From: Clostridia bacterium
GTDB lineage: Bacteria; Bacillota; Clostridia; Peptostreptococcales; Anaerovoracaceae
Length of the DNA stretch: 64,000 bases
Direction: 5' to 3'
Assembly (NCBI GenBank): GCA_910575405.1
Contig: CAJTER010000006.1
Location: 1-64,000 of the forward strand
The notes beneath the pieces are model-generated. The model was not told the origin of the DNA, did no database searches, and was given only the letters and a program-made list of their open reading frames with translations. Position 1 is the first letter of the stretch; each line of letters begins with the position of its first letter. Both the position numbers and the translations under genes were made by a program. Of this stretch, positions 1-64,000 are shown piece by piece.

Positions 1-177
1 CTTATGACTTTTCAATATCTTCTGCCAGGCATCCCCAAGGACGCCTGTTTTGTCATGCAGTTTTCAATGTTCATTGCTGATATCTACCGCTTATTAAACT
101 AACCTTTCAGCAGCGGAGGGCTTCAGCTTTTTACCCTTGACTTTTAATAGTTAGTCTTTTCTTCAAAGTCTCTTCTT

Positions 178-270
178 TCAAATCCCCCACACATACAGCG
201 CCCCGCTCAGCCAATACCAGGTGAAGGTGGCAAGGGCCGCTGCGGTTAGGAGTTTCGGTAATAGTTTCAC
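178..270 (-). CDS. 30-residue membrane peptide in the phage-like element
   Basis: This short gene starts at GTG behind a GGAGGAGAAATTAGCC ribosome site. It encodes one hydrophobic span rich in Leu, Ala and Trp (LLTAAALATFTWYWLSGAL), so the product is probably a single-pass membrane peptide. It is the last gene I can support of the leftward train of tiny element genes; only 2 bases separate it from the HTH gene upstream. I recognise no family. In positions 1-177 I see no convincing gene. Confidence 0.5.
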   Translation of the reverse strand: MKLLPKLLTAAALATFTWYWLSGALYVWGI

Positions 271-272
271 GG

Positions 273-455
273 CTAATTTCTCCTCCCGCGCAGCCACTTT
301 TCAAACTCATCCTGGATGACCTTGTATGGTGCATGCTGCGCCCTTGGCAGGACAGGACAACCTTTTGTCTTTAAAAGTACATAGACCTCATCTTTATTGA
401 ATCCATATAATTCACGGATCTGGCTTACTGTTAAAATTACAATATCCGTTGTCAT
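273..455 (-). CDS. Small helix-turn-helix (excisionase/MerR-like) protein
   Basis: The product is about 60 residues. It begins with a short strand and a helix-turn-helix-like stretch (TVSQIRELYGFNKDEVY) and ends in a basic tail (KWLRGRRN). This layout resembles excisionase or DNA-binding proteins of integrated elements that read target DNA next to an integrase. Three ATG codons follow one another; the third is chosen because it leaves 8 bases after AGGAGG, and starts at 458 or 461 are possible. It lies in the leftward operon controlled from the divergent region near 1700. Function is inferred from size, fold pattern and context only. Confidence 0.6.
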   Translation of the reverse strand: MTTDIVILTVSQIRELYGFNKDEVYVLLKTKGCPVLPRAQHAPYKVIQDEFEKWLRGRRN

Positions 456-473
456 CATCATATCCTCCTCTTT

Positions 474-635
474 TTATTCACAATTTGATTGCTTCAGTTT
501 TTCTTCCATCCTCGCAGTCCGTTTCCTCTGCCGGTGTATCTGGTGTTGTAAATCCCGGATGCGGGCATTCACTGCAACCAGAGCAATCAGCGCAGCCGTC
601 ACTGCGATTGCCAGCAGCAGAATTGCTGTTTTCAT
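474..635 (-). CDS. 53-residue membrane-anchored coiled-coil protein
   Basis: The start ATG sits behind a clear GGGAGGTGAGTACC ribosome site. Residues 3-23 form a hydrophobic membrane span (AILLLAIAVTAALIALVAV), followed by a basic, helical, charged tail that could form a coiled coil. Small proteins of this shape are common in clostridial phage-like elements, but I do not recognise a named family. It is translated in line with its neighbours: 13 bases separate it from the upstream gene and 12 from the next one downstream. Confidence 0.6.
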   Translation of the reverse strand: MKTAILLLAIAVTAALIALVAVNARIRDLQHQIHRQRKRTARMEEKLKQSNCE

Positions 636-648
636 GGTACTCACCTCC

Positions 649-825
649 CTACGTATTGTGATGGCCCACCGGCTCTTCTCCCCTGCGTACCAGCTCAGCC
701 CTTAGTGCCTCTACCGATACATAGCCTGGAACAGGCTGTCCGCAGTCCACTGCTGCCCATATGTGGTTTTTGATTTCATTTACGGTCCAGTCTTTGATGT
801 GTTCGAATTCCCATTCGTGAATCAT
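649..825 (-). CDS. 58-residue hypothetical element protein
   Basis: The ATG follows AAGGAGCAAGAC, a strong ribosome site. The product is acidic to neutral (begins MIHEWEFEHIKDW, ends EEPVGHHNT), has no membrane span, and stops at TAG. It overlaps the end of the upstream gene by about 50 bases; the ribosome site itself is coded inside that gene. I do not recognise the family. The long overlap suggests that one of the two reading frames may have been extended by a lost stop codon. Confidence 0.55.
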   Translation of the reverse strand: MIHEWEFEHIKDWTVNEIKNHIWAAVDCGQPVPGYVSVEALRAELVRRGEEPVGHHNT

Positions 826-1009
826 GTCTTGCTCCTTCCTTTTTCGTATACTTTTCTAATTGGGAGATGCCAAGTACATGAATAATTGCTAACTCTCTCC
901 CTTCCTCATTCAGCTTTAACAAATTTTTAAGCCAGTTTATGTATGAAGTTAAGCTTTCTATTTCTGACAAAATTGCTTCATTCGTTGGTATCTCGTTGAT
1001 TTTGACCAT
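776..1009 (-). CDS. 77-residue helical hypothetical protein
   Basis: The product starts MVKINEIPTNEAILSEIES and is mostly predicted helix with Leu/Ile spacing suited to a coiled coil. An AAAGGATT sequence lies upstream of the ATG. The last 20 or so residues are basic and coincide with the ribosome site and start of the next gene, so the natural end may once have been earlier. No known family is recognised. It sits in the leftward set of small element genes, probably co-transcribed from the operator region near 1700. Confidence 0.5.
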   Translation of the reverse strand: MVKINEIPTNEAILSEIESLTSYINWLKNLLKLNEEGRELAIIHVLGISQLEKYTKKEGARHDSRMGIRTHQRLDRK

Positions 1010-1050
1010 GTTCTCTTAATCCTTTTTAACGGCTGTTGCTATCCCATTAA

Positions 1051-1272
1051 TCATCGCAGCATAATAGATGTTATTGTTGCGCCTATTATAATTGCTATCA
1101 AAGAAGCGATATTTGCGGTTCTGGCATCGCGTCTCGCTTTCCTGGCCTCTTCATTAGCAGCCCGCAGCTCCTTTATGTTGTCCTGAAAGGTTTGCAGTTC
1201 CCGTTCAAGACCTTTGTCCATGTCATGGCACGCCGCGGTCGGTATTTTTTCTTTTGGAGCTGCCTTCCTCAT
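1051..1272 (-). CDS. 73-residue coiled-coil protein with C-terminal membrane anchor
   Basis: The ATG at 1272 is preferred over one at 1308 because GGGGGTGAGGAA stands directly before it. The protein has a basic N-terminus, a long charged helix (ELQTFQDNIKELRAANEEAR) and a closing hydrophobic span of about 18 residues (NIASLIAIIIGATITSIML). This tail-anchored coiled-coil pattern is frequent in small phage proteins, but a function cannot be assigned. It lies four bases after the stop of its upstream neighbour. Confidence 0.6.
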   Translation of the reverse strand: MRKAAPKEKIPTAACHDMDKGLERELQTFQDNIKELRAANEEARKARRDARTANIASLIAIIIGATITSIMLR

Positions 1273-1276
1273 TTCC

Positions 1277-1465
1277 TCACCCCCTCTCTGCTGGTTGGCC
1301 TTCTCCAATGACTTCAGCCTTTCTCTTCTTAGCCAGTCTTAGTATGTAACAAGAAAGTTTAACCATCTGTTTTGAATCACCCTCTTTTGCCATTCTCCGA
1401 TGTGCGAGCATCAGATTTTTCATTACCTCATCTTCAATGAGCTTTCGTGCTGAAAATACCGCCAA
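1277..1465 (-). CDS. 62-residue basic hypothetical protein, TTG start
   Basis: I start this gene at TTG (1465) because the purine-rich GGAAGGAGGGGGAG lies immediately upstream; the longer frame to 1591 would overlap the neighbouring gene by more than 100 bases and has no ribosome site. The product is basic and helical (LIEDEVMKNLMLAHRRMAKE). It is 16 bases downstream of the 52-residue gene and belongs to the same leftward transcript. No family is recognised; a nucleic-acid-binding role is only a guess from charge. Confidence 0.5.
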   Translation of the reverse strand: MAVFSARKLIEDEVMKNLMLAHRRMAKEGDSKQMVKLSCYILRLAKKRKAEVIGEGQPAERG

Positions 1466-1481
1466 TCTCCCCCTCCTTCCT

Positions 1482-1640
1482 CTAACCTGCCTCTTTATCA
1501 GCTTTTGTGCTGGCCTTCTGGATTTCATCCATGAGTAACATCCCACGCATAATATCAATGATTCTGTTTCTCTTATGCTCAGAAAGTTCATTGATTTCTT
1601 TTGTTACATCCATCACTAAAGCTTTCTTTGTTTCTTTCAT
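1482..1640 (-). CDS. 52-residue first gene of the leftward element operon
   Basis: The ATG at 1640 follows AGGAGGTGAAGAGG. The product begins MKETKKALVMDVTKEINEL and is a charged, all-helical small protein. It is the first gene leftward from the divergent control region, the place taken by Cro-like, antirepressor or accessory regulators in phage-like elements. The sequence itself shows no classical helix-turn-helix, so its role is unknown. The operator-like repeats at 1661-1747 lie between it and the repressor gene. Confidence 0.6.
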   Translation of the reverse strand: MKETKKALVMDVTKEINELSEHKRNRIIDIMRGMLLMDEIQKASTKADKEAG

Positions 1641-1660
1641 CCTCTTCACCTCCTGTTGTG

Positions 1661-1747
1661 TGTTGGTAATCACATTATATATTTTATATTCGTGATTATC
1701 AACACTAAAAAATGACTTGTTCATAATATTGTGTGTTGACTATCACA
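1661..1747. promoter_or_regulatory. Divergent control region with three repressor-operator repeats
   Basis: Three 14-base sequences of one pattern lie between the leftward operon and the repressor: TGTTGGTAATCACA at 1661-1674, CGTGATTATCAACA at 1691-1704 (inverted orientation) and TGTTGACTATCACA at 1734-1747. The shared form is TGTTGRYWATCACR around a near-palindromic core TGATTATCA. Such a triple array is the usual layout for a cI/Cro-type genetic switch. Binding by the adjacent XRE protein is inferred. Confidence 0.65.
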
Positions 1748-1785
1748 TTTTCATATGGTAAACTCTTATTCACAAGGAGGTTATT

Positions 1786-2160
1786 ATGGGAATACATGAA
1801 AGAATGAAAATTGTAAGAGAGCATAACAATCTCACGCAATCTGAATTCGGCGAAAAGTTAGGTGTCAGTAGAGATGTGTATGCAAATATAGAAAATAACC
1901 GATTAAAAAAACCTGAGACAAAAGAGCCTATATATAAATTAATCTGTAAAGAATTTGGGATTAGCTACCAGTGGCTTGTAAATGGCATCGGGGAAATGGA
2001 ATCCGATGACAGCATGGAAGCTCAGGCAATCGTTGATTCGATCATGACATCAGATGACGAATTTGCAAAAAGTGTAATTGTGGCTTTTGCGAAGCTGGGA
2101 GAAGATGAGTGGAAGGTTGTTAAGAAAATTGTTGATGAAATCAAAAAGAGCCCAGATTAA
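1786..2160 (+). CDS. XRE-family (cI-like) repressor of the element
   Basis: The N-terminal 60 residues form an XRE helix-turn-helix (NNLTQSEFGEKLGVSRDVYA with the following recognition helix region), and the C-terminal half is an acidic helical part. The start follows CACAAGGAGGTTATT. It stands divergently to the leftward gene train, with operator repeats in the gap, and therefore most likely acts as the lysogeny-type repressor that keeps the element's early genes silent and controls itself. It lacks a visible LexA-type peptidase domain, so induction would need another route than self-cleavage. Confidence 0.85.
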   Translation: MGIHERMKIVREHNNLTQSEFGEKLGVSRDVYANIENNRLKKPETKEPIYKLICKEFGISYQWLVNGIGEMESDDSMEAQAIVDSIMTSDDEFAKSVIVAFAKLGEDEWKVVKKIVDEIKKSPD

Positions 2161-2270
2161 TCTCTGGGCCTACGCAGATAAAGGTATTCTGCGAGTTTGT
2201 ATATGCGCTTTAGCGAATATTCATCTTTGATTTTATTTAATAATTCAATGATTGCTTTCTTGTAATCCAT
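2157..2270 (-). CDS. 37-residue phage-type small protein, convergent to repressor
   Basis: The ATG follows AAGGAGGTGCTACATA, an excellent ribosome site. The product (MDYKKAIIELLNKIKDEYSL then a Tyr/Leu/Arg-rich end) is one amphipathic helix-turn-helix-like unit of a kind I know from clostridial prophages next to the repressor. Its stop codon overlaps the last four bases of the repressor gene on the other strand. The shared end contains GCCCAGA and TCTGGGC arms that could form a hairpin between both transcripts. Its function is unknown. Confidence 0.6.
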   Translation of the reverse strand: MDYKKAIIELLNKIKDEYSLKRIYKLAEYLYLRRPRD

Positions 2271-2476
2271 TATGTAGCACCTCCTTAAATTTACGGCTTA
2301 AAGCTGTTTATTTACGGATATGCGCATATTCGGTTAATCCATTGTATCATATAAAATTTGGAAATTCCAGATTTTAAAAACGCAGCTTTCATTGATATAA
2401 TTTTCATCTGTATAAGGGGATATTGTTCTATTTTAGGGATTGCAGTTATTACTATTATTTTTTAGGAGGAATCATT

Positions 2477-2971
2477 ATGTCAAACAAAGCAAAGAAAAAA
2501 CGCAAAAAATGGCCCATTGTTCTGATTATTATTATCGCCCTTATCGGTTTCGGCACATTAGGAAGCGGAGGCGATGACTCAGAACCTGCAGAACCAGCAG
2601 CCTCTTCAGCAGAACAGGCTGAAACAAAAGCCGAAAAGGAAACAACCGAGGCAAAGCCTGATGTGCCTAGAGAATATGAATCCGCTCTCAATAAAGCAGA
2701 ATCTTATTCAGACATCATGCATATGTCTAAGGCTGCAATTTACGAGCAACTTGTATCTGAGTACGGTGAACAATTTTCCAAAGAAGCCGCTCAGTATGCT
2801 GTTGACAATCTAAAAGCCAATTATAAGAAAAACGCTTTAGAAAAGGCAAAGGAGTATCAAAACGAAATGGATATGTCTCCCGCGGCTATAAAGGAGCAGC
2901 TTGTGTCCGAGTATGGCGAACGATTTACACAGAAAGAGGCTGATTATGCTATTGCGCATTTAAACGATTAA
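2477..2971 (+). CDS. Ltp-type superinfection-exclusion-like membrane protein
   Basis: The 164-residue product has a basic start, one membrane span (residues 12-27), an acidic Ala/Glu-rich linker and two copies of a helical repeat (about 68-115 and 118-163) with the shared core QLVSEYGE. This is the Ltp host-surface lipoprotein repeat; in the streptococcal phage TP-J34 such a protein blocks DNA entry of other phages. Here the classical lipobox cysteine is absent and a plain membrane anchor takes its place. The start at 2477 is set by TTTAGGAGGAATCATT. Carriage between repressor and integrase fits a lysogenic-conversion gene expressed from the integrated state. The exclusion function is inferred from the family. 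Confidence 0.75.
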   Translation: MSNKAKKKRKKWPIVLIIIIALIGFGTLGSGGDDSEPAEPAASSAEQAETKAEKETTEAKPDVPREYESALNKAESYSDIMHMSKAAIYEQLVSEYGEQFSKEAAQYAVDNLKANYKKNALEKAKEYQNEMDMSPAAIKEQLVSEYGERFTQKEADYAIAHLND

Positions 2972-3067
2972 CTCTCACCGCAATATAACGGGAGCTTTTT
3001 AATAAAATATGGCTATTCGGTATAGAAAAAGCAATTATATTCAACATTTTTTCAAGGAGGAATCATT

Positions 3068-3856
3068 ATGAAACACATCAGCAAAATTATCGCCCTATGC
3101 ATGGTACTTTTCGTAGCAGGAGCTTTCACTCTCCCTACTCAATTCGCGCCTGCGGAAATTCATGCAGCATCGAAAGTTAAAATCAGCAAGACAAAGGCCA
3201 CCATGACTGTAGGTAAAACCATGCAGCTCAAAATCAAAGGCACGAAAAAGAAAGTCACATGGAGCAGCAATAAAAAATCGGTAGCTACTGTAAGCAAAAA
3301 GGGCAAAGTTACCGCCAAGAAAGCTGGAAAAGCCACTATAACAGCAAAAGTCGGGAAGAAAAAATTCAAATGCAGCGTTACTGTAAAAAAAGCAATTCCA
3401 ACGTATTATTCCGGAATGTATCGTATCGGAACTGATATGCCGGCAGGTGAATATTACTTGTTCAGCCAGAGCAATTATGGTGCCTATTTTGAAATTGACC
3501 GTGATACATCAGGCAGTCTCGACTCAATCATAGCAAATGATAATTTCAATTACAATTCGATTGTGACAGTCTCAGCAGGGCAGTACCTGAAATTAGACAG
3601 CTGTTACGCGATTCCAATAGCATACGCAAGAGTTTCAACTGCAGGTGAAGGCATGTTTAAAGTTGGCCGGGATATCTCGGCAGGTGAATATAAGTTACTA
3701 TCTACGGACGCTTTTGGCGGTTATTACGAAGTTGCAACTTCGGCCTTGCATGATATCGACAGTATCATCAGTAACGACAATTTTGAAGGTACTCAATATG
3801 TCTCTGTCCAAAATGGACAATACTTGAAACTCTCTGGATGTAAAATTGTAAGATAG
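3068..3856 (+). CDS. Secreted Big2-domain protein with two C-terminal repeats
   Basis: Residues 1-33 are a signal peptide. Residues about 36-105 form a basic Big2 (bacterial Ig-like 2) domain with the typical VTWSSNKKSVATVS core. The rest consists of two similar units (about 112-180 and 192-262), each with a G-x-F/Y-x-V/I-G-x-D-x-x-AGEY start and a GQYLKL finish. This repeat is familiar from clostridial surface and phage-carried proteins but has no assigned function. It has the same ribosome-site context (AGGAGGAATCATT) as the Ltp gene 96 bases upstream, so both are probably expressed together as surface cargo of the element. No cell-wall sorting motif is present. Confidence 0.7.
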   Translation: MKHISKIIALCMVLFVAGAFTLPTQFAPAEIHAASKVKISKTKATMTVGKTMQLKIKGTKKKVTWSSNKKSVATVSKKGKVTAKKAGKATITAKVGKKKFKCSVTVKKAIPTYYSGMYRIGTDMPAGEYYLFSQSNYGAYFEIDRDTSGSLDSIIANDNFNYNSIVTVSAGQYLKLDSCYAIPIAYARVSTAGEGMFKVGRDISAGEYKLLSTDAFGGYYEVATSALHDIDSIISNDNFEGTQYVSVQNGQYLKLSGCKIVR

Positions 3857-3960
3857 GTAAAGCGACATCCCACTAAGCGAATACTCAGGCTGCACGGGGA
3901 GAGTTGTAGGTGAATAAATAGAACCGTACTTTACAAACTATCATTAAGGAGGTGCGAGCA

Positions 3961-4506
3961 ATGCAGGCACTTAAAAAATCAACTTATACCATCGAGGATA
4001 TTTACGCTCTGCCAGATGGACAGCGGGCAGAACTGATTGACGGGGAGCTGTATATGATGAGCCCACCGGGTCGGATGCATCAAGAACTAGTCAGCGAACT
4101 GCATGCGCAGATTCATTCTTACATCAAGTCCAATCACGGGGAATGCAAGGTCTACCCTGCCCCTTTCGCCGTGTTTCTGAATAAGGATGAGCGCACCTAT
4201 GTAGAGCCGGATCTTTCTATCATCTGTGATAAAAACAAACTGGATGACCGTGGCTGCAACGGTGCTCCCGACTGGGTGATCGAGATCATTTCCCCTAGTT
4301 CCCAGCAGATGGACTACATGACCAAGCTTTTCAAATACCGAAACGCTGGTGTTCGGGAATATTGGATCGTGAATCCGAAGACTAAAACCATTCAGTCCTA
4401 TTTCTGGGACGGCGAAGAAGATTCAGCGCAATTCGCTTTCTCGGATGACGTTCCTGTCCAGATTTACGACGGCTGGAGCATCAACATAGCAGAATTGCTA
4501 AAATAA
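3961..4506 (+). CDS. Uma2-family PD-(D/E)XK nuclease-fold protein, copy 1
   Basis: The 181-residue protein belongs to the Uma2/DUF820 family, whose fold is that of restriction-type nucleases. Visible core residues are E82-P-D84 and E108 in WVIEIISPSS, followed by the conserved Arg/Trp stretch VREYWIVNP. Family members are abundant in cyanobacteria and clostridia and are presumed nucleases, but their substrate is unknown. The ATG at 3961 is preferred over GTG at 3952 because it is spaced 9 bases from AGGAGG. A close paralogue lies at 44497-45048. Position between the Big2 gene and the integrase suggests element cargo. Confidence 0.8.
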   Translation: MQALKKSTYTIEDIYALPDGQRAELIDGELYMMSPPGRMHQELVSELHAQIHSYIKSNHGECKVYPAPFAVFLNKDERTYVEPDLSIICDKNKLDDRGCNGAPDWVIEIISPSSQQMDYMTKLFKYRNAGVREYWIVNPKTKTIQSYFWDGEEDSAQFAFSDDVPVQIYDGWSINIAELLK

Positions 4507-4548
4507 AAAGAAATACAAAAGCCCCGCCAAAGCAGGGCCAATGTGATA

Positions 4549-4601
4549 GGCTGTAATGATACAAGCCATCCTTAAGCAAGATAAATTGTATCATCACAGC
4601 C
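4549..4601. repeat. 16-bp near-perfect inverted repeat before the integrase
   Basis: GGCTGTAATGATACAA at 4549-4564 is repeated inverted at 4586-4601 with one mismatch, with a 21-base loop. It lies in the non-coding gap between Uma2 and the integrase. No T-run follows directly, so it is more likely a protein-binding or RNA-folding element than a simple terminator; a recombination accessory site is also possible. Confidence 0.55.
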
Positions 4602-4630
4602 CGAGAAAATCAAGTTCCCGGGCATTTTTA
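4599..4630 (+). terminator. Candidate terminator between Uma2 and integrase
   Basis: GCCCG (4599-4603) pairs with CGGGC (4619-4623) and is followed by ATTTTTA. The short stem makes it modest, but it would separate the cargo transcript from the integrase. It shares its left arm with the end of the 16-bp inverted repeat, so the two folds compete. Confidence 0.45.
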
Positions 4631-4689
4631 TGCCCAAAAATGTCATGCCTCTATAGGTATGTGGATTGAACAATAAGGAGATGATACAT

Positions 4690-5814
4690 ATGACAAAGAA
4701 AAAAGGAAGCGGCGAAGGCTCAATTTTCCGTTACGAATACGGTTGGCGGGGACAACTGACCTTGGACGGAAAGAGAATCTCTTTCTCAGGCAGAACAAAG
4801 ACAGAGGTTGTGGAAAAAATGGCCGCTGCCAGAACGGACTACAGCCGGGGTCAATATGTTTTTAACAACGACATGACGGTAAAAGAATGGGTACCCATAT
4901 GGCTGCACCGCAAAAAGCGGCCCAAGCTTGCCGAGCAGAGCCTCATCCGGCTTGAAGGACTGTTCCGCAACCACCTCCTCCCTGCTCTGGGTGACTACAG
5001 GCTGCAAGATTTGACCAAGGCTTTGCTGGAAGAAAAGTATGCGGAAATCTTTCAAAAGAAGACGGGGAAAAAGTATAAAGAAAAAGAGTATTCCCATTCC
5101 ACTGTAAATTCCCTGTCCGTATCGTTTAAGCAGTGTCTGCAGTTTGCAGTGGAAGAAAACCTTCTGACAAAGAACCCCCATGACGGCGTCGAGCTTCATA
5201 AGCTGCGGCCGCCAAAGAAAATCGACTCTTTTACCATGGAAGAGCATCAAAAAATTGTAGAATACACCAGAAATAACGGGCAGCTTTACTGGCTTTATTA
5301 CTTGCTCATCAGCACTGGCATGCGCTTTGGCGAAGCAGTTGCGCTGACCTGGACCGATGTGGACTTAAAAAACAAGACCATCCGAATCAATAAGACCTCA
5401 GTCGAACTGCATGGCAGCCCCATTGTCCAGCAGCACGCCAAAACGAATGCCGGAACCAGAACTATCGCCATTTCCGACCATGTTGTCCAATTTCTCAGGG
5501 AAGTGAAAAAGAGCCTCGATAAAGAGCTGAACTACCGCAATCTCGTGATTCCCAACACCCGCTATGGAATCCTGACTTCTGCAAATATGAATAGACGCTG
5601 GAAGCGGGTTTGTGCTATACTGGAGATACCATATCAGGGAGTCCATGCTCTGCGCCACACTTGGGCCACCAGAGCCCTGGAAAAAGGCATTGATGTAAAA
5701 ACCGTATCCAAAATGCTGGGCCACAAAAATGTCATCACGACGATGAACATTTACCAGGACGTTCTCATGGAGCAAAAGGCCAAGGCCGCTGATGCATTAA
5801 ATGATTTGTTTTAA
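4690..5814 (+). CDS. Tyrosine-family integrase
   Basis: The 374-residue protein has an N-terminal AP2-like arm-binding part ([20 protein letters not shown]), a central SAM-like core-binding domain and a C-terminal catalytic domain. The catalytic set is visible: R212 in [10 protein letters not shown]319-x-x-R322-H323 in HALRHTW, the LGH box and nucleophile Y355 in MNIYQDV. The ATG at 4690 is chosen for its AAGGAGATGATACAT context. It is the last gene of the element at its right end, which places the attachment site in 5815-6000, and it would catalyse insertion and excision. All catalytic residues are present, so it may be active. Confidence 0.92.
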
Positions 5815-5905
5815 ATGCACAGAGCATGCACAGGCGTGCCGCAAAGTATTGGAAATACTGGGTTTATACTTTGCACTTCCTGTTTAATGTGTAGAAATGA
5901 TACCG

Positions 5906-5946
5906 CCCCTGAGAATCAGCAGAAATCGCTTGTTTTCAGGGGTTTT
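5906..5946 (+). terminator. Rho-independent terminator after the integrase
   Basis: CCCCTGA (5906-5912) pairs with TCAGGGG (5936-5942), extended by AA/TT, followed by TTTTG. It closes the rightward integrase transcript. The gap 5815-6007 otherwise holds no gene and is the likely place of the element's right attachment site, which cannot be defined without the left end. Confidence 0.6.
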
Positions 5947-6007
5947 GCTTGTATTTTTGATTCCTCCTGATTCTGCCTTTTTGCCTTCAATCTTCAGATC
6001 CCTTATG

Positions 6008-6529
6008 TCATTCTTTTAGACACTTCAAAATCGGTTCAATATATTTTTTGTCCGAACTATCATAGGAGGACGAAATCATGTTTATCATTTCCTGTTCTTT
6101 CTCGGTTTTATCTTTTTTTGCTTTAAGCATTTTTATAAATAGTTTCATCATAAGTTTTGATATAACAGACATTTTTTCAAACTTCAATCCTCCCGGACAA
6201 TAAAACGTTTTGACCTTTTTCCGCTCCGATTCGTTGAAAATTTGTTTAAGAGCTACTTTAACTTCCGGATTATCTATCGGACTTGCCCCAACACAAAATG
6301 CAATCAGCTTCTTACCAACCCATTTGTCTATATTTCCCTTAAACCAACTAATTTTGCTGATACTGCCTGCGCAAGCCCAGCTTCCAAAAATAATTGCTTC
6401 ATATGCGGTCAAATCTTTCTTTTTTGCGGCGGATAACGCAAGGCAATCTGTCCCAGCCTCTTCCGCTATCCACTCAGCATAACGTTTTGTAAATCCTGTT
6501 TGCGAATTATAGATTACTATTATCTTCAT
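6008..6529 (-). CDS. Flavodoxin-domain protein
   Basis: The 173-residue protein opens with a flavodoxin fold strand and FMN phosphate-binding loop (VIYNSQTGFTKRYA) and carries the second conserved strand region (AIIFGSWACAG). Such small flavodoxin-like proteins act as electron carriers or as protoporphyrinogen-oxidase-like enzymes in the cytoplasm. Its gene follows the MarR regulator by only four bases and is therefore co-transcribed with it; the flavodoxin may be the regulator's main target, as in redox- or antibiotic-responsive MarR pairs. The C-terminal 50 residues are basic and Lys-rich and longer than in a minimal flavodoxin. Confidence 0.8.
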   Translation of the reverse strand: MKIIVIYNSQTGFTKRYAEWIAEEAGTDCLALSAAKKKDLTAYEAIIFGSWACAGSISKISWFKGNIDKWVGKKLIAFCVGASPIDNPEVKVALKQIFNESERKKVKTFYCPGGLKFEKMSVISKLMMKLFIKMLKAKKDKTEKEQEMINMISSSYDSSDKKYIEPILKCLKE

Positions 6530-6533
6530 CTGC

Positions 6534-7034
6534 CTAACTCCCCTGTTTTTTTATATTAACAACCTTATTTTCCAAATTTTCTATTCCCGTATACAACTTT
6601 GACAAAAGAATGAAAAGAGTTTCAATCTCTTTGTCTGTATAAACTTCAAAAAGATAGTTCAATTCCTCCTGATATTCTGAAAAGTCATCTAAAAAAAAGG
6701 CATTTACCTTTTCTGTGGGGCAGATACACATAGCTCTCGTATCATACGGACTTTGCTGAATGATAATAAATCCTTTTTTCACCAAAACATCAGCCAATTT
6801 TTTGATATTTTGTCTTGAACATCCTAATAGATTTCCTAATTGGGTAAATGTTAACTGTTCCTTTGATTGTCTGACTATTGATAGTAACATAAATTGCTTT
6901 AAAGATACCTCTGGAATACGGTTATCAAAAAGTGTTTGCAGCTTGTTTCCGGCAATGAATAAGGTGCTGAAAATAGCCTTTCTTTGATTTTCCGTGGAGC
7001 TCGAAAATTTTGTCATCAAATCGTCTAAATTCAT
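6534..7034 (-). CDS. MarR-family transcriptional regulator
   Basis: The 166-residue protein has the MarR winged helix: recognition helix region QLGNLLGCSRQNIKKLADVL and a wing around SPYDTRAMCICPTEK, flanked by helices for dimer formation. The family represses promoters by binding palindromes and releases them on contact with small molecules or oxidants. Two such palindromes overlap its own promoter (7051-7098), so it most likely represses itself and the flavodoxin gene that follows. One cysteine lies in the recognition region and others near the wing, which could serve redox sensing, but that is a guess. Confidence 0.85.
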   Translation of the reverse strand: MNLDDLMTKFSSSTENQRKAIFSTLFIAGNKLQTLFDNRIPEVSLKQFMLLSIVRQSKEQLTFTQLGNLLGCSRQNIKKLADVLVKKGFIIIQQSPYDTRAMCICPTEKVNAFFLDDFSEYQEELNYLFEVYTDKEIETLFILLSKLYTGIENLENKVVNIKKQGS

Positions 7035-7050
7035 ACAGTCCTCCTTATTG

Positions 7051-7098
7051 GCAACTTGTTACGTTTCCTATTATAGCAACAAGTTACCTATATGTCAA
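7051..7098 (-). promoter_or_regulatory. Consensus promoter with two MarR-type operators
   Basis: On the minus strand TTGACA (7093-7098) and TATAAT (7070-7075) are separated by exactly 17 bases, a perfect vegetative promoter. A palindrome-like GYAACnnGTTRC element occurs inside the spacer (7076-7087) and again just after the -10 box (7051-7062), 25 bases apart. Occupation of either would block RNA polymerase. They are the natural binding sites of the MarR protein encoded downstream. Confidence 0.8.
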
Positions 7099-7208
7099 TA
7101 TGAAAGATAACAATGAGAGGAGTTCCGTAGCTACTTCCTCTCTGTTGGCTCTTCTTCACTTTTTAAATATTATATTACTTCCAATCATGGTCGAAAACAT
7201 CGAAGATT

Positions 7209-7787
7209 TCATCTATTGCTATTGCTTTTACCTGGTTTCTGCCTCATCACCAACACATAGGCAGGCGGCAGGTTTCTCAGCTCAAACAAGCAGTCCGCTA
7301 TATGAAAGTACTGCTGGAAAAACTTCTTCTTGGCCATGCTATATTGAAAGGTCAGAAATCGCCCTTCTGCTCCGATAGCTTTCCGGGTGGCCGTCAGAAT
7401 TTGCTCCGAGGTTCTTACTGGAAGTGAGGTAAAGGGCAGTCCCGATACAATATAATCAACGGATTCCATGCCATACTGCTCCATATACTCCTTTACATAT
7501 TCTGCGCTCCCATTAACAATCAGGACTCCCTCATGCCCCTCATAGCGCTCCTTAAGCTTGCGGAAAAAAGATTCATTTTGTTCGATGAGGAGAAGCTTTG
7601 CACCCTTTTTCTTTCTGCGAATAAGCTCCCTTGTAAAGATTCCGGTCCCTGGTCCGTATTCCACAATGCATTTCGCCCATTCAAAGCGGATGGGCTTCAT
7701 CATTTTCTTTGCCAGAAACGCTCCGCTAGGCGCAACAGCCCCTATATTTCTGGGCGACTTTAAAAACTCCAGGAAAAACTGAAACAT
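7209..7787 (-). CDS. PmtA/rRNA-dimethylase-like SAM methyltransferase
   Basis: The 192-residue protein carries the SAM-binding motif EYGPGTGIFTREL after an N-terminal PRNIGAVAPSG stretch, followed by LLIEQNESF and an SGLPFTSLP motif. This combination marks the phospholipid N-methyltransferase (PmtA-like) branch of the rRNA adenine dimethylase fold; some members act on phosphatidylethanolamine, others remain untested. The protein would act at the membrane surface. It is a single-gene unit with its own ribosome site (AAGGAGAGGG) and a hairpin just upstream. Confidence 0.75.
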   Translation of the reverse strand: MFQFFLEFLKSPRNIGAVAPSGAFLAKKMMKPIRFEWAKCIVEYGPGTGIFTRELIRRKKKGAKLLLIEQNESFFRKLKERYEGHEGVLIVNGSAEYVKEYMEQYGMESVDYIVSGLPFTSLPVRTSEQILTATRKAIGAEGRFLTFQYSMAKKKFFQQYFHIADCLFELRNLPPAYVLVMRQKPGKSNSNR

Positions 7788-7806
7788 TCTTAATCCCTCT
7801 CCTTCA

Positions 7807-7848
7807 TAAAAATTCAGAAAAGCAGATCGAAACAGACCTGCTTTTCTG
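7807..7848 (-). terminator. Strong hairpin between merR-type gene and methyltransferase
   Basis: Arms 7815-7825 and 7838-7848 form an 11-bp perfect stem, followed on the minus strand by GAATTTTTA. It would end the MerR-gene transcript. A TATAAT box (minus strand, 7851-7856) lies just before it, so the same hairpin may also act as an attenuator for the methyltransferase. Confidence 0.65.
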
Positions 7849-7947
7849 ATATTATACAGGGCAAAGATGAAAAAAGCTATAAGAAATTATAAAATTTTTC
7901 TTAAATTTATTCAAAACGTCCTACTTTATCCATTTTGCCTTTTGACT

Positions 7948-8751
7948 TTACTTTTTTTGAATGGGAAAATAGATCTCCGTCTCCCAGTCCTCCGGCGAAA
8001 GAGAGTCAAACTGAGTTTTTATATAGAGTTCAAAGGGTGCTCCCGCCATTTGGTAGCCATTTTCCAGAATCCAGGAAACGATCGCTCCATATGCTTCTGA
8101 GAGAGTAGAGTATCCTCCATAATGAACCGTCATAGCGCATTGGCTGGATGTTAAGACCGTATCAGCCTTGTCCCGCTCCCGGATCCCGATAAAGACTTCC
8201 ACATCTGAGGATTCGTGGTTAAACTCTTTGTCATAATATCTTGCGCCGTTCATTCCCGTCGGTGTAACGTGCTCCTTGGGCACTCGTTCAAAGAGTGCGC
8301 CGTAATATTTGCCGAATTCATCTACACCCATCATGGCGCGGTTTGCCAGAATATTCATTTCCGGCGAATTTTTGATTTCAATTGTGTAACCCTTCTGATA
8401 AGTCATGATATCACCTGTCCTTTCAAATACAGAAATATGTGTCTGAATTTCATTCAGGATGATGGCCATTTCCTGTTTCTCGCGCTCCAACTTTTTCTTT
8501 TGCTCCCGCAGTACACGCGCAAGCTGTTTCTTATCCGAAAGGGCAATCAGGCGCTGGATCTCTTCCAACGAAAAGCGATAACGCTTCAGGCGCTGAATAT
8601 AGTTCATAGTATCGATCTGCTCTGTGCTGTAATAGCGATACCCTGTGAGGCGATCCACCTCTGCTGGGGCCAGTAAACCGATTTTGTCATAATGGTGCAG
8701 CGTCTTAACGCTGACCTGGCATATTTTAGAAAACTCTCCGATCTGCAGCAT
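7948..8751 (-). CDS. MerR-family regulator with GyrI-like effector domain
   Basis: The 267-residue protein has a MerR helix-turn-helix at the N-terminus (IGEFSKICQVSVKTLHHYDK), a dimer coiled coil at about 75-112 and a C-terminal GyrI-like/BmrR-type ligand-binding domain (about 120-265). BmrR relatives bind bulky cationic drugs and activate efflux or resistance genes by twisting a promoter with an overlong spacer. Its own promoter shows that 19-base spacer with a dyad (8797-8827), so it is autoregulated. It lies directly downstream of the ABC-F resistance gene, in the same direction, which suggests a drug-responsive pair, though a shared regulon is not proven. Confidence 0.85.
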   Translation of the reverse strand: MLQIGEFSKICQVSVKTLHHYDKIGLLAPAEVDRLTGYRYYSTEQIDTMNYIQRLKRYRFSLEEIQRLIALSDKKQLARVLREQKKKLEREKQEMAIILNEIQTHISVFERTGDIMTYQKGYTIEIKNSPEMNILANRAMMGVDEFGKYYGALFERVPKEHVTPTGMNGARYYDKEFNHESSDVEVFIGIRERDKADTVLTSSQCAMTVHYGGYSTLSEAYGAIVSWILENGYQMAGAPFELYIKTQFDSLSPEDWETEIYFPIQKK

Positions 8752-8776
8752 CCTTTCCTGCTCCTTTCGTATTGCG

Positions 8777-8827
8777 ATAGATTCGAATCTATGGTCAGTT
8801 TACCTTCTGACCCTGGAGGAGGGTCAA
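8777..8827 (-). promoter_or_regulatory. MerR-type promoter with 19-base spacer and dyad
   Basis: On the minus strand TTGACC (8822-8827) and TAAACT (8797-8802) are 19 bases apart, the signature of MerR-activated promoters. The spacer holds the dyad GACCCT-n5-AGGGTC (8809-8825). Just downstream in the leader stands a perfect 16-base palindrome, ATAGATTCGAATCTAT (8777-8792), a possible second binding site. Confidence 0.8.
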
Positions 8828-8856
8828 GGCTTTTTTCAAGTTTTTGATTGTGTCAC

Positions 8857-10326
8857 TCAAAGCAATACTTCCCTATCCGCAATCCGGCTGGCAAAGGCCC
8901 GGTCGTGCTCCACGAAAATCATGGCAGGTTTGAATTCCAGCAACAGCTGCTCGATCTGCATTCTGGAAAACACGTCAATATAGTTCAGCGGCTCATCCCA
9001 CAGGTAAAGATGCGCCGATTCACAGAGACTCCGCGCAATGAGAACCTTTTTCTTCTGTCCCTGGCTAAAGCTTTCCATATCCTTTTCCATCTGCAACCTG
9101 CTGAAATCCAGCTTATTTAAAATGGCCCGGAACCGGCTTTCGTCGATTGCGCATTCCTTTGCGTAAGCGGAGAGACTACCACAAAGCCCCTCTGTATTCT
9201 GCGGGACATAGGAAATTTTCAAGCGGCTTCCTCTCTGAAATTCTCCGCTAAAAGTCACGTTTTCTCCCCGGATCAGCTTTAATATACTCGACTTTCCGCT
9301 CCCATTTCTACCTTTCAAAGCAATCCGTTCCCCCTGATGCAGGGTCAGGCTGACGGGAGCGCAGGCCGGGGAAGCTCCGTAATAAACCTGCAGATTTTCC
9401 ATGGTAAGAAGACGGCTCGCATAATAGGTCAGAGGTTCCAGCTTCAGCTCAAAGGTGTGTTCCGTATTTTTTAAGAGTTCTGAAGTCTCGTCAAACTTTG
9501 CCTGTCTGCGGTTTTCAAGAGCTTTTGAGCGCTTCATCATCTTTGCCGCCTGAGCCCCGATGTGGCCCTTATCCGGCTTAATTCCCGATACCTTCTGCCC
9601 GTTCTTCGTTTTTTCAATTCGATCCGACCATCTGGCAGCCTGCTCCTTTGCCTGCTTCAGCCGCCGCATTTCCTTGTGCAGCTTTTGATGCTCCGCCTGC
9701 TCAAAGGCATCCCGCTTTATCCGGTTTTCATTCCAGGTAGAAAAATTCCCCTTTTGTATTTCAATGCTGGCCCGATTGATGGAAAGAATATGATCCACGC
9801 ATTGATCCAGTAAAATCCGGTCATGTGAGACCAAAATAAAGCCCTTCTTTTTCCGCAGATAGTCTCCCATCTGCTCCCTAGCCTGCAGATCCAGATGGTT
9901 AGTCGGCTCGTCGATAAGAAGAAAATCCGTTTCCCGCGCAAAGAGAGCGGCCATCATGACCCTTGTTTTTTCTCCCCCGGACAAGGTATAAAAGGGTCGA
10001 TACAAAATTCCTTCATCCGTCTCCATAAGAGAAACCTCCTTCTGTATCTTCCACAAAGGCGCATCCCCTGCAAAAACATCTGCCGCACATTCTTCTTCAT
10101 CCCTGACTGTGAGAGGGAAGTATTCAAAGGAAGCAGAGGTGGAGATCTTGCCATCATACCGGTGCTTTCCCATCAGCAGATTTAAAAGCGTTGTCTTTCC
10201 TCTTCCGTTCCTTCCAATAAGTCCCAGCTTCCAGTCCGTATCCAGCTGAAACGAAACCTTCTCGAAAATTGTATCATAACTGCCTTCATAGGCAAACGTC
10301 AGATTACTTACTGTAATCTTTGACAT
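8857..10326 (-). CDS. ABC-F ribosome-protection protein, Lsa type
   Basis: The 489-residue protein has two ATP-binding cassettes and no membrane spans. Walker A motifs are GLIGRNGRGKTTLL and ALKGRNGSGKSSIL, signatures LSGGEKTRV and FSQGQKKKV, and the catalytic glutamates lie in LLIDEPTNHLDL and YLWDEPLNYIDV. Length, linker and motifs match the Lsa branch, which enters the ribosomal E site and removes lincosamides, streptogramin A and pleuromutilins. The assignment of drug spectrum is inferred from the family. It is preceded by a 320-base leader with a six-codon open frame and a terminator-like hairpin, a typical antibiotic-sensing attenuator, and followed by a MerR regulator gene. Confidence 0.88.
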   Translation of the reverse strand: MSKITVSNLTFAYEGSYDTIFEKVSFQLDTDWKLGLIGRNGRGKTTLLNLLMGKHRYDGKISTSASFEYFPLTVRDEEECAADVFAGDAPLWKIQKEVSLMETDEGILYRPFYTLSGGEKTRVMMAALFARETDFLLIDEPTNHLDLQAREQMGDYLRKKKGFILVSHDRILLDQCVDHILSINRASIEIQKGNFSTWNENRIKRDAFEQAEHQKLHKEMRRLKQAKEQAARWSDRIEKTKNGQKVSGIKPDKGHIGAQAAKMMKRSKALENRRQAKFDETSELLKNTEHTFELKLEPLTYYASRLLTMENLQVYYGASPACAPVSLTLHQGERIALKGRNGSGKSSILKLIRGENVTFSGEFQRGSRLKISYVPQNTEGLCGSLSAYAKECAIDESRFRAILNKLDFSRLQMEKDMESFSQGQKKKVLIARSLCESAHLYLWDEPLNYIDVFSRMQIEQLLLEFKPAMIFVEHDRAFASRIADREVLL

Positions 10327-10376
10327 TTCGCATCACCTCCTGCTTGCTGCATGAAATTAAAACTTGCGTCCATTAT

Positions 10377-10682
10377 AAAACCGCAGGAAACGTTGAACCC
10401 TGCGGTTCATAAACATGAAGCAATTCTTCTGCGCAAGCAAAAAGATGCCGACCAAAGCCACATGCTTTGGCTGATTTATGAAAAAGCCTTCGGATGGTAA
10501 CCTTTCCTGCTGACTGTACAAAAAACAGAGATGCTATAGGCAACACAAACTAAAAGACAGCCGCCTGCCCATACTCGTTTTTTGATACAGATTTCTGTTA
10601 GCAAGAAAAATTACGCATCTTTTCACCTCAATTCTTTTTTGATTTCCTGTATAGTGTAGCATGAAGGGGTGAATCAGGTCAA
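10377..10682 (-). promoter_or_regulatory. Attenuator leader and promoter of the ABC-F gene
   Basis: On the minus strand a promoter TTGACC-18-TACACT (10677-10682 and 10653-10658) starts the leader. After the six-codon frame come a hairpin CCAAAGC/GCTTTGG (10452-10470) and a 9-bp stem AACCGCAGG/CCTGCGGTT (10379-10387 and 10399-10407) followed by TTATAA, which acts as a candidate terminator before the ABC-F gene. The stretch 10683-10866 upstream is non-coding and shows nothing else that I can name. Confidence 0.7.
10598..10618 (-). CDS. Six-codon leader peptide upstream of the ABC-F gene
   Basis: ATG-CGT-AAT-TTT-TCT-TGC-TAA encodes MRNFSC. A GAGGTG ribosome site (10624-10629) is spaced five bases before the ATG. 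A drug-stalled ribosome here would change the folding of the RNA further downstream, as known for leader peptides of vmlR/lsa-type genes. Coding is inferred from the ribosome site and position. Confidence 0.65.
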   Translation of the reverse strand: MRNFSC

Positions 10683-10866
10683 GAGGATTTTATCTTGCGC
10701 AGCTCATTTGCGAACCTGAAGTGAGGGTTAATATTGTATTTCCAAACCTTGTATAGCACCCTCTAAATGACTACTTGTAATAGGGAAAAAGGTATGATAT
10801 AATTGGAAATAATTAAGTGAATCTTTTCATGCCATGATAAAAGAACTCACAATGGAGGTAGTGAAC

Positions 10867-11115
10867 ATGAAAAATAAATTCTTATTCTATCTTTTTGCTG
10901 CTCTCGCTATTTCACTATCAAATGTTATGTGTGCTGTAGTTGCTTATAATTATTGCAGTATGCAATGGGGCATCCGATATGCCGGATATAGTGCTCCGGC
11001 AAACACGGCCTTTTTCTTGATTATCCCCTATGCCATCGGAATTGTGATATGCGCTGTATTGTCCAGGTTTTTCCACAAACGCTCTGAAGGATATACTACT
11101 GGGGTCTCTATGTAA
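10867..11115 (+). CDS. 82-residue two-span membrane protein
   Basis: The ATG at 10867 follows ATGGAGGTAGTGAAC. The protein has two hydrophobic spans (about residues 5-28 and 46-66) with a polar loop containing YNYCSMQWGIRYAGYSAPAN and a basic tail. The same loop pattern occurs in uncharacterised small membrane proteins of gut clostridia. It stands alone between the ABC-F leader and the convergent MBL gene. No function is known. Confidence 0.7.
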   Translation: MKNKFLFYLFAALAISLSNVMCAVVAYNYCSMQWGIRYAGYSAPANTAFFLIIPYAIGIVICAVLSRFFHKRSEGYTTGVSM

Positions 11116-11128
11116 ATTCACAAACTTT

Positions 11129-12007
11129 TTACAATGTCTGCCACAGGAACATGTTATCTTCAAAAAAGGCCCCCAGCTCCCCCTTGTCCTTCATCCAGGA
11201 AAGATACGAACGTATGGTGCTCCCCACAAGGACATGCTGTTCAAAATTCATGGCAAGACCGTACTGGCAGAAAATCTGCTGAAGGATCCCTTCAAAGCTC
11301 ATCGGCTCTCTGCAGATGACCCGGAGCTTTTGCGCGATTTCATAGACCTTGTCCCGGTTGCAGGCAGTCAGCTCTGTCATGTCCTTTGTCACTTCCGCGT
11401 GGGCGGGAACAAAGATCTCCCCTTCCAGACGCTCTACCATATCCAGGGTGTTCAGATAGGCCCCCACATCGTAAATGAAGGATATCGCGTATTTTTCCAG
11501 CGTTTCTTTGCTGCTGACGCAGTCTGCGAGAAATAGGACCCCATCCGGCCCCCGAAAGCCTGTCATATCAAAGAAATGTCCTGGCAGAGAGATGGGCTCG
11601 AATTCCCCGGGGAAGCTCTCATGGGAAAAGTCCGTCACGCAGCTTTCCTTTGCCATCAAGAATTTGTGGCGCAATTCTTTAAATGGGTATCCGCCGTAGA
11701 GAAAAGAAGGCTCCAGGATCGGATGCTCTGTAAAAGCAGCCTCAATTCCGCCGGCAAAAATCCTGCAGCCGGTTTGGCTTTGAAGGTAGCGGTTACCTCC
11801 GATATGATCCGCATTGGAATGGGTGTTTAAAATCCCCAGAAGCTTCCACCCCTGCTTTTCTAAAATCTGCCGTACCTTGCGGCCCGCGTCCTTATCGTTT
11901 CCGCTGTCAATGAGATACACATTTTGTTCATCCTGCAGACACACGCCTATTTTAGCAGGGCAATTGATGTAATAACTTCTTTCACTGAGCCGTATTAATT
12001 CGTACAT
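11129..12007 (-). CDS. MBL-fold metallo-hydrolase
   Basis: The 292-residue protein has the metallo-beta-lactamase fold: the first metal motif appears as THSNADHIGG (the second His of the usual HxHxDH replaced by Asn), then LPGHFFD, FLADC and VPAHAEV, which give the remaining ligands. The family hydrolyses thioesters, lactones or phosphodiesters; the substrate here is unknown. The C-terminal 80 residues form an extra helical part. Its promoter has a perfect dyad filling the spacer (12084-12112), so it is regulated as a single gene. It is divergent from the YitT gene. Confidence 0.8.
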   Translation of the reverse strand: MYELIRLSERSYYINCPAKIGVCLQDEQNVYLIDSGNDKDAGRKVRQILEKQGWKLLGILNTHSNADHIGGNRYLQSQTGCRIFAGGIEAAFTEHPILEPSFLYGGYPFKELRHKFLMAKESCVTDFSHESFPGEFEPISLPGHFFDMTGFRGPDGVLFLADCVSSKETLEKYAISFIYDVGAYLNTLDMVERLEGEIFVPAHAEVTKDMTELTACNRDKVYEIAQKLRVICREPMSFEGILQQIFCQYGLAMNFEQHVLVGSTIRSYLSWMKDKGELGAFFEDNMFLWQTL

Positions 12008-12083
12008 GGCCGCACCTCCTTATCTGTGTGTAAAGCGGCGAACAACACAATGGCGGATTTAACTTATTACTTAATCTGCCCAT

Positions 12084-12112
12084 ATATTAGCACACCTGCT
12101 GTGTGCCTTCAA
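12084..12112 (-). promoter_or_regulatory. Promoter of MBL gene with dyad operator in spacer
   Basis: On the minus strand TTGAAG (12107-12112) and TAATAT (12084-12089) flank a 17-base spacer that consists entirely of the dyad GCACAC-n5-GTGTGC (12090-12106). A repressor bound there would occlude the promoter. The protein that binds is not identified in this window. Confidence 0.7.
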
Positions 12113-12157
12113 GACCCATTGCTAAACAATCGCTTTTTTAGTTGCTTGATTTTTGCG

Positions 12158-12186
12158 TTGCAATAGGTTATGTTTTAGTTTATACT
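12158..12186 (+). promoter_or_regulatory. Promoter of the YitT-family gene
   Basis: TTGCAA (12158-12163) and TATACT (12181-12186) are 17 bases apart, 55 bases before the ATG at 12241, which follows an ACGAGGTGTGAG ribosome site. It is back-to-back with the MBL promoter. Confidence 0.6.
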
Positions 12187-12240
12187 ACCGATAAAATCTA
12201 TTGTATCCTGAGATTTAAGAAATGAGAAACGAGGTGTGAG

Positions 12241-13122
12241 ATGAAAGAACGGGTAAAAGCTTTTTCCATTGATTTTGTCATTCTGCTGCTGGCCTGTGCC
12301 TCCAGCGCATTTGCGGTTGTAAGCATTATGATACCCAACGGGCTGACCTTGGGCGGAATTACCGGTATTGCGCGTATCCTCCAAAAGTTCATGAATATCA
12401 ATTTTTCCATTTTGTACTATGGGCTGTCTCTCATTGTGCTAGTTTTGGTGGTTCTATTTTGGGGATGGAAGGAAGTAAAGAAAGTTCTGCTTCTTTCCGT
12501 CATGTACCCGGCCGTTCTCTTTGTCTTTGAACAGCTTTCCATTGAGCTGCTGGAAGCAGAAGACGTCCTGCTGGGGGCCGTATTCTGTGGGGTGTTTACA
12601 GGCATTTACCTGGGGCTTGTCTTCTGGCGGGGATATGCCTCGGCAGGATCGGATGCTCTGTCTAAGATTATCCGCAAAAAGCTGTTTCCCGGGGTTGCCC
12701 TTACCAAGATCCTTTTGTGCATCGATGGGGCTGTCATCATCGCTTCCGCCTTTGTATATGGCAGAAACGTGGCCCTCTATGCCCTCATCACTCAGATGAT
12801 CATTACCAAAACCTCGGAAATGATCCTCTACGGCTTTGAAGATAAAATCGTCCAGCTTACTATTATCACGGGCAAAAGCGATGAAGTGCGGGATTATATT
12901 ATCACGGATCTAGAGCGGAGTCTTTCCATCTTTGACGGAAGAGGCGGCTACTCCAACCGGGATATGCACCAACTGGTGCTCCTGTGCTCCCTAAGGGAAA
13001 GCATGCTTGTAAAGAAAAAGCTGGCTGCCATCGATCCGCAGGCCTTTGTCACCGTCACTAGGGTGGAGACCGTCTGGGGCACAGGAAGAAGCTTTAAAGA
13101 TATTCGTAAGGACAGCGAATAA
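12241..13122 (+). CDS. YitT-family membrane protein (DUF161 + DUF2179)
   Basis: The 293-residue protein has five to six membrane spans in the first 190 residues, starting with the typical NGLTLGGITGIARIL segment, and a cytoplasmic DUF2179 domain at about 210-290 (IITGKSDEVRDYIITDLERS). The YitT family is widespread in Firmicutes; a transport role has been proposed but is not established. It is a single-gene unit between divergent and convergent neighbours. Confidence 0.85.
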   Translation: MKERVKAFSIDFVILLLACASSAFAVVSIMIPNGLTLGGITGIARILQKFMNINFSILYYGLSLIVLVLVVLFWGWKEVKKVLLLSVMYPAVLFVFEQLSIELLEAEDVLLGAVFCGVFTGIYLGLVFWRGYASAGSDALSKIIRKKLFPGVALTKILLCIDGAVIIASAFVYGRNVALYALITQMIITKTSEMILYGFEDKIVQLTIITGKSDEVRDYIITDLERSLSIFDGRGGYSNRDMHQLVLLCSLRESMLVKKKLAAIDPQAFVTVTRVETVWGTGRSFKDIRKDSE

Positions 13123-13153
13123 AAAGTGAAAGGGACGAAGAAAACACATACGC

Positions 13154-13196
13154 AAAAGGGACGCTGAAAGCCATATTCGGCAGCGCCCCTTTTCCT
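13154..13196. terminator. Bidirectional terminator between yitT-type gene and proC
   Basis: GGG-A-CGCTG and CAGCG-C-CCC arms form a stem with AAAA before and TTTT after it, so it can stop both the rightward YitT transcript and the leftward proC transcript. Confidence 0.7.
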
Positions 13197-13205
13197 TATG
13201 ATATT

Positions 13206-14009
13206 TTATTTTATGGAATTTGCTTTTTTGACTGCTTTATCTACTGAAGTCATGACCGCGCTGGAAAAACCTTCCTCCAGTAGGGATCTGTAGCCTTCAA
13301 TGGTAACACCTCCCGGAGAGCACATTTCGCTGACTCTGGATTTTGGCTCGTCCCCCGATTCGTCCAGCACCATGGCCACGCCCATCATATTTTTGATGAC
13401 GATATTTTTGGCATCGCTGCGGCTGAAGCCCATGTATACACCTGCATCAACCAGGGCATCCGCCATTTGGTACAGCCACATGGGGCCGGAGCAGCTATAG
13501 GCTGTAAATGCATTAAACATGGATTCGGGCAAATACATGGTCTGGCCCAAGGCGTTCAGAATCTTTGTTACGAACTGCTTTTCCTCTGCCCCTATATTGC
13601 TGTTTAAGCAGGCCGCGCTGTGGCCGTTTCCCGACTGGCTCAGTGTGTTGGGCATGACACGTACAATCTTTTTCTCCGCTCCTAGGGCTGCTTCCAAAGA
13701 AGCGATCGTCACTCCGGCTGCAATGGAAAGGATGATGGTCTCCTTTGCTGCCACATTTTTGATGGTTTCCACCACAACTGGCACGATCTTGGGAAGAACT
13801 GCAATGACAATCATATCCGCTGTCACCATGACTTCCTGAGCATCCGTTACTGCCGTGATGCTGTATTCATTTTTCAAATATTTACAGCGATCCGGGTTCA
13901 GCTCACTTACAATAATGTCTCCAGCTTGGCACACTTCCCTTTTCAGCAGGCTGCAGATGATCCCCTCCGCTATGTTTCCTCCGCCGCAGAATACAAGTTT
14001 CTTTCCCAT
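13206..14009 (-). CDS. proC: Pyrroline-5-carboxylate reductase
   Basis: The 267-residue enzyme uses NAD(P)H to reduce 1-pyrroline-5-carboxylate to L-proline in the cytoplasm. The N-terminal Rossmann motif LVFCGGGNIAEGI binds the cofactor. The C-terminal helical dimer domain contains the family motif MCSPGGVTIEGYRSL, matching the usual SPGGTT/A signature with Val in the place of Thr. Length is normal for ProC. It is a single-gene unit with its own terminator, and no proA or proB is near, so proline may be made from ornithine or glutamate elsewhere. Confidence 0.92.
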   Translation of the reverse strand: MGKKLVFCGGGNIAEGIICSLLKREVCQAGDIIVSELNPDRCKYLKNEYSITAVTDAQEVMVTADMIVIAVLPKIVPVVVETIKNVAAKETIILSIAAGVTIASLEAALGAEKKIVRVMPNTLSQSGNGHSAACLNSNIGAEEKQFVTKILNALGQTMYLPESMFNAFTAYSCSGPMWLYQMADALVDAGVYMGFSRSDAKNIVIKNMMGVAMVLDESGDEPKSRVSEMCSPGGVTIEGYRSLLEEGFSSAVMTSVDKAVKKANSIK

Positions 14010-14039
14010 CTTCCTTTATCCTCCTTCATTCTTCCTTAT

Positions 14040-14087
14040 GCAAAAACACCCCGCTTGCCTCAGCTCCCAAAGCCCTAGCAAACGGGG
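14040..14087 (-). terminator. Terminator of the large minus-strand operon
   Basis: CCCCGCTTGC (14049-14058) pairs with GCAAACGGGG (14078-14087) at nine of ten positions; on the minus strand TGTTTTTG follows the stem. It stands just after ppdK. Confidence 0.75.
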
Positions 14088-14145
14088 ATTTATCGATCCT
14101 CTACATTCCTGTTTTTCCTGTTAAAAATATATCTGTGCGCATGGT

Positions 14146-16773
14146 CTACTTATTGCGTACTGCCGCCTGTGCTGCTGCCAGTCTTGCGATTGGTACTCTG
14201 AACGGTGAGCAGGATACATACTGCAGGCCGATCTTGTGGCAGAACTCAATGGATTTTGGTTCGCCGCCGTGTTCGCCGCAGATGCCGAGCTTGATGTTAG
14301 GCCTTGTAGCCTTACCCTTTTCAACTGCCATTTTAACCAGCTGGCCTACACCTGTCTGGTCGATGGACTGGAACGGATCTTCTTCAAAGATATTCTTGTC
14401 TCTGTATTCCTTGATGATCTTGCCAGTATCGTCTCTGGAAAATCCGAAGGTCATCTGGGTCAAGTCGTTTGTACCAAAGGAGAAGAATTCTGCTTCTTCT
14501 GCAATTTCATCGGCAGTCAGAGCTGCTCTTGGAATTTCGATCATGGTACCGATAAGGTAGTCGAATTTCACTCCTTCACGATCCATAACCTTTTCTACTG
14601 TCTTAACAACGGTAGCCTTTACATCAGCCAGCTCCTTCTTCATGCCTACCAACGGAATCATGATTTCCGGAGTAATGTCGAGACCCTTTTCTTTTCTCAC
14701 TTCAATAGCAGCCATGATAATAGCTTCTGCCTGCATTTCCGCGATTTCCGGATAAGTTACGGCCAGACGGCATCCTCTGTGACCCAGCATTGGGTTGAAC
14801 TCGTGGAGCTCTTCTGTTTTTTTAGCCAGCTTTTCATAAGGAACGTTGATCTGTTCGGAAAGCTGTTTGATTTCTTCGTCCGTATGCGGCAGGAATTCGT
14901 GGAGAGGCGGATCCAGCAGACGGATCGTTACTGGTCTGTCGCCCATCACTTCGTAAATTCCCTTGAAATCGCCCTTCTGGAATGGAAGCAGGAAGGAGAG
15001 CGCTTCTCTTCTTTCTTCTTCGGAGTCAGCCAGGATCATTCTTCTTACAGCTGGGATTCTTTCATCTTCAAAGAACATATGCTCTGTTCTGCAAAGACCG
15101 ATACCTTCTGCTCCAAAATCTACTGCCTGTTTTGCGTCCCTCGGGTTGTCCGCATTGGTTCTTACCTTCAGTGTGCGGATTTCATCAGCCCACTGCATGA
15201 TGGTTCCAAAATCGCCGGAGAGTTCGGGCGGAACCGTCTTAATCTGTCCTTTGAGAACATCGCCTGCAGTACCATCCAGGGAAATGTAATCGCCTTCCTT
15301 AAATACGGCATCGCCGATGGCTAGAGTTTTGCCTTCTTCATCTACTTTGATTTCCGCGCATCCGGATACACAGCACTTACCCATACCTCTTGCAACTACT
15401 GCTGCATGGGAAGTCATGCCGCCTCTTGCTGTCAGGATACCTTCTGCAGCTACCATACCTGCCAGATCTTCTGGAGAAGTTTCCAGTCTTACCAGGATGG
15501 CAGGATCGCCATTTTCTGCTGCAGCTACTGCATCTGCTGCGCTGAAGTAAATCTTACCTGTTGCAGCGCCTGGTGAAGCAGGAAGTCCTTTTGTCAGCTT
15601 TGCTGCGGCCTTTAGCTCTGCATCGTCGAATTTCGGGTGGAGCAGCTGGTCGATCATAGCTGGCTCTAATCTTGTTACAGCAGTCTTCTTGTCGATGAGA
15701 CCTTCTTTTTCCATGTCTACGGCAACCTTAACGGCAGCAGCTGCTGTACGTTTGCCGTTTCTGGTCTGCAGCATGAAGAGCTTATTTCTTTCTACAGTAA
15801 ATTCCATGTCCTGCATGTCTGTATAATGTTTTTCCAGAAGCTCGGAAATTCTGGTGAATTCTTTATATACATCCGGGAATGCCTGTGCCATTTCAGCAAT
15901 AGGCTGCGGTGTACGAATACCAGCCACTACGTCTTCTCCCTGAGCATTTACCAGAAATTCGCCGAAGAGTGCTTTTTCTCCGTTTGCAGGGTTTCTTGTG
16001 AAAGCAACGCCTGTGCCGGAAGTATCGCCCATATTTCCAAATACCATGGACTGTACGTTTACAGCAGTTCCAATGCTGGAAGGAATATCGTTGAGCTGTC
16101 TGTAGAGGATGGCTCTTTCGTTATTCCAGGAACGGAATACGGCCATAACCGCTTCCATCAGCTGATCCTTTGGCTCCTGCGGGAAGTCTCTTCCCATTTC
16201 TTTCTTTACCAGAGCTTTGTAATCAACGATGATGTCCTTCAGGTGCTCTGTGGTGAGATCAACGTCGAAATTGCAGCCTTCCTTTTCCTTCTTAGCATCA
16301 AAGATAGCGTCGAACTTGGATTTGGCAATTTCCATTACAACATCGCCGAACATCTGAATGAATCTTCTGTAGCTGTCATAAGCAAATCTTGGGTTTTCTG
16401 TCAGCTTTGCAAGACCTTCTACTGTCTGGTCGTTTAATCCCAGATTCAGAATTGTGTCCATCATTCCAGGCATGGAGATCTTTGCTCCGGAACGTACGGA
16501 TACCAGCAGAGGGTTTTCCACGCTGCCAAACTGTTTGCCGGTTACATTTTCAAGATCGGAGAGCTTTGCAAAGATATCTTCTACAATATCATCTGCGATA
16601 GTCTGGTTCTCTTCATAGTAACGGTTGCAGGCTTCCGTAGTAACAGTAAATCCAAATGGTACCGGAAGGCCAATCTTTGTCATTTCTGCCAGATTTGCAC
16701 CTTTGCCTCCCAGCAGGTCTTTCATATCTTTAGAGCCTTCATTGAATGAGTAAACAAACTTTTTCTTTTCCAC
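14146..16773 (-). CDS. ppdK: Pyruvate, phosphate dikinase
   Basis: The 875-residue enzyme interconverts pyruvate, ATP and phosphate with phosphoenolpyruvate, AMP and diphosphate. It has an N-terminal ATP-grasp domain (GGKGANLAEM start), the swivelling phosphohistidine domain with catalytic His456 in GGMTSHAAVVARGMG, and the C-terminal PEP-binding barrel (GLCRTEHMFF, GTNDLTQMTFG). In anaerobic clostridia it often works in glycolysis as a diphosphate-linked replacement or complement of pyruvate kinase. The start is GTG behind AAGGGAGATTTTAAAA. It ends the operon after glyS with an 18-base gap, a typical clostridial neighbourhood. Confidence 0.97.
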   Translation of the reverse strand: MEKKKFVYSFNEGSKDMKDLLGGKGANLAEMTKIGLPVPFGFTVTTEACNRYYEENQTIADDIVEDIFAKLSDLENVTGKQFGSVENPLLVSVRSGAKISMPGMMDTILNLGLNDQTVEGLAKLTENPRFAYDSYRRFIQMFGDVVMEIAKSKFDAIFDAKKEKEGCNFDVDLTTEHLKDIIVDYKALVKKEMGRDFPQEPKDQLMEAVMAVFRSWNNERAILYRQLNDIPSSIGTAVNVQSMVFGNMGDTSGTGVAFTRNPANGEKALFGEFLVNAQGEDVVAGIRTPQPIAEMAQAFPDVYKEFTRISELLEKHYTDMQDMEFTVERNKLFMLQTRNGKRTAAAAVKVAVDMEKEGLIDKKTAVTRLEPAMIDQLLHPKFDDAELKAAAKLTKGLPASPGAATGKIYFSAADAVAAAENGDPAILVRLETSPEDLAGMVAAEGILTARGGMTSHAAVVARGMGKCCVSGCAEIKVDEEGKTLAIGDAVFKEGDYISLDGTAGDVLKGQIKTVPPELSGDFGTIMQWADEIRTLKVRTNADNPRDAKQAVDFGAEGIGLCRTEHMFFEDERIPAVRRMILADSEEERREALSFLLPFQKGDFKGIYEVMGDRPVTIRLLDPPLHEFLPHTDEEIKQLSEQINVPYEKLAKKTEELHEFNPMLGHRGCRLAVTYPEIAEMQAEAIIMAAIEVRKEKGLDITPEIMIPLVGMKKELADVKATVVKTVEKVMDREGVKFDYLIGTMIEIPRAALTADEIAEEAEFFSFGTNDLTQMTFGFSRDDTGKIIKEYRDKNIFEEDPFQSIDQTGVGQLVKMAVEKGKATRPNIKLGICGEHGGEPKSIEFCHKIGLQYVSCSPFRVPIARLAAAQAAVRNK

Positions 16774-16791
16774 TTTTAAAATCTCCCTTGC

Positions 16792-18195
16792 TTAAAATAT
16801 TAATTTTTCTTCTATATACTTTTTAACCTGATCCACAGGAATCCGGATCTGATCCATTGTATCTCTGTCACGAATGGTAACGCATTTATCTTCTTCTGTA
16901 TCAAAGTCAACACAGATACAGAACGGCGTTCCGATTTCGTCTTCTCTGCGGTAGCGCTTTCCAATGGAGCCTGCCGCATCGTAATCCACATTAAAGTATT
17001 TTGATAATTCTTCATGAATTGGCTCTGCCACATGTGCCAGCTTTTTAGCCAGCGGAAGCACTGCAGCCTTAAATGGTGCAAGCGCTGGATGGAAACGCAT
17101 AACGGTTCTTATATCTTCTTTTCCCTTACTATCCGTCAGTACTTCCTCATCATAAGCATCCACGAGGAATGCCAAGGCTACGCGGTCTGCGCCAAGGGAT
17201 GGTTCAATGCAGTAAGGAACATATTTTTCACCGGTCTCCTGATCCATATAATTCATTTCCTGCCCTGAATGCTCAATATGCTGCTTCAGGTCAAAATCGG
17301 TCCTGTCTGCAATTCCCCAAAGCTCACCCCATCCAAATGGGAACAGATATTCAATATCCGTTGTAGCGTTGCTGTAATGGGACAGCTCTTCCTGTTCGTG
17401 ATCCCGCAGCCGGATATGCTCTTCCTTCATACCCAGGTTTTTGAGGAAAGCTACGCAGTATTCCTTCCAGTAAGCAAACCATTCCAGATCTGTTCCTGGC
17501 GCGCAGAAAAATTCCAGTTCCATCTGTTCAAATTCCCTGGTCCGGAAGGTAAAGTTTCCAGGGGTAATCTCGTTTCGGAAGGACTTTCCGATCTGAGCTA
17601 TGCCAAAAGGAATCTTTTTTCTGGAAGTTCTCTGGACATTGCGGAAGTTTACGAAAATTCCCTGGGCAGTTTCAGGTCTTAAAAAGAGTTCCGATTTAGA
17701 ATCCTCTGTTACGCCCTGGAAGGTCTTGAACATCAGATTAAACTGACGAATACCGGTAAAATCCGCTTTGCCGCAGTCCGGACATGTAATATTTTTTTCC
17801 TTTATGAATTCTTCCAGCTTTTCGTTGGACCATCCATCTACTATAATATCGCTGATTCCCTCTGTCTTGAGATACTCTTCAATCAGCTGATCAGCCCGGA
17901 ATCTGGATTTACATGCCTTACAATCAATGAGCGGATCTGCAAATCCGCCTACATGACCGGAAGCCACCCATGTCTGGGGGTTCATCAGTATTGCTGCATC
18001 AAGTCCCACATTGTACTTGGATTCCTGCACAAACTTTTTCCACCATGCCTTTTTTACGTTGTTCTTGAATTCAACGCCCAGAGGACCGTAATCCCATGTA
18101 TTTGCCAGACCTCCGTAAATTTCGGAGCCCGGATATACAAATCCCCTGTTTTTTGCCAGGGCGGTAATTTTGTCCATCGTCACTTCTTTACTCAT
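16792..18195 (-). CDS. glyS: Glycyl-tRNA synthetase, one-chain type
   Basis: The 467-residue class II enzyme charges tRNA-Gly. Visible parts are class II motif 2 ([20 protein letters not shown]), motif 3 ([10 protein letters not shown]), a zinc-type CPDCGKADF segment in the inserted domain and the C-terminal anticodon-binding domain beginning near [12 protein letters not shown]. Length fits the eukaryote/archaea-like homodimeric GlyRS found in many Firmicutes, not the alpha/beta form. The gap of 32 bases to DUF4342 holds only a weak ribosome site, and no T-box is visible, so expression follows the operon. Confidence 0.96.
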
Positions 18196-18227
18196 TACTG
18201 TATATTACCTACCATTTCTTTTTTTAT

Positions 18228-18947
18228 TTATTTTTCTTCTTCAGCCGTATCTTCCGCTTCTGCCTTAATTTCTTCTGCTGTCTCTGCCAGCTCTTCGGAA
18301 ACAGAACTTTCCATTTCTTCTATATCGTCATCCACAGCTTCTTCTCCGTCTTCTGTAAAGCAGCTGGAAAAATCAATGTCTTCTTTTTCTTTTTTGACCT
18401 TGCTGATGGCATCAGAAGCCTTTGCTCTGGCATTCTGATAAATGTCCGATCCCCTGTCCTTTACGTCCTGATAAAAATCGGCGCCCCGCTCTTTTACTTC
18501 ATCGGCAACAACGCTGCCCTTTTCTACCACCGTACCGACTGTATCCGACACTGTATCGCTTACATCAATGATCGTTCCATCATCCTTTACTACTTCTACG
18601 GTACATTTGAAGCCGAATGCGGCGATTACACCCAGAATTGCACCCCATGGCGCAATAACTGTTCCGATAATTCCAAGGTTCACAGGAATGTTTAATACGA
18701 TTTCGTCTTCTCTCTTTACGAGAATCTTGGCAACATTTCCTTTTTTGATCAGCTCCTTCAAATTGTCTAAAACAGCAGTCCCCTGCTTGCCAATGGATGA
18801 GCTTTCCTTGCGGTCAATGGTTTCCTCAATGCTGATAATTGCATCTACCACACTTCCGTCCGCAGCCTCCAGCGCTTCCTTTGCCTCCGCATAACTCACG
18901 CCTGTTCGGTCTTTGACCAATTCGATTTTTTCCAATGTGATCTCCAT
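18228..18947 (-). CDS. DUF4342 protein with UBA-like N-terminus
   Basis: The 239-residue protein begins with a UBA/TS-N-like helical domain (about 1-40, VSYAEAKEALEAADGSVVDA), continues with a conserved hydrophobic DUF4342 segment (about 75-135, containing IPVNLGIIGTVIAPWGAI) and ends in a long charged, Glu-rich helical tail. The middle part could associate with the membrane. Its function is unknown. Its place between recO and glyS is conserved in several clostridia, which suggests a housekeeping role. The tail of more than 60 acidic residues is low in complexity. Confidence 0.75.
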   Translation of the reverse strand: MEITLEKIELVKDRTGVSYAEAKEALEAADGSVVDAIISIEETIDRKESSSIGKQGTAVLDNLKELIKKGNVAKILVKREDEIVLNIPVNLGIIGTVIAPWGAILGVIAAFGFKCTVEVVKDDGTIIDVSDTVSDTVGTVVEKGSVVADEVKERGADFYQDVKDRGSDIYQNARAKASDAISKVKKEKEDIDFSSCFTEDGEEAVDDDIEEMESSVSEELAETAEEIKAEAEDTAEEEK

Positions 18948-18966
18948 GATATATAACCTCCTATAT

Positions 18967-19734
18967 TCAATACTCCGTTAAAAAGCTCTCGCTCTTTAAT
19001 TCACCAATGTCCAAATAATATGCTGCATAATGTTTGATCAGCCTCTGCAGCCTTTTACAGACCCCTTCGTCCAGTGCCAGATTTTCAAATTTTTTCAGCG
19101 AATGGCCTGCAAAATACTTTAATATATCTACTATACCAAAATTAACAGGATAAATCAATGTATCGTTGGCAGAAATTTCAAGGTTATGTCCACAATTTTG
19201 ACAAACAATGCCCCCATCCTTAATGCTGAACCGCACTGAAGGATTTTCTTTTGTGCAGGGACTGCCACAGAGGACACACTCATCAAGCTGCGGCATAATG
19301 CCCATGATTTTCAGAGTTTTCACTTCATATGCTAAAACCAGCGTTCCGTGGCCCTTTTGCCGTTTTTCCATCATCTGAAGAAAATCCAAAATCAAGTTGA
19401 ACATTGCCTGCGCCGGCTGTTCCTCAGGCAAAATTTTTTCTGTAAACTCCAGAATATAGGCGCTGTACATATATTTATCCACATCCTCGCCCAGTCTGTA
19501 ATAGCTTTTCAGCACCTGCGCGCCGTTGATATTATAGGATTCCCGGTTCTTAAACAGCTCATACCTGCCATACGTAAAGGGTCGCATGGCCAAAGCGGAC
19601 TTGTTTTTTCCACGTTCGCTGATACTGGTTCCCGCGCTGATCTTTCCGTACTTTTTGGAAAACAGGAGAACCATCCGCCGTCCGTATGCAGTTTTGACCT
19701 GCCTCAGTATGATGCCTTCTGTGTCTGTAATCAT
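18967..19734 (-). CDS. recO: DNA repair protein RecO
   Basis: The 255-residue protein loads RecA on SSB-coated single strands during recombinational repair, together with RecR. It has an N-terminal OB fold (EGIILRQVKTAYGRRMVLLF), a helical middle and a four-cysteine zinc site (CVLCGSPC and later CQNCG). Length is typical. The gene follows era by 11 bases and stands in the standard Firmicute era-recO order. Confidence 0.95.
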   Translation of the reverse strand: MITDTEGIILRQVKTAYGRRMVLLFSKKYGKISAGTSISERGKNKSALAMRPFTYGRYELFKNRESYNINGAQVLKSYYRLGEDVDKYMYSAYILEFTEKILPEEQPAQAMFNLILDFLQMMEKRQKGHGTLVLAYEVKTLKIMGIMPQLDECVLCGSPCTKENPSVRFSIKDGGIVCQNCGHNLEISANDTLIYPVNFGIVDILKYFAGHSLKKFENLALDEGVCKRLQRLIKHYAAYYLDIGELKSESFLTEY

Positions 19735-19745
19735 GATGGTCCGCC

Positions 19746-20642
19746 TTACTGCTCTTTATATCCGAAGTTGGAGAGGGCAAAATCGCTGTCACGCCAGTTT
19801 TCCTTTACCTTTACCCAGGTCTGAAGGAAGACCTTTGTCCCCAGCAGGGCTTCGATCTCCTCTCTCGCGCTTTTTCCTATTCCCTTCAGCTTTCTTCCGT
19901 CTTTTCCGATGATGATGCCTTTATGGGATTTCTTTTCACAGTAAATTACAGCGCCGATCCTGGTAATCTTCGGCGACTCCTTATAACTTTCGATTTCCAC
20001 CGCCACTCCGTGAGGGACTTCATCCTGCAGGTACAAAAGCAGTTTTTCCCGGATAATCTCGCTCACAATAAAGCGTTCCGGATGATCGGTTACCATGTCC
20101 TCTGGAAAATACATGGGACCTTCTTCCAGAAATTCTTCTGCAGCAGCAATTACATCATCTATATTTTTCCCTTCTGAAGCCGAAGTTCCGATTATTTTTG
20201 TAAATAGTCCCGTTTGTTCGTATTCCTCATAAATCTGACGAAATTCCTCTGGTCCCAGCTTGTCAATTTTGTTGATGACGAGAAGTCTGGGAGTTTGGAT
20301 TTCTTTGAGAAGCTCCAGGATATATTTATCTCCCGGTCCTGCGCTTAAAGCATCGTCTGTGATGAAAATAACCGCATCCACCTCTTTGAAGGTTCCGATT
20401 GCCGCCTCTGTCATAAAATCGCCCAGCTTGTTTCTGGGCTTATGTATGCCTGGCGTGTCGATAAATATCATCTGCAGGCTGTCCTCATCCTTGTCCGTAC
20501 GGGTGTAAATGCCCCGTATGGTATTTCTGGTAGTCTGGGGCTTGTCTGTTGTAATAGCGATTTTTTCACCTAAAATCGCATTGAGCAGGGTGGATTTTCC
20601 CACATTTGGCCTGCCTATAATGCTGATAAATCCTGATTTCAT
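19746..20642 (-). CDS. era: GTPase Era
   Basis: The 298-residue protein assists 16S rRNA maturation and 30S assembly. The GTPase domain shows G1 GRPNVGKSTLLN, G3 DTPGIHKP, and G4 NKID, and the C-terminal KH domain with GIIIGKDGRKLKGIG binds the 3' end of 16S rRNA. Its ATG overlaps the TGA of cdd, showing translational coupling. All motifs are intact. Confidence 0.97.
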   Translation of the reverse strand: MKSGFISIIGRPNVGKSTLLNAILGEKIAITTDKPQTTRNTIRGIYTRTDKDEDSLQMIFIDTPGIHKPRNKLGDFMTEAAIGTFKEVDAVIFITDDALSAGPGDKYILELLKEIQTPRLLVINKIDKLGPEEFRQIYEEYEQTGLFTKIIGTSASEGKNIDDVIAAAEEFLEEGPMYFPEDMVTDHPERFIVSEIIREKLLLYLQDEVPHGVAVEIESYKESPKITRIGAVIYCEKKSHKGIIIGKDGRKLKGIGKSAREEIEALLGTKVFLQTWVKVKENWRDSDFALSNFGYKEQ

Positions 20643-21025
20643 TCTGTCTCCAATCGAAAGCCTTCCGGCAGCAACGCAGAAAGCGGCTGCGTCCTCAGGC
20701 TGTTTTCATCTTTTCCTGTAATAACATCAATCTGCGGGCAGAATTCGTACATAAACTGCCTGCAGATGCCGCAGGGCAGAGCCTCTCCGCCGCTGGAAGC
20801 GATGGCAATGGCATGAAAGTTTCTCTCACCCTCTGAAATGGCTTTTACAAAAGCGGTCCTCTCCGCGCAAATGGTTGCGCCATAGGATGCGTTTTCCACA
20901 TTAACACCTGTGTAAACAGCGCCCCCCTCGGTCAGCAGCGCCGCCCCCACCTGAAAATGGGAATAAGGCACATAAGCGTTTTCCTTTGCTTTGTCCGCTA
21001 TGCGGTATAATTCTTTGTAATCCAT
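20639..21025 (-). CDS. cdd: Cytidine deaminase
   Basis: The 128-residue enzyme converts cytidine and deoxycytidine to uridine forms for salvage. The zinc site is visible: the catalytic Glu in ATICAERTAF and two Cys in PCGICRQFM. This is the small homotetrameric type with Cys in place of His. The start at 21025 follows GGAAAGGTAGAAAT and lies 4 bases after the ybeY stop; an upstream start at 21046 would lack a ribosome site. Confidence 0.95.
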   Translation of the reverse strand: MDYKELYRIADKAKENAYVPYSHFQVGAALLTEGGAVYTGVNVENASYGATICAERTAFVKAISEGERNFHAIAIASSGGEALPCGICRQFMYEFCPQIDVITGKDENSLRTQPLSALLPEGFRLETE

Positions 21026-21029
21026 ATTT

Positions 21030-21479
21030 CTACCTTTCCAGCTCAAGCTGCTTCATCACTGTTTCTTCTTTTTTGCGCATCTGCTGCCTGTCCTCTTCTT
21101 CCATATGATCATAGCCCAAAAGGTGGCATATGCTGTGAATAAAGAGATAAACGATTTCCCGCTCCAGGCTATGTCCGAATTCCTCTGCTTGGGATCTGGC
21201 CCGCTCTGTACAGATAACCACATCACCAAGGAGAAGCTGCCCTTTCTGCGGGATTTCATTTAAGTCCGCATACTGGGGAAAGGAAAGAACGTCCGTCACC
21301 TGATCGATCCCCCGGTACTGATGGTTGAGCTCCTTGATTTCCTCGCCTGTGACAAAGCTCAGGCTTACCTCCGCCCGCTCCGGAGAAATCCCCTCCTCCC
21401 GGATGCATAATGCGGCGCCCTCTTCCATTTTTTCAAGCTCCGGTATTTGCTGTCCTTCTGTATCGCAAAGTATCTTCAT
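21030..21479 (-). CDS. ybeY: Endoribonuclease YbeY
   Basis: The 149-residue metalloenzyme takes part in 16S rRNA 3'-end processing and ribosome quality control. The zinc motif HxxxHxxxxxH is visible as HSICHLLGYDH, with the usual DVLSFP segment before it. The ATG at 21479 is chosen because GGAGG lies nine bases upstream, inside the end of phoH; only one base separates the phoH stop and this start. It stops at TAG, showing that amber is a normal stop in this genome. Confidence 0.94.
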   Translation of the reverse strand: MKILCDTEGQQIPELEKMEEGAALCIREEGISPERAEVSLSFVTGEEIKELNHQYRGIDQVTDVLSFPQYADLNEIPQKGQLLLGDVVICTERARSQAEEFGHSLEREIVYLFIHSICHLLGYDHMEEEDRQQMRKKEETVMKQLELER

Positions 21480-21480
21480 C

Positions 21481-22464
21481 TTATTCATCCTCCGTGTAAG
21501 AGTGGGCCTGATAATATTTATCATAGGCGCCGATGATCTTTTTGACCAGCTCATGGCGCACAACGTCCACATCCTTCAGATAACAAAAATCAATGCCTCT
21601 TACATTTTTTAAGATCTTGGAAGCCTCCACAAGACCGGACCTTTTTCCTCTGGGCAGATCCACCTGGGTAATGTCACCGGTTACTACGATCTGCGATCCA
21701 AAGCCCATACGGGTGAGAAACATTTTCATCTGCTCCCTGGTGGTATTCTGGGCTTCGTCTAAGATAATAAAGGAGTTGTCCAGAGTTCTGCCCCTCATAT
21801 AGGCCAGAGGGACAACCTCAATGGCCTCCTTTTCCTTGAGCCGCTGGGCGCTTTCCCGTCCCAAAACATCATACAGGGCATCGTATAAGGGCCGCAGGTA
21901 AGGATCCACCTTTTCCTGCATATCGCCGGGCAGAAATCCCAGCCGTTCCCCCGCTTCCACGGCAGGTCTTGTGAGAATGATTTTCTGCACTTCCTTGTTT
22001 TTAAAAGCATGAACTGCCATGGCAACGGCAATGTAGGTTTTTCCTGTTCCGGCAGGACCAATGCCAAAGACGATATCCCGTTTGCGGATGCTCTCCACAT
22101 ATTTTTTCTGACCTAGCGTCTTTGGCCGCAGCGGCTTTCCCTTATGCGTAAAGCAGATAATGTCCTTGTCAATGTTGCTGCCTTCATAGGACAGCCCTTC
22201 ACTTTTTAATGCAATGACATAATTGATTTTCTGCTCATCCAGCTTTTCCCCTGATGTGAGAATCTCCGTGAGTTCAGCGACCACCGCAGCAGCCCGCTCT
22301 GCGTCCTTCCCTCTCAGAATCAGTTCGTTATCCCGCTGCATCACATCCACTTCCATGTTGTCTTTTAAAATCCGGATGTTGGCATCCAGGTTTCCGAACA
22401 ATTCTCTCCTGTCAATCTCCTCGCTGATTGTCACCTTCTTTAGATTTTCTGTCTGGTTTATCAA
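21481..22464 (-). CDS. phoH: PhoH-family ATPase
   Basis: The 327-residue protein has a small N-terminal KH-like part and a RecA-like ATPase domain with Walker A GIGPAGTGKTYIA and Walker B FIILDEAQN. PhoH/YbeZ proteins work with YbeY in RNA processing, and here both genes are adjacent. The start is TTG with GAGGAG upstream, lying inside the 3' end of yqfD so that the genes overlap by 53 bases. Length is standard. Confidence 0.94.
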   Translation of the reverse strand: MINQTENLKKVTISEEIDRRELFGNLDANIRILKDNMEVDVMQRDNELILRGKDAERAAAVVAELTEILTSGEKLDEQKINYVIALKSEGLSYEGSNIDKDIICFTHKGKPLRPKTLGQKKYVESIRKRDIVFGIGPAGTGKTYIAVAMAVHAFKNKEVQKIILTRPAVEAGERLGFLPGDMQEKVDPYLRPLYDALYDVLGRESAQRLKEKEAIEVVPLAYMRGRTLDNSFIILDEAQNTTREQMKMFLTRMGFGSQIVVTGDITQVDLPRGKRSGLVEASKILKNVRGIDFCYLKDVDVVRHELVKKIIGAYDKYYQAHSYTEDE

Positions 22465-23644
22465 CTATAATCTCCTCTTCTATTCCTATTTGCTGCAGGG
22501 TTTCTAATGTCACACCTATAGTTATTATATTTTTTTCCCGGGAAAAATTCAAACTTTTATTTAAAATTTGTGCATTCTTTGGCAAATTTTCTTTTGCGTA
22601 CTGCCGAATCTGCGCATTTATAGTCCTGTTCAGCTGGGAATTCTGGATTTCCCTGTCGGTGAGAATCACCTCTTCTATGGAAACCAAATCGATCTTGAGG
22701 CGAAAGGGGCGGATGATATTGATCAGGTTCTGGGATTTTATCTGAGAAGCTTCATACGAATTCAGAGCCTTTGCCATATTATGATCGTTGATAGAAATAC
22801 CCCATATCTTGTTTCCGGTCCCGGTTCGGACTCTCTCATACCTGGGGGCATAAAAATTGAGACGCTTGGGGATCTTGGCTTCTACCGTTCCCTCAGCATG
22901 AACATAGGTCTCCGTTTTGTCCGCAGATTCCGTTCCATAGGCCACATTCCGCAGAGGCACGGTGCCTGTAATCAGAATATCCCCTTTTTTTACGTAACTT
23001 CCGTCATCTGCTGCCCGCAAACCTTCAATTGGAATAATTTTGCTGATATAGCCCGCCTTATCCGCTACAATATTACAGGGCTTTTTCTTTTCAACTTTTG
23101 TTTTTACCGGTTTGGCGCCTTCGGCAATGGAGACCTCCGCCATGTTGCCGCTGAATTTGATCCCCGCCCATGTGATTTCATCGTACTCCTCGTAAAGCTT
23201 TATTTTCACTTTATTCAGATCCACATCCTTTCTGCAGCCCTCGTAAAGCCCTGCCGCAGCAAGCGTCTGCCGCAGATGGGGCTCGTCAATTTTTTCATAC
23301 CCGTTTACCCGTATTTCCGCAATGAACAGATTTTGATAATAGAGAAAAGCAGCAAACAGCAGTATTCCCGCAATGGTAATCTTTTTCTTCCACATCATCC
23401 GGGCATGGTGCCGGTAGCCGCCGTCCTCCAGCACCGTTATTTTATAGGCGCTCTTGGCCAGCTTTTTCAGCTTTCTGAAGTCCCGGTAGCTTATAGCCAG
23501 GGTAATTTCCAAATCGCTTACAAATACCAACTGTTTTATGCGGATGTTCTGCTTCATGCATTTTCCCACCAGCCGGTCAAGCTGAAAGCCCTCAATTTTT
23601 ATCTTCCTGTAATGCTCTGTAAAACTGGAGTTGTTCCAAATCAC
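22412..23644 (-). CDS. yqfD: Sporulation protein YqfD
   Basis: The 410-residue protein is a stage IV sporulation protein of the membrane around the forespore. It has a soluble N-terminal part (about 1-85), one membrane span (about 88-105, ITIAGILLFAAFLYYQNLFI) and a large outer domain. The pair yqfC-yqfD is a marker of spore-forming Firmicutes and is under sigma-E in Bacillus; no clear sigma-E promoter could be identified by eye here. It overlaps yqfC by 53 bases and phoH by 53 bases. Confidence 0.92.
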   Translation of the reverse strand: MIWNNSSFTEHYRKIKIEGFQLDRLVGKCMKQNIRIKQLVFVSDLEITLAISYRDFRKLKKLAKSAYKITVLEDGGYRHHARMMWKKKITIAGILLFAAFLYYQNLFIAEIRVNGYEKIDEPHLRQTLAAAGLYEGCRKDVDLNKVKIKLYEEYDEITWAGIKFSGNMAEVSIAEGAKPVKTKVEKKKPCNIVADKAGYISKIIPIEGLRAADDGSYVKKGDILITGTVPLRNVAYGTESADKTETYVHAEGTVEAKIPKRLNFYAPRYERVRTGTGNKIWGISINDHNMAKALNSYEASQIKSQNLINIIRPFRLKIDLVSIEEVILTDREIQNSQLNRTINAQIRQYAKENLPKNAQILNKSLNFSREKNIITIGVTLETLQQIGIEEEIIVDKPDRKSKEGDNQRGD

Positions 23645-23855
23645 CTGTGATCAGCATCCTTTCATCTTTCAGTTCTTTGATAACCAGATTCTTTCCTGTA
23701 ACCGATGTAAAACGCTGTCCGCTTGATACAATAACCTGATTCTGGGAAAGCAGCATCAGCTTTTTCACATTGTCCAAAATAACGGTATTGCCGCTGACCA
23801 GCACCCGGGGCATATTGATAGCAAAGTCAAACAGCAGTTCATCTTTAATGGCCAT
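23592..23855 (-). CDS. yqfC: Sporulation protein YqfC
   Basis: The 87-residue protein matches the YabP/YqfC family: short beta-rich protein with the NTVILDNVKKLMLLSQNQVI core. It is needed for sporulation at an early mother-cell step in relatives. It is the first gene of the minus-strand run that continues through yqfD, phoH and onward to ppdK. AAGGAGGAGATATGG stands at its start. In other Firmicutes yqfF and dgkA lie in this run; both are missing here. Confidence 0.9.
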   Translation of the reverse strand: MAIKDELLFDFAINMPRVLVSGNTVILDNVKKLMLLSQNQVIVSSGQRFTSVTGKNLVIKELKDERMLITGDLEQLQFYRALQEDKN

Positions 23856-24118
23856 ATCTCCTCCTTATTCTCCTTTCATTTTTATGAAAAGCCGCCGCCG
23901 AATATACCGGGAATTTAGCTGCTGCCTAGTTCTATCTGCATCAGCCATCGGATGCAGAACGGATGCTGTCTGCGCAGGTCTGGGGTTATGGTTTTCAAAA
24001 AAGATATTCTACTGTAAAAATTCCTGCTTTAGAAAGCTGTCAAAAGGCCGGGAATATGGTATGATTAGGATTGTTAAAAATCAATTACAAAAAATGAAAA
24101 TAGAAGGGACTGATAAAT

Positions 24119-24913
24119 TTGACCAACCGATACGATTATCACACACATACGGCTTTTTCCGATGACTGCGATGTGCCTATGAAGGAAATGATCGAGGAAG
24201 CCATCCGCTGCGGCCTTACAGAGCTTGCCATTACGGATCACTATGACCCGGGCTACCAGGATCCGGAATTTCCCTTTGCGCCGGATTTTGAAGCTTATCA
24301 CAAAGCGCTCCTGGAGGCGGAGCGGCAATATGCGGATCGCATTACCATTGTCAAGGGAATGGAAGTTGGTATTATGGAAAGCCAACTTGATGAATGCCGC
24401 CGGGCGGTGCGGGACTTTCCCTATGATTTTATCATCGGCTCCTTTCACTGCATTCATGGCAAGGATCTGTTCCGCTATGATTATTCACAGGTCGATGGTC
24501 CTGCTTTTATTGAGGAATATTATACCAACGTAAACGAGTGCCTGAAAGAATATATGGATTACGATATTGCTGGTCATTTGACCCTGGTGGATCGCTATAT
24601 CGGAACAATCTACGATTACACGCCTTATATGGATATTCTGGAGGATACACTAAAGACGATTATCTATCATGGAAAGGGGCTGGAAATCAACACATCCAGC
24701 TTTAAATACGGCACCGGCATCTGGCTGCCGCGGGAAGAGATCCTCAGGCTCTACCGGGAGCTGGGCGGGGAAATTCTCACCTTTGGATCCGACTCACACA
24801 TGCCAAAATACTTTCGGGATCATTTTGATGAAGCTAAGGAGCTTGCAAGAAGTTTGGGATTTCGCTATGAATGTACTTTTCGGCAGCACAAGCCGGAGTT
24901 TCACAAACTGTAA
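24119..24913 (+). CDS. PHP-domain phosphatase (HisK/HisJ-like)
   Basis: The 264-residue protein has a PHP fold with metal ligands in YDYHTHTAFSDDC, ELAITDHYD, GSFHCIH, AGHLTLV and GSDSHMP. This is the histidinol-phosphate phosphatase type, but no histidine biosynthesis gene is nearby, so another phosphoester substrate is possible. The TTG start has AGAAGGGACTG upstream. It is divergent from yqfC across a 263-base gap (23856-24118) in which I see no gene. Confidence 0.85.
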   Translation: MTNRYDYHTHTAFSDDCDVPMKEMIEEAIRCGLTELAITDHYDPGYQDPEFPFAPDFEAYHKALLEAERQYADRITIVKGMEVGIMESQLDECRRAVRDFPYDFIIGSFHCIHGKDLFRYDYSQVDGPAFIEEYYTNVNECLKEYMDYDIAGHLTLVDRYIGTIYDYTPYMDILEDTLKTIIYHGKGLEINTSSFKYGTGIWLPREEILRLYRELGGEILTFGSDSHMPKYFRDHFDEAKELARSLGFRYECTFRQHKPEFHKL

Positions 24914-24954
24914 AGAGGGCTTTGTCTAATTTTGCAGGTTCATATCCGATCCAT

Positions 24955-24998
24955 AAAAAAAACGGGCGCTTCCATCTCAGAAAAGCGCCTGTTTTTTA
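24955..24998 (+). terminator. Terminator after the PHP gene
   Basis: ACGGGCGCTT (24962-24971) pairs with AAGCGCCTGT (24983-24992), one wobble, preceded by an A-run and followed by TTTTTTA; it can work in both directions. Confidence 0.8.
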
Positions 24999-25066
24999 TG
25001 CAAGGTCTCTAACGCCTCATTTTATCCCCATCCAGGAGGAAATGACCATGCGCTGCACCTCGCTTT

Positions 25067-26592
25067 TTATTCATTATCCTTCACATACCTTCGGCTTTTT
25101 CTTTCGCCTTCGCTGCGCAGCAACCCCTCATTAACCATATTTTTGAGCAGCCTTTTTACCGTTGATTCTGCCAAGCCGAGCAATGTCTTTGCTTCTCCAT
25201 TGTTGATGGCTCCATGGTCTTCAACATACTTTAACACCTGCTACTCTCGTTCAGCCTGTATCGGTTTTTTTTGTTATTTGCCTTTTCCTCCTCCGATATT
25301 TCCGCAAACTCAGGGTTGATATAGATGACTGCCATAGTGTAATCATCTGCCTCATTATCCGGTAAAAATTTTAAATCCGGAGATCCATTTGCGGCCAGAG
25401 CATCTTTCGCGCGGCGAATCCCGGATCCATAAGATTCAATCAGATCAAGAGCAAAGAACATATCCTTTAATTCTGGATTTAAATATTTCCTGTCATCAAA
25501 GCTGCGCTAATTATTCATTGCTTCGATTGTAACCGACGGCATGGGGCGGTTATGATTGATAAATGTAATTCTGTCGCTATACACATAAATCCCGATATAA
25601 TTCGGCAACTCATATCGCTTGTGCAGAATACAGTTTGTCGCCAGTTCTTCAAAAGCCGCAAGTGGCCAGTTATGCACAATTCTATGCTCGATTTTGTCCG
25701 CATCCCGAATTGTATAAGACATCTGGATATTTTCTTCAAAATATTTGCTGACCATTTTCGCCTGAATCCATATAGGCCCATCAAATACCTTTGCTTCCAT
25801 TCGATCCGTCCCATTTATCTCTCGAATCACTTCAACATGCGCATTGGGAATAAATTTTTCCGGTTTATCCGCAAACATCAAAACAGCAAAGTTCTTTGCA
25901 CGGTGGCCTCCATACTCGCTTTCACTGATCAGTCCCATGCTTTGCGCCATCTCCAGCTTGGACATGCTGCGAATATCCTCTTTTGCATTGGTGGCAATAA
26001 GGTATTCCTTCATATATTCATAGTTCAGATCATCAATTGTCGCAGTTTCATTTAAATTAGAGCTGAATGTATAGTTTGCAAACTTCCGCAGAAGCTCAAA
26101 TTCCTGCAGCAGATTGGGCAGTACGGTATCCCGCTTTACACGGATATATCGCCCTGCCTTGAGAGCTATCTCTTTATCCCGTTCTGCTTTATTGCTCGTT
26201 TGATACGGACCCGCATTTCCCTGCTCCACTGCTACTGCAATATAATTTCGTCCAGCCAGCTCATCTGCGATGAGATGGTATCGAATCGACGGATGTATAT
26301 TCGAAAAAAGCTTTTTCAGTGTATTTTCCGTCGTTTCAATCATAGACTCCTTCAGTCCGCTGATTGGCCTGACTGGCACCGCCTTTTCCCCAGTATCCTT
26401 ATTATCCACTTCTTCTACACCAATATAAATGAGCCCAATCTCCCGGTTCATATAATTATTAGCATAGGCACAAGCAGTCTTTAATATCCCTGCCTTGAAA
26501 TTAACGGATTTTTTATATTCAATATAGTCATTTTCTACATGATCCTGCTCAAGAATCGTGTGCGCCATGCGTTTAATATCCTCAAGCTGCAA
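25067..26592 (-). pseudogene. Broken AlbA-domain/ATP-binding putative regulator
   Basis: The original protein was about 500 residues: an N-terminal AlbA_2 (Schlafen-like) domain (DYIEYKKSVNFKAG), a C-terminal ATPase-like region (HKRYELPNYIGIYVYSDRITF and later ESYGSGIRRAKDAL) and a closing helix-turn-helix (NNGEAKTLLGLAESTVKRLL). The frame is interrupted by TAG at 25507-25509, goes on in the same frame for 91 codons, shifts near a run of eight A (minus strand, around 25265-25272) and meets a further TAG just before QVLKYVEDH. The 361-residue first part starts at TTG behind AGGAGGCGTATATT and could still be made. Such proteins are thought to be transcription regulators or defence-related; the role is unclear. 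Confidence 0.8.
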
Positions 26593-26617
26593 AATATACG
26601 CCTCCTGTCATCCTCTG

Positions 26618-28048
26618 CTATTCTTCCCCCGCATCCTCAAAATGCTCCGCCAGCTGATATTTAGACGGATCTCTTCCCTCAAGCTCGGCGATATTGCGCC
26701 TTGCAATAGGCCGATAAATCCGGTTTTCCCCCACGCCCATATAAGCGGGCCGGATGATCTTATCCACGTTAATCAGCTCCTCAATTCGGTGCGCGCTCCA
26801 GCCTACTACTCTTGCAATGGCGAAGATCGGCGTGTAGAGCTCCAGCGGAATTTCCAGCATACGGTAAACAAGGCCGCTGAAAAAGTCCACATTCGCACTG
26901 ACTCCTTTGTAAATTTTGCGCTTGTCTGCAATGACCTGCGGCGCCAGCTCTTCTACTGCGGAATACATGGCAAAGTCTTCCTCAAAGCCCTTTGCCTCCG
27001 CCAGCTTTCTTACAAAGCCCTTGAATATCTCCGCTCTGGGATCTGATACGCTGTAGATAGCATGTCCCATTCCGTAGATGAGGCCCTTCTCATCAAAGGC
27101 TTTTTTATCTACAATATCTTCCAGGTATTTTCTGATTTTTTCCTTATCCGAAATATCCTTGACTGTTTCCTTCAGATCCTGCATCATTTCCACAACTTTA
27201 ATATTAGCGCCGCCGTGCTTCGGCCCCTTCAGAGAGCACAGAGCTGCTGCAATTACAGAATAAGTATCCGAACCCGCAGAGGTCACGACTCTGGTGGTGA
27301 AGGTGGAATTGTTGCCTCCGCCATGCTCCATATGCAGAATTAAGGCAATATCCAAAACCCGGGCCTCCAATTCCGTATACTGCATATTAGGCCGCAGCAT
27401 TCTCAGCAGATTTTCCGCTGTGGAAAGGGTCGGATCCGGCCGATGTATATACATGCTGCTGTCCTGCTCATAATGGTTATACGCATGATATCCGTAAACT
27501 GCCAGCATGGGGAACACGCTGATCAGCATCATGCACTGCTGCAGCACATTGTCGATGGAAGTGTCCGTTGCTTTCGGATCATAAGAGGACAGATTCAGGA
27601 CGCTTTTGGTCATGATATTCATAATATCCCGTCCCGGCGCTTTCATAATAATATCCCGCACAAAATTGGTGGGCAGGCGTCTCATCTGTCCCATGAACTG
27701 CTGGAATTCCGCCAGCTCGTCCTCTGTCGGCAGTTCTCCGAAAATCAAAAGATAAGCCAGTTCCTCAAAGCCGTACCGTTCTTCCACAATCGGCCCCCTC
27801 GTCAGCTCTTCAATACTGTAACCCCTGTAGTAAAGCTTCCCCTTGCACGGAACCTGGTGCCCCAGATATTCCTTGTAGGCTTCAATACGCGAAATAGATG
27901 TCAGTCCGGTCAACACTCCGATACCATTTTTATCACGCAATCCCCGATTTACATTATGCTCATGAAATAAATCATTTGTAATATAGTCATTTTCTCTGCA
28001 AATCTGAGCCTGTCTGCTCAGATAGTCCCTTACTCGTTTCATAGGCAT
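26618..28048 (-). CDS. gltA: Citrate synthase
   Basis: The 476-residue protein joins acetyl-CoA and oxaloacetate to citrate. Catalytic residues are visible as His in MEHGGGNNSTF, His in GMGHAIYSVSDPRAE and Asp in NVDFFSG. It is of the longer clostridial type with an N-terminal extension of about 40 residues. In anaerobes it usually serves an incomplete oxidative branch toward glutamate; 2-methylcitrate synthase activity cannot be excluded. No aconitase or isocitrate dehydrogenase is adjacent. It stops at TAG. Confidence 0.93.
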   Translation of the reverse strand: MPMKRVRDYLSRQAQICRENDYITNDLFHEHNVNRGLRDKNGIGVLTGLTSISRIEAYKEYLGHQVPCKGKLYYRGYSIEELTRGPIVEERYGFEELAYLLIFGELPTEDELAEFQQFMGQMRRLPTNFVRDIIMKAPGRDIMNIMTKSVLNLSSYDPKATDTSIDNVLQQCMMLISVFPMLAVYGYHAYNHYEQDSSMYIHRPDPTLSTAENLLRMLRPNMQYTELEARVLDIALILHMEHGGGNNSTFTTRVVTSAGSDTYSVIAAALCSLKGPKHGGANIKVVEMMQDLKETVKDISDKEKIRKYLEDIVDKKAFDEKGLIYGMGHAIYSVSDPRAEIFKGFVRKLAEAKGFEEDFAMYSAVEELAPQVIADKRKIYKGVSANVDFFSGLVYRMLEIPLELYTPIFAIARVVGWSAHRIEELINVDKIIRPAYMGVGENRIYRPIARRNIAELEGRDPSKYQLAEHFEDAGEE

Positions 28049-28064
28049 AGTTCCTCCTGTTCCA

Positions 28065-28469
28065 TTACCCCTCTATGATTTTCACATAATAACTCCTGTT
28101 TCTCGGCCCGTCGAATTCACAAAAATAAAGATCCTGCCAGATACCGAACACGATCGCTTCCTGGTGGATGAGCAGTGTCTGTGACGGGCCGCACACTGTG
28201 GTTTTGATATGGGCATGGGAATTTCCCTCCGCATGGCAGTACTGCCTGTCATGTGTCGGAAAGCTGTTCTCAAACCCATACAGCATATCGTGCACCACAT
28301 CCGGATCGGCATTTTCGTTAATCGTAAAGCCCGCTGTGGTATGAGGCGAAAAGACAACCGCAATCCCCTCCTTTACCTGGCTATCCCTGATATCCTGACG
28401 TACAGCGTCTGTAACCTTGATCATCTGCTGTGGTTTTTTTGTTTGTAGTTTATGTTCATACAGATGCAT
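28065..28469 (-). CDS. YjbQ-family (UPF0047) protein
   Basis: The 134-residue protein matches the YjbQ family, beta-sandwich trimers with a metal-like His site: SPHTTAGFTINENADPDV and GNSHAHIKTTVCG are the conserved blocks. Weak thiamine-phosphate synthase activity has been described for members, so it may act as a backup enzyme or as an unrelated hydrolase. The start at 28469 follows GCGGGAGGGATTTTCC. It lies 16 bases upstream of the citrate synthase gene and is probably co-transcribed with it. Confidence 0.85.
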   Translation of the reverse strand: MHLYEHKLQTKKPQQMIKVTDAVRQDIRDSQVKEGIAVVFSPHTTAGFTINENADPDVVHDMLYGFENSFPTHDRQYCHAEGNSHAHIKTTVCGPSQTLLIHQEAIVFGIWQDLYFCEFDGPRNRSYYVKIIEG

Positions 28470-28564
28470 GGAAAATCCCTCCCGCTTTCTTAATAGTTCT
28501 ATTATAACAGATTTTACATATAATTCATACACCAAAATACCGTCAGCTCAAGAGCCCCTGATAT

Positions 28565-28604
28565 GAAAAACGCCCATCTGCAAAGATTCCTCCTGCAGAC
28601 AGGC
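28565..28604 (-). terminator. Terminator of sstT
   Basis: On the minus strand GCCTGTCTGCA and TGCAGATGGGC form an 11-bp stem with wobble pairs, followed by GTTTTTC. Confidence 0.7.
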
Positions 28605-28670
28605 ATTCGTTACAAAATACAGCGTGCCGTTTCCCGGTCGGCACACGAACCATGCAGCGCCGCACAGGAC

Positions 28671-29888
28671 TTACCAGCGGATAGGCTTTCCTTCCTTTTT
28701 CCAGTTGCGAAATTCTGCTGTTGCAGTAAACAGAGCATCGGATGATGAGTTAAGAGCTGTTTCACAGGAATCCTGTATCACCCCGATAATAAAGCCCACC
28801 CCTACTACCTGCATAGCGATTTCATTGGAAATACCAAACAGACTGCAGGCCAGCGGAATCAAAAGCAGACTGCCTCCTGCAACTCCCGAAGAACCGCAGG
28901 CAGAAACAGAGGCAACCAGACTCAGCAGCAGTGCCGTGGGAAAATCAATGGTTACGCCCAGCGTATTTGCTGCTGCCATCGTAAGAACCGTAATAGTAAT
29001 AGCAGCTCCCGCCATATTGATGGTAGCCCCCAAAGGAATGGAGATGGAATACTTGTCCTTATCCAGCCCCAGAGATTCACATAAGGACATGTTCACCGGG
29101 ATATTCGCTGCAGAGCTCCTGGTGAAAAAGGCCATAATGCCACTGTCCTTGACACATTTCAGCACCAATGGATACGGGTTTTGGCGGATATTCAAAAATA
29201 CAATAATCGGATTCAATATAAACGCTACAAAAAACATGCAGCCTACAAGAACTAATATGATTTTTCCGTAGGAAACGAAGCTTTTAAGTCCTGTTGTGGA
29301 AATCGTTGTAAACACCAGCCCCAGAATTCCGAAAGGAGCGCAGTTAATGACCCAGCGGATTGCGGTGGAAAGCGCGTCGGAAATACTTCCCAGAACATCC
29401 TTTGCCGTATCGGAAGCTGCCCGAAGGGCCAGACCGAAAATAACCCCCCACACCAGAACGCCGATATAATTTGCATCTACAATTGCGCCGATAGGGTTGC
29501 TCACCGCATTGAGCAGCAGCGTCTTGATGACCTCCACAATTCCCTCAGGCGCCGTTGCCTCAGCGCCCTCTGCCAGTACCAGAGTAGATGGAAACAGAAA
29601 GCTCGCCGCAACAGCTGTAAAGGAGGACAGCAAAGTGCCGATGAGGTACAGCACAATAACCTGTTTCATATTGCTTGGGTTTTCCTTTTGATGTCTGCAC
29701 AGAGAATGCATGACCAGAAAAAAGACCAACAGCGGCGCCAATGCTTTTAGCGCGCCTACGAAAAGCTCTCCTAAGATCCCGATACCGGAAGCCCCCGGCA
29801 CCACAAGCCCCAGAATAATGCCTACGATCAGTCCCAGAATAATGCGTTTTACCAGGCTAATTGTATTCCATTTTTTTACTAAATTCAT
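28671..29888 (-). CDS. sstT: Sodium/serine-threonine symporter SstT type
   Basis: The 405-residue membrane protein belongs to the dicarboxylate/amino-acid:cation symporter family, with eight spans and two re-entrant loops. The SstT-type segments are seen in [20 protein letters not shown]-like context ([13 protein letters not shown]) and [17 protein letters not shown]. It would take up serine and threonine with sodium. The start at 29888 follows AGAGGGATATC; the frame runs further upstream but without a ribosome site. It is a single gene with its own promoter and terminator. Confidence 0.9.
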
Positions 29889-29921
29889 GATATCCCTCTT
29901 CTTTAAAGTTTTTTGATTACA

Positions 29922-30013
29922 GAGCCGAAAGCGTTGCCCGGCTCCCCTTAAATCCTGTCTGTAAGTATATACCATACTACTATAAAGTTTATCGGAATGG
30001 CGAAAAAAGTCAA
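29922..30013 (-). promoter_or_regulatory. Promoter and leader hairpin of sstT
   Basis: On the minus strand TTGACT (30008-30013) and TAAACT (29986-29991) with a 16-base spacer make a likely promoter. The leader then folds a GAGCC/GGCTC hairpin (29922-29944) with an AACGC-rich loop. No known riboswitch is recognised in it. Confidence 0.45.
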
Positions 30014-30123
30014 GTTTAATCTTTTTTCAGTTTTATGCATATTTTCACATGAAATCCATCTTTCAAAAGAGCAGTTCCTGTGATACACTTATAGCAGCAG
30101 ATTTACGTAAGAAAGGCGATCCT

Positions 30124-31269
30124 ATGAATGAACTAAAACAAGTTTTTAATCAATGTCTTTTTGACCTGACTCCTGTAAAGGTCATTTTCAGCAATGTGCG
30201 GAAAAAATCTCTTCCTTACCGGAAAGTAGTTCTCCGTCCCGTGCTCCTCCAGGGAGAACTGGCTTTTCAGGCCGAGTACCAGTATGAAAAAAAGGCGATC
30301 CACGAAAATATCGCGCCTGATCAGATTGTCGGTACCTGCCTGGAGCTGATTCTGCGGGACTTCAAACAGATCAATCTCTTTACAGAGGAAGAAGATATTC
30401 AGATTCTGGCGGCCAAACCGGACAGGCCCCGCATTACAAGAAAGCCCGGCACCCTCTGCCGTGAGGCTCTGACCCACAATCAGTCAAAGCATTACATTAT
30501 ACCGGACAAGGCGCCCTGTGATTTTCTGATACATCTGGGTGTCATGGATGAAAAAGGCAATGTCCACCAAAAGCACTATTCCAAATTCCGCCAGATCAAC
30601 CGTTTTCTCGAAATCCTTCAGGATGTCTTTCCCCGGTTTTCTCAGAAAAAGGATCGCCCTCTGCGGATTATTGATTTTGGCTGCGGCAAGGCGTATTTGA
30701 CTTTTGCTCTATATTACTATTTAAAGGTTCTGCAGAATCTGGAGGTTGAGATTATCGGCCTCGATCTGAAGGAAGATGTCATCGCCTTTTGCAATCAGGT
30801 GGCAGCGGATCTCCACTATGATGAACTGACCTTTCTCATGGGCGATATTGCGGATTACACAAACGACTATGCGGATATGGTGGTCACCCTTCATGCCTGT
30901 GATACTGCAACCGATTTTGCTCTGATTAACGCGGTACACTGGAATACAGAAGTTATTTTATCCGTCCCCTGCTGCCAGCATGAACTCTTCAGCCAGATCC
31001 AAAACGACCTGCACCAGCCCATGCTGAAACACGGGATTATCAAAGATCGATTTACAGAACTCCTCACAGACAGCCTTCGCGGCCTAAAGCTGGAGGCCTG
31101 CGGGTACAATGTAGCTATGATCGAATTTACCAGCCTGGAGCACACCTCCAAAAATATTATGATAAAGGCTGTAAAAACCCGTAAGGAAAACCTGGAAGCT
31201 GCTCAAGAGTATGAGACCCTGAAACGGTTTTACAACGTGTCGCCTGCCATTGACGGGCTGGGGAAATAA
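30124..31269 (+). CDS. SAM-dependent methyltransferase, Methyltransf_32 type
   Basis: The 381-residue protein has an N-terminal part of about 170 residues without known domain and a Rossmann-like methyltransferase domain with IIDFGCGKAYLTFALYYYL, then LHACDTATDFAL and SVPCCQHEL. These motifs mark the Methyltransf_32 family, related to eukaryotic METTL25 and to bacterial proteins of unknown substrate, presumably RNA or protein. The ATG at 30124 follows GAAAGGCGATCCT. It stands divergently to sstT and ends before a strong terminator. Confidence 0.8.
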   Translation: MNELKQVFNQCLFDLTPVKVIFSNVRKKSLPYRKVVLRPVLLQGELAFQAEYQYEKKAIHENIAPDQIVGTCLELILRDFKQINLFTEEEDIQILAAKPDRPRITRKPGTLCREALTHNQSKHYIIPDKAPCDFLIHLGVMDEKGNVHQKHYSKFRQINRFLEILQDVFPRFSQKKDRPLRIIDFGCGKAYLTFALYYYLKVLQNLEVEIIGLDLKEDVIAFCNQVAADLHYDELTFLMGDIADYTNDYADMVVTLHACDTATDFALINAVHWNTEVILSVPCCQHELFSQIQNDLHQPMLKHGIIKDRFTELLTDSLRGLKLEACGYNVAMIEFTSLEHTSKNIMIKAVKTRKENLEAAQEYETLKRFYNVSPAIDGLGK

Positions 31270-31292
31270 TTGAGCCTAGGAAAAAACAGAAA

Positions 31293-31345
31293 AAAGCAGA
31301 GTATACACCTTTGGGGAAGAGTGCAAGATACTCTGCTTTCTTTTT
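31293..31345. terminator. Perfect 12-bp terminator
   Basis: AAAGCAGAGTAT (31293-31304) and ATACTCTGCTTT (31328-31339) form a perfect stem followed by CTTTTT and preceded by an A-run. It ends the methyltransferase transcript and may also serve the convergent antiporter gene. Confidence 0.85.
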
Positions 31346-31379
31346 CGCATTTTTTAAGATCTGCTATAATCCTTTTCAG

Positions 31380-32720
31380 CTACTTTCCTTGTCTGGTGGC
31401 CCCACCTTTTTCCAGTGCTTCCCTCTCAGAAGGGCTCATTTTCTGTGGGCGGAAGATCATGAAGATAATCGCACTTACTGCCATCAGTATCGGATAATAC
31501 AGATTCGGGATCACATCTAAAGGAGTCAGCTTTACCAGAGCAGCAGCAGTCAGAAGCTGCGCGCCATACGGCAAAAGCCCCTGCCCCACTGATGCGAAAA
31601 TATCCAAAATAGAGGCCACCCTCTTAGGCGCCACTTCAAATTCATCTCCAATCTGCTTTGCAATAGGGCCTGCCATAACGATAGCCACCGTATTATTGGC
31701 TGTACAAATATCCACCAATAACACCAGGATCGCAATTCCGAATTCTGCTCCCCTCTTTCCTTTTGTACGCTTTCGGATGGTCTCAATCACCAAATCAATA
31801 CCACCATTTTCTTTAATCAGCGATACAATGCAGGCAACCACAATGGAAATGACCGAGATTTCAAACATACTGGACATTCCCTCGCCAATAGCCTGAAAGC
31901 TCTCCAGAATAGTAAACTGTCCGTAGGCAGCTCCCACAATCATAGAGAGGACAATTCCTGAAATCAGCACCAGAAACACATTAAAGCCAATCAGAGCACC
32001 GACAAGTACTACCAGATAAGGAATGATCTGAATAATGTGGTAATCATAAGAATCCTTCACCTGATAGGTCATTCCCCAGGTTTGTACACAGAAAATCACC
32101 AGAGTAATGACAGCCGCCGGCAGGACGATGAAAAAGTTCTGTTTAAACTTATCCTTCATTTCGCAGCCCTGAGTCCGTACTGCGGCAATGGTCGTATCGG
32201 AAATCATGGACAGATTGTCTCCAAACATGGCTCCACACACCACTGCGCCAACGCATACAGCTGCCGGAAATCCCGTTTCATTGGAAAGTCCCAGAGCAAT
32301 AGGGGCCAGAGCTGTAATGGTTCCCACAGAAGTACCCATGGAAATGGAAATAAAACACCCGATTACAAAGAGACCTACGACCATAAACTTGGCCGGCATA
32401 ATGGAAAGACCGAAATTAATGGTACTGTCCACGCCCCCTGCCGCATTTACAATGCCGGAAAAGGCCCCTGCCACGATGAAAATCAATACCATCGTAATAA
32501 TATTGATGTCCCCTGCACCTTTGGAAATAATATGCAGCTTTTCATCAAAGGTCAGGTTTTTGTTCTGCAGCATTCCTACAAACAGAGCTGTCACAAAGGC
32601 AACCAGTGCGGGCATTCCGTAAAAGTCACCGCTGATAATTCCGACTCCTGCAAACAGTACAATAAACACAATAAAGGGCAGTAGTGCCCATCCACGTTTT
32701 TTCATCTTCGTTTTCCTCAT
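31380..32720 (-). CDS. NhaC-family sodium/proton antiporter
   Basis: The 446-residue protein has about eleven to twelve membrane spans and belongs to the NhaC branch of the ion-transporter superfamily. Conserved segments are SISMGTSVGTITALAPIA, FGDNLSMISDTTIAAVRTQG and the late half VDICTANNTVAIVMAGPIAK. It should exchange sodium (or an organic ion as in malate/lactate antiporters of the family) for protons. Substrate cannot be decided by eye. It is a single gene. Confidence 0.88.
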   Translation of the reverse strand: MRKTKMKKRGWALLPFIVFIVLFAGVGIISGDFYGMPALVAFVTALFVGMLQNKNLTFDEKLHIISKGAGDINIITMVLIFIVAGAFSGIVNAAGGVDSTINFGLSIMPAKFMVVGLFVIGCFISISMGTSVGTITALAPIALGLSNETGFPAAVCVGAVVCGAMFGDNLSMISDTTIAAVRTQGCEMKDKFKQNFFIVLPAAVITLVIFCVQTWGMTYQVKDSYDYHIIQIIPYLVVLVGALIGFNVFLVLISGIVLSMIVGAAYGQFTILESFQAIGEGMSSMFEISVISIVVACIVSLIKENGGIDLVIETIRKRTKGKRGAEFGIAILVLLVDICTANNTVAIVMAGPIAKQIGDEFEVAPKRVASILDIFASVGQGLLPYGAQLLTAAALVKLTPLDVIPNLYYPILMAVSAIIFMIFRPQKMSPSEREALEKGGATRQGK

Positions 32721-32760
32721 TTCTTTCTACTACTTTATATAACAGGCAGAGAGGGTTCCA

Positions 32761-34722
32761 TCACCAGGAACCTCCCCCTCCGCCGCCAAAGCCGCCTCCG
32801 GAAAAACCGCCTCCGGAGAAGCTTCCGCCGCTGAATCCGCCGCCTCCGCTGTCTGAAGAAGCGGAAGGAATATTGAGATTCTGCTGCATAGCATACGTGC
32901 ACGGATGAAAGGCATTCATAAATACCCAGGTATTAAATGCAGAATGCCCGTAATGACCACCGTACCATTTTGGCGGCTCCACAGCAATGGACTCAAATTT
33001 TTTCGCCCATTTGTCGGACAACCCAAATATATAGGCATACGGCAGGATATTGTAAAAATAGGACGGATTTTCCGCTGCCAGCATTTCCAGCCGCTCCAGC
33101 TCGCAGGTTTCAATAAAATGCCGAAAGCCCAGCACTCGCCCGGTAAGCTGATTTCCGTAAGGCGTTCTCCTGCGCATCTGCCTTGCACAAATATAGGACA
33201 CAACGGAGCATAAAACAGCGGCAACCCCGCCTGCAGCTCCGGCAAGCCAGGAGATCAAGCCCCCCGCTCCCAAAAGCACGAGGGCAGAAAGGAGAAAAAC
33301 CACCACATTGGACGCAAAGAAGCTGCTTTTTTTCATGCTGCTTTTTTGATCATACAGCATCATTCCGATCAAATAAAGAATAAAGAGCACGATGGAAACA
33401 GGTACTGCCGCGATTGCCCAGGACATATCCTGAACCAGCACACTGCTCAGGAGAATTCCGGCGCCTACAGGCACAATCATGAGAAAGGCTGCCGCGATCC
33501 TGGCCCGATTCCCGCTCTTATAAAAAATCCTGTTTTTTGGCTGCTTATACTTTTCCTTCAGCTGCCGCACGGCTGTCTGATAATCTTCAAAAAATTCCTC
33601 CCTCAGCTGTGACAACTCCGTACGTGTTTCTCCCCCCGGGAAGAATCCGTTCATGAGCGTATACTCAAAATCGTTTCTGCCATCCGGAAGCTCTTTGGTT
33701 TTGCAAAGCACAAAGCTGCCGCGTTCCTCTTCCTCAATCCTCAGGTATCCCTGATCCGCAAAATAGATAATCATGGACACGATATCTTTTTTGTCTGCAT
33801 ACCCGTCGACAATATAACCCATATCCGCCGAAGTCAACTGTTCCGGCGGGTAAAATTCCACTGTCTGCACCAGCCTGGGATCCCTTCCAAGACAGACCCA
33901 CAGAAGAACTGACGCTGCTGCGGTCAAAAGTCCGATGAGGATCAACAGAGGATATGCCCAGTCTGTGCTCATTTCGTTTTGGAAATACCCCTCCGGCAGG
34001 ATCTGCTGTACCGTAACGCCCGCCCCTTGAGGCAGCTGCTCTTTTGATTCCAGCTCAATGATATTACCCGAAACTCTGGTCTTAATGCGATCCTGGTAAC
34101 TGTTCGTCCCATAATATCCGGCAAAAACGCTCAGATTATCCCGATCAACAGCCTCAGGCATGGTAATCCGAACCAGGACCTTGTCAATAGGAGTTTCCCA
34201 TCCCCCCTGCGCGCCGGAAGGTATCACATTGTAATAAAACAGATCATAAGCGTCAATTTTATCATCGTAAGCCCTGCAGCGGTAGGAAAGCCTGTAGGTA
34301 TGCTTTCCTGAAAGAGTCTTGTCCGCATCTCCAATTTTGATAACCCGATTTCCCTCTTCCATGTAGGTATCAAATTCATAGCCCTCTACTTTGATCCTGT
34401 CGATCTTCATTTTCCGGCTCTGATTTACCGTCTCATCTCCTACCCGGTAAAGCGCTGTCCCTTCAAGGGGTATGTAGCGAAAAATCCCGTGCTTTTGCTC
34501 ATGAAAGTCCACGGTAATCGTCTCTGTAATATCAAAGGAATTATCACTGTTTACCGTTACATCGGTACGAAAAGACGTAGTATCAAAGCTATAGCCATAG
34601 GCCTGAACCTTATCCGGATTCCAAAATCCTGCCATAAAGCCTGCAAAAATCACGGCAGCTAAAACAAGGACAGAAGGCAGGAGACAGACCCGCTTTTTCT
34701 TCTTAAAACTCAACTTGTACAT
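32761..34722 (-). CDS. DUF2207 membrane protein with Gly-rich tail
   Basis: The 653-residue protein has an N-terminal membrane or signal segment, an outer beta-rich DUF2207 domain (about 45-250), a membrane span near 262-285, a cytoplasmic stretch and four further spans between about 410 and 525. It ends in about 30 residues made almost only of Gly, Ser and Phe (GGGFSGGSFSGGGFSGGGFG), a feature of the YciQ/DUF2207 family. Function is not known. It overlaps the lemA stop by 20 bases, and LemA plus DUF2207 is a recurring pair in bacteria. Confidence 0.85.
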   Translation of the reverse strand: MYKLSFKKKKRVCLLPSVLVLAAVIFAGFMAGFWNPDKVQAYGYSFDTTSFRTDVTVNSDNSFDITETITVDFHEQKHGIFRYIPLEGTALYRVGDETVNQSRKMKIDRIKVEGYEFDTYMEEGNRVIKIGDADKTLSGKHTYRLSYRCRAYDDKIDAYDLFYYNVIPSGAQGGWETPIDKVLVRITMPEAVDRDNLSVFAGYYGTNSYQDRIKTRVSGNIIELESKEQLPQGAGVTVQQILPEGYFQNEMSTDWAYPLLILIGLLTAAASVLLWVCLGRDPRLVQTVEFYPPEQLTSADMGYIVDGYADKKDIVSMIIYFADQGYLRIEEEERGSFVLCKTKELPDGRNDFEYTLMNGFFPGGETRTELSQLREEFFEDYQTAVRQLKEKYKQPKNRIFYKSGNRARIAAAFLMIVPVGAGILLSSVLVQDMSWAIAAVPVSIVLFILYLIGMMLYDQKSSMKKSSFFASNVVVFLLSALVLLGAGGLISWLAGAAGGVAAVLCSVVSYICARQMRRRTPYGNQLTGRVLGFRHFIETCELERLEMLAAENPSYFYNILPYAYIFGLSDKWAKKFESIAVEPPKWYGGHYGHSAFNTWVFMNAFHPCTYAMQQNLNIPSASSDSGGGGFSGGSFSGGGFSGGGFGGGGGGSW

Positions 34723-35263
34723 TTTCCCGTTCTTCCTCTGCGGTTACTTCAAACATGGGCTGTTTTCCAAAATGAAACATTTTAGCAATGAGATTGCTTG
34801 GAAAAACCTGCACCCTGGTATTCATCATCTTTACGATTGCATTATAAAATTTTCTGGCATTAGCGATATCCTGCTCTATCTCCTCGAGCTGGCTCTGGAG
34901 ACGGAGGAAATTATTATTAGCCTTCAGATCCGGATAGTTTTCTGAAACAGCAAACAAGGTCTTCAAGGTGCCAGACAGCGCATTTTCGCAAGCAAGCTTT
35001 TCCTCCAGCGAAGAAGCGCTTCGGGAGAGATTCCTCGCATCCGTCACATTTTCCAGAGTATCCTTTTCATGGGCCGCATATCCCTTTACGATCTTCACCA
35101 GATTAGGAATCAGATCATAACGCTTTTTCAAATAAACATCCATGGTCGCATAAGCCTCTTCCACACTGTTTTTCAGCTTTACAAATCCGTTATAGGACAT
35201 GATCAGCCAAAAGAGAACAACCACAATAAAAATAATAATTGCGGCAATTACACCTGTATTCAT
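34703..35263 (-). CDS. lemA: LemA-family protein
   Basis: The 186-residue protein has an N-terminal membrane span (residues 5-24) and a helical bundle with typical LemA sequences SYNGFVKLKNSVEEAYATMD and KKRYDLIPNLVKIVKGYA. The bulk is predicted outside the cell. Its function is unknown, but the gene is coupled to the DUF2207 gene downstream. The start at 35263 follows AGAGGAGATTTGAT. Confidence 0.93.
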   Translation of the reverse strand: MNTGVIAAIIIFIVVVLFWLIMSYNGFVKLKNSVEEAYATMDVYLKKRYDLIPNLVKIVKGYAAHEKDTLENVTDARNLSRSASSLEEKLACENALSGTLKTLFAVSENYPDLKANNNFLRLQSQLEEIEQDIANARKFYNAIVKMMNTRVQVFPSNLIAKMFHFGKQPMFEVTAEEERENVQVEF

Positions 35264-35312
35264 ATCAAATCTCCTCTTATTACCACCAGCACAGCATTCG
35301 CGCTGGATTCTC

Positions 35313-35984
35313 TTACTCCGGAATCCTCCAATCAATAGGTTCTTTCCCAAAGCGCTGCAGGAAAGCATTTGTTTTGGAAAAATAGTTTCCGCCCCAAAAG
35401 CCCCGATCCGCTCCCAGCGGGCTGGGATGCGCTCCTTTTAAAATCAAATGGCGGTTATTGGTAATCAGCCCTTCCTTAGCCTTTGCGTTTGAGCCCCACA
35501 AAATAAAGACCATCGGCTCTTCCCGGTCATTTAGAAGCTGTATCACCCGATCCGTAAAAATTTCCCATCCTTTGTTTCTGTGGGAATTGGCCTGCCCCCT
35601 CCTTACGGTCAAAGCCGTATTGAGCAGCAGCACGCCGTTTTTAGCCCAGCTTTCCAGACATCCGTGATGCGGCGGGCGAATCCCCAGATCATCCTCCAGC
35701 TCCTTAAAAATATTTACAAGAGAGGGAGGCGGCGGCACTGGTTTTTGTACAGAAAAACAAAGACCATGCGCCTGTCCCGGCTGATGGTACGGATCCTGCC
35801 CTAAAATAACTGCTTTTACCTCCTCATAGGGCGTAAATTTCAACGCGTTAAAAATGTCGTACATGCTCGGGTAAATGGTTCTGCTCTTGTATTCGCTGAT
35901 CAGGAACTGACGCAGCTTCTGATAATATTCTTTTTCAAATTCTCCTGCCAGGATCGTGTCCCAGTCGTTTCCTATGTTCACCAT
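35313..35984 (-). CDS. ung: Uracil-DNA glycosylase
   Basis: The 223-residue enzyme removes uracil from DNA. Catalytic water-activating Asp and neighbours appear in AVILGQDPYHQPGQAHGL, the uracil-binding strand in VLLLNTALTVR, and the catalytic His loop in HPSPLGADRGFWG. This is the classic family 1 enzyme. The ATG at 35984 is preferred; only AAAAGGC stands before it, and a promoter ends nearly at the start (35992-36020), so the mRNA may be almost leaderless. A TTG at 36005 would lie inside the promoter. Confidence 0.95.
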   Translation of the reverse strand: MVNIGNDWDTILAGEFEKEYYQKLRQFLISEYKSRTIYPSMYDIFNALKFTPYEEVKAVILGQDPYHQPGQAHGLCFSVQKPVPPPPSLVNIFKELEDDLGIRPPHHGCLESWAKNGVLLLNTALTVRRGQANSHRNKGWEIFTDRVIQLLNDREEPMVFILWGSNAKAKEGLITNNRHLILKGAHPSPLGADRGFWGGNYFSKTNAFLQRFGKEPIDWRIPE

Positions 35985-35991
35985 GCCTTTT

Positions 35992-36020
35992 ATTATATCG
36001 GACAAGCCCTATAATTGCAA
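35992..36020 (-). promoter_or_regulatory. Promoter of ung directly at the start codon
   Basis: On the minus strand TTGCAA (36015-36020) and TATAAT (35992-35997) are 17 bases apart. The -10 box ends only seven bases before the ATG, so transcription would begin within a few bases of the start codon. Confidence 0.6.
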
Positions 36021-36207
36021 TTGATAATCCGCAAAATTCAAAGTTCTGCCTGTTGACGGAAGCGGTCAGTATAGTAAAATAACAGATAGAAATTAGAAAT
36101 AGCGTTTTCCAAAAAATGGTTGGCAATTGTATGTAAATATTTTGCAATTAAATTAGCTCCTCAATGGATGATCAATTTTCCGGGCAAGCGCGGGAAAGGA
36201 GTATTGG

Positions 36208-36363
36208 ATGGAAGATATGGCAATCAGTGAGAAAGAGCTAAAGCTGTTGATGAACTTTATCAAGGACGATTTAATGAAAGTGCAGGAAAATGACGATATG
36301 GAGTCCAAGAATATGAAAATCAAGAGAGTGCTGGATCATATTCAGCAATATTTGAAGGACTGA
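36208..36363 (+). CDS. 51-residue acidic helical protein
   Basis: The ATG follows GGGAAAGGAGTATTGG. The product (MEDMAISEKELKLLMNFIKD and onward) is charged and fully helical, without membrane span, and is followed directly by a terminator, so this is a complete one-gene unit. I do not recognise the family. It may be a small partner protein or regulator; neighbours give no hint. Confidence 0.65.
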   Translation: MEDMAISEKELKLLMNFIKDDLMKVQENDDMESKNMKIKRVLDHIQQYLKD

Positions 36364-36395
36364 AAGAGCGCTTCCACCCCTGACTGTAACACTAA

Positions 36396-36427
36396 GGGAG
36401 CAGCCTTGCTGCTGCCCCCTGTTTTTT
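36396..36427 (+). terminator. Terminator after the 51-residue gene
   Basis: A GC-rich stem (GGG-AGCAGC with GCTGCT-GCCC, one bulge) is followed by six T. Confidence 0.75.
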
Positions 36428-36450
36428 GCTGGTGAAGTTTGCCTGCCTTG

Positions 36451-38409
36451 CTATCTTACCAGCTTATAATATTCTCTTGCTGTCAGGCTGTATACTGCCA
36501 CATAGATGACGATAAACACAAGGAGCGTAACTCCCGTGGAAACTACAAACAACCACACATTTGGAATCTGCAGGGCAAGCAGCAGTTTGCTCATCATATT
36601 GAAGGCTGCCGCCACGTGCAGCACAGCTACTACCAGAGGGAGGAAGAAGACCAATAGAATCTGGCTTCTGATGGAACGTTTGACCTCTGCCAGGCTCATT
36701 CCCACCTTCTGCATGATCTGGTAGCGCTCACTGTCCTCATACCCTTCCGTAATCTGCTTGTAGTAAATAATCAGGACCGTAGCCAGCAGGAAGAGGATTC
36801 CCAGGAAAATCCCCACAAAGAGCAGTCCGCCGTATATGGAATGATAGTCCGCCGAAGCCCGCTGTTTGTCGTCAATATGCATGCTTTCAGAAAACATCTT
36901 GTCTTTCCTCAGCTCTTCTATCGCACTCCGGGCTTTCTCCCAGTCCTGCGGATCGATGTCCGCTCCGATCATGTGATGCCTGGTAAACAGATTTTCCCCA
37001 GCGTCTTTTATGATCGCTTCCTGCATCTGTCGATTTGCAACCAGGACATAGCACGAATCCAGCATGGAGCCTGTTACAGGCACCCCCGCAAAATCCGACT
37101 CTCCATCCTTCAAATCAAGCTCCACATTTCCCACCTGCAGCGTATCACCCTCAAATTCCCGGTCCCCGCTTACAATGGCTTCCTTTTCCTTCAGCGGGCC
37201 ATATTGCTCCCCAATTGAGCTATCTGCCAGGGAAATCACATATATCTGCGCTACATCGGCATCCATAGAAAATTGATTCGAGGGCTGCATGCGATTTCCC
37301 TCTGTTGTCCCCGAGGTCGCCACAAAATCGTAATCCCGCACGCCTTTCACAGAAACACCGCAGGATCTTAGTACACTTTGCAGTTTCTCCACTGCAGCAG
37401 CGGCTTCGTCGTTTGTCAGTCCTTCCCCGCTTTCAATCTGGATGTCATTGGGGAAGTTGTTCTCCACTACATCATCGCATCCCACCTGCAGAGAAATCGT
37501 TGTGGAAACCGTTACCAGCACCATAGTGCTAAGAATGCAGATGCTGGCAAGACCGGCAGCATTTCGCTTCATGCGGTATATCATGCCGGACACTGCTGTA
37601 AAGTGTTCGGTTTTGTAATAAAACCCTTTTTTTCTGCGCAGCATTTTGAGAATGGCAATGCTTCCTGTAATAAAGAGCAGATAGGTTCCCGCAATAACAA
37701 GGAGCACGGCGATGAAAAACGCCAGCAGCGCATCAAGAGGCGAGCGCACATTGAGGGCGATATAATAGCCGATTCCGGTACAAACAAGACCCAGCACAGT
37801 CAAAACCCACTTTGTCTTTGGTTCCTTTTCTCCCTGCCTGCTTCCTGCCAGCAGTTCCATGGGATTGGAAAGGCGGATCCGCCCCATATTGCATAGCAGT
37901 ACTGCCCCGAAAATAATACCAAACACAATTACACATAAGAGCATGGCATCAAAGGAAAACTGGTACTTCATAGGAATCGTCACCTGCAGCAGCTTGAGCA
38001 GCAGAAGGTATACCAGCTTGCCAAAGACAATACCGCTCACAAGGCCGACAATCAGGGAAACGATGGATGTAATAAAGGTTTCCAGGAAAAAGACTCTTCC
38101 TATGTGCCGCTTTGCCATTCCCAGTATATTGTACAGAGCCAGTTCCTTTTTTCTCTCCTTGATTAAAAAGGAATTGGTATAAAAGAGGAAAATGGCGGAA
38201 AAAAACCCGACGACCCAGGCGCCGAAACCGAGGAGGGCCTTAAGAGATTGTCCGCCGAACATGTTCGTCACATTCGGATTGTGCACGATAGCCATCATAA
38301 TATAAAAGATCATGATACAAACCGTGCAGGTCAACATATACGGTATATAATTTCTGGCATTTTTCTTGATATTATTGATAGCCAAGTTGCCGTAAAAGGA
38401 CTTATTCAC
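36451..38409 (-). CDS. BceB-type ABC transporter permease
   Basis: The product of about 650 residues has ten membrane spans in FtsX-like arrangement and one large outer domain of about 200 residues between spans seven and eight (residues about 310-520), the mark of BceB-type permeases that capture peptide antibiotics bound to cell-wall lipid carriers. The start at GTG 38409 is set by AGGGGGTGAACGAC and overlaps the end of the ATPase gene. It would form the detoxification transporter together with that ATPase and also act as the sensor for the kinase upstream. The peptide that is recognised is unknown. Confidence 0.9.
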   Translation of the reverse strand: MNKSFYGNLAINNIKKNARNYIPYMLTCTVCIMIFYIMMAIVHNPNVTNMFGGQSLKALLGFGAWVVGFFSAIFLFYTNSFLIKERKKELALYNILGMAKRHIGRVFFLETFITSIVSLIVGLVSGIVFGKLVYLLLLKLLQVTIPMKYQFSFDAMLLCVIVFGIIFGAVLLCNMGRIRLSNPMELLAGSRQGEKEPKTKWVLTVLGLVCTGIGYYIALNVRSPLDALLAFFIAVLLVIAGTYLLFITGSIAILKMLRRKKGFYYKTEHFTAVSGMIYRMKRNAAGLASICILSTMVLVTVSTTISLQVGCDDVVENNFPNDIQIESGEGLTNDEAAAAVEKLQSVLRSCGVSVKGVRDYDFVATSGTTEGNRMQPSNQFSMDADVAQIYVISLADSSIGEQYGPLKEKEAIVSGDREFEGDTLQVGNVELDLKDGESDFAGVPVTGSMLDSCYVLVANRQMQEAIIKDAGENLFTRHHMIGADIDPQDWEKARSAIEELRKDKMFSESMHIDDKQRASADYHSIYGGLLFVGIFLGILFLLATVLIIYYKQITEGYEDSERYQIMQKVGMSLAEVKRSIRSQILLVFFLPLVVAVLHVAAAFNMMSKLLLALQIPNVWLFVVSTGVTLLVFIVIYVAVYSLTAREYYKLVR

Positions 38410-39169
38410 GTCGTTCACCCCCTGTGGAAAGGACGGTAAGAGCCGTGGAAATTTTCTGGTACATCTGGCTGTTGCTCATGTCTCCTCTGTAAATCTGGTG
38501 GAATACCTGGCCGTCTTTTATAAACAGCACTCGGCCCGCTTTGCTTGCCGCCTGAATGCTGTGGGTTACCATGAGAATGGTCTGGCCTTCGCCGTTTAAG
38601 CGTGAAAAGAGGGATAAAAGCTGTTCTGAGGATTTGGAATCCAGTGCTCCTGTGGGTTCATCCGCCAAAATCAGCTTTGGATTTGTGATGAGCGCCCGGG
38701 CTACGGCTGTCCTCTGCTTCTGACCGCCCGATACTTCATAAGGATATTTCTTTAAAATGTCCGTAATTCCCAGCTTTTCGGCAATGGGCTTTATGCGTTC
38801 TTCCATTTCCTTATAAGGCGTTCTTGCCAGAACAAGGGGCAGATAAATATTATCTTCTATGGAAAAGGTGTCCAGCAGGTTAAAATCCTGGAACACAAAT
38901 CCCAGATTGTTCCTTCGAAATTCTGCGATGTCTTTCTCCTTGATGGAAACGATGCTCCTCTCTTCCAGCAGCACTTCTCCCCTTGTGGGCTTATCCAGGG
39001 CTGCCAGAATATTTAAGAGGGTCGTCTTCCCGGATCCGGATTCCCCCATAATGGAAATGTATTCCCCCCGGTCCGCTGTGAAACTGACATCCTTTAAAGC
39101 CCGCACCTTCTGACCCCCAAATCGGGTCGTATAAATCTTTTCAATATTTTTTACATTCAGTAAAGGCAT
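38402..39169 (-). CDS. BceA-type ABC transporter ATPase
   Basis: The 255-residue ATPase has Walker A GESGSGKTTLLN, signature VSGGQKQRTAVARAL and Walker B LILADEPTGALD. It belongs to the MacB/LolD/BceA class and energises the adjacent permease. The start follows GAAAGGAGAGGAATGCAAT. It is separated from the kinase gene by 170 bases holding its own control region, in keeping with induction by the response regulator. Confidence 0.93.
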   Translation of the reverse strand: MPLLNVKNIEKIYTTRFGGQKVRALKDVSFTADRGEYISIMGESGSGKTTLLNILAALDKPTRGEVLLEERSIVSIKEKDIAEFRRNNLGFVFQDFNLLDTFSIEDNIYLPLVLARTPYKEMEERIKPIAEKLGITDILKKYPYEVSGGQKQRTAVARALITNPKLILADEPTGALDSKSSEQLLSLFSRLNGEGQTILMVTHSIQAASKAGRVLFIKDGQVFHQIYRGDMSNSQMYQKISTALTVLSTGGERRE

Positions 39170-39334
39170 ATTGCATTCCTCTCCTTTCCTTCTTTCTGTA
39201 CTCCGGAAGCGTCTCGCGTAGCAAATAAGCGCCTTCGGCGTTCCCGCTCTTTCATCTGTTTTTTGAGCTGTTTTAAGTATAGAAAAAAGGCCGCGTTCCT
39301 GCCATAGCTTTGCCTTACATTTTGCGCCTGTTTC

Positions 39335-39348
39335 TTACATTATTGCAA
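39335..39348 (-). promoter_or_regulatory. BceR-like binding site before the ABC genes
   Basis: TTGCA-n4-TGTAA on the minus strand fits the Bacillus BceR consensus TNACA-n4-TGTAA with one difference. It overlaps the stop of the kinase gene. A second TGTAAG occurs 20 bases downstream (39315-39320 on the plus strand as TTACAT), and TATACT follows later as a likely -10 box. Binding is inferred. Confidence 0.5.
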
Positions 39349-40332
39349 TGTTTCCTGAAAAAGATCCAAAGTCACAGTTGTTCCCGCCCCTTCCTCAGAG
39401 TCCAGACGGATGCCATGAGCGAGCTTATCCATAATGGTTTTACAAAGATACAGGCCCTGTCCCGTGGATTTACTGTACTTCCTTCCGTTTTCTCCAGTAA
39501 AGCCTTTCTCAAAAAGCCGTGGAAGATCTTCTGGCCGTATGCCGATGCCTGTGTCGGAAATATTCAGAAGCGATCCCTGCATGCTGATGGAAATACTCCC
39601 GCCTTCTGGCGTATATTTTAAAGAATTGGAAAGAATCTGCCCTAATACAATCAGCAGCCATTTTTCATCTGTAATTACCTTGTAATGCGTTTCCTGAAAA
39701 TCCAGGCTGATCCGCTTGCGTATGAAAGTATTCGCATATTTTTTCACGGATTTTCGTATCAGATCATCCAGCTCAATTTCATCAAAGACCAGATCCGAGG
39801 AAATATCGCTGATTCGAATATAGGACATGGCTTTGTCCACGTATTCTTCTACATTGAATAGTTCCATGGCAAACTCTCTGTCATCTTCCCCTGCCCAGGC
39901 CCCCTTTTTTTGCAAAATCAGGCCCATTGCGGAAATCGGTGTTTTGATCTGATGCGCCCAGAGAGTAAAATAATCGGACATCTCCTTCTTCTCAATGTAT
40001 GCTTTTGATTCAAAGGCCCGCTTTTGTCTGTGAAGCTCCTGTATGATCCTGGTGTAATCTTCATCAATCCTATTTCTCGGTTCCGGAAGAAAATCAATCT
40101 GAGCATCAATAGTCTCTGCAAGCTCCTCCAGCGCTGTATGATGCCTGTAATAATGAAAAAAGTCATATCCCGCTGTCGCCCCGAGAGCGATCAGGCTGAG
40201 AAGCCCTGCATATAAAACAGCATCAAGTGGAATATTGCTGAGAAAAAACACCAGCGCAAAGATCAGTGTACAGATAAAAAATAAAAGGACGCGCTTCTTA
40301 TGAAAGCGTATATAATCAAGTAATAATCTCAT
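39340..40332 (-). CDS. BceS-type intramembrane-sensing histidine kinase
   Basis: The 330-residue kinase has two membrane spans in the first 55 residues with almost no outer loop, then the phosphoacceptor helix LWAHQIKTPISAMGLIL and an ATPase domain with ILSNSLKYTPEGG and DTGIGIRPEDLPRLFEKG. Lack of an outer sensor domain is typical of BceS, which reads the activity of its transporter. Its ATG overlaps the TGA of the regulator gene. All catalytic motifs are present. Confidence 0.92.
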   Translation of the reverse strand: MRLLLDYIRFHKKRVLLFFICTLIFALVFFLSNIPLDAVLYAGLLSLIALGATAGYDFFHYYRHHTALEELAETIDAQIDFLPEPRNRIDEDYTRIIQELHRQKRAFESKAYIEKKEMSDYFTLWAHQIKTPISAMGLILQKKGAWAGEDDREFAMELFNVEEYVDKAMSYIRISDISSDLVFDEIELDDLIRKSVKKYANTFIRKRISLDFQETHYKVITDEKWLLIVLGQILSNSLKYTPEGGSISISMQGSLLNISDTGIGIRPEDLPRLFEKGFTGENGRKYSKSTGQGLYLCKTIMDKLAHGIRLDSEEGAGTTVTLDLFQETLQ

Positions 40333-41003
40333 ACTTCCACCACGTATCCGATCCCTTTCTTTGTTTTTATATATCCGGAAATGCCCGCCTCTTCCAGCTT
40401 TTTCCTCAGTCTTGTCACATTGACGGTCAAAGTATTGTCATCCACAAAGCTGTCGTCCTCCCATAAGGCCCGCATAATTTCATCTCGTGAAACAATTTTC
40501 CCAATTCTGGACATCAAAATCTGCAAAATTCGGTATTCATTTTTCGTCAGCTCAATCCGCTCGTTTTGATAGGACAGTGTTGCATCATTGAGATTTAAAA
40601 CTGCTCCCCTGTGTTCAATCAGGTTGGTCTGTTCCTTAAAGGAATAAGTCCGCCGCAGCAGAGCCTGCACCTTGGCTGTAACAATGTTCAAGTCAAAAGG
40701 CTTTGCAATAAAGTCGTCTCCTCCCATGTTGAGAGCCATAACAATATTCATATTATCATCTGCCGATGAAATAAAGATAATGGGCACCTTGGAAATACTG
40801 CGGATTTCTCCGCACCAGTGGTGTCCGTTAAAATAGGGCAGCCCAATATCCAGCAGGACAATCTGAGGATCAAAGGCAATGAATTCCTCCAGCACATGCT
40901 CAAAATCGTTTATCTGCCCCACTTCATAGCCCCAGCTGGACAAATGCTCCCCTAAAATCTTGGATATGGTTTTGTCGTCTTCTACAATCAGAACTTTGTA
41001 CAT
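40329..41003 (-). CDS. BceR-type response regulator (OmpR family)
   Basis: The 224-residue regulator has a receiver domain with acidic pair in LIVEDDKTIS and phosphoacceptor Asp in IVLLDIGLPYFNG, and an OmpR winged helix at about 125-222. It would activate the ABC transporter genes downstream on cell-envelope stress by peptides. The four-gene order regulator-kinase-ATPase-permease is complete. Confidence 0.94.
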   Translation of the reverse strand: MYKVLIVEDDKTISKILGEHLSSWGYEVGQINDFEHVLEEFIAFDPQIVLLDIGLPYFNGHHWCGEIRSISKVPIIFISSADDNMNIVMALNMGGDDFIAKPFDLNIVTAKVQALLRRTYSFKEQTNLIEHRGAVLNLNDATLSYQNERIELTKNEYRILQILMSRIGKIVSRDEIMRALWEDDSFVDDNTLTVNVTRLRKKLEEAGISGYIKTKKGIGYVVEV

Positions 41004-41135
41004 GAAATTTCTCCCCTTTTTAGCGATTTGTCTTACACCCTGTTTTCTCTTTATCTGCGGTCAGACACTGATCCGGGCTGCATCCCTCCTGCCCGGTGCC
41101 CCCTTTCCTGTACGAACGCAGGGAATCACAGGGCT

Positions 41136-41144
41136 ATTATAGCA
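41136..41144 (-). promoter_or_regulatory. Extended -10 promoter of the Bce-type operon
   Basis: TGC-TATAAT on the minus strand (-10 box 41136-41141) lies 133 bases before the regulator start; no good -35 is seen, as usual for extended -10 promoters. Confidence 0.5.
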
Positions 41145-41207
41145 CAGAGGCTGCCGCAGTTTAGAGGGAAGTTCTGATTGTTCGGAAATTGTAAGAAATG
41201 AACTAAT

Positions 41208-42416
41208 TTATTTTCCTTCCAGATAATCCGCAATTTCATCCAAATCCAGACTAAACACATATTTCCTTGCCGGTTTCTCGCATTCTATCGGTACACCTTC
41301 CGCCATCAGGCCATCTAAGATATTTTTTGCCTTTCCATAACTGCACTCTAAAAGGCTTGCCATGGTTTTTACATCGAATTTCTCACTTGCAAACAGCTTG
41401 TTCTGCATTAAAAAGAAAATCGCTTCCCGTTTGTCGGGACTCCCTATCTTTCCCAATAAACCGCGATAATAATTTAACGCTTCCATTCCCTCATCAAGAC
41501 GACTGTGTATACTGACAGCTGCATGATTCATCATCTTTAAAAACATGAGAATAAAAGGCGTGACATCGCCTCTGTTCCTTCTGTCATTGCATAAATCAAA
41601 AGCTTTGTAATATTCTCCTTTGTCATTTTTTATCGCATATGCGAGTCTCAGGGCAATCAAGGTATTTAACTCCTTTTGAAGCATATAACTGCTGACAAAA
41701 CGACTGAGCCTGCCGTTCCCATCATAATAGGGGTGGATATAGCCAATCAGGTAATGTACGATTGCCACTCGTATCAAGAGCGGAAACTCAGGGTTATTTA
41801 AAAGCTCCAGCGTCTTGGACATATATGCTGCAATTCTGGCCTCCGGCATGATGCCTTTATGCTTTTCCTGCTGGGCCGCTGAAATGACACAGGCTGTATC
41901 TTTTCTGAAGATTTCTCCATCCGGCTTGCTGCTGTCTTCTATTTCAGGCAAGACGATCTCATCATACAACGCCCTGATATCTTCACAGGATTTTAAGGAA
42001 ATGCCCCAGGCCCCTGTTTTTAACAGCATTAAATATTTACGAATCAAGCCTTCAAACCTGCTGGATTTACTTTTGTCTTGAACCGGTTCTTCGATTACAT
42101 CAAGAATTTCTTTTCTCGTGCTTCTGATACCTTCTATATCATTTGTCATCATGATTTCATCGATCAGGCAGTTTTGCGCGTAACAGTCATACGCAACTTT
42201 GGGAAGCCGCTGCTGGAGCTTTTCTATTTTCGCATTCGTCACAAGGATCTTATTTAAAAGAGAAACGACCTCCGGAGTATAAACAAAAAACATTTCACCC
42301 TCTGCAGCATTTATTCCAAGCAAGGAGCAGGATATATCGTGGATTCGTTTTTGATACTCGCTCTCATATTCCACACGTTTTGAATAGTAAATTTTCTTTA
42401 GAGCAAGATATTCCAT
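41208..42416 (-). CDS. Fic-domain protein (probable AMP transferase)
   Basis: The 402-residue protein contains the Fic core IHPYYDGNGRLSR (a full HPxxxGNGR motif, Tyr at the usual Phe position) and upstream of it the inhibitory helix motif TNDIEG, matching S/T-x-x-x-E-G/N, so this is a class II Fic with built-in inhibition. The C-terminal part ends in a winged-helix-like region (TMASLLECSYGKAKNILDGL). It would modify target proteins with AMP. No antitoxin gene is adjacent, consistent with the internal inhibitor. The start follows AGGGAGGCTATA. Confidence 0.9.
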   Translation of the reverse strand: MEYLALKKIYYSKRVEYESEYQKRIHDISCSLLGINAAEGEMFFVYTPEVVSLLNKILVTNAKIEKLQQRLPKVAYDCYAQNCLIDEIMMTNDIEGIRSTRKEILDVIEEPVQDKSKSSRFEGLIRKYLMLLKTGAWGISLKSCEDIRALYDEIVLPEIEDSSKPDGEIFRKDTACVISAAQQEKHKGIMPEARIAAYMSKTLELLNNPEFPLLIRVAIVHYLIGYIHPYYDGNGRLSRFVSSYMLQKELNTLIALRLAYAIKNDKGEYYKAFDLCNDRRNRGDVTPFILMFLKMMNHAAVSIHSRLDEGMEALNYYRGLLGKIGSPDKREAIFFLMQNKLFASEKFDVKTMASLLECSYGKAKNILDGLMAEGVPIECEKPARKYVFSLDLDEIADYLEGK

Positions 42417-42605
42417 TATAGCCTCCCTATTTTCTCATAAAAAGTATCTATATCATACTATATTCATTTATATAGCGCAATAATTTTTATAATATTGCTC
42501 AAATCATTAGTTTATTTTATATTTTATCCGATTTTGTAAAAATACAATCAACATTTTACGATTTTACTTTTTATATTTCCGTTTTTTTAATATCATTCTC
42601 TCATC

Positions 42606-42642
42606 AAAAATAGCCCCAAAGGAATCGGCTCCTCTGAGGCTA
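42606..42642 (-). terminator. Terminator of the cotJ operon
   Basis: On the minus strand a 13-bp stem with two wobble pairs (arms 42611-42623 and 42630-42642) is followed by TTTTTGATG. The remainder of the gap 42417-42713 is AT-rich and holds the promoter side of the Fic gene, without further genes. Confidence 0.8.
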
Positions 42643-42713
42643 CTATATTTCTCTTTTCTACTGTTTGACAAAATGATTGAATCCTTTTCCTCAAAATACT
42701 GAGATTTTATATC

Positions 42714-43310
42714 CTATTTGTCAAATTCCGGATTAATGGCATAAAAGTTTTTGCAGTCCAGATTATCTTGGACAACCCTCAAGGCTTCCCCAAAACGCTG
42801 GAAATGGACGACTTCCCGTTCTCTCAGGAAGCGGATGGGGTCGATGACATCCGGATCATCCACCATTCTCAGAATATTATCATACGTTGTACGGGCTTTT
42901 TGCTCAGCCGCCATATCTTCCACCAAATCTGTAATAGCATCCCCCTTTGAGGCAAAGCAGAGTGCGTCAAATGGGAAGCCTGCCGCAGCCTGCGGATACA
43001 GACCAGCTGTATGATCGACGAAGTATGCCTCAAATCCTGCTTCTTTTATCTGCTCCATCGTCATGTTACGGGTCAGCTGGTGAACGATGGCACAGATCAT
43101 TTCCATATGTGCTAATTCTTCCGTGCCAATGTCTGTCAGTGTTGCAATAGCTTCATTAAAAGGCATGGAATAACGCTGGGACAAATAGCGCTGAGACGCT
43201 CCCAGCTCACCGTCTGGGCCTCCGAACTGCGTAATAATAAACTTTGCCAATGCAGGGTTTGGATTTTTAATATTGATCGGGTATTCCAGTTTCTTTTCAT
43301 ATGTCCACAT
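42714..43310 (-). CDS. cotJC: Spore coat protein CotJC (manganese-catalase like)
   Basis: The 198-residue protein has the four-helix fold of manganese catalase with metal-binding ExxH pairs in EELAHMEM and REREVVHF and Glu in AAEQKARTTYDNI. It is laid into the inner spore coat during sporulation and may remove peroxide. It is the last of cotJABC. A decayed copy of a short piece of it lies at 45096-45122. Confidence 0.95.
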   Translation of the reverse strand: MWTYEKKLEYPINIKNPNPALAKFIITQFGGPDGELGASQRYLSQRYSMPFNEAIATLTDIGTEELAHMEMICAIVHQLTRNMTMEQIKEAGFEAYFVDHTAGLYPQAAAGFPFDALCFASKGDAITDLVEDMAAEQKARTTYDNILRMVDDPDVIDPIRFLREREVVHFQRFGEALRVVQDNLDCKNFYAINPEFDK

Positions 43311-43313
43311 ACG

Positions 43314-43568
43314 CTAATCCTCCACTTCCCACGGCCATGGATTTTTAATCCAGGACCATCCATCACACTCTGTATTGATTCCGCCGTAAGTCAGCGGACC
43401 GTAAGCGCCTTCAAATTCTTCCTTTGCCTGTCTGTGCAGCGCCTGATACTTACTGAACAGCGCCTGACCTGCCTGATTTTCAGGCTGGTTGTTCAGATAA
43501 AGACCTGTATCGATCATGACAAAGTTCAGCTTTTGAACCTTTTTTAACATTTCATCTCTGCCATTCAT
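43314..43568 (-). CDS. cotJB: Spore coat protein CotJB
   Basis: The 84-residue protein matches the CotJB family, with LNFVMIDTGLYLNNQPENQ and a Trp-rich end (WSWIKNPWPWEVED). It acts with CotJA and CotJC in the inner coat. It overlaps cotJA by four bases (ATGA) and lies three bases before cotJC. A direct repeat CAGCGCCTGA (43437-43446 and 43458-43467) inside it is the deletion point in the relic copy at 45124-45159. Confidence 0.94.
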   Translation of the reverse strand: MNGRDEMLKKVQKLNFVMIDTGLYLNNQPENQAGQALFSKYQALHRQAKEEFEGAYGPLTYGGINTECDGWSWIKNPWPWEVED

Positions 43569-43837
43569 CGCTTCATACCTCCTAAAAACGGAAGATCCAG
43601 ACTTGGGAAAATCGTTCCCACCTGCAGTGCTTTTTCAGCATCGTAAATTTCCTCCCATGGCTGCATTGGGACATAGGCCATAGCCAGAGGCCAGTCTTCG
43701 AATTCATGCCCTGCCATGCATGGAGGGTCCTGCGGGCTGCCTGTGCCTGTCATATCATCTAAAAAGTCATCACAATCACAGTCTTCTAAATATATGGGCA
43801 TGCCTATATAAGGCTCATTGTTGCATTTATATTTCAA
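43565..43837 (-). CDS. cotJA: Spore coat protein CotJA
   Basis: The product of about 90 residues is CotJA-like, with WPLAMAYVPMQPWEEIYD and the closing FPSLDLPFLGG. I start it at TTG 43837 since AAAGGGGATTTTTTAA stands before it; an ATG at 43873 has no ribosome site. CotJA is required for CotJC assembly in the coat in Bacillus. Expression is expected in the mother cell; no certain sigma-E promoter is visible. Confidence 0.85.
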   Translation of the reverse strand: MKYKCNNEPYIGMPIYLEDCDCDDFLDDMTGTGSPQDPPCMAGHEFEDWPLAMAYVPMQPWEEIYDAEKALQVGTIFPSLDLPFLGGMKR

Positions 43838-43897
43838 ATTAAAAAATCCCCTTTCTTCATAGTATATCTTCATACTATGAAAAGAGGATTTAATTTG

Positions 43898-44053
43898 TTA
43901 ACTCAAATTGGCATTCTGCCCTTCTGTATTTCCTCCCTTCTCCCAATTTATAATTATTTGCTTGGAAACATGCATAATATTTGCAACTTCTACCTGAGTA
44001 AGCTCTGCATTAACTCTTGCTTGCCATTGTATAACTTTTACTATATAATTCTC
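43898..44053 (-). pseudogene. Fragment of an XRE-type regulator
   Basis: This open stretch codes for a helix-turn-helix, ARVNAELTQVEVANIMHVSK and then QIIINWEKG, typical for small Cro-like regulators, but it has no start codon in a sensible place and is cut at its end by the direct repeat at 43904-43934. It stands divergent to the XRE gene at 44074. It reads as the remains of a regulator lost when this patch was rearranged. Confidence 0.6.
43904..43934 (-). repeat. Direct repeat copy 1 beside cotJA
   Basis: This 31-base segment recurs at 45160-45190 with three changes (28 of 31 identical), in the same orientation. The two copies bracket the HTH fragment, the XRE gene, the Uma2 gene and the cotJ relic. 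Copy 1 lies on the upstream side of intact cotJA, copy 2 on the upstream side of the relic. Confidence 0.8.
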
Positions 44054-44073
44054 ATGAAAGAAGTTAAGAACAG

Positions 44074-44457
44074 ATGTCTGAACAGGAACTTAATCAAATT
44101 ATTGCTAATAATATATCATCTCTTTTACAGAATTAGGTAAAAAGCCTATCGGATCTCGCAGATTACATGGATGTATCTCAGGCTACTGTATCTAATTGGT
44201 GCAAGGGAATTAAAATCCCGCATATGAATAAGATTGATAAGATCGCTGTTTTCTTCAAAGTAAAGCGCTCCTATATACTTGAGGAACATTCCAATGAATA
44301 CATATTGTACCAGAAGGATTTGACCGTTATACTCCATTTAATGGAACAGCTCAATAACGAAGGGCAGGAAAAGGTTGTTGAATATGCTGAAGGATTGATA
44401 GCCTTAGGTAAATATAAAAAACATGGTCGGTCTGAACGGGGCCAGAAAGAAGTTTAA
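44074..44457 (+). pseudogene. XRE-family regulator interrupted by an amber codon
   Basis: ATG 44074 opens a frame (MSEQELNQIIANNISSLLQN) that meets TAG at 44134-44136 and continues in the same frame with KSLSDLADYMDVSQATVSNW and an acidic tail to 44457. In relatives the stop position is occupied by an aromatic or polar residue, so a single base change broke the gene. A shorter product from ATG 44167 (96 residues) would lack the first helices. It stands 39 bases before the Uma2 gene and probably once regulated it. Confidence 0.75.
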
Positions 44458-44496
44458 GTTATAAATTATGTAAATAATAATAAGGAGGTACCACTT

Positions 44497-45048
44497 ATGC
44501 AGGTACTTAAAAAATCAAATTATACCATTGAGGATATTTACGCCCTGCCGGATGGGCGGCGGGCAGAATTGATTGATGGAGAGCTATATATGATGAGTCC
44601 ACCAGGGCGAATACATCAGGAACTGGTTTATCAATTAGGCCGAAAAGTTGGAGACTGTATTGATGCCCATGATGGGGAATGTAAGGTATACCCTACACCT
44701 TTTGCTGTCTTTCTGAATGAGGACAGCCATACCTATGTAGAGCCGGATCTCTCTATCATCTGTGATAAAAATAAACTGGATGACCGAGGCTGCAATGGTG
44801 CACCGGACTGGGTGATTGAAATTGTTTCTCCCAGCTCCCAGCATATGGACTGCCTTGTAAAGCTTCTCAAATATCGGGATGCAGGTGTGCGGGAATACTG
44901 GATTGTAAATCCTGCAAAACGCATTGTACTGACCTATTTCCTTGAGGGGCAGAAACCGGAAGATTCCGGGCAATTTACTTTTGAGGATGATATTCCTGTC
45001 CGGATTTACGAGGGCTTTCACATTAATATAGCGGAACTGTTGAAATAG
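44497..45048 (+). CDS. Uma2-family PD-(D/E)XK nuclease-fold protein, copy 2
   Basis: The 183-residue product is a close paralogue of the one at 3961-4506: by eye about three quarters of positions agree, including the first 25 residues and the block from VEPDLSIICD to WVIEI-SPSS. The core residues E-P-D and E are kept, so both could be active. The last part before the end (after WIVNP) differs most. ATAAGGAGGTACCACTT precedes the ATG. It sits between the broken XRE gene and the cotJ relic. Substrate is unknown. Confidence 0.82.
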   Translation: MQVLKKSNYTIEDIYALPDGRRAELIDGELYMMSPPGRIHQELVYQLGRKVGDCIDAHDGECKVYPTPFAVFLNEDSHTYVEPDLSIICDKNKLDDRGCNGAPDWVIEIVSPSSQHMDCLVKLLKYRDAGVREYWIVNPAKRIVLTYFLEGQKPEDSGQFTFEDDIPVRIYEGFHINIAELLK

Positions 45049-45095
45049 ACCATTTTCGTGAGGTCGCGAAGCGGAAATTCAAAAGTATGCAAGTT

Positions 45096-45159
45096 GCCGT
45101 CTGGGCCTCTGAATTGCGTAATTTTGCCTGTCTGTGCAGCGTCTGACCTGCCTGGTTTT
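45096..45159 (-). pseudogene. Relic of cotJB-cotJC fused pieces
   Basis: Read on the minus strand it codes ENQAGQ-TLHRQAK, the CotJB segment without seven residues, joined directly to the CotJC segment (LRNSEAQT in one frame; the DNA matches the cotJC sequence for ITQFGGPDG). The CotJB part matches the product of deletion between the CAGCGCCTGA repeats found in intact cotJB. Total similarity is about 60 bases. It can no longer encode a coat protein. Confidence 0.75.
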
Positions 45160-45190
45160 CAAATTGACATTCTGCCTTTCTGTATTTTCT
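45160..45190 (-). repeat. Direct repeat copy 2 beside the cotJ relic
   Basis: This is the second copy of the 31-base sequence at 43904-43934. It touches the stop codon of the lrgB-type gene (45189-45191) and is fused to the cotJB relic on its other side. Confidence 0.8.
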
Positions 45191-45866
45191 ACAAAAACAT
45201 CGAAAACACCACCGTGATAATTCCGCAGATTCCAATAGCAAGTCCGCTCATTGCACCTTCCGTCTCCCCCAGCTCAACAGCTTTTGAGGTTCCTACTGCA
45301 TGGCTGCACGCCCCGATGCTGACGCCCGCTGTCATAGCGTCTTTGATGCCAAAGAGACGGATGAGAAATGGCGCCAGTATGCTGCCCAAAATGCCGGTAA
45401 AAATAACAGCAACAACTGTAATGGGAATAATGCCGCTATGCCCCTGGGAAATACTGACGGCAATAGGAGTTGTAACGGACTTGGGAAGCAATGAATAAGT
45501 AACCGCCTCATCCAGATGAAACAAATGGCACAAGCCATAAACGCTGGCCATGGAAGCTGCGGAACCCGCAGTGCACCCCACCAGAATTGGCAGCCAGTTT
45601 TCCTTTAAAATCTGAAGCTTTGTATAAATAGAAACTGCGAGGCAGGCTGTTGCAGGCGCTAAAAACAGATCGATCATCTGGCCGCCTTCATTGTAGTAGC
45701 CATAGGGTATATGGAAAAGTAGCAGCACACCGATGATCAGCACAATCGCGATAATCAGCGGATTGCAGGCTGTAAAACCTGTTTTTTTCTGTATTTTAAC
45801 TCCGATCCAAAATGCAAAAATACTGAGGGCAACGCCAAAAAAAGGCGATTTACAAAGTTCTAACAT
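45189..45866 (-). CDS. lrgB: LrgB/CidB-family membrane protein
   Basis: The 225-residue protein has about six to seven spans and the LrgB motifs PLIIAIVLIIGVLLLF, LPKSVTTPIAVSIS and GIGACSHAVGTSKA-type end (SIGACSHAVGTSKAVELGE). LrgB works with LrgA in murein hydrolase control; relatives take up pyruvate or export glycolate. The start at 45866 follows AGGAGGAAGA and overlaps lrgA by seven bases. The stop is TAG at the edge of a direct repeat. Confidence 0.92.
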   Translation of the reverse strand: MLELCKSPFFGVALSIFAFWIGVKIQKKTGFTACNPLIIAIVLIIGVLLLFHIPYGYYNEGGQMIDLFLAPATACLAVSIYTKLQILKENWLPILVGCTAGSAASMASVYGLCHLFHLDEAVTYSLLPKSVTTPIAVSISQGHSGIIPITVVAVIFTGILGSILAPFLIRLFGIKDAMTAGVSIGACSHAVGTSKAVELGETEGAMSGLAIGICGIITVVFSMFL

Positions 45867-46225
45867 TCTTTCTTCCTCCTTTTCATCAGTTTCATAGTCA
45901 GCCGCATGAAAAGCGCTGTAACGCCAAAGGTTACAAAAGTAGATATGATGCAGATAGCAAGTATCTGCCATGCGTTACTTTTTAATACATCAAAATAATT
46001 GATAATGCTGACTCCTGCAGGAATAAAGAAAAATGCCATATTGGAAAGCAAAAAATCCGACTTTTCCTGAATATGTTCGATTTTAAGGATACCCAAGGCC
46101 AGACACAAGAACAAAAGAATCATCCCGATGATGCTTGCGGAAAACGCAAAGGGAAGAAAATGTTCAATCACCTGGCTGATCCAGCAAACGGAAAAAATAA
46201 TTGCAACTTGTTTGATGATCTTCAA
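45860..46225 (-). CDS. lrgA: LrgA/CidA-family holin-like protein
   Basis: The 121-residue protein has four membrane spans and the LrgA/CidA pattern (FAFSASIIGMILLFLCLALG, FFFIPAGVSIINYF). It resembles phage holins and is thought to tune autolysis or pyruvate transport with LrgB. The start is TTG behind GGAGGGAGACGTT. No LytS/LytR pair is in the window, so the regulator is unknown. Confidence 0.9.
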   Translation of the reverse strand: MKIIKQVAIIFSVCWISQVIEHFLPFAFSASIIGMILLFLCLALGILKIEHIQEKSDFLLSNMAFFFIPAGVSIINYFDVLKSNAWQILAICIISTFVTFGVTALFMRLTMKLMKRRKKEC

Positions 46226-46413
46226 AACGTCTCCCTCCTCCGCCCGGTACTGGTAAATGTCATATATCCGTTGCCTACCGGACTTTCGTGTGATAACTGC
46301 GGCAGCTCACCTGGCTAAAATACCCGGAAAGCTGCCACAACTATTATACACTTTTTGAAGGATTCGTAAAGGGCTCTGCCAAATTCAGTGCCGATTCCTC
46401 TGCTGTACGACCG

Positions 46414-48822
46414 TCAGTGAGGCGCTGCGAGAATGATGGTGGTTTTACTGCTTCCCGCCTTGGGATCGCAATCCGTCTGTCCGCCGTCCTCCGTCTGCAG
46501 GCGTATCTCATAAACCGTCTCCGGCATCAGTTTTTTCGTGCAGTCAATTTTACGGCCTTGGCTGTCTGTAAAGACTGCATTTTTACACTTGATTAGCTTC
46601 CCATCCCTGCTTATGCAATATACGGTATATCGGTCCGTATTCCCCTCCAATCCGTTTAACCGGAAGGACAAAACCTGGCTGCCTGACGCCCCGTCGACTA
46701 CCGCAGACATCAAATAGGAGGCAGGCGTTTGGCTGCTTGCGGATGCCTTCTGAAAATCCTCCTCAGTCATCACATGGCGTTCCATTTTCACCAGATCCAG
46801 CTTTTTATCCGGCTGCTGCGGCAGCCACGCGAAGCGATCCTGAAGGCGAACAAGAACTTTGGAATTGGTCGGGCAATAGATGGAATTTCCGTTATTGCCC
46901 TGCATAATACCTACCGCTACGTTATTATATTCCTTTTGCTTGGATACCGGCTGCCACATCACCGTTTTTCCTGTATGATAATCCAGCCCAATAAAGCCCC
47001 ACTCTGAGTTTTTTTCATCCTGAGTATATCCATAGTAATATCCGGCTGAAGTAGAAAGCTTGATCATGGAAGTATCCTTCAAATCGTTCCTAACCCATAT
47101 TTTTTCAAACTCATAGCTTCCGTCCTTCTGCTTTACAATATCAATGCGCTCCACGCCGGGCATCAGGCAGGACGATCCCTTTTCCATCCAGTTTTTGTCA
47201 TAAATATTGTCATAAGACTGAACGGAAGAATCGGCGCCTTCCTCAAAGAGGCCGGCATTTCCCGCTCCGAACCAGTTACACACCAGCACGGAAGTTCGCT
47301 CTTCATCAGGAGCGTACACACAAATGGAATTTTCCACAGAAACAGTTACATGGCTGCCCAAATCAAGCACCGGCGATGTATCCAGGAGTTTTCCTGTTTT
47401 AATATCCAGCGCAATCAAATTTACTACATCCTGGTTGTCGGTAAATAACACCATTTCATCCGTCAGGGTTGGTGAGCTTCCGCCGCCCCATGCCAGACCT
47501 GCGCCGGTAATCCCTTTTTCTGGCTCTACGCCTTTCCCACCGGAGCTCTCATAAGGACTACGCCACTTTTCCTGTACACCGGAGGAGGCAGCCGCAAAAA
47601 GACAGCAGGCTTTATTTGTTAAAATTACACATCCCTCCTGGTGGGCAGCAATACCGTTCTCCGCGTTTTCTCCTTCCGAAAGCTTCCTGCAGTGAATATA
47701 CCTGGAAACGTCCGCCGTACCCTTTCCTGCCAGAATATCATCAATATACTCCCGCTGCACATATCCCACAAATCCTGCCTTGGAATGGGATGGATTTTTG
47801 TGGAACCCGCCTGTAACAAACCATATATTTCCTTCATAGTCATAGGCAATACTCAGGATGTTCTTGTCAATGTTCTCCCCAAGGCTTGCGACTGCAGCAG
47901 AGATAATATCCACATCCAGCTTTTTTTCAAACACAGGGAGAATCTTTCCCTGATCATCATATGTTCTGACCATGATAATATGGCCGTGAGTCGTAGGTCC
48001 TACCAAATAATTTTCCTTATCCACAAAAGAATAGGAAATCTGTATTCCATATTTCGCTCCATTATCGTGAAGAGGCGGCTGGAATTTTCCCAGAACCTTT
48101 AAATCACTGCTGTCCATATCACGGATGGCAATCCCGCCGGACAACACGCTTCCGTCCTTCATGATCTGACTGTATGGAGCCACTGCGTTTCCGTAATTGT
48201 CATAGAAAAAAGCCGGTGGAGCAGTTGGACTGTCGTTGGCTGAAGATTTCACAAGCTCTGGATAAATGCCCAGCGGCATGGCCTTTTCCGTTGTATCGGA
48301 ATTGTAAATATCGTTATGGATCATGGCTTCTCCACTGGACAGGTATGGGTTTTGCTGCACCTGATTTTTCTCCATGATGTTCGGCACCAGGGCGCTCACG
48401 CTTACTGGCTGGGATGGATTATCTCCAGGCAAAGGCTTTGGCGAAGGCTTTTTCACCTTTACTTTACAGGTCAGTTTTTTTGTTCTGACTTTTTTAGAAC
48501 CTTTTGCCTTATACTTTACTTTGCAGATAATGGTTGTAGAGTACCCCGCTTTTTTACCGGTTACTTTTCCCTTGCTGTTTACTGCAGCAATTTTTTTGTT
48601 TTTTGATGACCATTTTACAGATACGATTTTCTTGACATTCTTTGTCACAACCTTTAAGGTTACCGTTTTTCCTTTTACCACGGAAACCTGTGTTTTATTT
48701 AGTTTGACAGTTGTCGTTTGAGTAGCAGTCGCAGCATGGATCACAGCGCTGTCCATACCGGACAGGAATAACCCTATTGCTAGCAAAACCGCTAGAATCG
48801 CTTTTCCATTCTTTCGTTCCAT
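46414..48822 (-). CDS. Large secreted Big2 protein with propeller-like region
   Basis: The product of about 802 residues has a signal peptide (cleavage near AVIHAAT), a Lys-rich Big2 domain (about 38-125, VKWSSKNKKIAAVNSKGKV), a Pro-rich linker and a 500-residue region of repeated beta-strand units with aromatic and Gly turns (for example GLAWGGGSSPTLTDEMV and YDYEGNIWFVTGG), which looks like a PQQ/WD-type propeller, and a small C-terminal beta domain. It would be exposed outside the cell; no sortase signal is present. The start at 48822 leaves eight bases after AAAGG. Function is unknown; binding of a ligand or matrix is likely. Confidence 0.7.
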   Translation of the reverse strand: MERKNGKAILAVLLAIGLFLSGMDSAVIHAATATQTTTVKLNKTQVSVVKGKTVTLKVVTKNVKKIVSVKWSSKNKKIAAVNSKGKVTGKKAGYSTTIICKVKYKAKGSKKVRTKKLTCKVKVKKPSPKPLPGDNPSQPVSVSALVPNIMEKNQVQQNPYLSSGEAMIHNDIYNSDTTEKAMPLGIYPELVKSSANDSPTAPPAFFYDNYGNAVAPYSQIMKDGSVLSGGIAIRDMDSSDLKVLGKFQPPLHDNGAKYGIQISYSFVDKENYLVGPTTHGHIIMVRTYDDQGKILPVFEKKLDVDIISAAVASLGENIDKNILSIAYDYEGNIWFVTGGFHKNPSHSKAGFVGYVQREYIDDILAGKGTADVSRYIHCRKLSEGENAENGIAAHQEGCVILTNKACCLFAAASSGVQEKWRSPYESSGGKGVEPEKGITGAGLAWGGGSSPTLTDEMVLFTDNQDVVNLIALDIKTGKLLDTSPVLDLGSHVTVSVENSICVYAPDEERTSVLVCNWFGAGNAGLFEEGADSSVQSYDNIYDKNWMEKGSSCLMPGVERIDIVKQKDGSYEFEKIWVRNDLKDTSMIKLSTSAGYYYGYTQDEKNSEWGFIGLDYHTGKTVMWQPVSKQKEYNNVAVGIMQGNNGNSIYCPTNSKVLVRLQDRFAWLPQQPDKKLDLVKMERHVMTEEDFQKASASSQTPASYLMSAVVDGASGSQVLSFRLNGLEGNTDRYTVYCISRDGKLIKCKNAVFTDSQGRKIDCTKKLMPETVYEIRLQTEDGGQTDCDPKAGSSKTTIILAAPH

Positions 48823-49154
48823 ATCCATATCCTTTCTGTTTTTTGATTATGCAAGGACGGTTCTTTCTATATTTCCCCGCTTAAACGGGACAGGCCAAAG
48901 CATCAGCAAAACCTACCCCTGCAAAAGAATCGGCACATCCGATTTCCTCTATTTTACCAGCTTTTCTTTTAAAGGAACACTCCCCCTACGGGTAGCCCTG
49001 CCGCAGGATTTTTATAAATACTGAAATATTTATGGATATCTTTTCGTAAATCCTGTATAATGAGAAGTTGTTGGTTATTTCCCAGGGCTATACAGCTATA
49101 TCTTATCTGGAGATAATCCAAAAATAGAACAACAAAATATGAAAGGATTTCAAA
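48823..49154. other. Divergent intergenic region
   Basis: This 332-base gap separates the secreted Big2 gene and the SNF transporter gene. On the minus side it holds a short CCCG/CGGG hairpin (48879-48893 area). On the plus side TATAAT at 49057-49062 is a possible -10 box for the transporter, and GAAAGGATTTCAAA is its ribosome site. No small gene or known riboswitch is recognised. Confidence 0.4.
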
Positions 49155-50522
49155 ATGGCAAGAGAACGATTTTCATCTCGGCTGGGATTCATTTTAATCT
49201 CCGCAGGCTGTGCCATCGGCCTCGGTAATGTATGGCGCTTTCCCTATATTGTGGGAAAATATGGAGGAGCTGCTTTTGTACTGATTTATCTTCTGTTTTT
49301 ACTCATTTTAGGGCTTCCGATTATGGTAATGGAATTTTCTGTAGGAAGAGCCAGCAGGGCCAGTGCAGCCCAATCCTTTGATCGGCTGGAGCCAAAGGGA
49401 AGCAAGTGGCACTTGTACAAATACGGCGCCATGGCTGGAAATTATCTTCTGATGATGTTTTATACTTCTATTGGCGGCTGGATGGTCTACTATTTTGTAA
49501 AAATGGTATCCGGCGGCTTTGATGGGCTGGATACGGAAGGCGTTTCCAGTGTGTTTTCCAATATGCTGGGACAGCCTGTTGTTATGGCCGCATATATGAT
49601 TTTTGTAGTTGCAGCATGCTTCCTGATTTGCGGCGCAGGACTTCAAAAAGGTGTAGAAAAAACCACAAAAATTATGATGATGCTGCTTCTGGCACTCATG
49701 CTGGTTCTTGCGATTCGCTCGGTTACGCTGCCTAACGCTTCTGAAGGGCTGAAATTTTACTTATACCCGGATTTTGGAAAGCTGGTAGATTACGGGCTCT
49801 TTGAGACTATTTTTGCAGCTATGGGACAGGCGTTTTTTACACTCAGTCTGGGGATTGGCTCCATTGCAATTTTCGGAAGCTACATTGACAAAGAACGTTC
49901 CCTCACAGGAGAGGCGATCTGCGTTACCTCACTTGATACCTTTGTCGCTCTCATTGCAGGGCTGATTATCTTTCCATCCTGCTTTGCATATGGGGTTGAC
50001 CCTGGAGAAGGACCAAGCCTCATATTTATTACCCTTCCCAATGTATTCAACGCTATGAGCGCCGGAAGGCTCTGGGGTTCGCTTTTCTTCCTGTTCATGG
50101 TGTTTGCTGCTGCCTCTACCATAATTGCTGTATTCGAAAATATTATCTCTTTTGCAACAGATCTTACAGGCTGCAGCCGGAAAAAAGCCATGGTTGGAAA
50201 TGCAATTGCCGTTATGGTGCTGTCCATGCCATGCGTACTTGGCTTTAATGTATGGAGCGGGTTTATGCCTTTTGGAGAAGGCTCCGGCGTTCTGGATCTG
50301 GAGGATTTCATTGTAAGCAACAATCTGCTGCCTCTCGGAAGCCTGATTTATCTGCTTTTCTGCACCAGCAGGTATGGCTGGGGATGGGATAACTTCCTGG
50401 AAGAGGCTGATATGGGAACTGGTCTGAAATTCCCCAGATGGGCGAGGATTTACGTTTCCTATATTTTACCGCTGATTGTCCTGTTTATCTTCGTTCAGGG
50501 TTATATCGCGAAATTCAGCTAA
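49155..50522 (+). CDS. SNF-family sodium-dependent amino-acid transporter
   Basis: The 455-residue membrane protein has eleven to twelve spans of LeuT fold. Sodium-site and substrate-site segments are visible: GCAIGLGNVWRFPYIVGKYG in span 1 and the broken span 6 near FFTLSLGIGSIAIFGSYI. Members import tryptophan, tyrosine, Leu or branched amino acids with sodium. Substrate cannot be named. It ends overlapping four bases with the convergent kinase gene. Confidence 0.93.
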   Translation: MARERFSSRLGFILISAGCAIGLGNVWRFPYIVGKYGGAAFVLIYLLFLLILGLPIMVMEFSVGRASRASAAQSFDRLEPKGSKWHLYKYGAMAGNYLLMMFYTSIGGWMVYYFVKMVSGGFDGLDTEGVSSVFSNMLGQPVVMAAYMIFVVAACFLICGAGLQKGVEKTTKIMMMLLLALMLVLAIRSVTLPNASEGLKFYLYPDFGKLVDYGLFETIFAAMGQAFFTLSLGIGSIAIFGSYIDKERSLTGEAICVTSLDTFVALIAGLIIFPSCFAYGVDPGEGPSLIFITLPNVFNAMSAGRLWGSLFFLFMVFAAASTIIAVFENIISFATDLTGCSRKKAMVGNAIAVMVLSMPCVLGFNVWSGFMPFGEGSGVLDLEDFIVSNNLLPLGSLIYLLFCTSRYGWGWDNFLEEADMGTGLKFPRWARIYVSYILPLIVLFIFVQGYIAKFS

Positions 50523-51022
50523 CCAAGTTCAGCAAGAGCTGCGGCAATGCGCTCCACAGTTTCTTCTACTTCGAGACCGTCAGCTTCGATAACCACATCT
50601 GCATATGATTCATACAAGGGGATCCGCCGTCTGTAGAGTTCTGCGATGGTATCCCCTTTTTGCATGGCAACGCCCCGGGTTCTAATGTTGTCCAAACGCT
50701 TTTCCACAGTCTCCAGGGAAACTTTCAAATAAACGACTGTACCTTTTTTCTTCAGATGCTGCATGGCCTTTGGATAATAGACCGCGCTTCCTCCGGTCGA
50801 AACAACCGTATCTGTCACAGCCAGCTCACTTAAAATCCTTTCTTCCGCCTCTTTGAAATGCCCGATTCCCTTTTCATCAATAATCTTTTGGAGCGCGCAA
50901 TGCTCCTTTTCCTGAATCAACAGATCAGTATCAATAAACCCCTTTTGCAGCGTCTTTGCCAGCACCACTCCCGTAACACTCTTACCGCAGGCCGGCATAC
51001 CGATCAATACAATGTTAGACAT
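50519..51022 (-). CDS. aroK: Shikimate kinase-like protein
   Basis: The 167-residue P-loop kinase carries GMPACGKSVTG, FIDTDLLIQ and STGGSAVYY, the order of shikimate kinase. Two usual substrate residues differ: the FRxxE motif appears as FKEAE and the GGG motif as GGS, and the lid has RTRGVAM. It may be a shikimate kinase with altered residues or a kinase of another small substrate. The start at 51022 is set by AAAGGAGAATATGGAT. It is preceded by a terminator after the ispH-rpsA gene and has no other aro gene beside it. Confidence 0.65.
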   Translation of the reverse strand: MSNIVLIGMPACGKSVTGVVLAKTLQKGFIDTDLLIQEKEHCALQKIIDEKGIGHFKEAEERILSELAVTDTVVSTGGSAVYYPKAMQHLKKKGTVVYLKVSLETVEKRLDNIRTRGVAMQKGDTIAELYRRRIPLYESYADVVIEADGLEVEETVERIAAALAELG

Positions 51023-51041
51023 ATCCATATTCTCCTTTACA

Positions 51042-51070
51042 TGAAAAGAGCGAGGTTTTCCCCGCTCTTC
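51042..51070 (-). terminator. Terminator between ispH-rpsA and the kinase gene
   Basis: On the minus strand AAGAGCG (51063-51069) and CGCTCTT (51046-51052) pair across a loop, followed by TTC and the ribosome site region. It may act as attenuator of the kinase gene. Confidence 0.65.
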
Positions 51071-51154
51071 GAAAATCATTCTAATTGCCGGATAAAACAG
51101 CGCTTACGGCTGTTATCTACGGTCAGATCTTTGCAGTAATTTCAAGACTTCGCT

Positions 51155-53140
51155 TTACTCTTCCTCTGCGGCCTCTGGCGCTTCCTCTTCTGTAGGAGCT
51201 TCTTCTGCTTCTACAGGCTCGTCCGCTTCATCCAGAGTTTCTTTGATGCTCAGGCTGATTCTTCTTCTTTCCTGATCGATTTCCAGAATCTTAGCAGAAA
51301 CTTCCTGGCCTACTGTAAGCTCGTCCGCAATATTTCCAACTCTCTTATGAGCAACCTCGGAAATATGTACCAAGCCGTCAAGTCCCGGTTCCAATTCGAC
51401 GAATGCACCGTATTCCTTAATCTGAACAACCTTGCCCTTTACGACCTGTCCAATTTGATAGGTTTCGTTAATTACGCTCCAAGGTTCCGGCTGGTTCTGC
51501 TTGAGACCAAGAGAAATCTTACCCTTTTCTGCGTTCATGGAAAGTACTTTGACACGAATCTTGTCGCCAATGCTGAGAACCTCCTGCGGGTGCTTCAGCT
51601 TGCCCCAGGAAATTTCAGAAATGTGCAGCAGTCCATCAATTCCGCCGATGTCAACAAACGCACCGTAATCCGTAAAGCGCATTACCGTACCTTCTACAAC
51701 ATCATCCACATTCAGGCCTTCCCAGATTTCCGCAATTCTCTTGTTCTTCTCTTCGTTGAGATACATTTTATGAGAAAATACAGCCTTTCCTCTTCTCTGA
51801 TCCACTCTGGATACTTTTACAGGCAGAACCTGTCCTACAAATTCCTCGGCATTTTCCACATAACGGTCGGAAAGCTGAGAAAGAGGGATAAATCCAGCAA
51901 CCTCTTTGTAAGCTGCAATTACGCCTCCGTTAACAGGTCTAACAACTTTAATTTCGATATCAGATTTATCTTCAAGCGCCTGGTTGATTTCATCCCAGTG
52001 TTCACTTACTTCCAGCTTTTTCTTAGACAGCAGTATGCTTCCATCGCCGTCATCTGTCTTTACAACTTTTGCCTGAATTTCATCGCCTTCGTGATATAAG
52101 TCAGTTAGCTTTTGATCTCCTTCCAGTGTAATTTCATCCGATGGAATAATCCCATCCTTTTTGCAGCCGAGGTTTACGATGATCTCTTTATCTGTAACCT
52201 GGTGTATTTTCCCTGTTACGATCTCTCCTCCGCGCGGCAGCCTTAAGGACTTTTCGATTTCATCCATTAAAGCATCCATTGAATTCATTTCATTGTGTTC
52301 AAGTGTGTTTTCACTCATGTTGGCAATAACCTCCTTAATTAAGCATTCAGGCGTCGAAGCGCCCGCTGCTACTCCTATTCTATTACATTTTTCAACTTCT
52401 TTCAATGGTAAATCTGCTATATTTTCAACAAAATAGGTATTTGTGCAATATTTTTTTGAAATATCGTAAAGTTTTTTTGTATTTGAGCTTTTTGAGTCCC
52501 CCAGCACCAACATCAGCTCCACTTTTTCAGCCGTTTCTCTGCAGCTCTTTTGTCTTTTTTCTGTAGCATTGCAAATCGTATTGTTGATGGAAATATGCTT
52601 TCCATTTTTCTGAAAGACCTCCAGAACTTCATCAAATGTATGTTTTTGAATGGTAGTCTGGGCCACAATAAATAAATTATCCTGGGAAATGGACTCTGCT
52701 TCCTGCCGGCAGGAAACAATAAATGCAGAATCACCGCACCACCCGTTGATGCCCCTGACTTCAGGATGTCTTTTATCTCCTACAATAACAATATTCATCC
52801 CCCGCTCTCTGGCGCTTCTGACTAAGTCATGTATACGCGCTACAAAAGGGCAGGTAGCATCTACCAGCCTCAAATCCCGCTTTTCTGCAGCTTCATAAAA
52901 CCACTGTCCTTCTCCATGGGAACGAATAATAACTACAGCGCCTGGCTCTGCATCTATGGGGCTTTCTATTACCTTGATTCCTTTTTGTTCCAGGTTATCT
53001 GTCACCAGTTTGTTATGGATCAGCGGGCCGCAGGAATAAATCACGCCCGTGCTTTGTGCTGCCGCCTGTTCCGCTTTTTCAATCGCCTGTTTTACTCCAA
53101 AACAGAATCCGCAATAATCAGCCCTTATGATTTCTTTCAT
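51155..53140 (-). CDS. ispH: IspH fused to ribosomal protein S1
   Basis: The 661-residue protein joins two functions. Residues 1-280 are 4-hydroxy-3-methylbut-2-enyl diphosphate reductase, last step of the MEP isoprenoid pathway, with iron-sulfur cysteines in YCGFCFGVKQA, DATCPFV and a third near NTICNAT. Residues about 295-640 are four S1 RNA-binding domains (DYGAFVDIGGIDGLLHISEI, EYGAFVELEPGLDGLVHISE), ending in an acidic tail. This fusion is a known feature of clostridia and supports the class assignment. Its start overlaps the end of rarA by 23 bases. Confidence 0.95.
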   Translation of the reverse strand: MKEIIRADYCGFCFGVKQAIEKAEQAAAQSTGVIYSCGPLIHNKLVTDNLEQKGIKVIESPIDAEPGAVVIIRSHGEGQWFYEAAEKRDLRLVDATCPFVARIHDLVRSARERGMNIVIVGDKRHPEVRGINGWCGDSAFIVSCRQEAESISQDNLFIVAQTTIQKHTFDEVLEVFQKNGKHISINNTICNATEKRQKSCRETAEKVELMLVLGDSKSSNTKKLYDISKKYCTNTYFVENIADLPLKEVEKCNRIGVAAGASTPECLIKEVIANMSENTLEHNEMNSMDALMDEIEKSLRLPRGGEIVTGKIHQVTDKEIIVNLGCKKDGIIPSDEITLEGDQKLTDLYHEGDEIQAKVVKTDDGDGSILLSKKKLEVSEHWDEINQALEDKSDIEIKVVRPVNGGVIAAYKEVAGFIPLSQLSDRYVENAEEFVGQVLPVKVSRVDQRRGKAVFSHKMYLNEEKNKRIAEIWEGLNVDDVVEGTVMRFTDYGAFVDIGGIDGLLHISEISWGKLKHPQEVLSIGDKIRVKVLSMNAEKGKISLGLKQNQPEPWSVINETYQIGQVVKGKVVQIKEYGAFVELEPGLDGLVHISEVAHKRVGNIADELTVGQEVSAKILEIDQERRRISLSIKETLDEADEPVEAEEAPTEEEAPEAAEEE

Positions 53141-54410
53141 CGATCTTTTTCAGCTCCTCAAGATATTTTTTAAAGGAGGATTCGCTCCCGTTTTCCGTAG
53201 GATGATAGTACTGCACATGTTCTTTGTACAGGTTGTCCGGCAGGTACTGCTGCGTTACATATCCGCCATACGCATGGGGATATTGATACCCGATTCCATG
53301 CCCCCGCTTGGCTGCTCCGCTGTAATGGGAATCCTTTAAGTGCGGTGGAACATCGTCGATTTTTTTCGTGCGCAAATCCGCCTGAGCATTGGACAGCGCC
53401 ATACAGGCAGCATTTGATTTTGGGCAGGAAGCCATGAGAACGACTGCCTGGGCAAGATTGATCTGCGCCTCGGGAAGCCCTACCATGAGAGCTGCCTGGA
53501 CACAGGCTGTCACAATAGTAATTGCGCTTGGATACGCCATGCCCACATCTTCACTTGCCATGACAAGAAGCCGCCTGCCGATCATCTGTATATCGCCGCC
53601 GCCCTCTAAAAGACGGGCCAGATAATGGACCGCCGCGTTGGGATCGCTTCCTCGAACAGACTTTTGCAGGGCTGACAGTAAATTGTATTTATCTTCACTT
53701 TTATCGTAAAAAGTCGTCTGACGCTGCATCGCCTCTCCGACAATAGATTCATCGAGGACCCTGCCTTCACTGAGGTTGTCCACAATAAAACCCAGGGTAT
53801 CCAGTGCCACCCTGGCATCCCCTGTGCTCATTTCCGCTAAAATCCTCAGCGCCTGTTCTTCATAAACGATATTCAATCCGCCAAAGCCTTTTACCTGATC
53901 CGTTAAAGTCCTTTTGAGCAGCCCTACCAGATCATCGGTACTTAATCTATGGAATTCATAAATATTACGTACTCTGCTCCTAACCGCGTTGTTGATTGCA
54001 AAATAAGGGTTCTCCGTTGTGCTGCCAATAAAACGGATTACACCTTCTTCCAGTGCTTTCAGAAGGGAGTCTTGCTGAAGCTTATTCCACCTGTGAAACT
54101 CATCCACATATACATACGTTGTCTCCTTCTGCAGTCCGAAAAAACGAGTCTTTGCATTCTCAATAATTTCCTTCAGTTCTTTTGTACCTGTCGTAGACGC
54201 GTTTATTTCTATAAAATCCGCATCCATTTCTTTTGCTACGATTCTGGCCAAAGTAGTCTTCCCCGTTCCTGAAGGCCCGAAAAAAATAGCCGAATCAAAG
54301 GTTTTGTTTTTAATCGCATTATATAACAGAGATCCTTTATACATAAAATGGCCCTGTCCTGCGAACTCTTCCAGATTATCCGGTCTCATCCTGGTGGATA
54401 AAGGTATCAT
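53118..54410 (-). CDS. rarA: Replication-associated recombination protein RarA
   Basis: The 430-residue AAA+ ATPase acts at stalled forks, related to clamp loaders. Visible parts are Walker A FFGPSGTGKTTLAR, sensor and arginine-finger segments near GSTTENPYFAIN, and the C-terminal tetramer domain with KKIDDVPPHLKDSHYSGA. Length is normal. The ATG follows TTTGGAGAAGTAATT. It is coupled to ispH-rpsA downstream. Confidence 0.94.
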   Translation of the reverse strand: MIPLSTRMRPDNLEEFAGQGHFMYKGSLLYNAIKNKTFDSAIFFGPSGTGKTTLARIVAKEMDADFIEINASTTGTKELKEIIENAKTRFFGLQKETTYVYVDEFHRWNKLQQDSLLKALEEGVIRFIGSTTENPYFAINNAVRSRVRNIYEFHRLSTDDLVGLLKRTLTDQVKGFGGLNIVYEEQALRILAEMSTGDARVALDTLGFIVDNLSEGRVLDESIVGEAMQRQTTFYDKSEDKYNLLSALQKSVRGSDPNAAVHYLARLLEGGGDIQMIGRRLLVMASEDVGMAYPSAITIVTACVQAALMVGLPEAQINLAQAVVLMASCPKSNAACMALSNAQADLRTKKIDDVPPHLKDSHYSGAAKRGHGIGYQYPHAYGGYVTQQYLPDNLYKEHVQYYHPTENGSESSFKKYLEELKKIDERNHKG

Positions 54411-54431
54411 AATTACTTCTCCAAAATTAAA

Positions 54432-55022
54432 TTATGTTTCTACAGTCGTAACAAAGGCCCCTATTGACTCGTCAAGGCCGCTGAGGTGCGCCTTTGCTTC
54501 TTCTTTTGTATCGAACAGCTTTCCAATTATCTTATACGCTCCATCTTTCTGTACAATTTTAGCTTTAATCCCGGAGCTGTTCAGTTGTTTCAGACTCTTT
54601 TTTGCCGCGGCCTCAGTTGAATAGCTTCCAAACTGCAGAGCATACCCTGCTGTCTGCTTTACTTCTGCCTGATCCTCCAGCACTTTTTGGGAAGGAACCG
54701 CAGTTTCTGATTCTCCCGATTCCCTGGTCTCCATTGTTGTTGTTTCCGTCGCCTCTGTCTGAGAAGATTTTTTTACGGAAGCTGGATCCGATGATTCCAT
54801 TTTTTTATCAGCGGCTTCTGTTTTACTGTCTGCTCCAGGCCTCAGCTGTTCCAACACGTTGAGCTCTGCCGGCTCATAGCCCAAAAGCGGATAGACAACG
54901 TATTTGGCAGTCAGATAGCCTGCGCAGACAGACAAACAGATTATCACAAGAACAGGCATAATGCTGCTCTGCATAGTTCTGCCCTGATAGGCTGATGGCC
55001 TTCTTCTTCTCTTTCGGTTCAT
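54432..55022 (-). CDS. SPOR-domain membrane protein
   Basis: The 196-residue protein has a basic start, one membrane span (about 20-45), a Ser/Thr/Glu-rich linker of about 70 residues outside the cell and a C-terminal SPOR domain (about 125-195, YALQFGSYSTEAAAKKSLKQ). SPOR domains bind denuded septal peptidoglycan, so a role at the division or sporulation septum is likely. AGGGGAGAGGAA precedes the ATG. It stands 21 bases before rarA. Confidence 0.85.
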   Translation of the reverse strand: MNRKRRRRPSAYQGRTMQSSIMPVLVIICLSVCAGYLTAKYVVYPLLGYEPAELNVLEQLRPGADSKTEAADKKMESSDPASVKKSSQTEATETTTMETRESGESETAVPSQKVLEDQAEVKQTAGYALQFGSYSTEAAAKKSLKQLNSSGIKAKIVQKDGAYKIIGKLFDTKEEAKAHLSGLDESIGAFVTTVET

Positions 55023-55108
55023 TTCCTCTCCCCTTTTCTGTTGCTTTATATAAGTTTATTACTTGTACAGAAAAAATAGACCAGATAAAAGGAAAAGGTT
55101 CTCAGTCC

Positions 55109-56413
55109 CTATTTTGTCAAGGACTCTTCCTGTAATTGATCGAATTTGGCCATACATTCATCTACAGATGATCCATTTAGCAAATCCCGCACAATCAAAC
55201 AAATATTGCCCCACTGCTCTACGTTCATACTTGCATTGGAGCCCAACACATACGTTCCTTCGTTGATTTTATCGTTAAGTGGTTTTAATGCCTGAGTACA
55301 GTCAACCTCTACGTTTTTAGATGGTGAAATAACCTGATTAATCTCCGTATAAATCTGAAGCGCTTCATCGGAAAGCATGATATCCATTACCTGCATGGCA
55401 TCTTCACGGTTTTCTGCCTCCTTGCCGATCCCATAACCGGACATAGATATAACAGGCATTTGACCAAGATCACTTGGAAAGCCGATTACCTGCATATTAA
55501 AATCCACATTACCATAGGCAGTCTCTGCATTTGCAGCTCCCCAATACGCCATAACGATCGGTGTCTTCTGCGCCAAAAAGTCAGGTCCTTCTCCATCAAT
55601 AGCCTCATAGGTATAGGCTGCTTTTGCATCAATATAGCCTTTATCCATCAATGTCTTCAGGTATTCAAAACCCGGACGCATATAATCGCTCAGCTTTGCC
55701 TTTCCACTGTTCAGAGCCTCAATTTCCGCCTCTGTGTTGCCTTTATTATACATTTCTGCATATCCCTGAGCAAGGACAAAGCATTCTAACCACCAGCGAT
55801 TGGCTCCAATAGGTGTTTTTATACCGTTTTTCTTGAAGACTGCACAGCACTTGAGCAGTTCCTCCGGCGTATTTGGCAGCTTCAGCTTATATTTGCGAAA
55901 CATATCTTTGTTTACGAACAAGCCGTAAGCTACCACTTCCTGAGGAATTGCCACCAGCTTCCCATCTACTGTGTTTGCTGTTTTGACAACTTCTCTTAAA
56001 TTCTTGGCGCTGTCCAATCCGGATAAATCGGTCAGCATCCCCTCCATACCTGCTTTCTGGATCACATCTGGATTCAGAAGGTAAAAATCATCCATATTGT
56101 GCCTCAGTCGATCCATGGTTACATCATCGTACGTTTTATCCTGATAATCCTCTGCCATGTAGGTTCTGTAATCTACCAGCAGATCTAACTGTTTCTCCGC
56201 CATCATAACCGTCTTTTCCTGTGCTGTCATTGATGCATTCTCAGCATTGGGGTTTGCTCTGCTCATTGGCCCAAAAAGGTTTATTGTCTTTTTATTATCA
56301 TCATTACTATTTGCTACATTAATATCCGCATCTTGCTGCCCGCAGGATACCATAGCTGTCAGCATAGAGCCTGCCAGCAAAATAGCACATAGTTTTTTAA
56401 TGCTCTTTTTCAT
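55109..56413 (-). CDS. Extracellular solute-binding lipoprotein
   Basis: The 434-residue protein has a lipoprotein signal with cysteine near residue 24 (MVSCG) and a type-1 (sugar-like) solute-binding fold with two lobes (TVDGKLVAIPQEVVAYGLFV, MAYWGAANAETAYG). No ABC permease or ATPase genes are near. Its ATG lies inside the 3' end of the hybrid kinase gene (17-base overlap), so it is translated together with the kinase. This suggests a binding protein that presents a ligand to the kinase's outer domain rather than a transporter part. The ligand is unknown. Confidence 0.85.
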   Translation of the reverse strand: MKKSIKKLCAILLAGSMLTAMVSCGQQDADINVANSNDDNKKTINLFGPMSRANPNAENASMTAQEKTVMMAEKQLDLLVDYRTYMAEDYQDKTYDDVTMDRLRHNMDDFYLLNPDVIQKAGMEGMLTDLSGLDSAKNLREVVKTANTVDGKLVAIPQEVVAYGLFVNKDMFRKYKLKLPNTPEELLKCCAVFKKNGIKTPIGANRWWLECFVLAQGYAEMYNKGNTEAEIEALNSGKAKLSDYMRPGFEYLKTLMDKGYIDAKAAYTYEAIDGEGPDFLAQKTPIVMAYWGAANAETAYGNVDFNMQVIGFPSDLGQMPVISMSGYGIGKEAENREDAMQVMDIMLSDEALQIYTEINQVISPSKNVEVDCTQALKPLNDKINEGTYVLGSNASMNVEQWGNICLIVRDLLNGSSVDECMAKFDQLQEESLTK

Positions 56414-59039
56414 TTTTCATTCCTTTCTCTCTAAAATATGGTTTCACCGTTTTCTTTAGTATATCCATATCAACCGGTTTTGCCACATGAGCGCTCATCC
56501 CTGCATTTATGGCTTCCTTCACATCTTCTGCAAAAGCATTAGCTGTCATTGCAATAATCGGTATCGTCCTGGCGTCCTCACGATCCAGCGCCCTGATAGC
56601 CTTTGTCGCTTCGTAACCGTTCATTACCGACATTTGAACATCCATAAAAATTGCATCAAACTCTCTTGGTAATGCCTTTTCAAACCGCTCTACTGCAAGC
56701 TTGCCGTTTACCTCCAGTTCACAAGTTGCCCCCTCTATATCGAACAATTCTATCAGGATTTCTGCATTGATTTCATTGTCTTCTACCACAAGGAAGTTTC
56801 TTCCTTCAAGCTCTGCAATCTCTGTACTTCCGGTCAGTTGATGTTCGCCATTTCGCTCTGCATAGACAGAAAGAAGCTTTTCTTTCAATGCAGAAACAAA
56901 GAACGGTTTCTGGAGAAGCCCATCTACACCCTCAAGGCCGGCTTCATCCTGTACTTCTCCCCAGTCATACGCAGTCAGCAGGAGAATCGGCACATGCGCT
57001 GAATCTGAGGCCGGATCCTGCTCCTGCCCAGCTGCCCTGGTTTGTTTGACCATTTCATTGAGGCTGGCACCCACCGTATTCCAATCCAGTAAAATCACAT
57101 TATAGGGATTCCCCTGCTCATGTGCGCGATCGATACGCTCAAATGCCTCTGCGCTGTCAAACGCTGTGTCAATCTGAACACCGCAGCCTTCCATTGAGCT
57201 GCAAATATTTTTACAGTTATCCTCCTCATCTACTGCTAAAATCCGCAGGATATTATTTCGAGTCCAGAAATGTTCATCTTCCTCTTTGTCCTGAATGCGA
57301 AGCTCCAGTTCAACCGTGAAAAGACTTCCCTGATCCACCTGACTGGAAACCTCTATGGTTCCTCCCATAAGCTCTACAATACTTTTTGTAATGGCCATGC
57401 CAAGTCCAGTCCCCTGAACCTTGTTGGTCGTACTGTTTTCCGCCCTGGTAAATGCATCAAAAATCACTTCCAGATATTCAGGCGTCATGCCGTAGCCATT
57501 ATCCTCTACTTCAATCCGGATATGCTCATACTGACGTGAACGCTGCTTCAGGCCAATGATGCGCAGCCAGATATTCCCACCCTCCGGTGTATACTTTACA
57601 GCATTGGAAAGAAGGTTAATCAAAATCTGATTAATTCTTGTCTCATCGCCGATCAATTCCTCATGTTTGATGCCTGTAACAGAAATATCAAAGCTCTGTC
57701 TCTTTTCTTTTGCAGCCGGCCGGATGATGGCATCTATAGAGGAAATCATCTTATCCAGCGCGAATTTGTCAAGTGTAAGTACCGTTTTTCCACTCTCGAT
57801 CTTGGAAACATCAAGTACATCATTGATAAGACTCAGCAGATGCCGGCCGGATGTGGTAATTTTTTTTGTGTACTCACTTACTTTACCTGGGTTATCTACA
57901 TCCTTTTCCAGCAAAGTCGCAAAGCCTAAAATCGCATTCATTGGAGTTCGAATGTCATGAGACATATTAGAAAGAAACGTTGTTTTAGAAGTATTTGCAA
58001 TCTGTGCTGCCTGCAATGCTTCTGACAGCTGTTTGTTGTAAATCTCCCGCTCTGCTTCTCTTTCTTTTCTCAAGCGATTCTGCTGACGTTCCGTGAGGAA
58101 ATATACGGTGCAGCAAATCAAGAATGCAATCAGCATGACTGCCACAACAATAAAAATGTTTTGATTGACAGCGCGGCCCTCCTGCTGAACCGCTTCTGTA
58201 GGTACATATCCTACCAGGTACAAGCTTCCTTCATTAAGCGCCCACATATAAATCAGAGATTCCTTTTTCATAATCTCATGGTAAAACATAATGTTTTCAC
58301 CTTTTGTCAGGGATACAGCGATTCCTTCCTGCAGTTTTTGCTCACTGATATTGTTTGCATGGTAAAAGTCCTTCAGATTCAAACGGCCTGCCACCCGATC
58401 CTCCATGCCTTTTGGCCTTAATACGAATCGTTGGCTTTCTGTATCCATAATATATAGAATGGCACTGTTGTTATAAAAGCTGTCGGGAAGTGCCTCATCA
58501 AAGGAGTCGTAAATGTATTCCACATAAAGTTCTGCAATTTTTCTGCTGTCCTTCAAAATCGGACACTTTATGGTGTAAGCCCAGGTACCCATGCTATTTA
58601 TATAAGAAGTGGAAACGGGCAGTCCCTCTGCAGTAAGCCCAGCAGAAAAATCCAGGTCATCTGCGGAAAATACATCGCCCGTATTTGATATACCTTCCTC
58701 TTTCCCGGCTAATATAACCGACATTTTTACCATCGTATTATTATTCTGATAATTCCGAATAAACTCCTCTGGGTTTTCTGTAGTCGCAATCTCCTCTGCA
58801 ATAAGTTTCTGGAATTCCGCCTCCTTTTTTAACAGAGTCTCTACTGTACTCTTAAGCAGTTCCAGACTTTCACTTAAATTGCCGATTGCTGAAGATGACA
58901 TTTCTGCGGAAATCCTCCTTGCAACGGAAAAGACAACTCCGCCTAAAATGCAAAAGACCAATATAATGGTGATAATAAAAGTTTTTCTACTTCTCTCCAT
59001 TTTAGTTGATAACCTTTTCAATAATAGAAACAGCCTCAC
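56397..59039 (-). CDS. Hybrid histidine kinase with two receiver domains
   Basis: The 880-residue protein has a membrane span (about 22-42), a large outer sensor domain of dCACHE-like size (about 45-285), a second span (about 292-312), a coiled coil, a phosphoacceptor helix with His361 in SNMSHDIRTPMNAILGF, an ATPase domain (NLLSNAVKYTPEGGN) and two receiver domains. The first (from about 600) keeps Asp652 but has an atypical acidic pair; the second has Asp800 in IFMDVQMSVMNGYEA. No output domain is present, so signals leave by phosphotransfer or protein contact. GTG 59039 has GGAG nearby; ATG 59000 is an alternative start. It overlaps the lipoprotein gene that follows. Confidence 0.9.
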   Translation of the reverse strand: MRLFLLLKRLSTKMERSRKTFIITIILVFCILGGVVFSVARRISAEMSSSAIGNLSESLELLKSTVETLLKKEAEFQKLIAEEIATTENPEEFIRNYQNNNTMVKMSVILAGKEEGISNTGDVFSADDLDFSAGLTAEGLPVSTSYINSMGTWAYTIKCPILKDSRKIAELYVEYIYDSFDEALPDSFYNNSAILYIMDTESQRFVLRPKGMEDRVAGRLNLKDFYHANNISEQKLQEGIAVSLTKGENIMFYHEIMKKESLIYMWALNEGSLYLVGYVPTEAVQQEGRAVNQNIFIVVAVMLIAFLICCTVYFLTERQQNRLRKEREAEREIYNKQLSEALQAAQIANTSKTTFLSNMSHDIRTPMNAILGFATLLEKDVDNPGKVSEYTKKITTSGRHLLSLINDVLDVSKIESGKTVLTLDKFALDKMISSIDAIIRPAAKEKRQSFDISVTGIKHEELIGDETRINQILINLLSNAVKYTPEGGNIWLRIIGLKQRSRQYEHIRIEVEDNGYGMTPEYLEVIFDAFTRAENSTTNKVQGTGLGMAITKSIVELMGGTIEVSSQVDQGSLFTVELELRIQDKEEDEHFWTRNNILRILAVDEEDNCKNICSSMEGCGVQIDTAFDSAEAFERIDRAHEQGNPYNVILLDWNTVGASLNEMVKQTRAAGQEQDPASDSAHVPILLLTAYDWGEVQDEAGLEGVDGLLQKPFFVSALKEKLLSVYAERNGEHQLTGSTEIAELEGRNFLVVEDNEINAEILIELFDIEGATCELEVNGKLAVERFEKALPREFDAIFMDVQMSVMNGYEATKAIRALDREDARTIPIIAMTANAFAEDVKEAINAGMSAHVAKPVDMDILKKTVKPYFREKGMKNEKEH

Positions 59040-59129
59040 TGCAGCTCCGCTGTTTCAGATATAAAATTCCATTTTTGATTATACCATTCCCCTATTGGAA
59101 AGTCAAAAAAATACCTCTTGAAATCTAAC

Positions 59130-59182
59130 AAAAAAGGCAGTACAACACCTCATTTTCCATGCTGCGTCATACCGCCTTTTAT
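59130..59182. terminator. Terminator after the APC permease gene
   Basis: AAAAAAGGCAGTA and TACCGCCTTTT arms flank a loop of about 27 bases. On the minus strand a T-run follows, ending the permease transcript upstream of the kinase gene. Confidence 0.65.
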
Positions 59183-59209
59183 TATATGTTTATACGTTCC
59201 AGACCTTAA

Positions 59210-60940
59210 TCAATCATCAAAGAAAGATTCATGTTTTTCTTCATTCAGATATTTATTCATAAGCTCATCAATATCCACATTATCATCAGGTACTGGCTTA
59301 TCCTTTTTGTTTCCAACGATTGCGGCAATGATACCGATAATAATCGCAGCAAGCCCTGCCCATTTCAAAATCTGGAGAACTTGTGGAATCATATCTCCCA
59401 TCATATCATAATCATCCGGTCCCCATTCGCCGTAGTCGATTTCATACCATTTGAGCCAGAACTGACCCAGGAATGCCATAGCGCCAGCCAGAATCAGATA
59501 TACGCCAATTCGCACCGTATCTCCTGCTGCAAGCTTCGTTTTTGGATTGCACGGATAACGGTTTGGATCGTTTTTTGACAGCCCGCCGTAGAGTTTTTTG
59601 AAAATAACATAGGCTACCGGGCCTGTAGCCGTTGCAATAAGCCCCATTACCAAATAGTCTGTTCCATTAATGAGAAGGGCAATAATCGCAATAACGATTG
59701 GAAACCCCGCATAGAAAATCAGTCCTATGTTTCCTCCCGGCATAACGAAAAGGCCTCTTTTTTTCCGTTCTTCTATTGGCAGTTTTTTGCGAAGCTTTAT
59801 GACAGCCAAAGGCAAAATGATATAAAGAGCCAGCATAAAGACAACTTCCATGCTTACCAATGTCGTAAAATCAGACTGGGCAAGGATCAATGTAACAACT
59901 GCCAGGGACAGGATACCTACATAAGGTACGCCTCTCTTTGTGCTTACTTTCACCAGGAATTGCGGACAAAGGTTGTCATCAGCAAGCACAAAGAATCCTC
60001 TTGAGCCAGATGCCAGATAAGTATTAAAAATCGCACATTGGGAAACAATTGCTATTATCAGGAATATATAGCCCCATGCTGTTCCAAGATTTGCAGTCAA
60101 TACTGTAGCATAGCCCATGGTTTCTCCTGTAAATCCTCCATCTGTAGCCCAGTTTTCCCAGCTTCCTTCTGGGAGAGATGCAAGGCCGCCCAGTGTAGGA
60201 AGTACATAGGTCAGCGCAACAAGCGGCATGGCAATCATCAGACCTTTTGGAATAACCTGAGGATTCTTTACTTCCCCCGCCATATTGGAAATACATTCGT
60301 ATCCGCAGTACATCCATACGCAGATGCAGATTCCGCCGCCAACGCCGTCAATTAAGGAGTAATCCTCTGGCATAAACGGATCCATCGGGTTCGTATTCCA
60401 GTTGAGGAGCCCTACGATAGCAACTAGTGCAAAGGCCAGTACGATTAAAATGGAAAGTATTGTACTTACTTTTCCAACTTCTTTCAATCCCATCAGATTA
60501 ATAATAGTAAAAATTAAAATCATTCCGATCTTCAGCGCATGGCTCGCAACTGTTGACATTGGGATCATCTGGCTCACATATCCAGCTACAAGGGCAACAT
60601 ATACACCGTTTGTAATATAGGTGGAAACAGTTCCCCACCAGCCTGCCTGAAAGCCCCAGAATTCGCCGAATGCCTCTTTTACCCAAACGTATACGCCGCC
60701 TTCCGATGGAAGCACGGAACCGCATTCTGCTACCAGGTTGCTGATTGGATATGCCCATATAATGGGAAAAAGAATCAGCAGCACTAGGGTCATTCCCGGA
60801 CCTGCTTCCGGTATCATTTCTTCAATACCAAAAGCGCCTGCCGCAACCAGGCAGTACAGCATAAATACAATACCTGATACTTTGATGTCATGCTTTTTCA
60901 GAGCTGCAACACCCTGAGTTTGTGTTTGATTCTGACTCAT
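59210..60940 (-). CDS. APC-family amino-acid permease
   Basis: The 576-residue membrane protein has about twelve to fourteen spans with APC features: unwound span 1 near LYCLVAAGAFGIEEMIPEAG and CGSVLPSEGGVYVWVKEAFG. It has an extra two spans near the C-terminus and an acidic tail, as in the GABA/glutamate antiporter-like subgroup. Substrate is unknown. It follows the saccharopine-dehydrogenase-like gene by 60 bases, behind AAAGGAGGTGCTGAT, so both depend on the same glycine-type riboswitch leader; glycine or a compound linked to it is therefore a candidate substrate. Confidence 0.88.
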   Translation of the reverse strand: MSQNQTQTQGVAALKKHDIKVSGIVFMLYCLVAAGAFGIEEMIPEAGPGMTLVLLILFPIIWAYPISNLVAECGSVLPSEGGVYVWVKEAFGEFWGFQAGWWGTVSTYITNGVYVALVAGYVSQMIPMSTVASHALKIGMILIFTIINLMGLKEVGKVSTILSILIVLAFALVAIVGLLNWNTNPMDPFMPEDYSLIDGVGGGICICVWMYCGYECISNMAGEVKNPQVIPKGLMIAMPLVALTYVLPTLGGLASLPEGSWENWATDGGFTGETMGYATVLTANLGTAWGYIFLIIAIVSQCAIFNTYLASGSRGFFVLADDNLCPQFLVKVSTKRGVPYVGILSLAVVTLILAQSDFTTLVSMEVVFMLALYIILPLAVIKLRKKLPIEERKKRGLFVMPGGNIGLIFYAGFPIVIAIIALLINGTDYLVMGLIATATGPVAYVIFKKLYGGLSKNDPNRYPCNPKTKLAAGDTVRIGVYLILAGAMAFLGQFWLKWYEIDYGEWGPDDYDMMGDMIPQVLQILKWAGLAAIIIGIIAAIVGNKKDKPVPDDNVDIDELMNKYLNEEKHESFFDD

Positions 60941-61000
60941 ATCAGCACCTCCTTTAAAAATCAGCTATGGAGCCGGAGCAGACCCCATAGCTGTAATGCA

Positions 61001-62314
61001 TTACTTATTTTTTGCCTGAGCAAAAATTTCTGCCATCATTTTTTTATCCTGCTGAGCCTTGTACGGTGAATCCATCTCCACGATTCCGTATTCAAAACCA
61101 GCTTCATCCATAATCTGCAGATATGGGATCGGATCAAAGTATTCCGGACCATAAACGCCGGCATCTTTCCAAATACCTCTTCCAATCAGCTCAATTCCTA
61201 CTGCTGCGCCAAATCCAGTCTGGGCAACGACTGCCTGCATATTCCAGGTCTTCATGGATTCCTGATTGTCGAAAGGCTGGTACATGAAGATTTCACGTTC
61301 TTTCCCATCCTTGATGCCCTTGCAGTGGATGCCTACGCACATTTTACCGATCATTTCATCGCCGATATCTTTTGGCTGCGGAGCGCAGGCTGCTACAATA
61401 TCTCTTGGAACAACTTTGACACCGTTTACTTCAACAGGCTCCAGGCTTCTGAGTCCCAGAGACGTAATGACTTTCAGCGCCTGTACCAGATTGTCGTCCA
61501 GGGCAATCTTGAAGGTACATTTTTCCAGTCCGTATTTTTCCAGGAATCTCGGCATTAAAACCGTTTCCTCGTGCTCAATTTTAAGCAGCGTATTCATGCC
61601 TACTCCGGCAGGCATTTCGAAGGTTTCTTCTCCTGCAAAAGGAACATCTGTAATAAAGCCCTTTTCCTTATCCCACTCTACATTTGGATTCACGCACTCA
61701 TCAAGAACCGTCCATACATTGAAACCAAAGGTAATATCATCTTCGCCTGCACTTGGGATCTCAAGGTTTCCTCCATCTTTAACGTGGATTTCCTTCAGTT
61801 CGTCAAAAAGATATTCTGCTGCGAATTTCGCGAAAACGTCTACAACGCCCGGGTCAATGCCCAGACAAATGCAGGCCATGTTTCCTTTTTCCTTCCACTG
61901 TTCATGCCGGTCAAAATTGTATTTTGCCATAGGCTCTGAAAAACTGGTTTCCAGTGTGCCGTATACAGGTGGATCGTAAGGAACAGACCAGGTTCCCATG
62001 CTCACATAATCAGCACCTGCTTCATATGCAGCATCAAAGATATTGTTGGATACAAACGGTGCAGCAGCATCCATTACAAAGTTGCAGTCCTGCTTTTTAA
62101 TAATATCAACCAGTTCATCCTTATTTTTCGCATTAAGCTGCTGAGGTGTAAAGCGCTTATCTCCCTTTAGGTGATCGCAGACTTCTTTTGCCCGCTCAAA
62201 ATCATAATCTCCTACTACAACTTTTTCCAGCCATTTTCCTTCCGGATCTCTTACCTGTAAAATACGAAGTATGGATTCTCCTACAGCTCCAGCTCCTACC
62301 AGTAACATTTTCAT
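61001..62314 (-). CDS. Saccharopine dehydrogenase-family enzyme
   Basis: The 437-residue protein has an N-terminal Rossmann domain (MLLVGAGAVGESILRIL), a central catalytic part (GIDPGVVDVFAKFAAEYLFD) and family end. Members of this group are saccharopine dehydrogenases or carboxynorspermidine synthases, which join an amino acid or polyamine to a keto compound by reduction with NAD(P)H. The exact reaction cannot be read from sequence. The start at 62314 follows AAGGAGGAAGATTATT; the open frame further upstream runs through the riboswitch and is not coding. It forms an operon with the APC permease. Confidence 0.85.
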   Translation of the reverse strand: MKMLLVGAGAVGESILRILQVRDPEGKWLEKVVVGDYDFERAKEVCDHLKGDKRFTPQQLNAKNKDELVDIIKKQDCNFVMDAAAPFVSNNIFDAAYEAGADYVSMGTWSVPYDPPVYGTLETSFSEPMAKYNFDRHEQWKEKGNMACICLGIDPGVVDVFAKFAAEYLFDELKEIHVKDGGNLEIPSAGEDDITFGFNVWTVLDECVNPNVEWDKEKGFITDVPFAGEETFEMPAGVGMNTLLKIEHEETVLMPRFLEKYGLEKCTFKIALDDNLVQALKVITSLGLRSLEPVEVNGVKVVPRDIVAACAPQPKDIGDEMIGKMCVGIHCKGIKDGKEREIFMYQPFDNQESMKTWNMQAVVAQTGFGAAVGIELIGRGIWKDAGVYGPEYFDPIPYLQIMDEAGFEYGIVEMDSPYKAQQDKKMMAEIFAQAKNK

Positions 62315-62490
62315 AATAATCTTCCTCCTTGCTTTTGGGCAGTTCTTCCCAAAACTCTTACTCAGCAGTCGGTGCTGAATACATAATGCTGCCTGTCGTT
62401 TCTTTTTTCTCCATATGCCTAGCCATGTAATCTTATGTAGTAAAGCTACAAAAAAAGAAACATACATCCACCAAACGGTGCAGCATATTT

Positions 62491-62672
62491 CTCTGTCCTT
62501 TTGCCAGTTGGTTATCTCCTCGTAGGCGTCACAATTAAGTGCTCTCTCCAAAGTCTCGTCCGATAACCTTCCTTTTGCCTGTCAGTTTCCGCAAAAATAA
62601 CTGCCACTATTCTGCATTGCTTCTTCGGCCCCCTAATTCAATAGGGTGTCTAAGGCTATCTTCATCCGAAGT
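62491..62672 (-). promoter_or_regulatory. Tandem glycine-type riboswitch
   Basis: On the minus strand two aptamer-like units follow one another. Unit 1 (about 62567-62672) has GGCCGAAGAAGCAAT and ACTGACAGGCAAAAGGA; unit 2 (about 62491-62561) has CTTTGGAGAGAGC, ACGCCTACGAGGAG and CTGGCAAAAGGACAGAG. These are the conserved blocks of the glycine riboswitch, which binds glycine cooperatively and controls transcription end. A hairpin around CACC-GTTT-GGTG followed by TTTCTTTTTTTG lies downstream (62453-62480) as the expression platform. Some positions differ from consensus, so the ligand should be tested. Confidence 0.75.
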
Positions 62673-62695
62673 ATTCAGTTTCATTATGTAGTTTT

Positions 62696-62724
62696 ATTTT
62701 AACATATGTTTTCAGAATATTCAA
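62696..62724 (-). promoter_or_regulatory. Promoter of the riboswitch operon
   Basis: On the minus strand TTGAAT (62719-62724) and TAAAAT (62696-62701) are 17 bases apart, about 20 bases before the first aptamer. The rest of the gap to the esterase gene (62725-62932) holds no gene that I can support. Confidence 0.65.
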
Positions 62725-62932
62725 GTCGTTTTTGAAAATTTAAAAAAGTTATAATATTAACAAATTAGTGCAGGTGCTGCTGTGCTTTCAAAGTTCCAAA
62801 AAGGGAAGTCCCGTATTTGCCTTGATTCCCAGACCTGCAGGCTCTATAATAAAGGGAAGCTTCGTGTGCGGATCACCTGATAATTGGATCACTACGCGGG
62901 TTTCGTATTCACATTCTAACAGGAGGAAACTT

Positions 62933-63508
62933 ATGAGAAGTCTTTGTCTTGGCGACAGCCTTACCTATGGCTATGGGGTAAAGCCCGATGAAAACTGGGT
63001 GTTTCTACTCAATACGCCCTGTAGTACTTTTATCAATAAGGGAATTAACGGAGATACTACGGGAGGCATGCTGGCCCGCTTCTGCAGCGATGCAGTCCAG
63101 GAAAAGCCAAATTATCTGTTTTTGGCGGGAGGCATAAACGATCTGATAGCCGGTCTTTCCGAGACCATTCCGCAGGCTAATTATTATGCTATGATCCATC
63201 AGGCCTTTCACCATAACATGATACCCGTAGTCTGTACCTGCCTTCCCCTTATTCCTGAGGAGGCCCGGGGGAAATGGCCGGAATTTACAAGCTTTGAGCT
63301 TGTCTGTGAGCGCTATAAAGCTCTGCGGGAGTGGCTTCTTAATTTTTGCATGGCTTACGATCTGCTGCATGTGGATTTTTATGGTGAATTTGAAAAAGTC
63401 CTCTCCCAAAACCCGGGAAAGAACTTTTATCTGGATGGAGTCCATCCTACGGCGGAAGGACATCAAATTATGGCGGACATTGTTTTATCTGCCCTGCAGG
63501 GGTTTTAA
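62933..63508 (+). CDS. GDSL/SGNH-type esterase
   Basis: The 191-residue hydrolase shows the four SGNH blocks: nucleophile Ser in GDSLTYGYG, Gly near NGDTTGGM, Asn in GGINDL and the Asp/His pair in LDGVHPTAEGH. It acts on esters, probably in the cytoplasm as no signal peptide is present; substrate is unknown. The ATG at 62933 follows AGGAGGAAACTT. It stands alone with a strong terminator overlapping its end. Confidence 0.9.
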   Translation: MRSLCLGDSLTYGYGVKPDENWVFLLNTPCSTFINKGINGDTTGGMLARFCSDAVQEKPNYLFLAGGINDLIAGLSETIPQANYYAMIHQAFHHNMIPVVCTCLPLIPEEARGKWPEFTSFELVCERYKALREWLLNFCMAYDLLHVDFYGEFEKVLSQNPGKNFYLDGVHPTAEGHQIMADIVLSALQGF

Positions 63509-63523
63509 ACTGCAGGGTTTTTT
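63492..63523 (+). terminator. Terminator overlapping the esterase stop
   Basis: CCCTGCAG (63492-63499) and CTGCAGGG (63510-63517) are followed by six T; the left arm lies in the last codons of the gene. Confidence 0.9.
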
Positions 63524-63554
63524 GTTGTTCATTTCGCCTGTGAGATCGTCTCTC

Positions 63555-64000
63555 CTATTCGGATATTGGCAAAAATTCATTTTCACTGAAGAGATAAAGA
63601 TACGCTTCTGTTACCGGCTTTTTTCGGATTACTTCCAGCGCCTCTTTATAGACCTGAATCTGCCCTGCATACGTTTCCTCCAGTCTCTTCAGAGAAACTT
63701 CCCTATTTTTAGGATTGATATAACTATTTTTGTAATCAATTAAAATCAAATGGCCTTCCTCTTCAAAATAGCAGTCAATGATTCCCTGTACCATAATCTG
63801 GGTTCCCTCCAGCTCTCTTTGCAAGTTGAATTCCGTTTCTTTATACACATGCTCCGCACATGCTATCCTGCAGCCAATATCACTTTTAAAAAAAGCTACT
63901 ATCTTTTCGCATTCCACAGCCTCGGCTTCTTCTGAAAGAAGCAGCTCCTGCTGCTGCATCCGCAAAACCTCCTCTTGTACGTATGCTTCACCACGGCCCG
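63555..64000 (-). CDS. addA: 3' end of addA (helicase-nuclease subunit A), partial
   Basis: The frame is open to the right edge, so the gene is cut by the window. The visible C-terminus (about 148 residues) contains the RecB-like nuclease domain: QGIIDCYFEE followed by LILIDYKNSY, the D-x-K catalytic motif, then QIQVYKEALEV and the family end. AddAB processes double-strand breaks and degrades foreign DNA until Chi sites. Assignment to AddA rather than AddB rests on the end pattern; addB would be expected further right. Confidence 0.8.
   Translation of the reverse strand, partial: GRGEAYVQEEVLRMQQQELLLSEEAEAVECEKIVAFFKSDIGCRIACAEHVYKETEFNLQRELEGTQIMVQGIIDCYFEEEGHLILIDYKNSYINPKNREVSLKRLEETYAGQIQVYKEALEVIRKKPVTEAYLYLFSENEFLPISE

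What the first reader, a model, noticed from the sequence alone, without database searches (positions are those of the whole stretch)
62315..62724. Tandem glycine-type riboswitch in front of a saccharopine-dehydrogenase-like enzyme and an APC permease
Two aptamer-like units with the conserved GGCAAAAGGA blocks precede a gene that is not part of the glycine cleavage system. Glycine riboswitches mostly control gcv genes or sodium:alanine/glycine carriers; a saccharopine-dehydrogenase-family enzyme plus permease points to an undescribed glycine-responsive route, for example reductive joining of glycine or export of a product. Several core positions deviate from consensus (unit 1 start, unit 2 closing block), so altered ligand choice is also possible.
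Basis: partly seen in the sequence, partly recalled or inferred. Interest (0 to 1): 0.6.

Follow-up and report, generated by a model that had tools for sequence, protein, structure and literature searches.

The report
Variant glycine riboswitch before opine-type dehydrogenase
This is a member of a known but still unexplained offshoot of the glycine-sensing RNA switches; it has lost the key glycine-contact base in both sensors, probably turns on an uncharacterised NAD-linked amine dehydrogenase and an amino acid importer in anaerobic clostridia, and what it senses is unknown.

Summary
Window 62669-62489 (minus) matches Rfam RF03166, glycine-GGAnGA, end to end (161.6 bits, E 2e-35); the ordinary glycine model scores only 38 bits on one aptamer there. 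RF03166 is an orphan relative of tandem glycine riboswitches. A review says variants of this kind, with mutated cores, reject glycine. Here the conserved C68-U69 pocket pair is GA in aptamer 1 and AA in aptamer 2, whereas U69 is kept in 56 of 56 ordinary glycine aptamers I checked. The same genome has an ordinary glycine riboswitch before an alanine/glycine symporter.

In 28 of 34 related leaders an intrinsic terminator begins inside the 3' strand of aptamer 2's closing helix, so ligand binding should switch transcription ON. Of 30 members found by pattern, 22 lie directly before orthologues of this 437-residue protein, 3 before a distant relative and 3 before the APC permease. The protein resembles carboxyspermidine dehydrogenase (catalytic HEE kept), but has Asp where that enzyme binds NADP, and no genome checked has the partner decarboxylase above cut-off. 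So it is probably an NAD-linked catabolic dehydrogenase with an unknown substrate.

Glycine control is unlikely; altered ligand choice is likely. The ligand is unknown. New member of a known kind.

The parts
62696..62724 (-). promoter-like sequence, TTGAAT-17-TAAAAT with TG before the second hexamer
   Evidence: a weak consensus match (7 found in the region against 5.0 expected by chance), but correctly placed about 30 nt upstream of the aptamer
62489..62669 (-). tandem variant glycine-type aptamer, RF03166 (glycine-GGAnGA)
   Evidence: 161.6 bits, E 2e-35, full-length match
62562..62660 (-). aptamer 1; pocket dinucleotide G62583-A62582 where ordinary glycine aptamers have C/U-U
   Evidence: alignment, sequence, comparison
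62491..62553 (-). aptamer 2; pocket dinucleotide A62509-A62508 within the AACCAAC block; very short P3b
   Evidence: alignment
62450..62494 (-). intrinsic terminator: stem beginning in the P1 3' strand (AGAG) of aptamer 2, followed by a T run
   Evidence: -18.2 kcal/mol; 9 pairs join the P1 strand and following bases to the arm next to the T run; the same arrangement in 28 of 34 leaders
62319..62369 (-). second conserved leader element, ACTGCTGAGTA-hairpin-AAAAGCAAGGAGGAA, which contains the Shine-Dalgarno site (AGGAGG 62329-62324)
   Evidence: no Rfam match at E<=1
61001..62314 (-). 437-aa saccharopine-dehydrogenase-fold enzyme, closest to carboxyspermidine dehydrogenase, predicted NAD-dependent
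60962..60993 (-). strong hairpin (13 bp) with a short T tail between the two genes; possible partial terminator
59210..60940 (-). 576-aa APC-family amino acid permease, probably co-transcribed
   Evidence: adjacent to the enzyme gene in several relatives

Best explanation
The leader is a tandem riboswitch of the RF03166 (glycine-GGAnGA) class. It keeps the glycine-riboswitch architecture but senses a ligand other than glycine, most likely another small amino acid or amine. Without ligand, the 3' strand of the closing helix P1 of aptamer 2 is drawn into an intrinsic terminator and transcription stops about 40 nt after the aptamer. With ligand, P1 is held, the terminator cannot form, and RNA polymerase reads into an NAD-linked dehydrogenase of the carboxyspermidine/saccharopine dehydrogenase superfamily and an APC permease. 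The system is therefore an induced uptake-and-use operon, with the ligand probably the imported compound or a product close to it. Shown here: family match, pocket substitution, overlap of terminator and P1, conserved gene association, enzyme fold and residues. Inferred: ON direction, NAD use, catabolic sense. Unknown: the ligand and the substrate.
For: RF03166 match of 161.6 bits, against 38 bits for RF00504. The U69 position is T in 56/56 ordinary aptamers from related genomes, but G-A, G-G or A-G in nearly all first aptamers and A-A in every second aptamer of the variant class (the second-aptamer A-A is part of the search pattern, but RF03166 members found independently show it too). PMC12060979 reports crystallography in which glycine contacts the equivalent of U81 (taken here as U69). 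PMC9481103 reports that core-mutated glycine variants reject glycine. The ordinary glycine riboswitch of this genome precedes an AGCS symporter. A terminator overlapping P1 occurs in 28/34 leaders. First gene in 30 pattern-found members: 22 orthologues of this enzyme, 3 a second subfamily, 3 the permease, 1 a cation efflux protein, 1 an amidohydrolase. Enzyme: CASDH-like fold, TM 0.84/0.92 with 8deb; HEE triad and E188 equivalent conserved; Asp replaces the NADP-site Arg35 in the orthologues.
Against: No ligand was tested. One or both aptamers might still bind glycine weakly. The ON direction rests on helix overlap, not on measurement; six leaders (five of one clade plus one) show no terminator by my test, so control may be translational there. 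Two orthologues lack the riboswitch although their upstream DNA is present: one has a c-di-AMP riboswitch instead, one has other leader elements; a third sits behind the permease gene in a locus without a match. NAD preference from one Asp is a rule of thumb.
Confidence: 0.72

Rival explanations
1. It is an ordinary glycine riboswitch that has drifted; glycine still induces an enzyme that joins glycine to an aldehyde, or a permease for glycine.
For: Architecture, P0 kink-turn-like leader and GGCAAAAGGA blocks are those of tandem glycine riboswitches; aptamer 1 keeps GCCGAAG; RF00504 still reaches its cut-off on aptamer 1.
Against: U69 is lost in both aptamers while it is invariant in ordinary ones; a review states that core-mutated variants reject glycine (PMC9481103); the substitutions are conserved across several families, which drift would not give; a separate ordinary glycine riboswitch exists in the same genome.
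Confidence: 0.1
2. The operon belongs to polyamine metabolism: the enzyme is a carboxyspermidine dehydrogenase and the riboswitch senses a diamine, aspartate semialdehyde or carboxyspermidine.
For: Closest structures are carboxyspermidine dehydrogenases; the HEE triad and E188 equivalent are kept; relatives include Anaerovorax odorimutans, known (own knowledge) as a putrescine fermenter.
Against: NCBIfam carboxynorspermidine synthase scores 151.7 against a cut-off of 800; no carboxyspermidine decarboxylase above cut-off in any of 18 genomes; NADP-site Arg35 is Asp and Ser144 is Val in this protein; an ON switch for a biosynthetic enzyme would be odd.
Confidence: 0.12
3. The operon serves osmotic or cell-envelope balance, the enzyme making or breaking a zwitterionic compatible solute, and the ligand is such a solute or its precursor.
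For: One orthologue (72% identical) is directly preceded by a c-di-AMP riboswitch of 86.5 bits; a member of the second subfamily is followed by a Na+/H+ antiporter-family protein, and in two members a cation-efflux protein is the first or second gene.
Against: A single c-di-AMP case; the other neighbours vary; no osmolyte gene was identified.
Confidence: 0.06

Closest known systems
glycine-GGAnGA riboswitch aptamer, Rfam RF03166 (probably from the glycine variants of Weinberg et al. 2017, PNAS 114:E2077; original not readable here)
   Same: Full-length match over both aptamers, far above the gathering score; same conserved blocks.
   Different: Nothing essential; this is a member. The ligand of the class is not known from the papers available here.
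Tandem glycine riboswitch, RF00504 (gcvT motif)
   Same: Two aptamers, P0 kink-turn-like leader, GCCGAAG and GGCAAAAGGA blocks, expression platform after aptamer 2.
   Different: Pocket dinucleotide C/U-U replaced by purines in both aptamers; P3b of aptamer 2 very short; not upstream of gcv or AGCS genes.
Carboxyspermidine dehydrogenase (B. fragilis, PDB 8DEB; also 4INA, 4RL6, 8H4Z)
   Same: Fold (TM 0.84/0.92 for 8DEB), catalytic His-Glu-Glu, E188 equivalent, DPG motif.
   Different: About 23-25% identity; Asp in place of the NADP-binding Arg35; Val for Ser144; NMGTW in place of DTANY; no partner decarboxylase above cut-off in 18 genomes.
L-lysine 6-dehydrogenase (PDB 3ABI) and saccharopine dehydrogenase
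   Same: Same superfamily fold.
   Different: More distant (TM 0.66/0.80 and lower); these lack the HEE sequence according to PMC10413350.

Membership tests
RF03166 glycine-GGAnGA riboswitch | covariance-model score over the gathering threshold along the whole model | tested here: met
   161.6 against 110 bits, positions 1-177 of 177
RF03166 glycine-GGAnGA riboswitch | non-glycine core in the aptamers | tested here: met
   GA and AA at the C68-U69 positions
RF00504 glycine riboswitch | best-scoring family of its clan | tested here: not met
   only 38.0 bits and only on aptamer 1; RF03166 wins the overlap
RF00504 glycine riboswitch | conserved U69 glycine-contact base | tested here: not met
   A in both aptamers; T in 56/56 ordinary aptamers
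RF00504 glycine riboswitch | selective glycine binding | not testable with these tools
   needs in-line probing or calorimetry
transcriptional ON riboswitch | terminator stem sharing the P1 3' strand | tested here: met
   window -18.2 kcal/mol and 28 of 34 leaders; direction inferred, not measured
carboxyspermidine dehydrogenase | fold and His-Glu-Glu catalytic triad with E188 | tested here: met
   residue roles from PMC10413350
carboxyspermidine dehydrogenase | NCBIfam equivalog score | tested here: not met
   151.7 bits against a cut-off of 800
carboxyspermidine dehydrogenase | NADP-selective site (Ser34, Arg35, Thr36) | tested here: not met
   Asp36 of this protein aligns with Arg35 and is conserved in orthologues
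carboxyspermidine dehydrogenase | partner carboxyspermidine decarboxylase in the genome | tested here: not met
   TIGR01047 over cut-off in 0 of 18 genomes
saccharopine dehydrogenase | lysine/2-oxoglutarate activity | not testable with these tools
   Pfam domains only; enzyme assay needed

The most novel reading that the evidence does not exclude
The RF03166 RNAs are a riboswitch class for a small amino acid or amine that no known riboswitch senses, and the enzyme they control is an undescribed NAD-linked dehydrogenase that uses that compound. The near-exclusive pairing of this RNA with this enzyme would then be the key to both unknowns at once.
Probability: 0.4. Interest if true: 0.75.

Novelty: new member of a known kind. 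Interest (0 to 1): 0.45.

Why it matters
RF03166 is an orphan riboswitch class whose ligand was not found in any paper available here. Cultured species carry it (Anaerovorax, Sinanaerobacter, Terrisporobacter, Peptacetobacter, Neobittarella, Floccifex), where earlier work noted mostly metagenomic examples of glycine variants (PMC6944388). In most cases the RNA precedes one small family of dehydrogenases, so one enzyme assay panel and one RNA binding panel would inform each other.

Tried and rejected
Glycine-cleavage or AGCS context: rejected; the AGCS symporter of this genome has a separate ordinary glycine riboswitch. Ordinary RF00504 membership: rejected by score and pocket. A general second riboswitch at the Shine-Dalgarno site: the element occurs once per genome and, apart from one match that lies in an unrelated region and looks like chance, only before this enzyme in 198 family genomes, so it is local to this gene. 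A lysine riboswitch in the leader of an orthologue without RF03166: suggested to me by AGAGGUGC, but no Rfam match at E<=1. Reading the ligand from paralogues of the enzyme: the 36-44% paralogues sit beside AraC-type regulators and mixed genes and gave no substrate. Three pattern matches in non-Firmicutes (L039, L040, L062) were set aside as chance. The 2017 paper that described core-altered glycine variants is not in the library, so I cannot say which gene associations it already lists.

Full report
Observation. The finding is in the sequence at the stated place. On the minus strand, window 62669-62489 matches Rfam RF03166 (glycine-GGAnGA) over all 177 model positions with 161.6 bits (gathering score 110, E 2e-35 for 64 kb, repeated). 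The generic glycine family RF00504 scores 38.0 bits (cut-off 32) and covers only aptamer 1 (62665-62557). The two GGCAAAAGGA blocks are at 62579-62570 and 62505-62496. A promoter-like sequence lies at 62724-62696, and the ATG of the 437-residue protein is at 62314 behind AGGAGG at 62329-62324.

What the RNA is. RF03166 is a member of the glycine riboswitch clan. The paper that described core-altered glycine variants (Weinberg et al. 2017) is not in the library. A review, PMC9481103, says that variants with mutations in the cores of one or both aptamers reject glycine and have probably changed specificity. PMC6944388 says that most such examples were metagenomic. That RF03166 is one of those variants is my inference from the name and the cores.

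Pocket. I numbered the canonical aptamer from memory of the Vibrio structure; PMC12060979 reports that crystallography placed the glycine against the equivalent of its U81 and against G69, and equating its U81 with U69 is my reading. In 56 ordinary glycine aptamers from related genomes the two bases before CAGG are CT (29) or TT (27), so the second is always U. In the variant leaders the first aptamer has GA, GG or AG in nearly all cases and the second has AA. In the window these are G62583-A62582 and A62509-A62508. The AA of aptamer 2 lies inside the pattern I used to collect leaders, so its constancy in that set is by construction; the members found independently with the Rfam model show it too. 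A few leaders of the second enzyme subfamily (L095, L065) keep a U in aptamer 1, so those RNAs may have two different pockets.

Same genome, separate glycine sensor. An ordinary glycine riboswitch (57.1 bits) lies at G000:C19:56753-56849 and precedes an alanine/glycine:cation symporter. Glycine sensing in this organism is therefore already covered by an intact device.

Expression platform. After aptamer 2 the RNA can form a stem that starts in the AGAG of the P1 3' strand and ends in a T run (62494 to about 62450, -18.2 kcal/mol). The same overlap is present in 28 of 34 distinct leaders. P1 and the terminator exclude each other, so ligand binding should prevent termination: an ON switch by established riboswitch logic, not measured here. 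The six leaders without it are five of one clade and one other.

Genes controlled. A scan of 84,980 genomes with an aptamer 2 pattern gave 33 loci; three in non-Firmicutes look like chance. Of the other 30, the first gene is an orthologue of the window enzyme in 22, a distant second subfamily of the same superfamily in 3, the APC permease in 3 (in two of these followed by the second subfamily), a cation-efflux protein in 1 and an amidohydrolase-family gene in 1. Records include Anaerovorax odorimutans, Sinanaerobacter, Terrisporobacter, Peptacetobacter, Neobittarella and Floccifex. In 198 genomes of the family only 10 carry a close orthologue of the enzyme. Those with a riboswitch match are G000, G059, G066 (two), G195, G035 (two) and G047. 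Four others: G061 has a different leader, G168 has a c-di-AMP riboswitch (86.5 bits) directly before the gene, G121 has the enzyme behind the permease with no match in the 9 kb read, and in G062 the contig ends about 90 bases upstream.

The enzyme. AlphaFold2 gives a confident model (mean pLDDT 89.2). The nearest solved structures are carboxyspermidine dehydrogenases (8deb TM 0.84/0.92, 4ina 0.81/0.88), then lysine dehydrogenase 3abi (0.66/0.80). PMC10413350 assigns catalysis in the B. fragilis enzyme to His228, Glu229, Glu230 and Glu188, with a relay through Ser144. The first four are conserved here as H248, E249, E250 and E206; Ser144 aligns with Val158 in this protein. The NADP site of that enzyme uses Ser34, Arg35 and Thr36; in this family the Arg35 position is Asp36, invariant in the 17-sequence alignment, which by the usual Rossmann rule means NAD(H). 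The equivalog model for carboxynorspermidine synthase scores far under its cut-off (151.7 against 800), and none of 18 genomes has a carboxyspermidine decarboxylase above cut-off. So it works like a C-N bond dehydrogenase of this superfamily, but it is not filed as carboxyspermidine dehydrogenase.

How it most likely works. An imported amino acid or amine, or something made from it, binds the tandem aptamer, prevents termination, and induces its own dehydrogenase and importer. A 13-bp hairpin with a short T tail between the two genes (60993-60962) may reduce expression of the permease. Ligand and substrate remain unknown; the evidence does not single one out.

Other leader features. Directly upstream of the start codon is a second conserved element, ACTGCTGAGTA-hairpin-AAAAGCAAGGAGGAA, whose hairpin changes in sequence and length while remaining a hairpin in 11 sequences (z between -0.8 and -6.1, weakest in the window itself) and which can pair around the Shine-Dalgarno site. 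It was found only before this enzyme, apart from one chance-like match. In three relatives a further leader with its own terminator precedes the tandem aptamer, and in a fourth it replaces it. No Rfam family matches either.

Verdict. A well-supported new member of a known orphan riboswitch class, with a clear mechanical model and a strong gene association, and with the decisive question, the ligand, open.

Noticed in passing
window 62369-62319 (minus): Conserved element ACTGCTGAGTA-variable hairpin-AAAAGCAAGGAGGAA around the Shine-Dalgarno site, found only before this enzyme in Anaerovoracaceae-type genomes; no Rfam match. Possibly a separate translational control element.
   Followed up: partly
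L167:1330-1500; L089:2425-2553; L097 about 12254-12411; L042 about 3829-3983: A further conserved leader with its own terminator lies upstream of the tandem aptamer in three relatives, and replaces it in a fourth (G061) that lacks RF03166. No Rfam match.
   Followed up: partly
L169:1377-1502 / L178:8502-8627: An orthologue of the enzyme gene is directly preceded by a c-di-AMP riboswitch (RF00379, 86.5 bits), hinting at an osmotic or envelope link.
   Followed up: partly
L147, L150-L162: Many paralogues (36-44% identical) of the enzyme in the same genomes, often next to a large AraC-type regulator of about 510 residues.
   Followed up: partly
L097, L038, L042 (inside aptamer 1): Aptamer 1 of these leaders is enlarged by inserted sequence, tandemly repeated in L097 (CGGAAAAATGCCAAAGACCGGCTAAAGCCGGGGCATTAACGTATGGCACC).
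   Followed up: no
G000:C19:56753-56849 (L099): Ordinary glycine riboswitch in front of an alanine/glycine:cation symporter in the same genome.
   Followed up: yes
window 60993-60962 (minus): Strong hairpin with a T tail between the enzyme gene and the permease gene.
   Followed up: no
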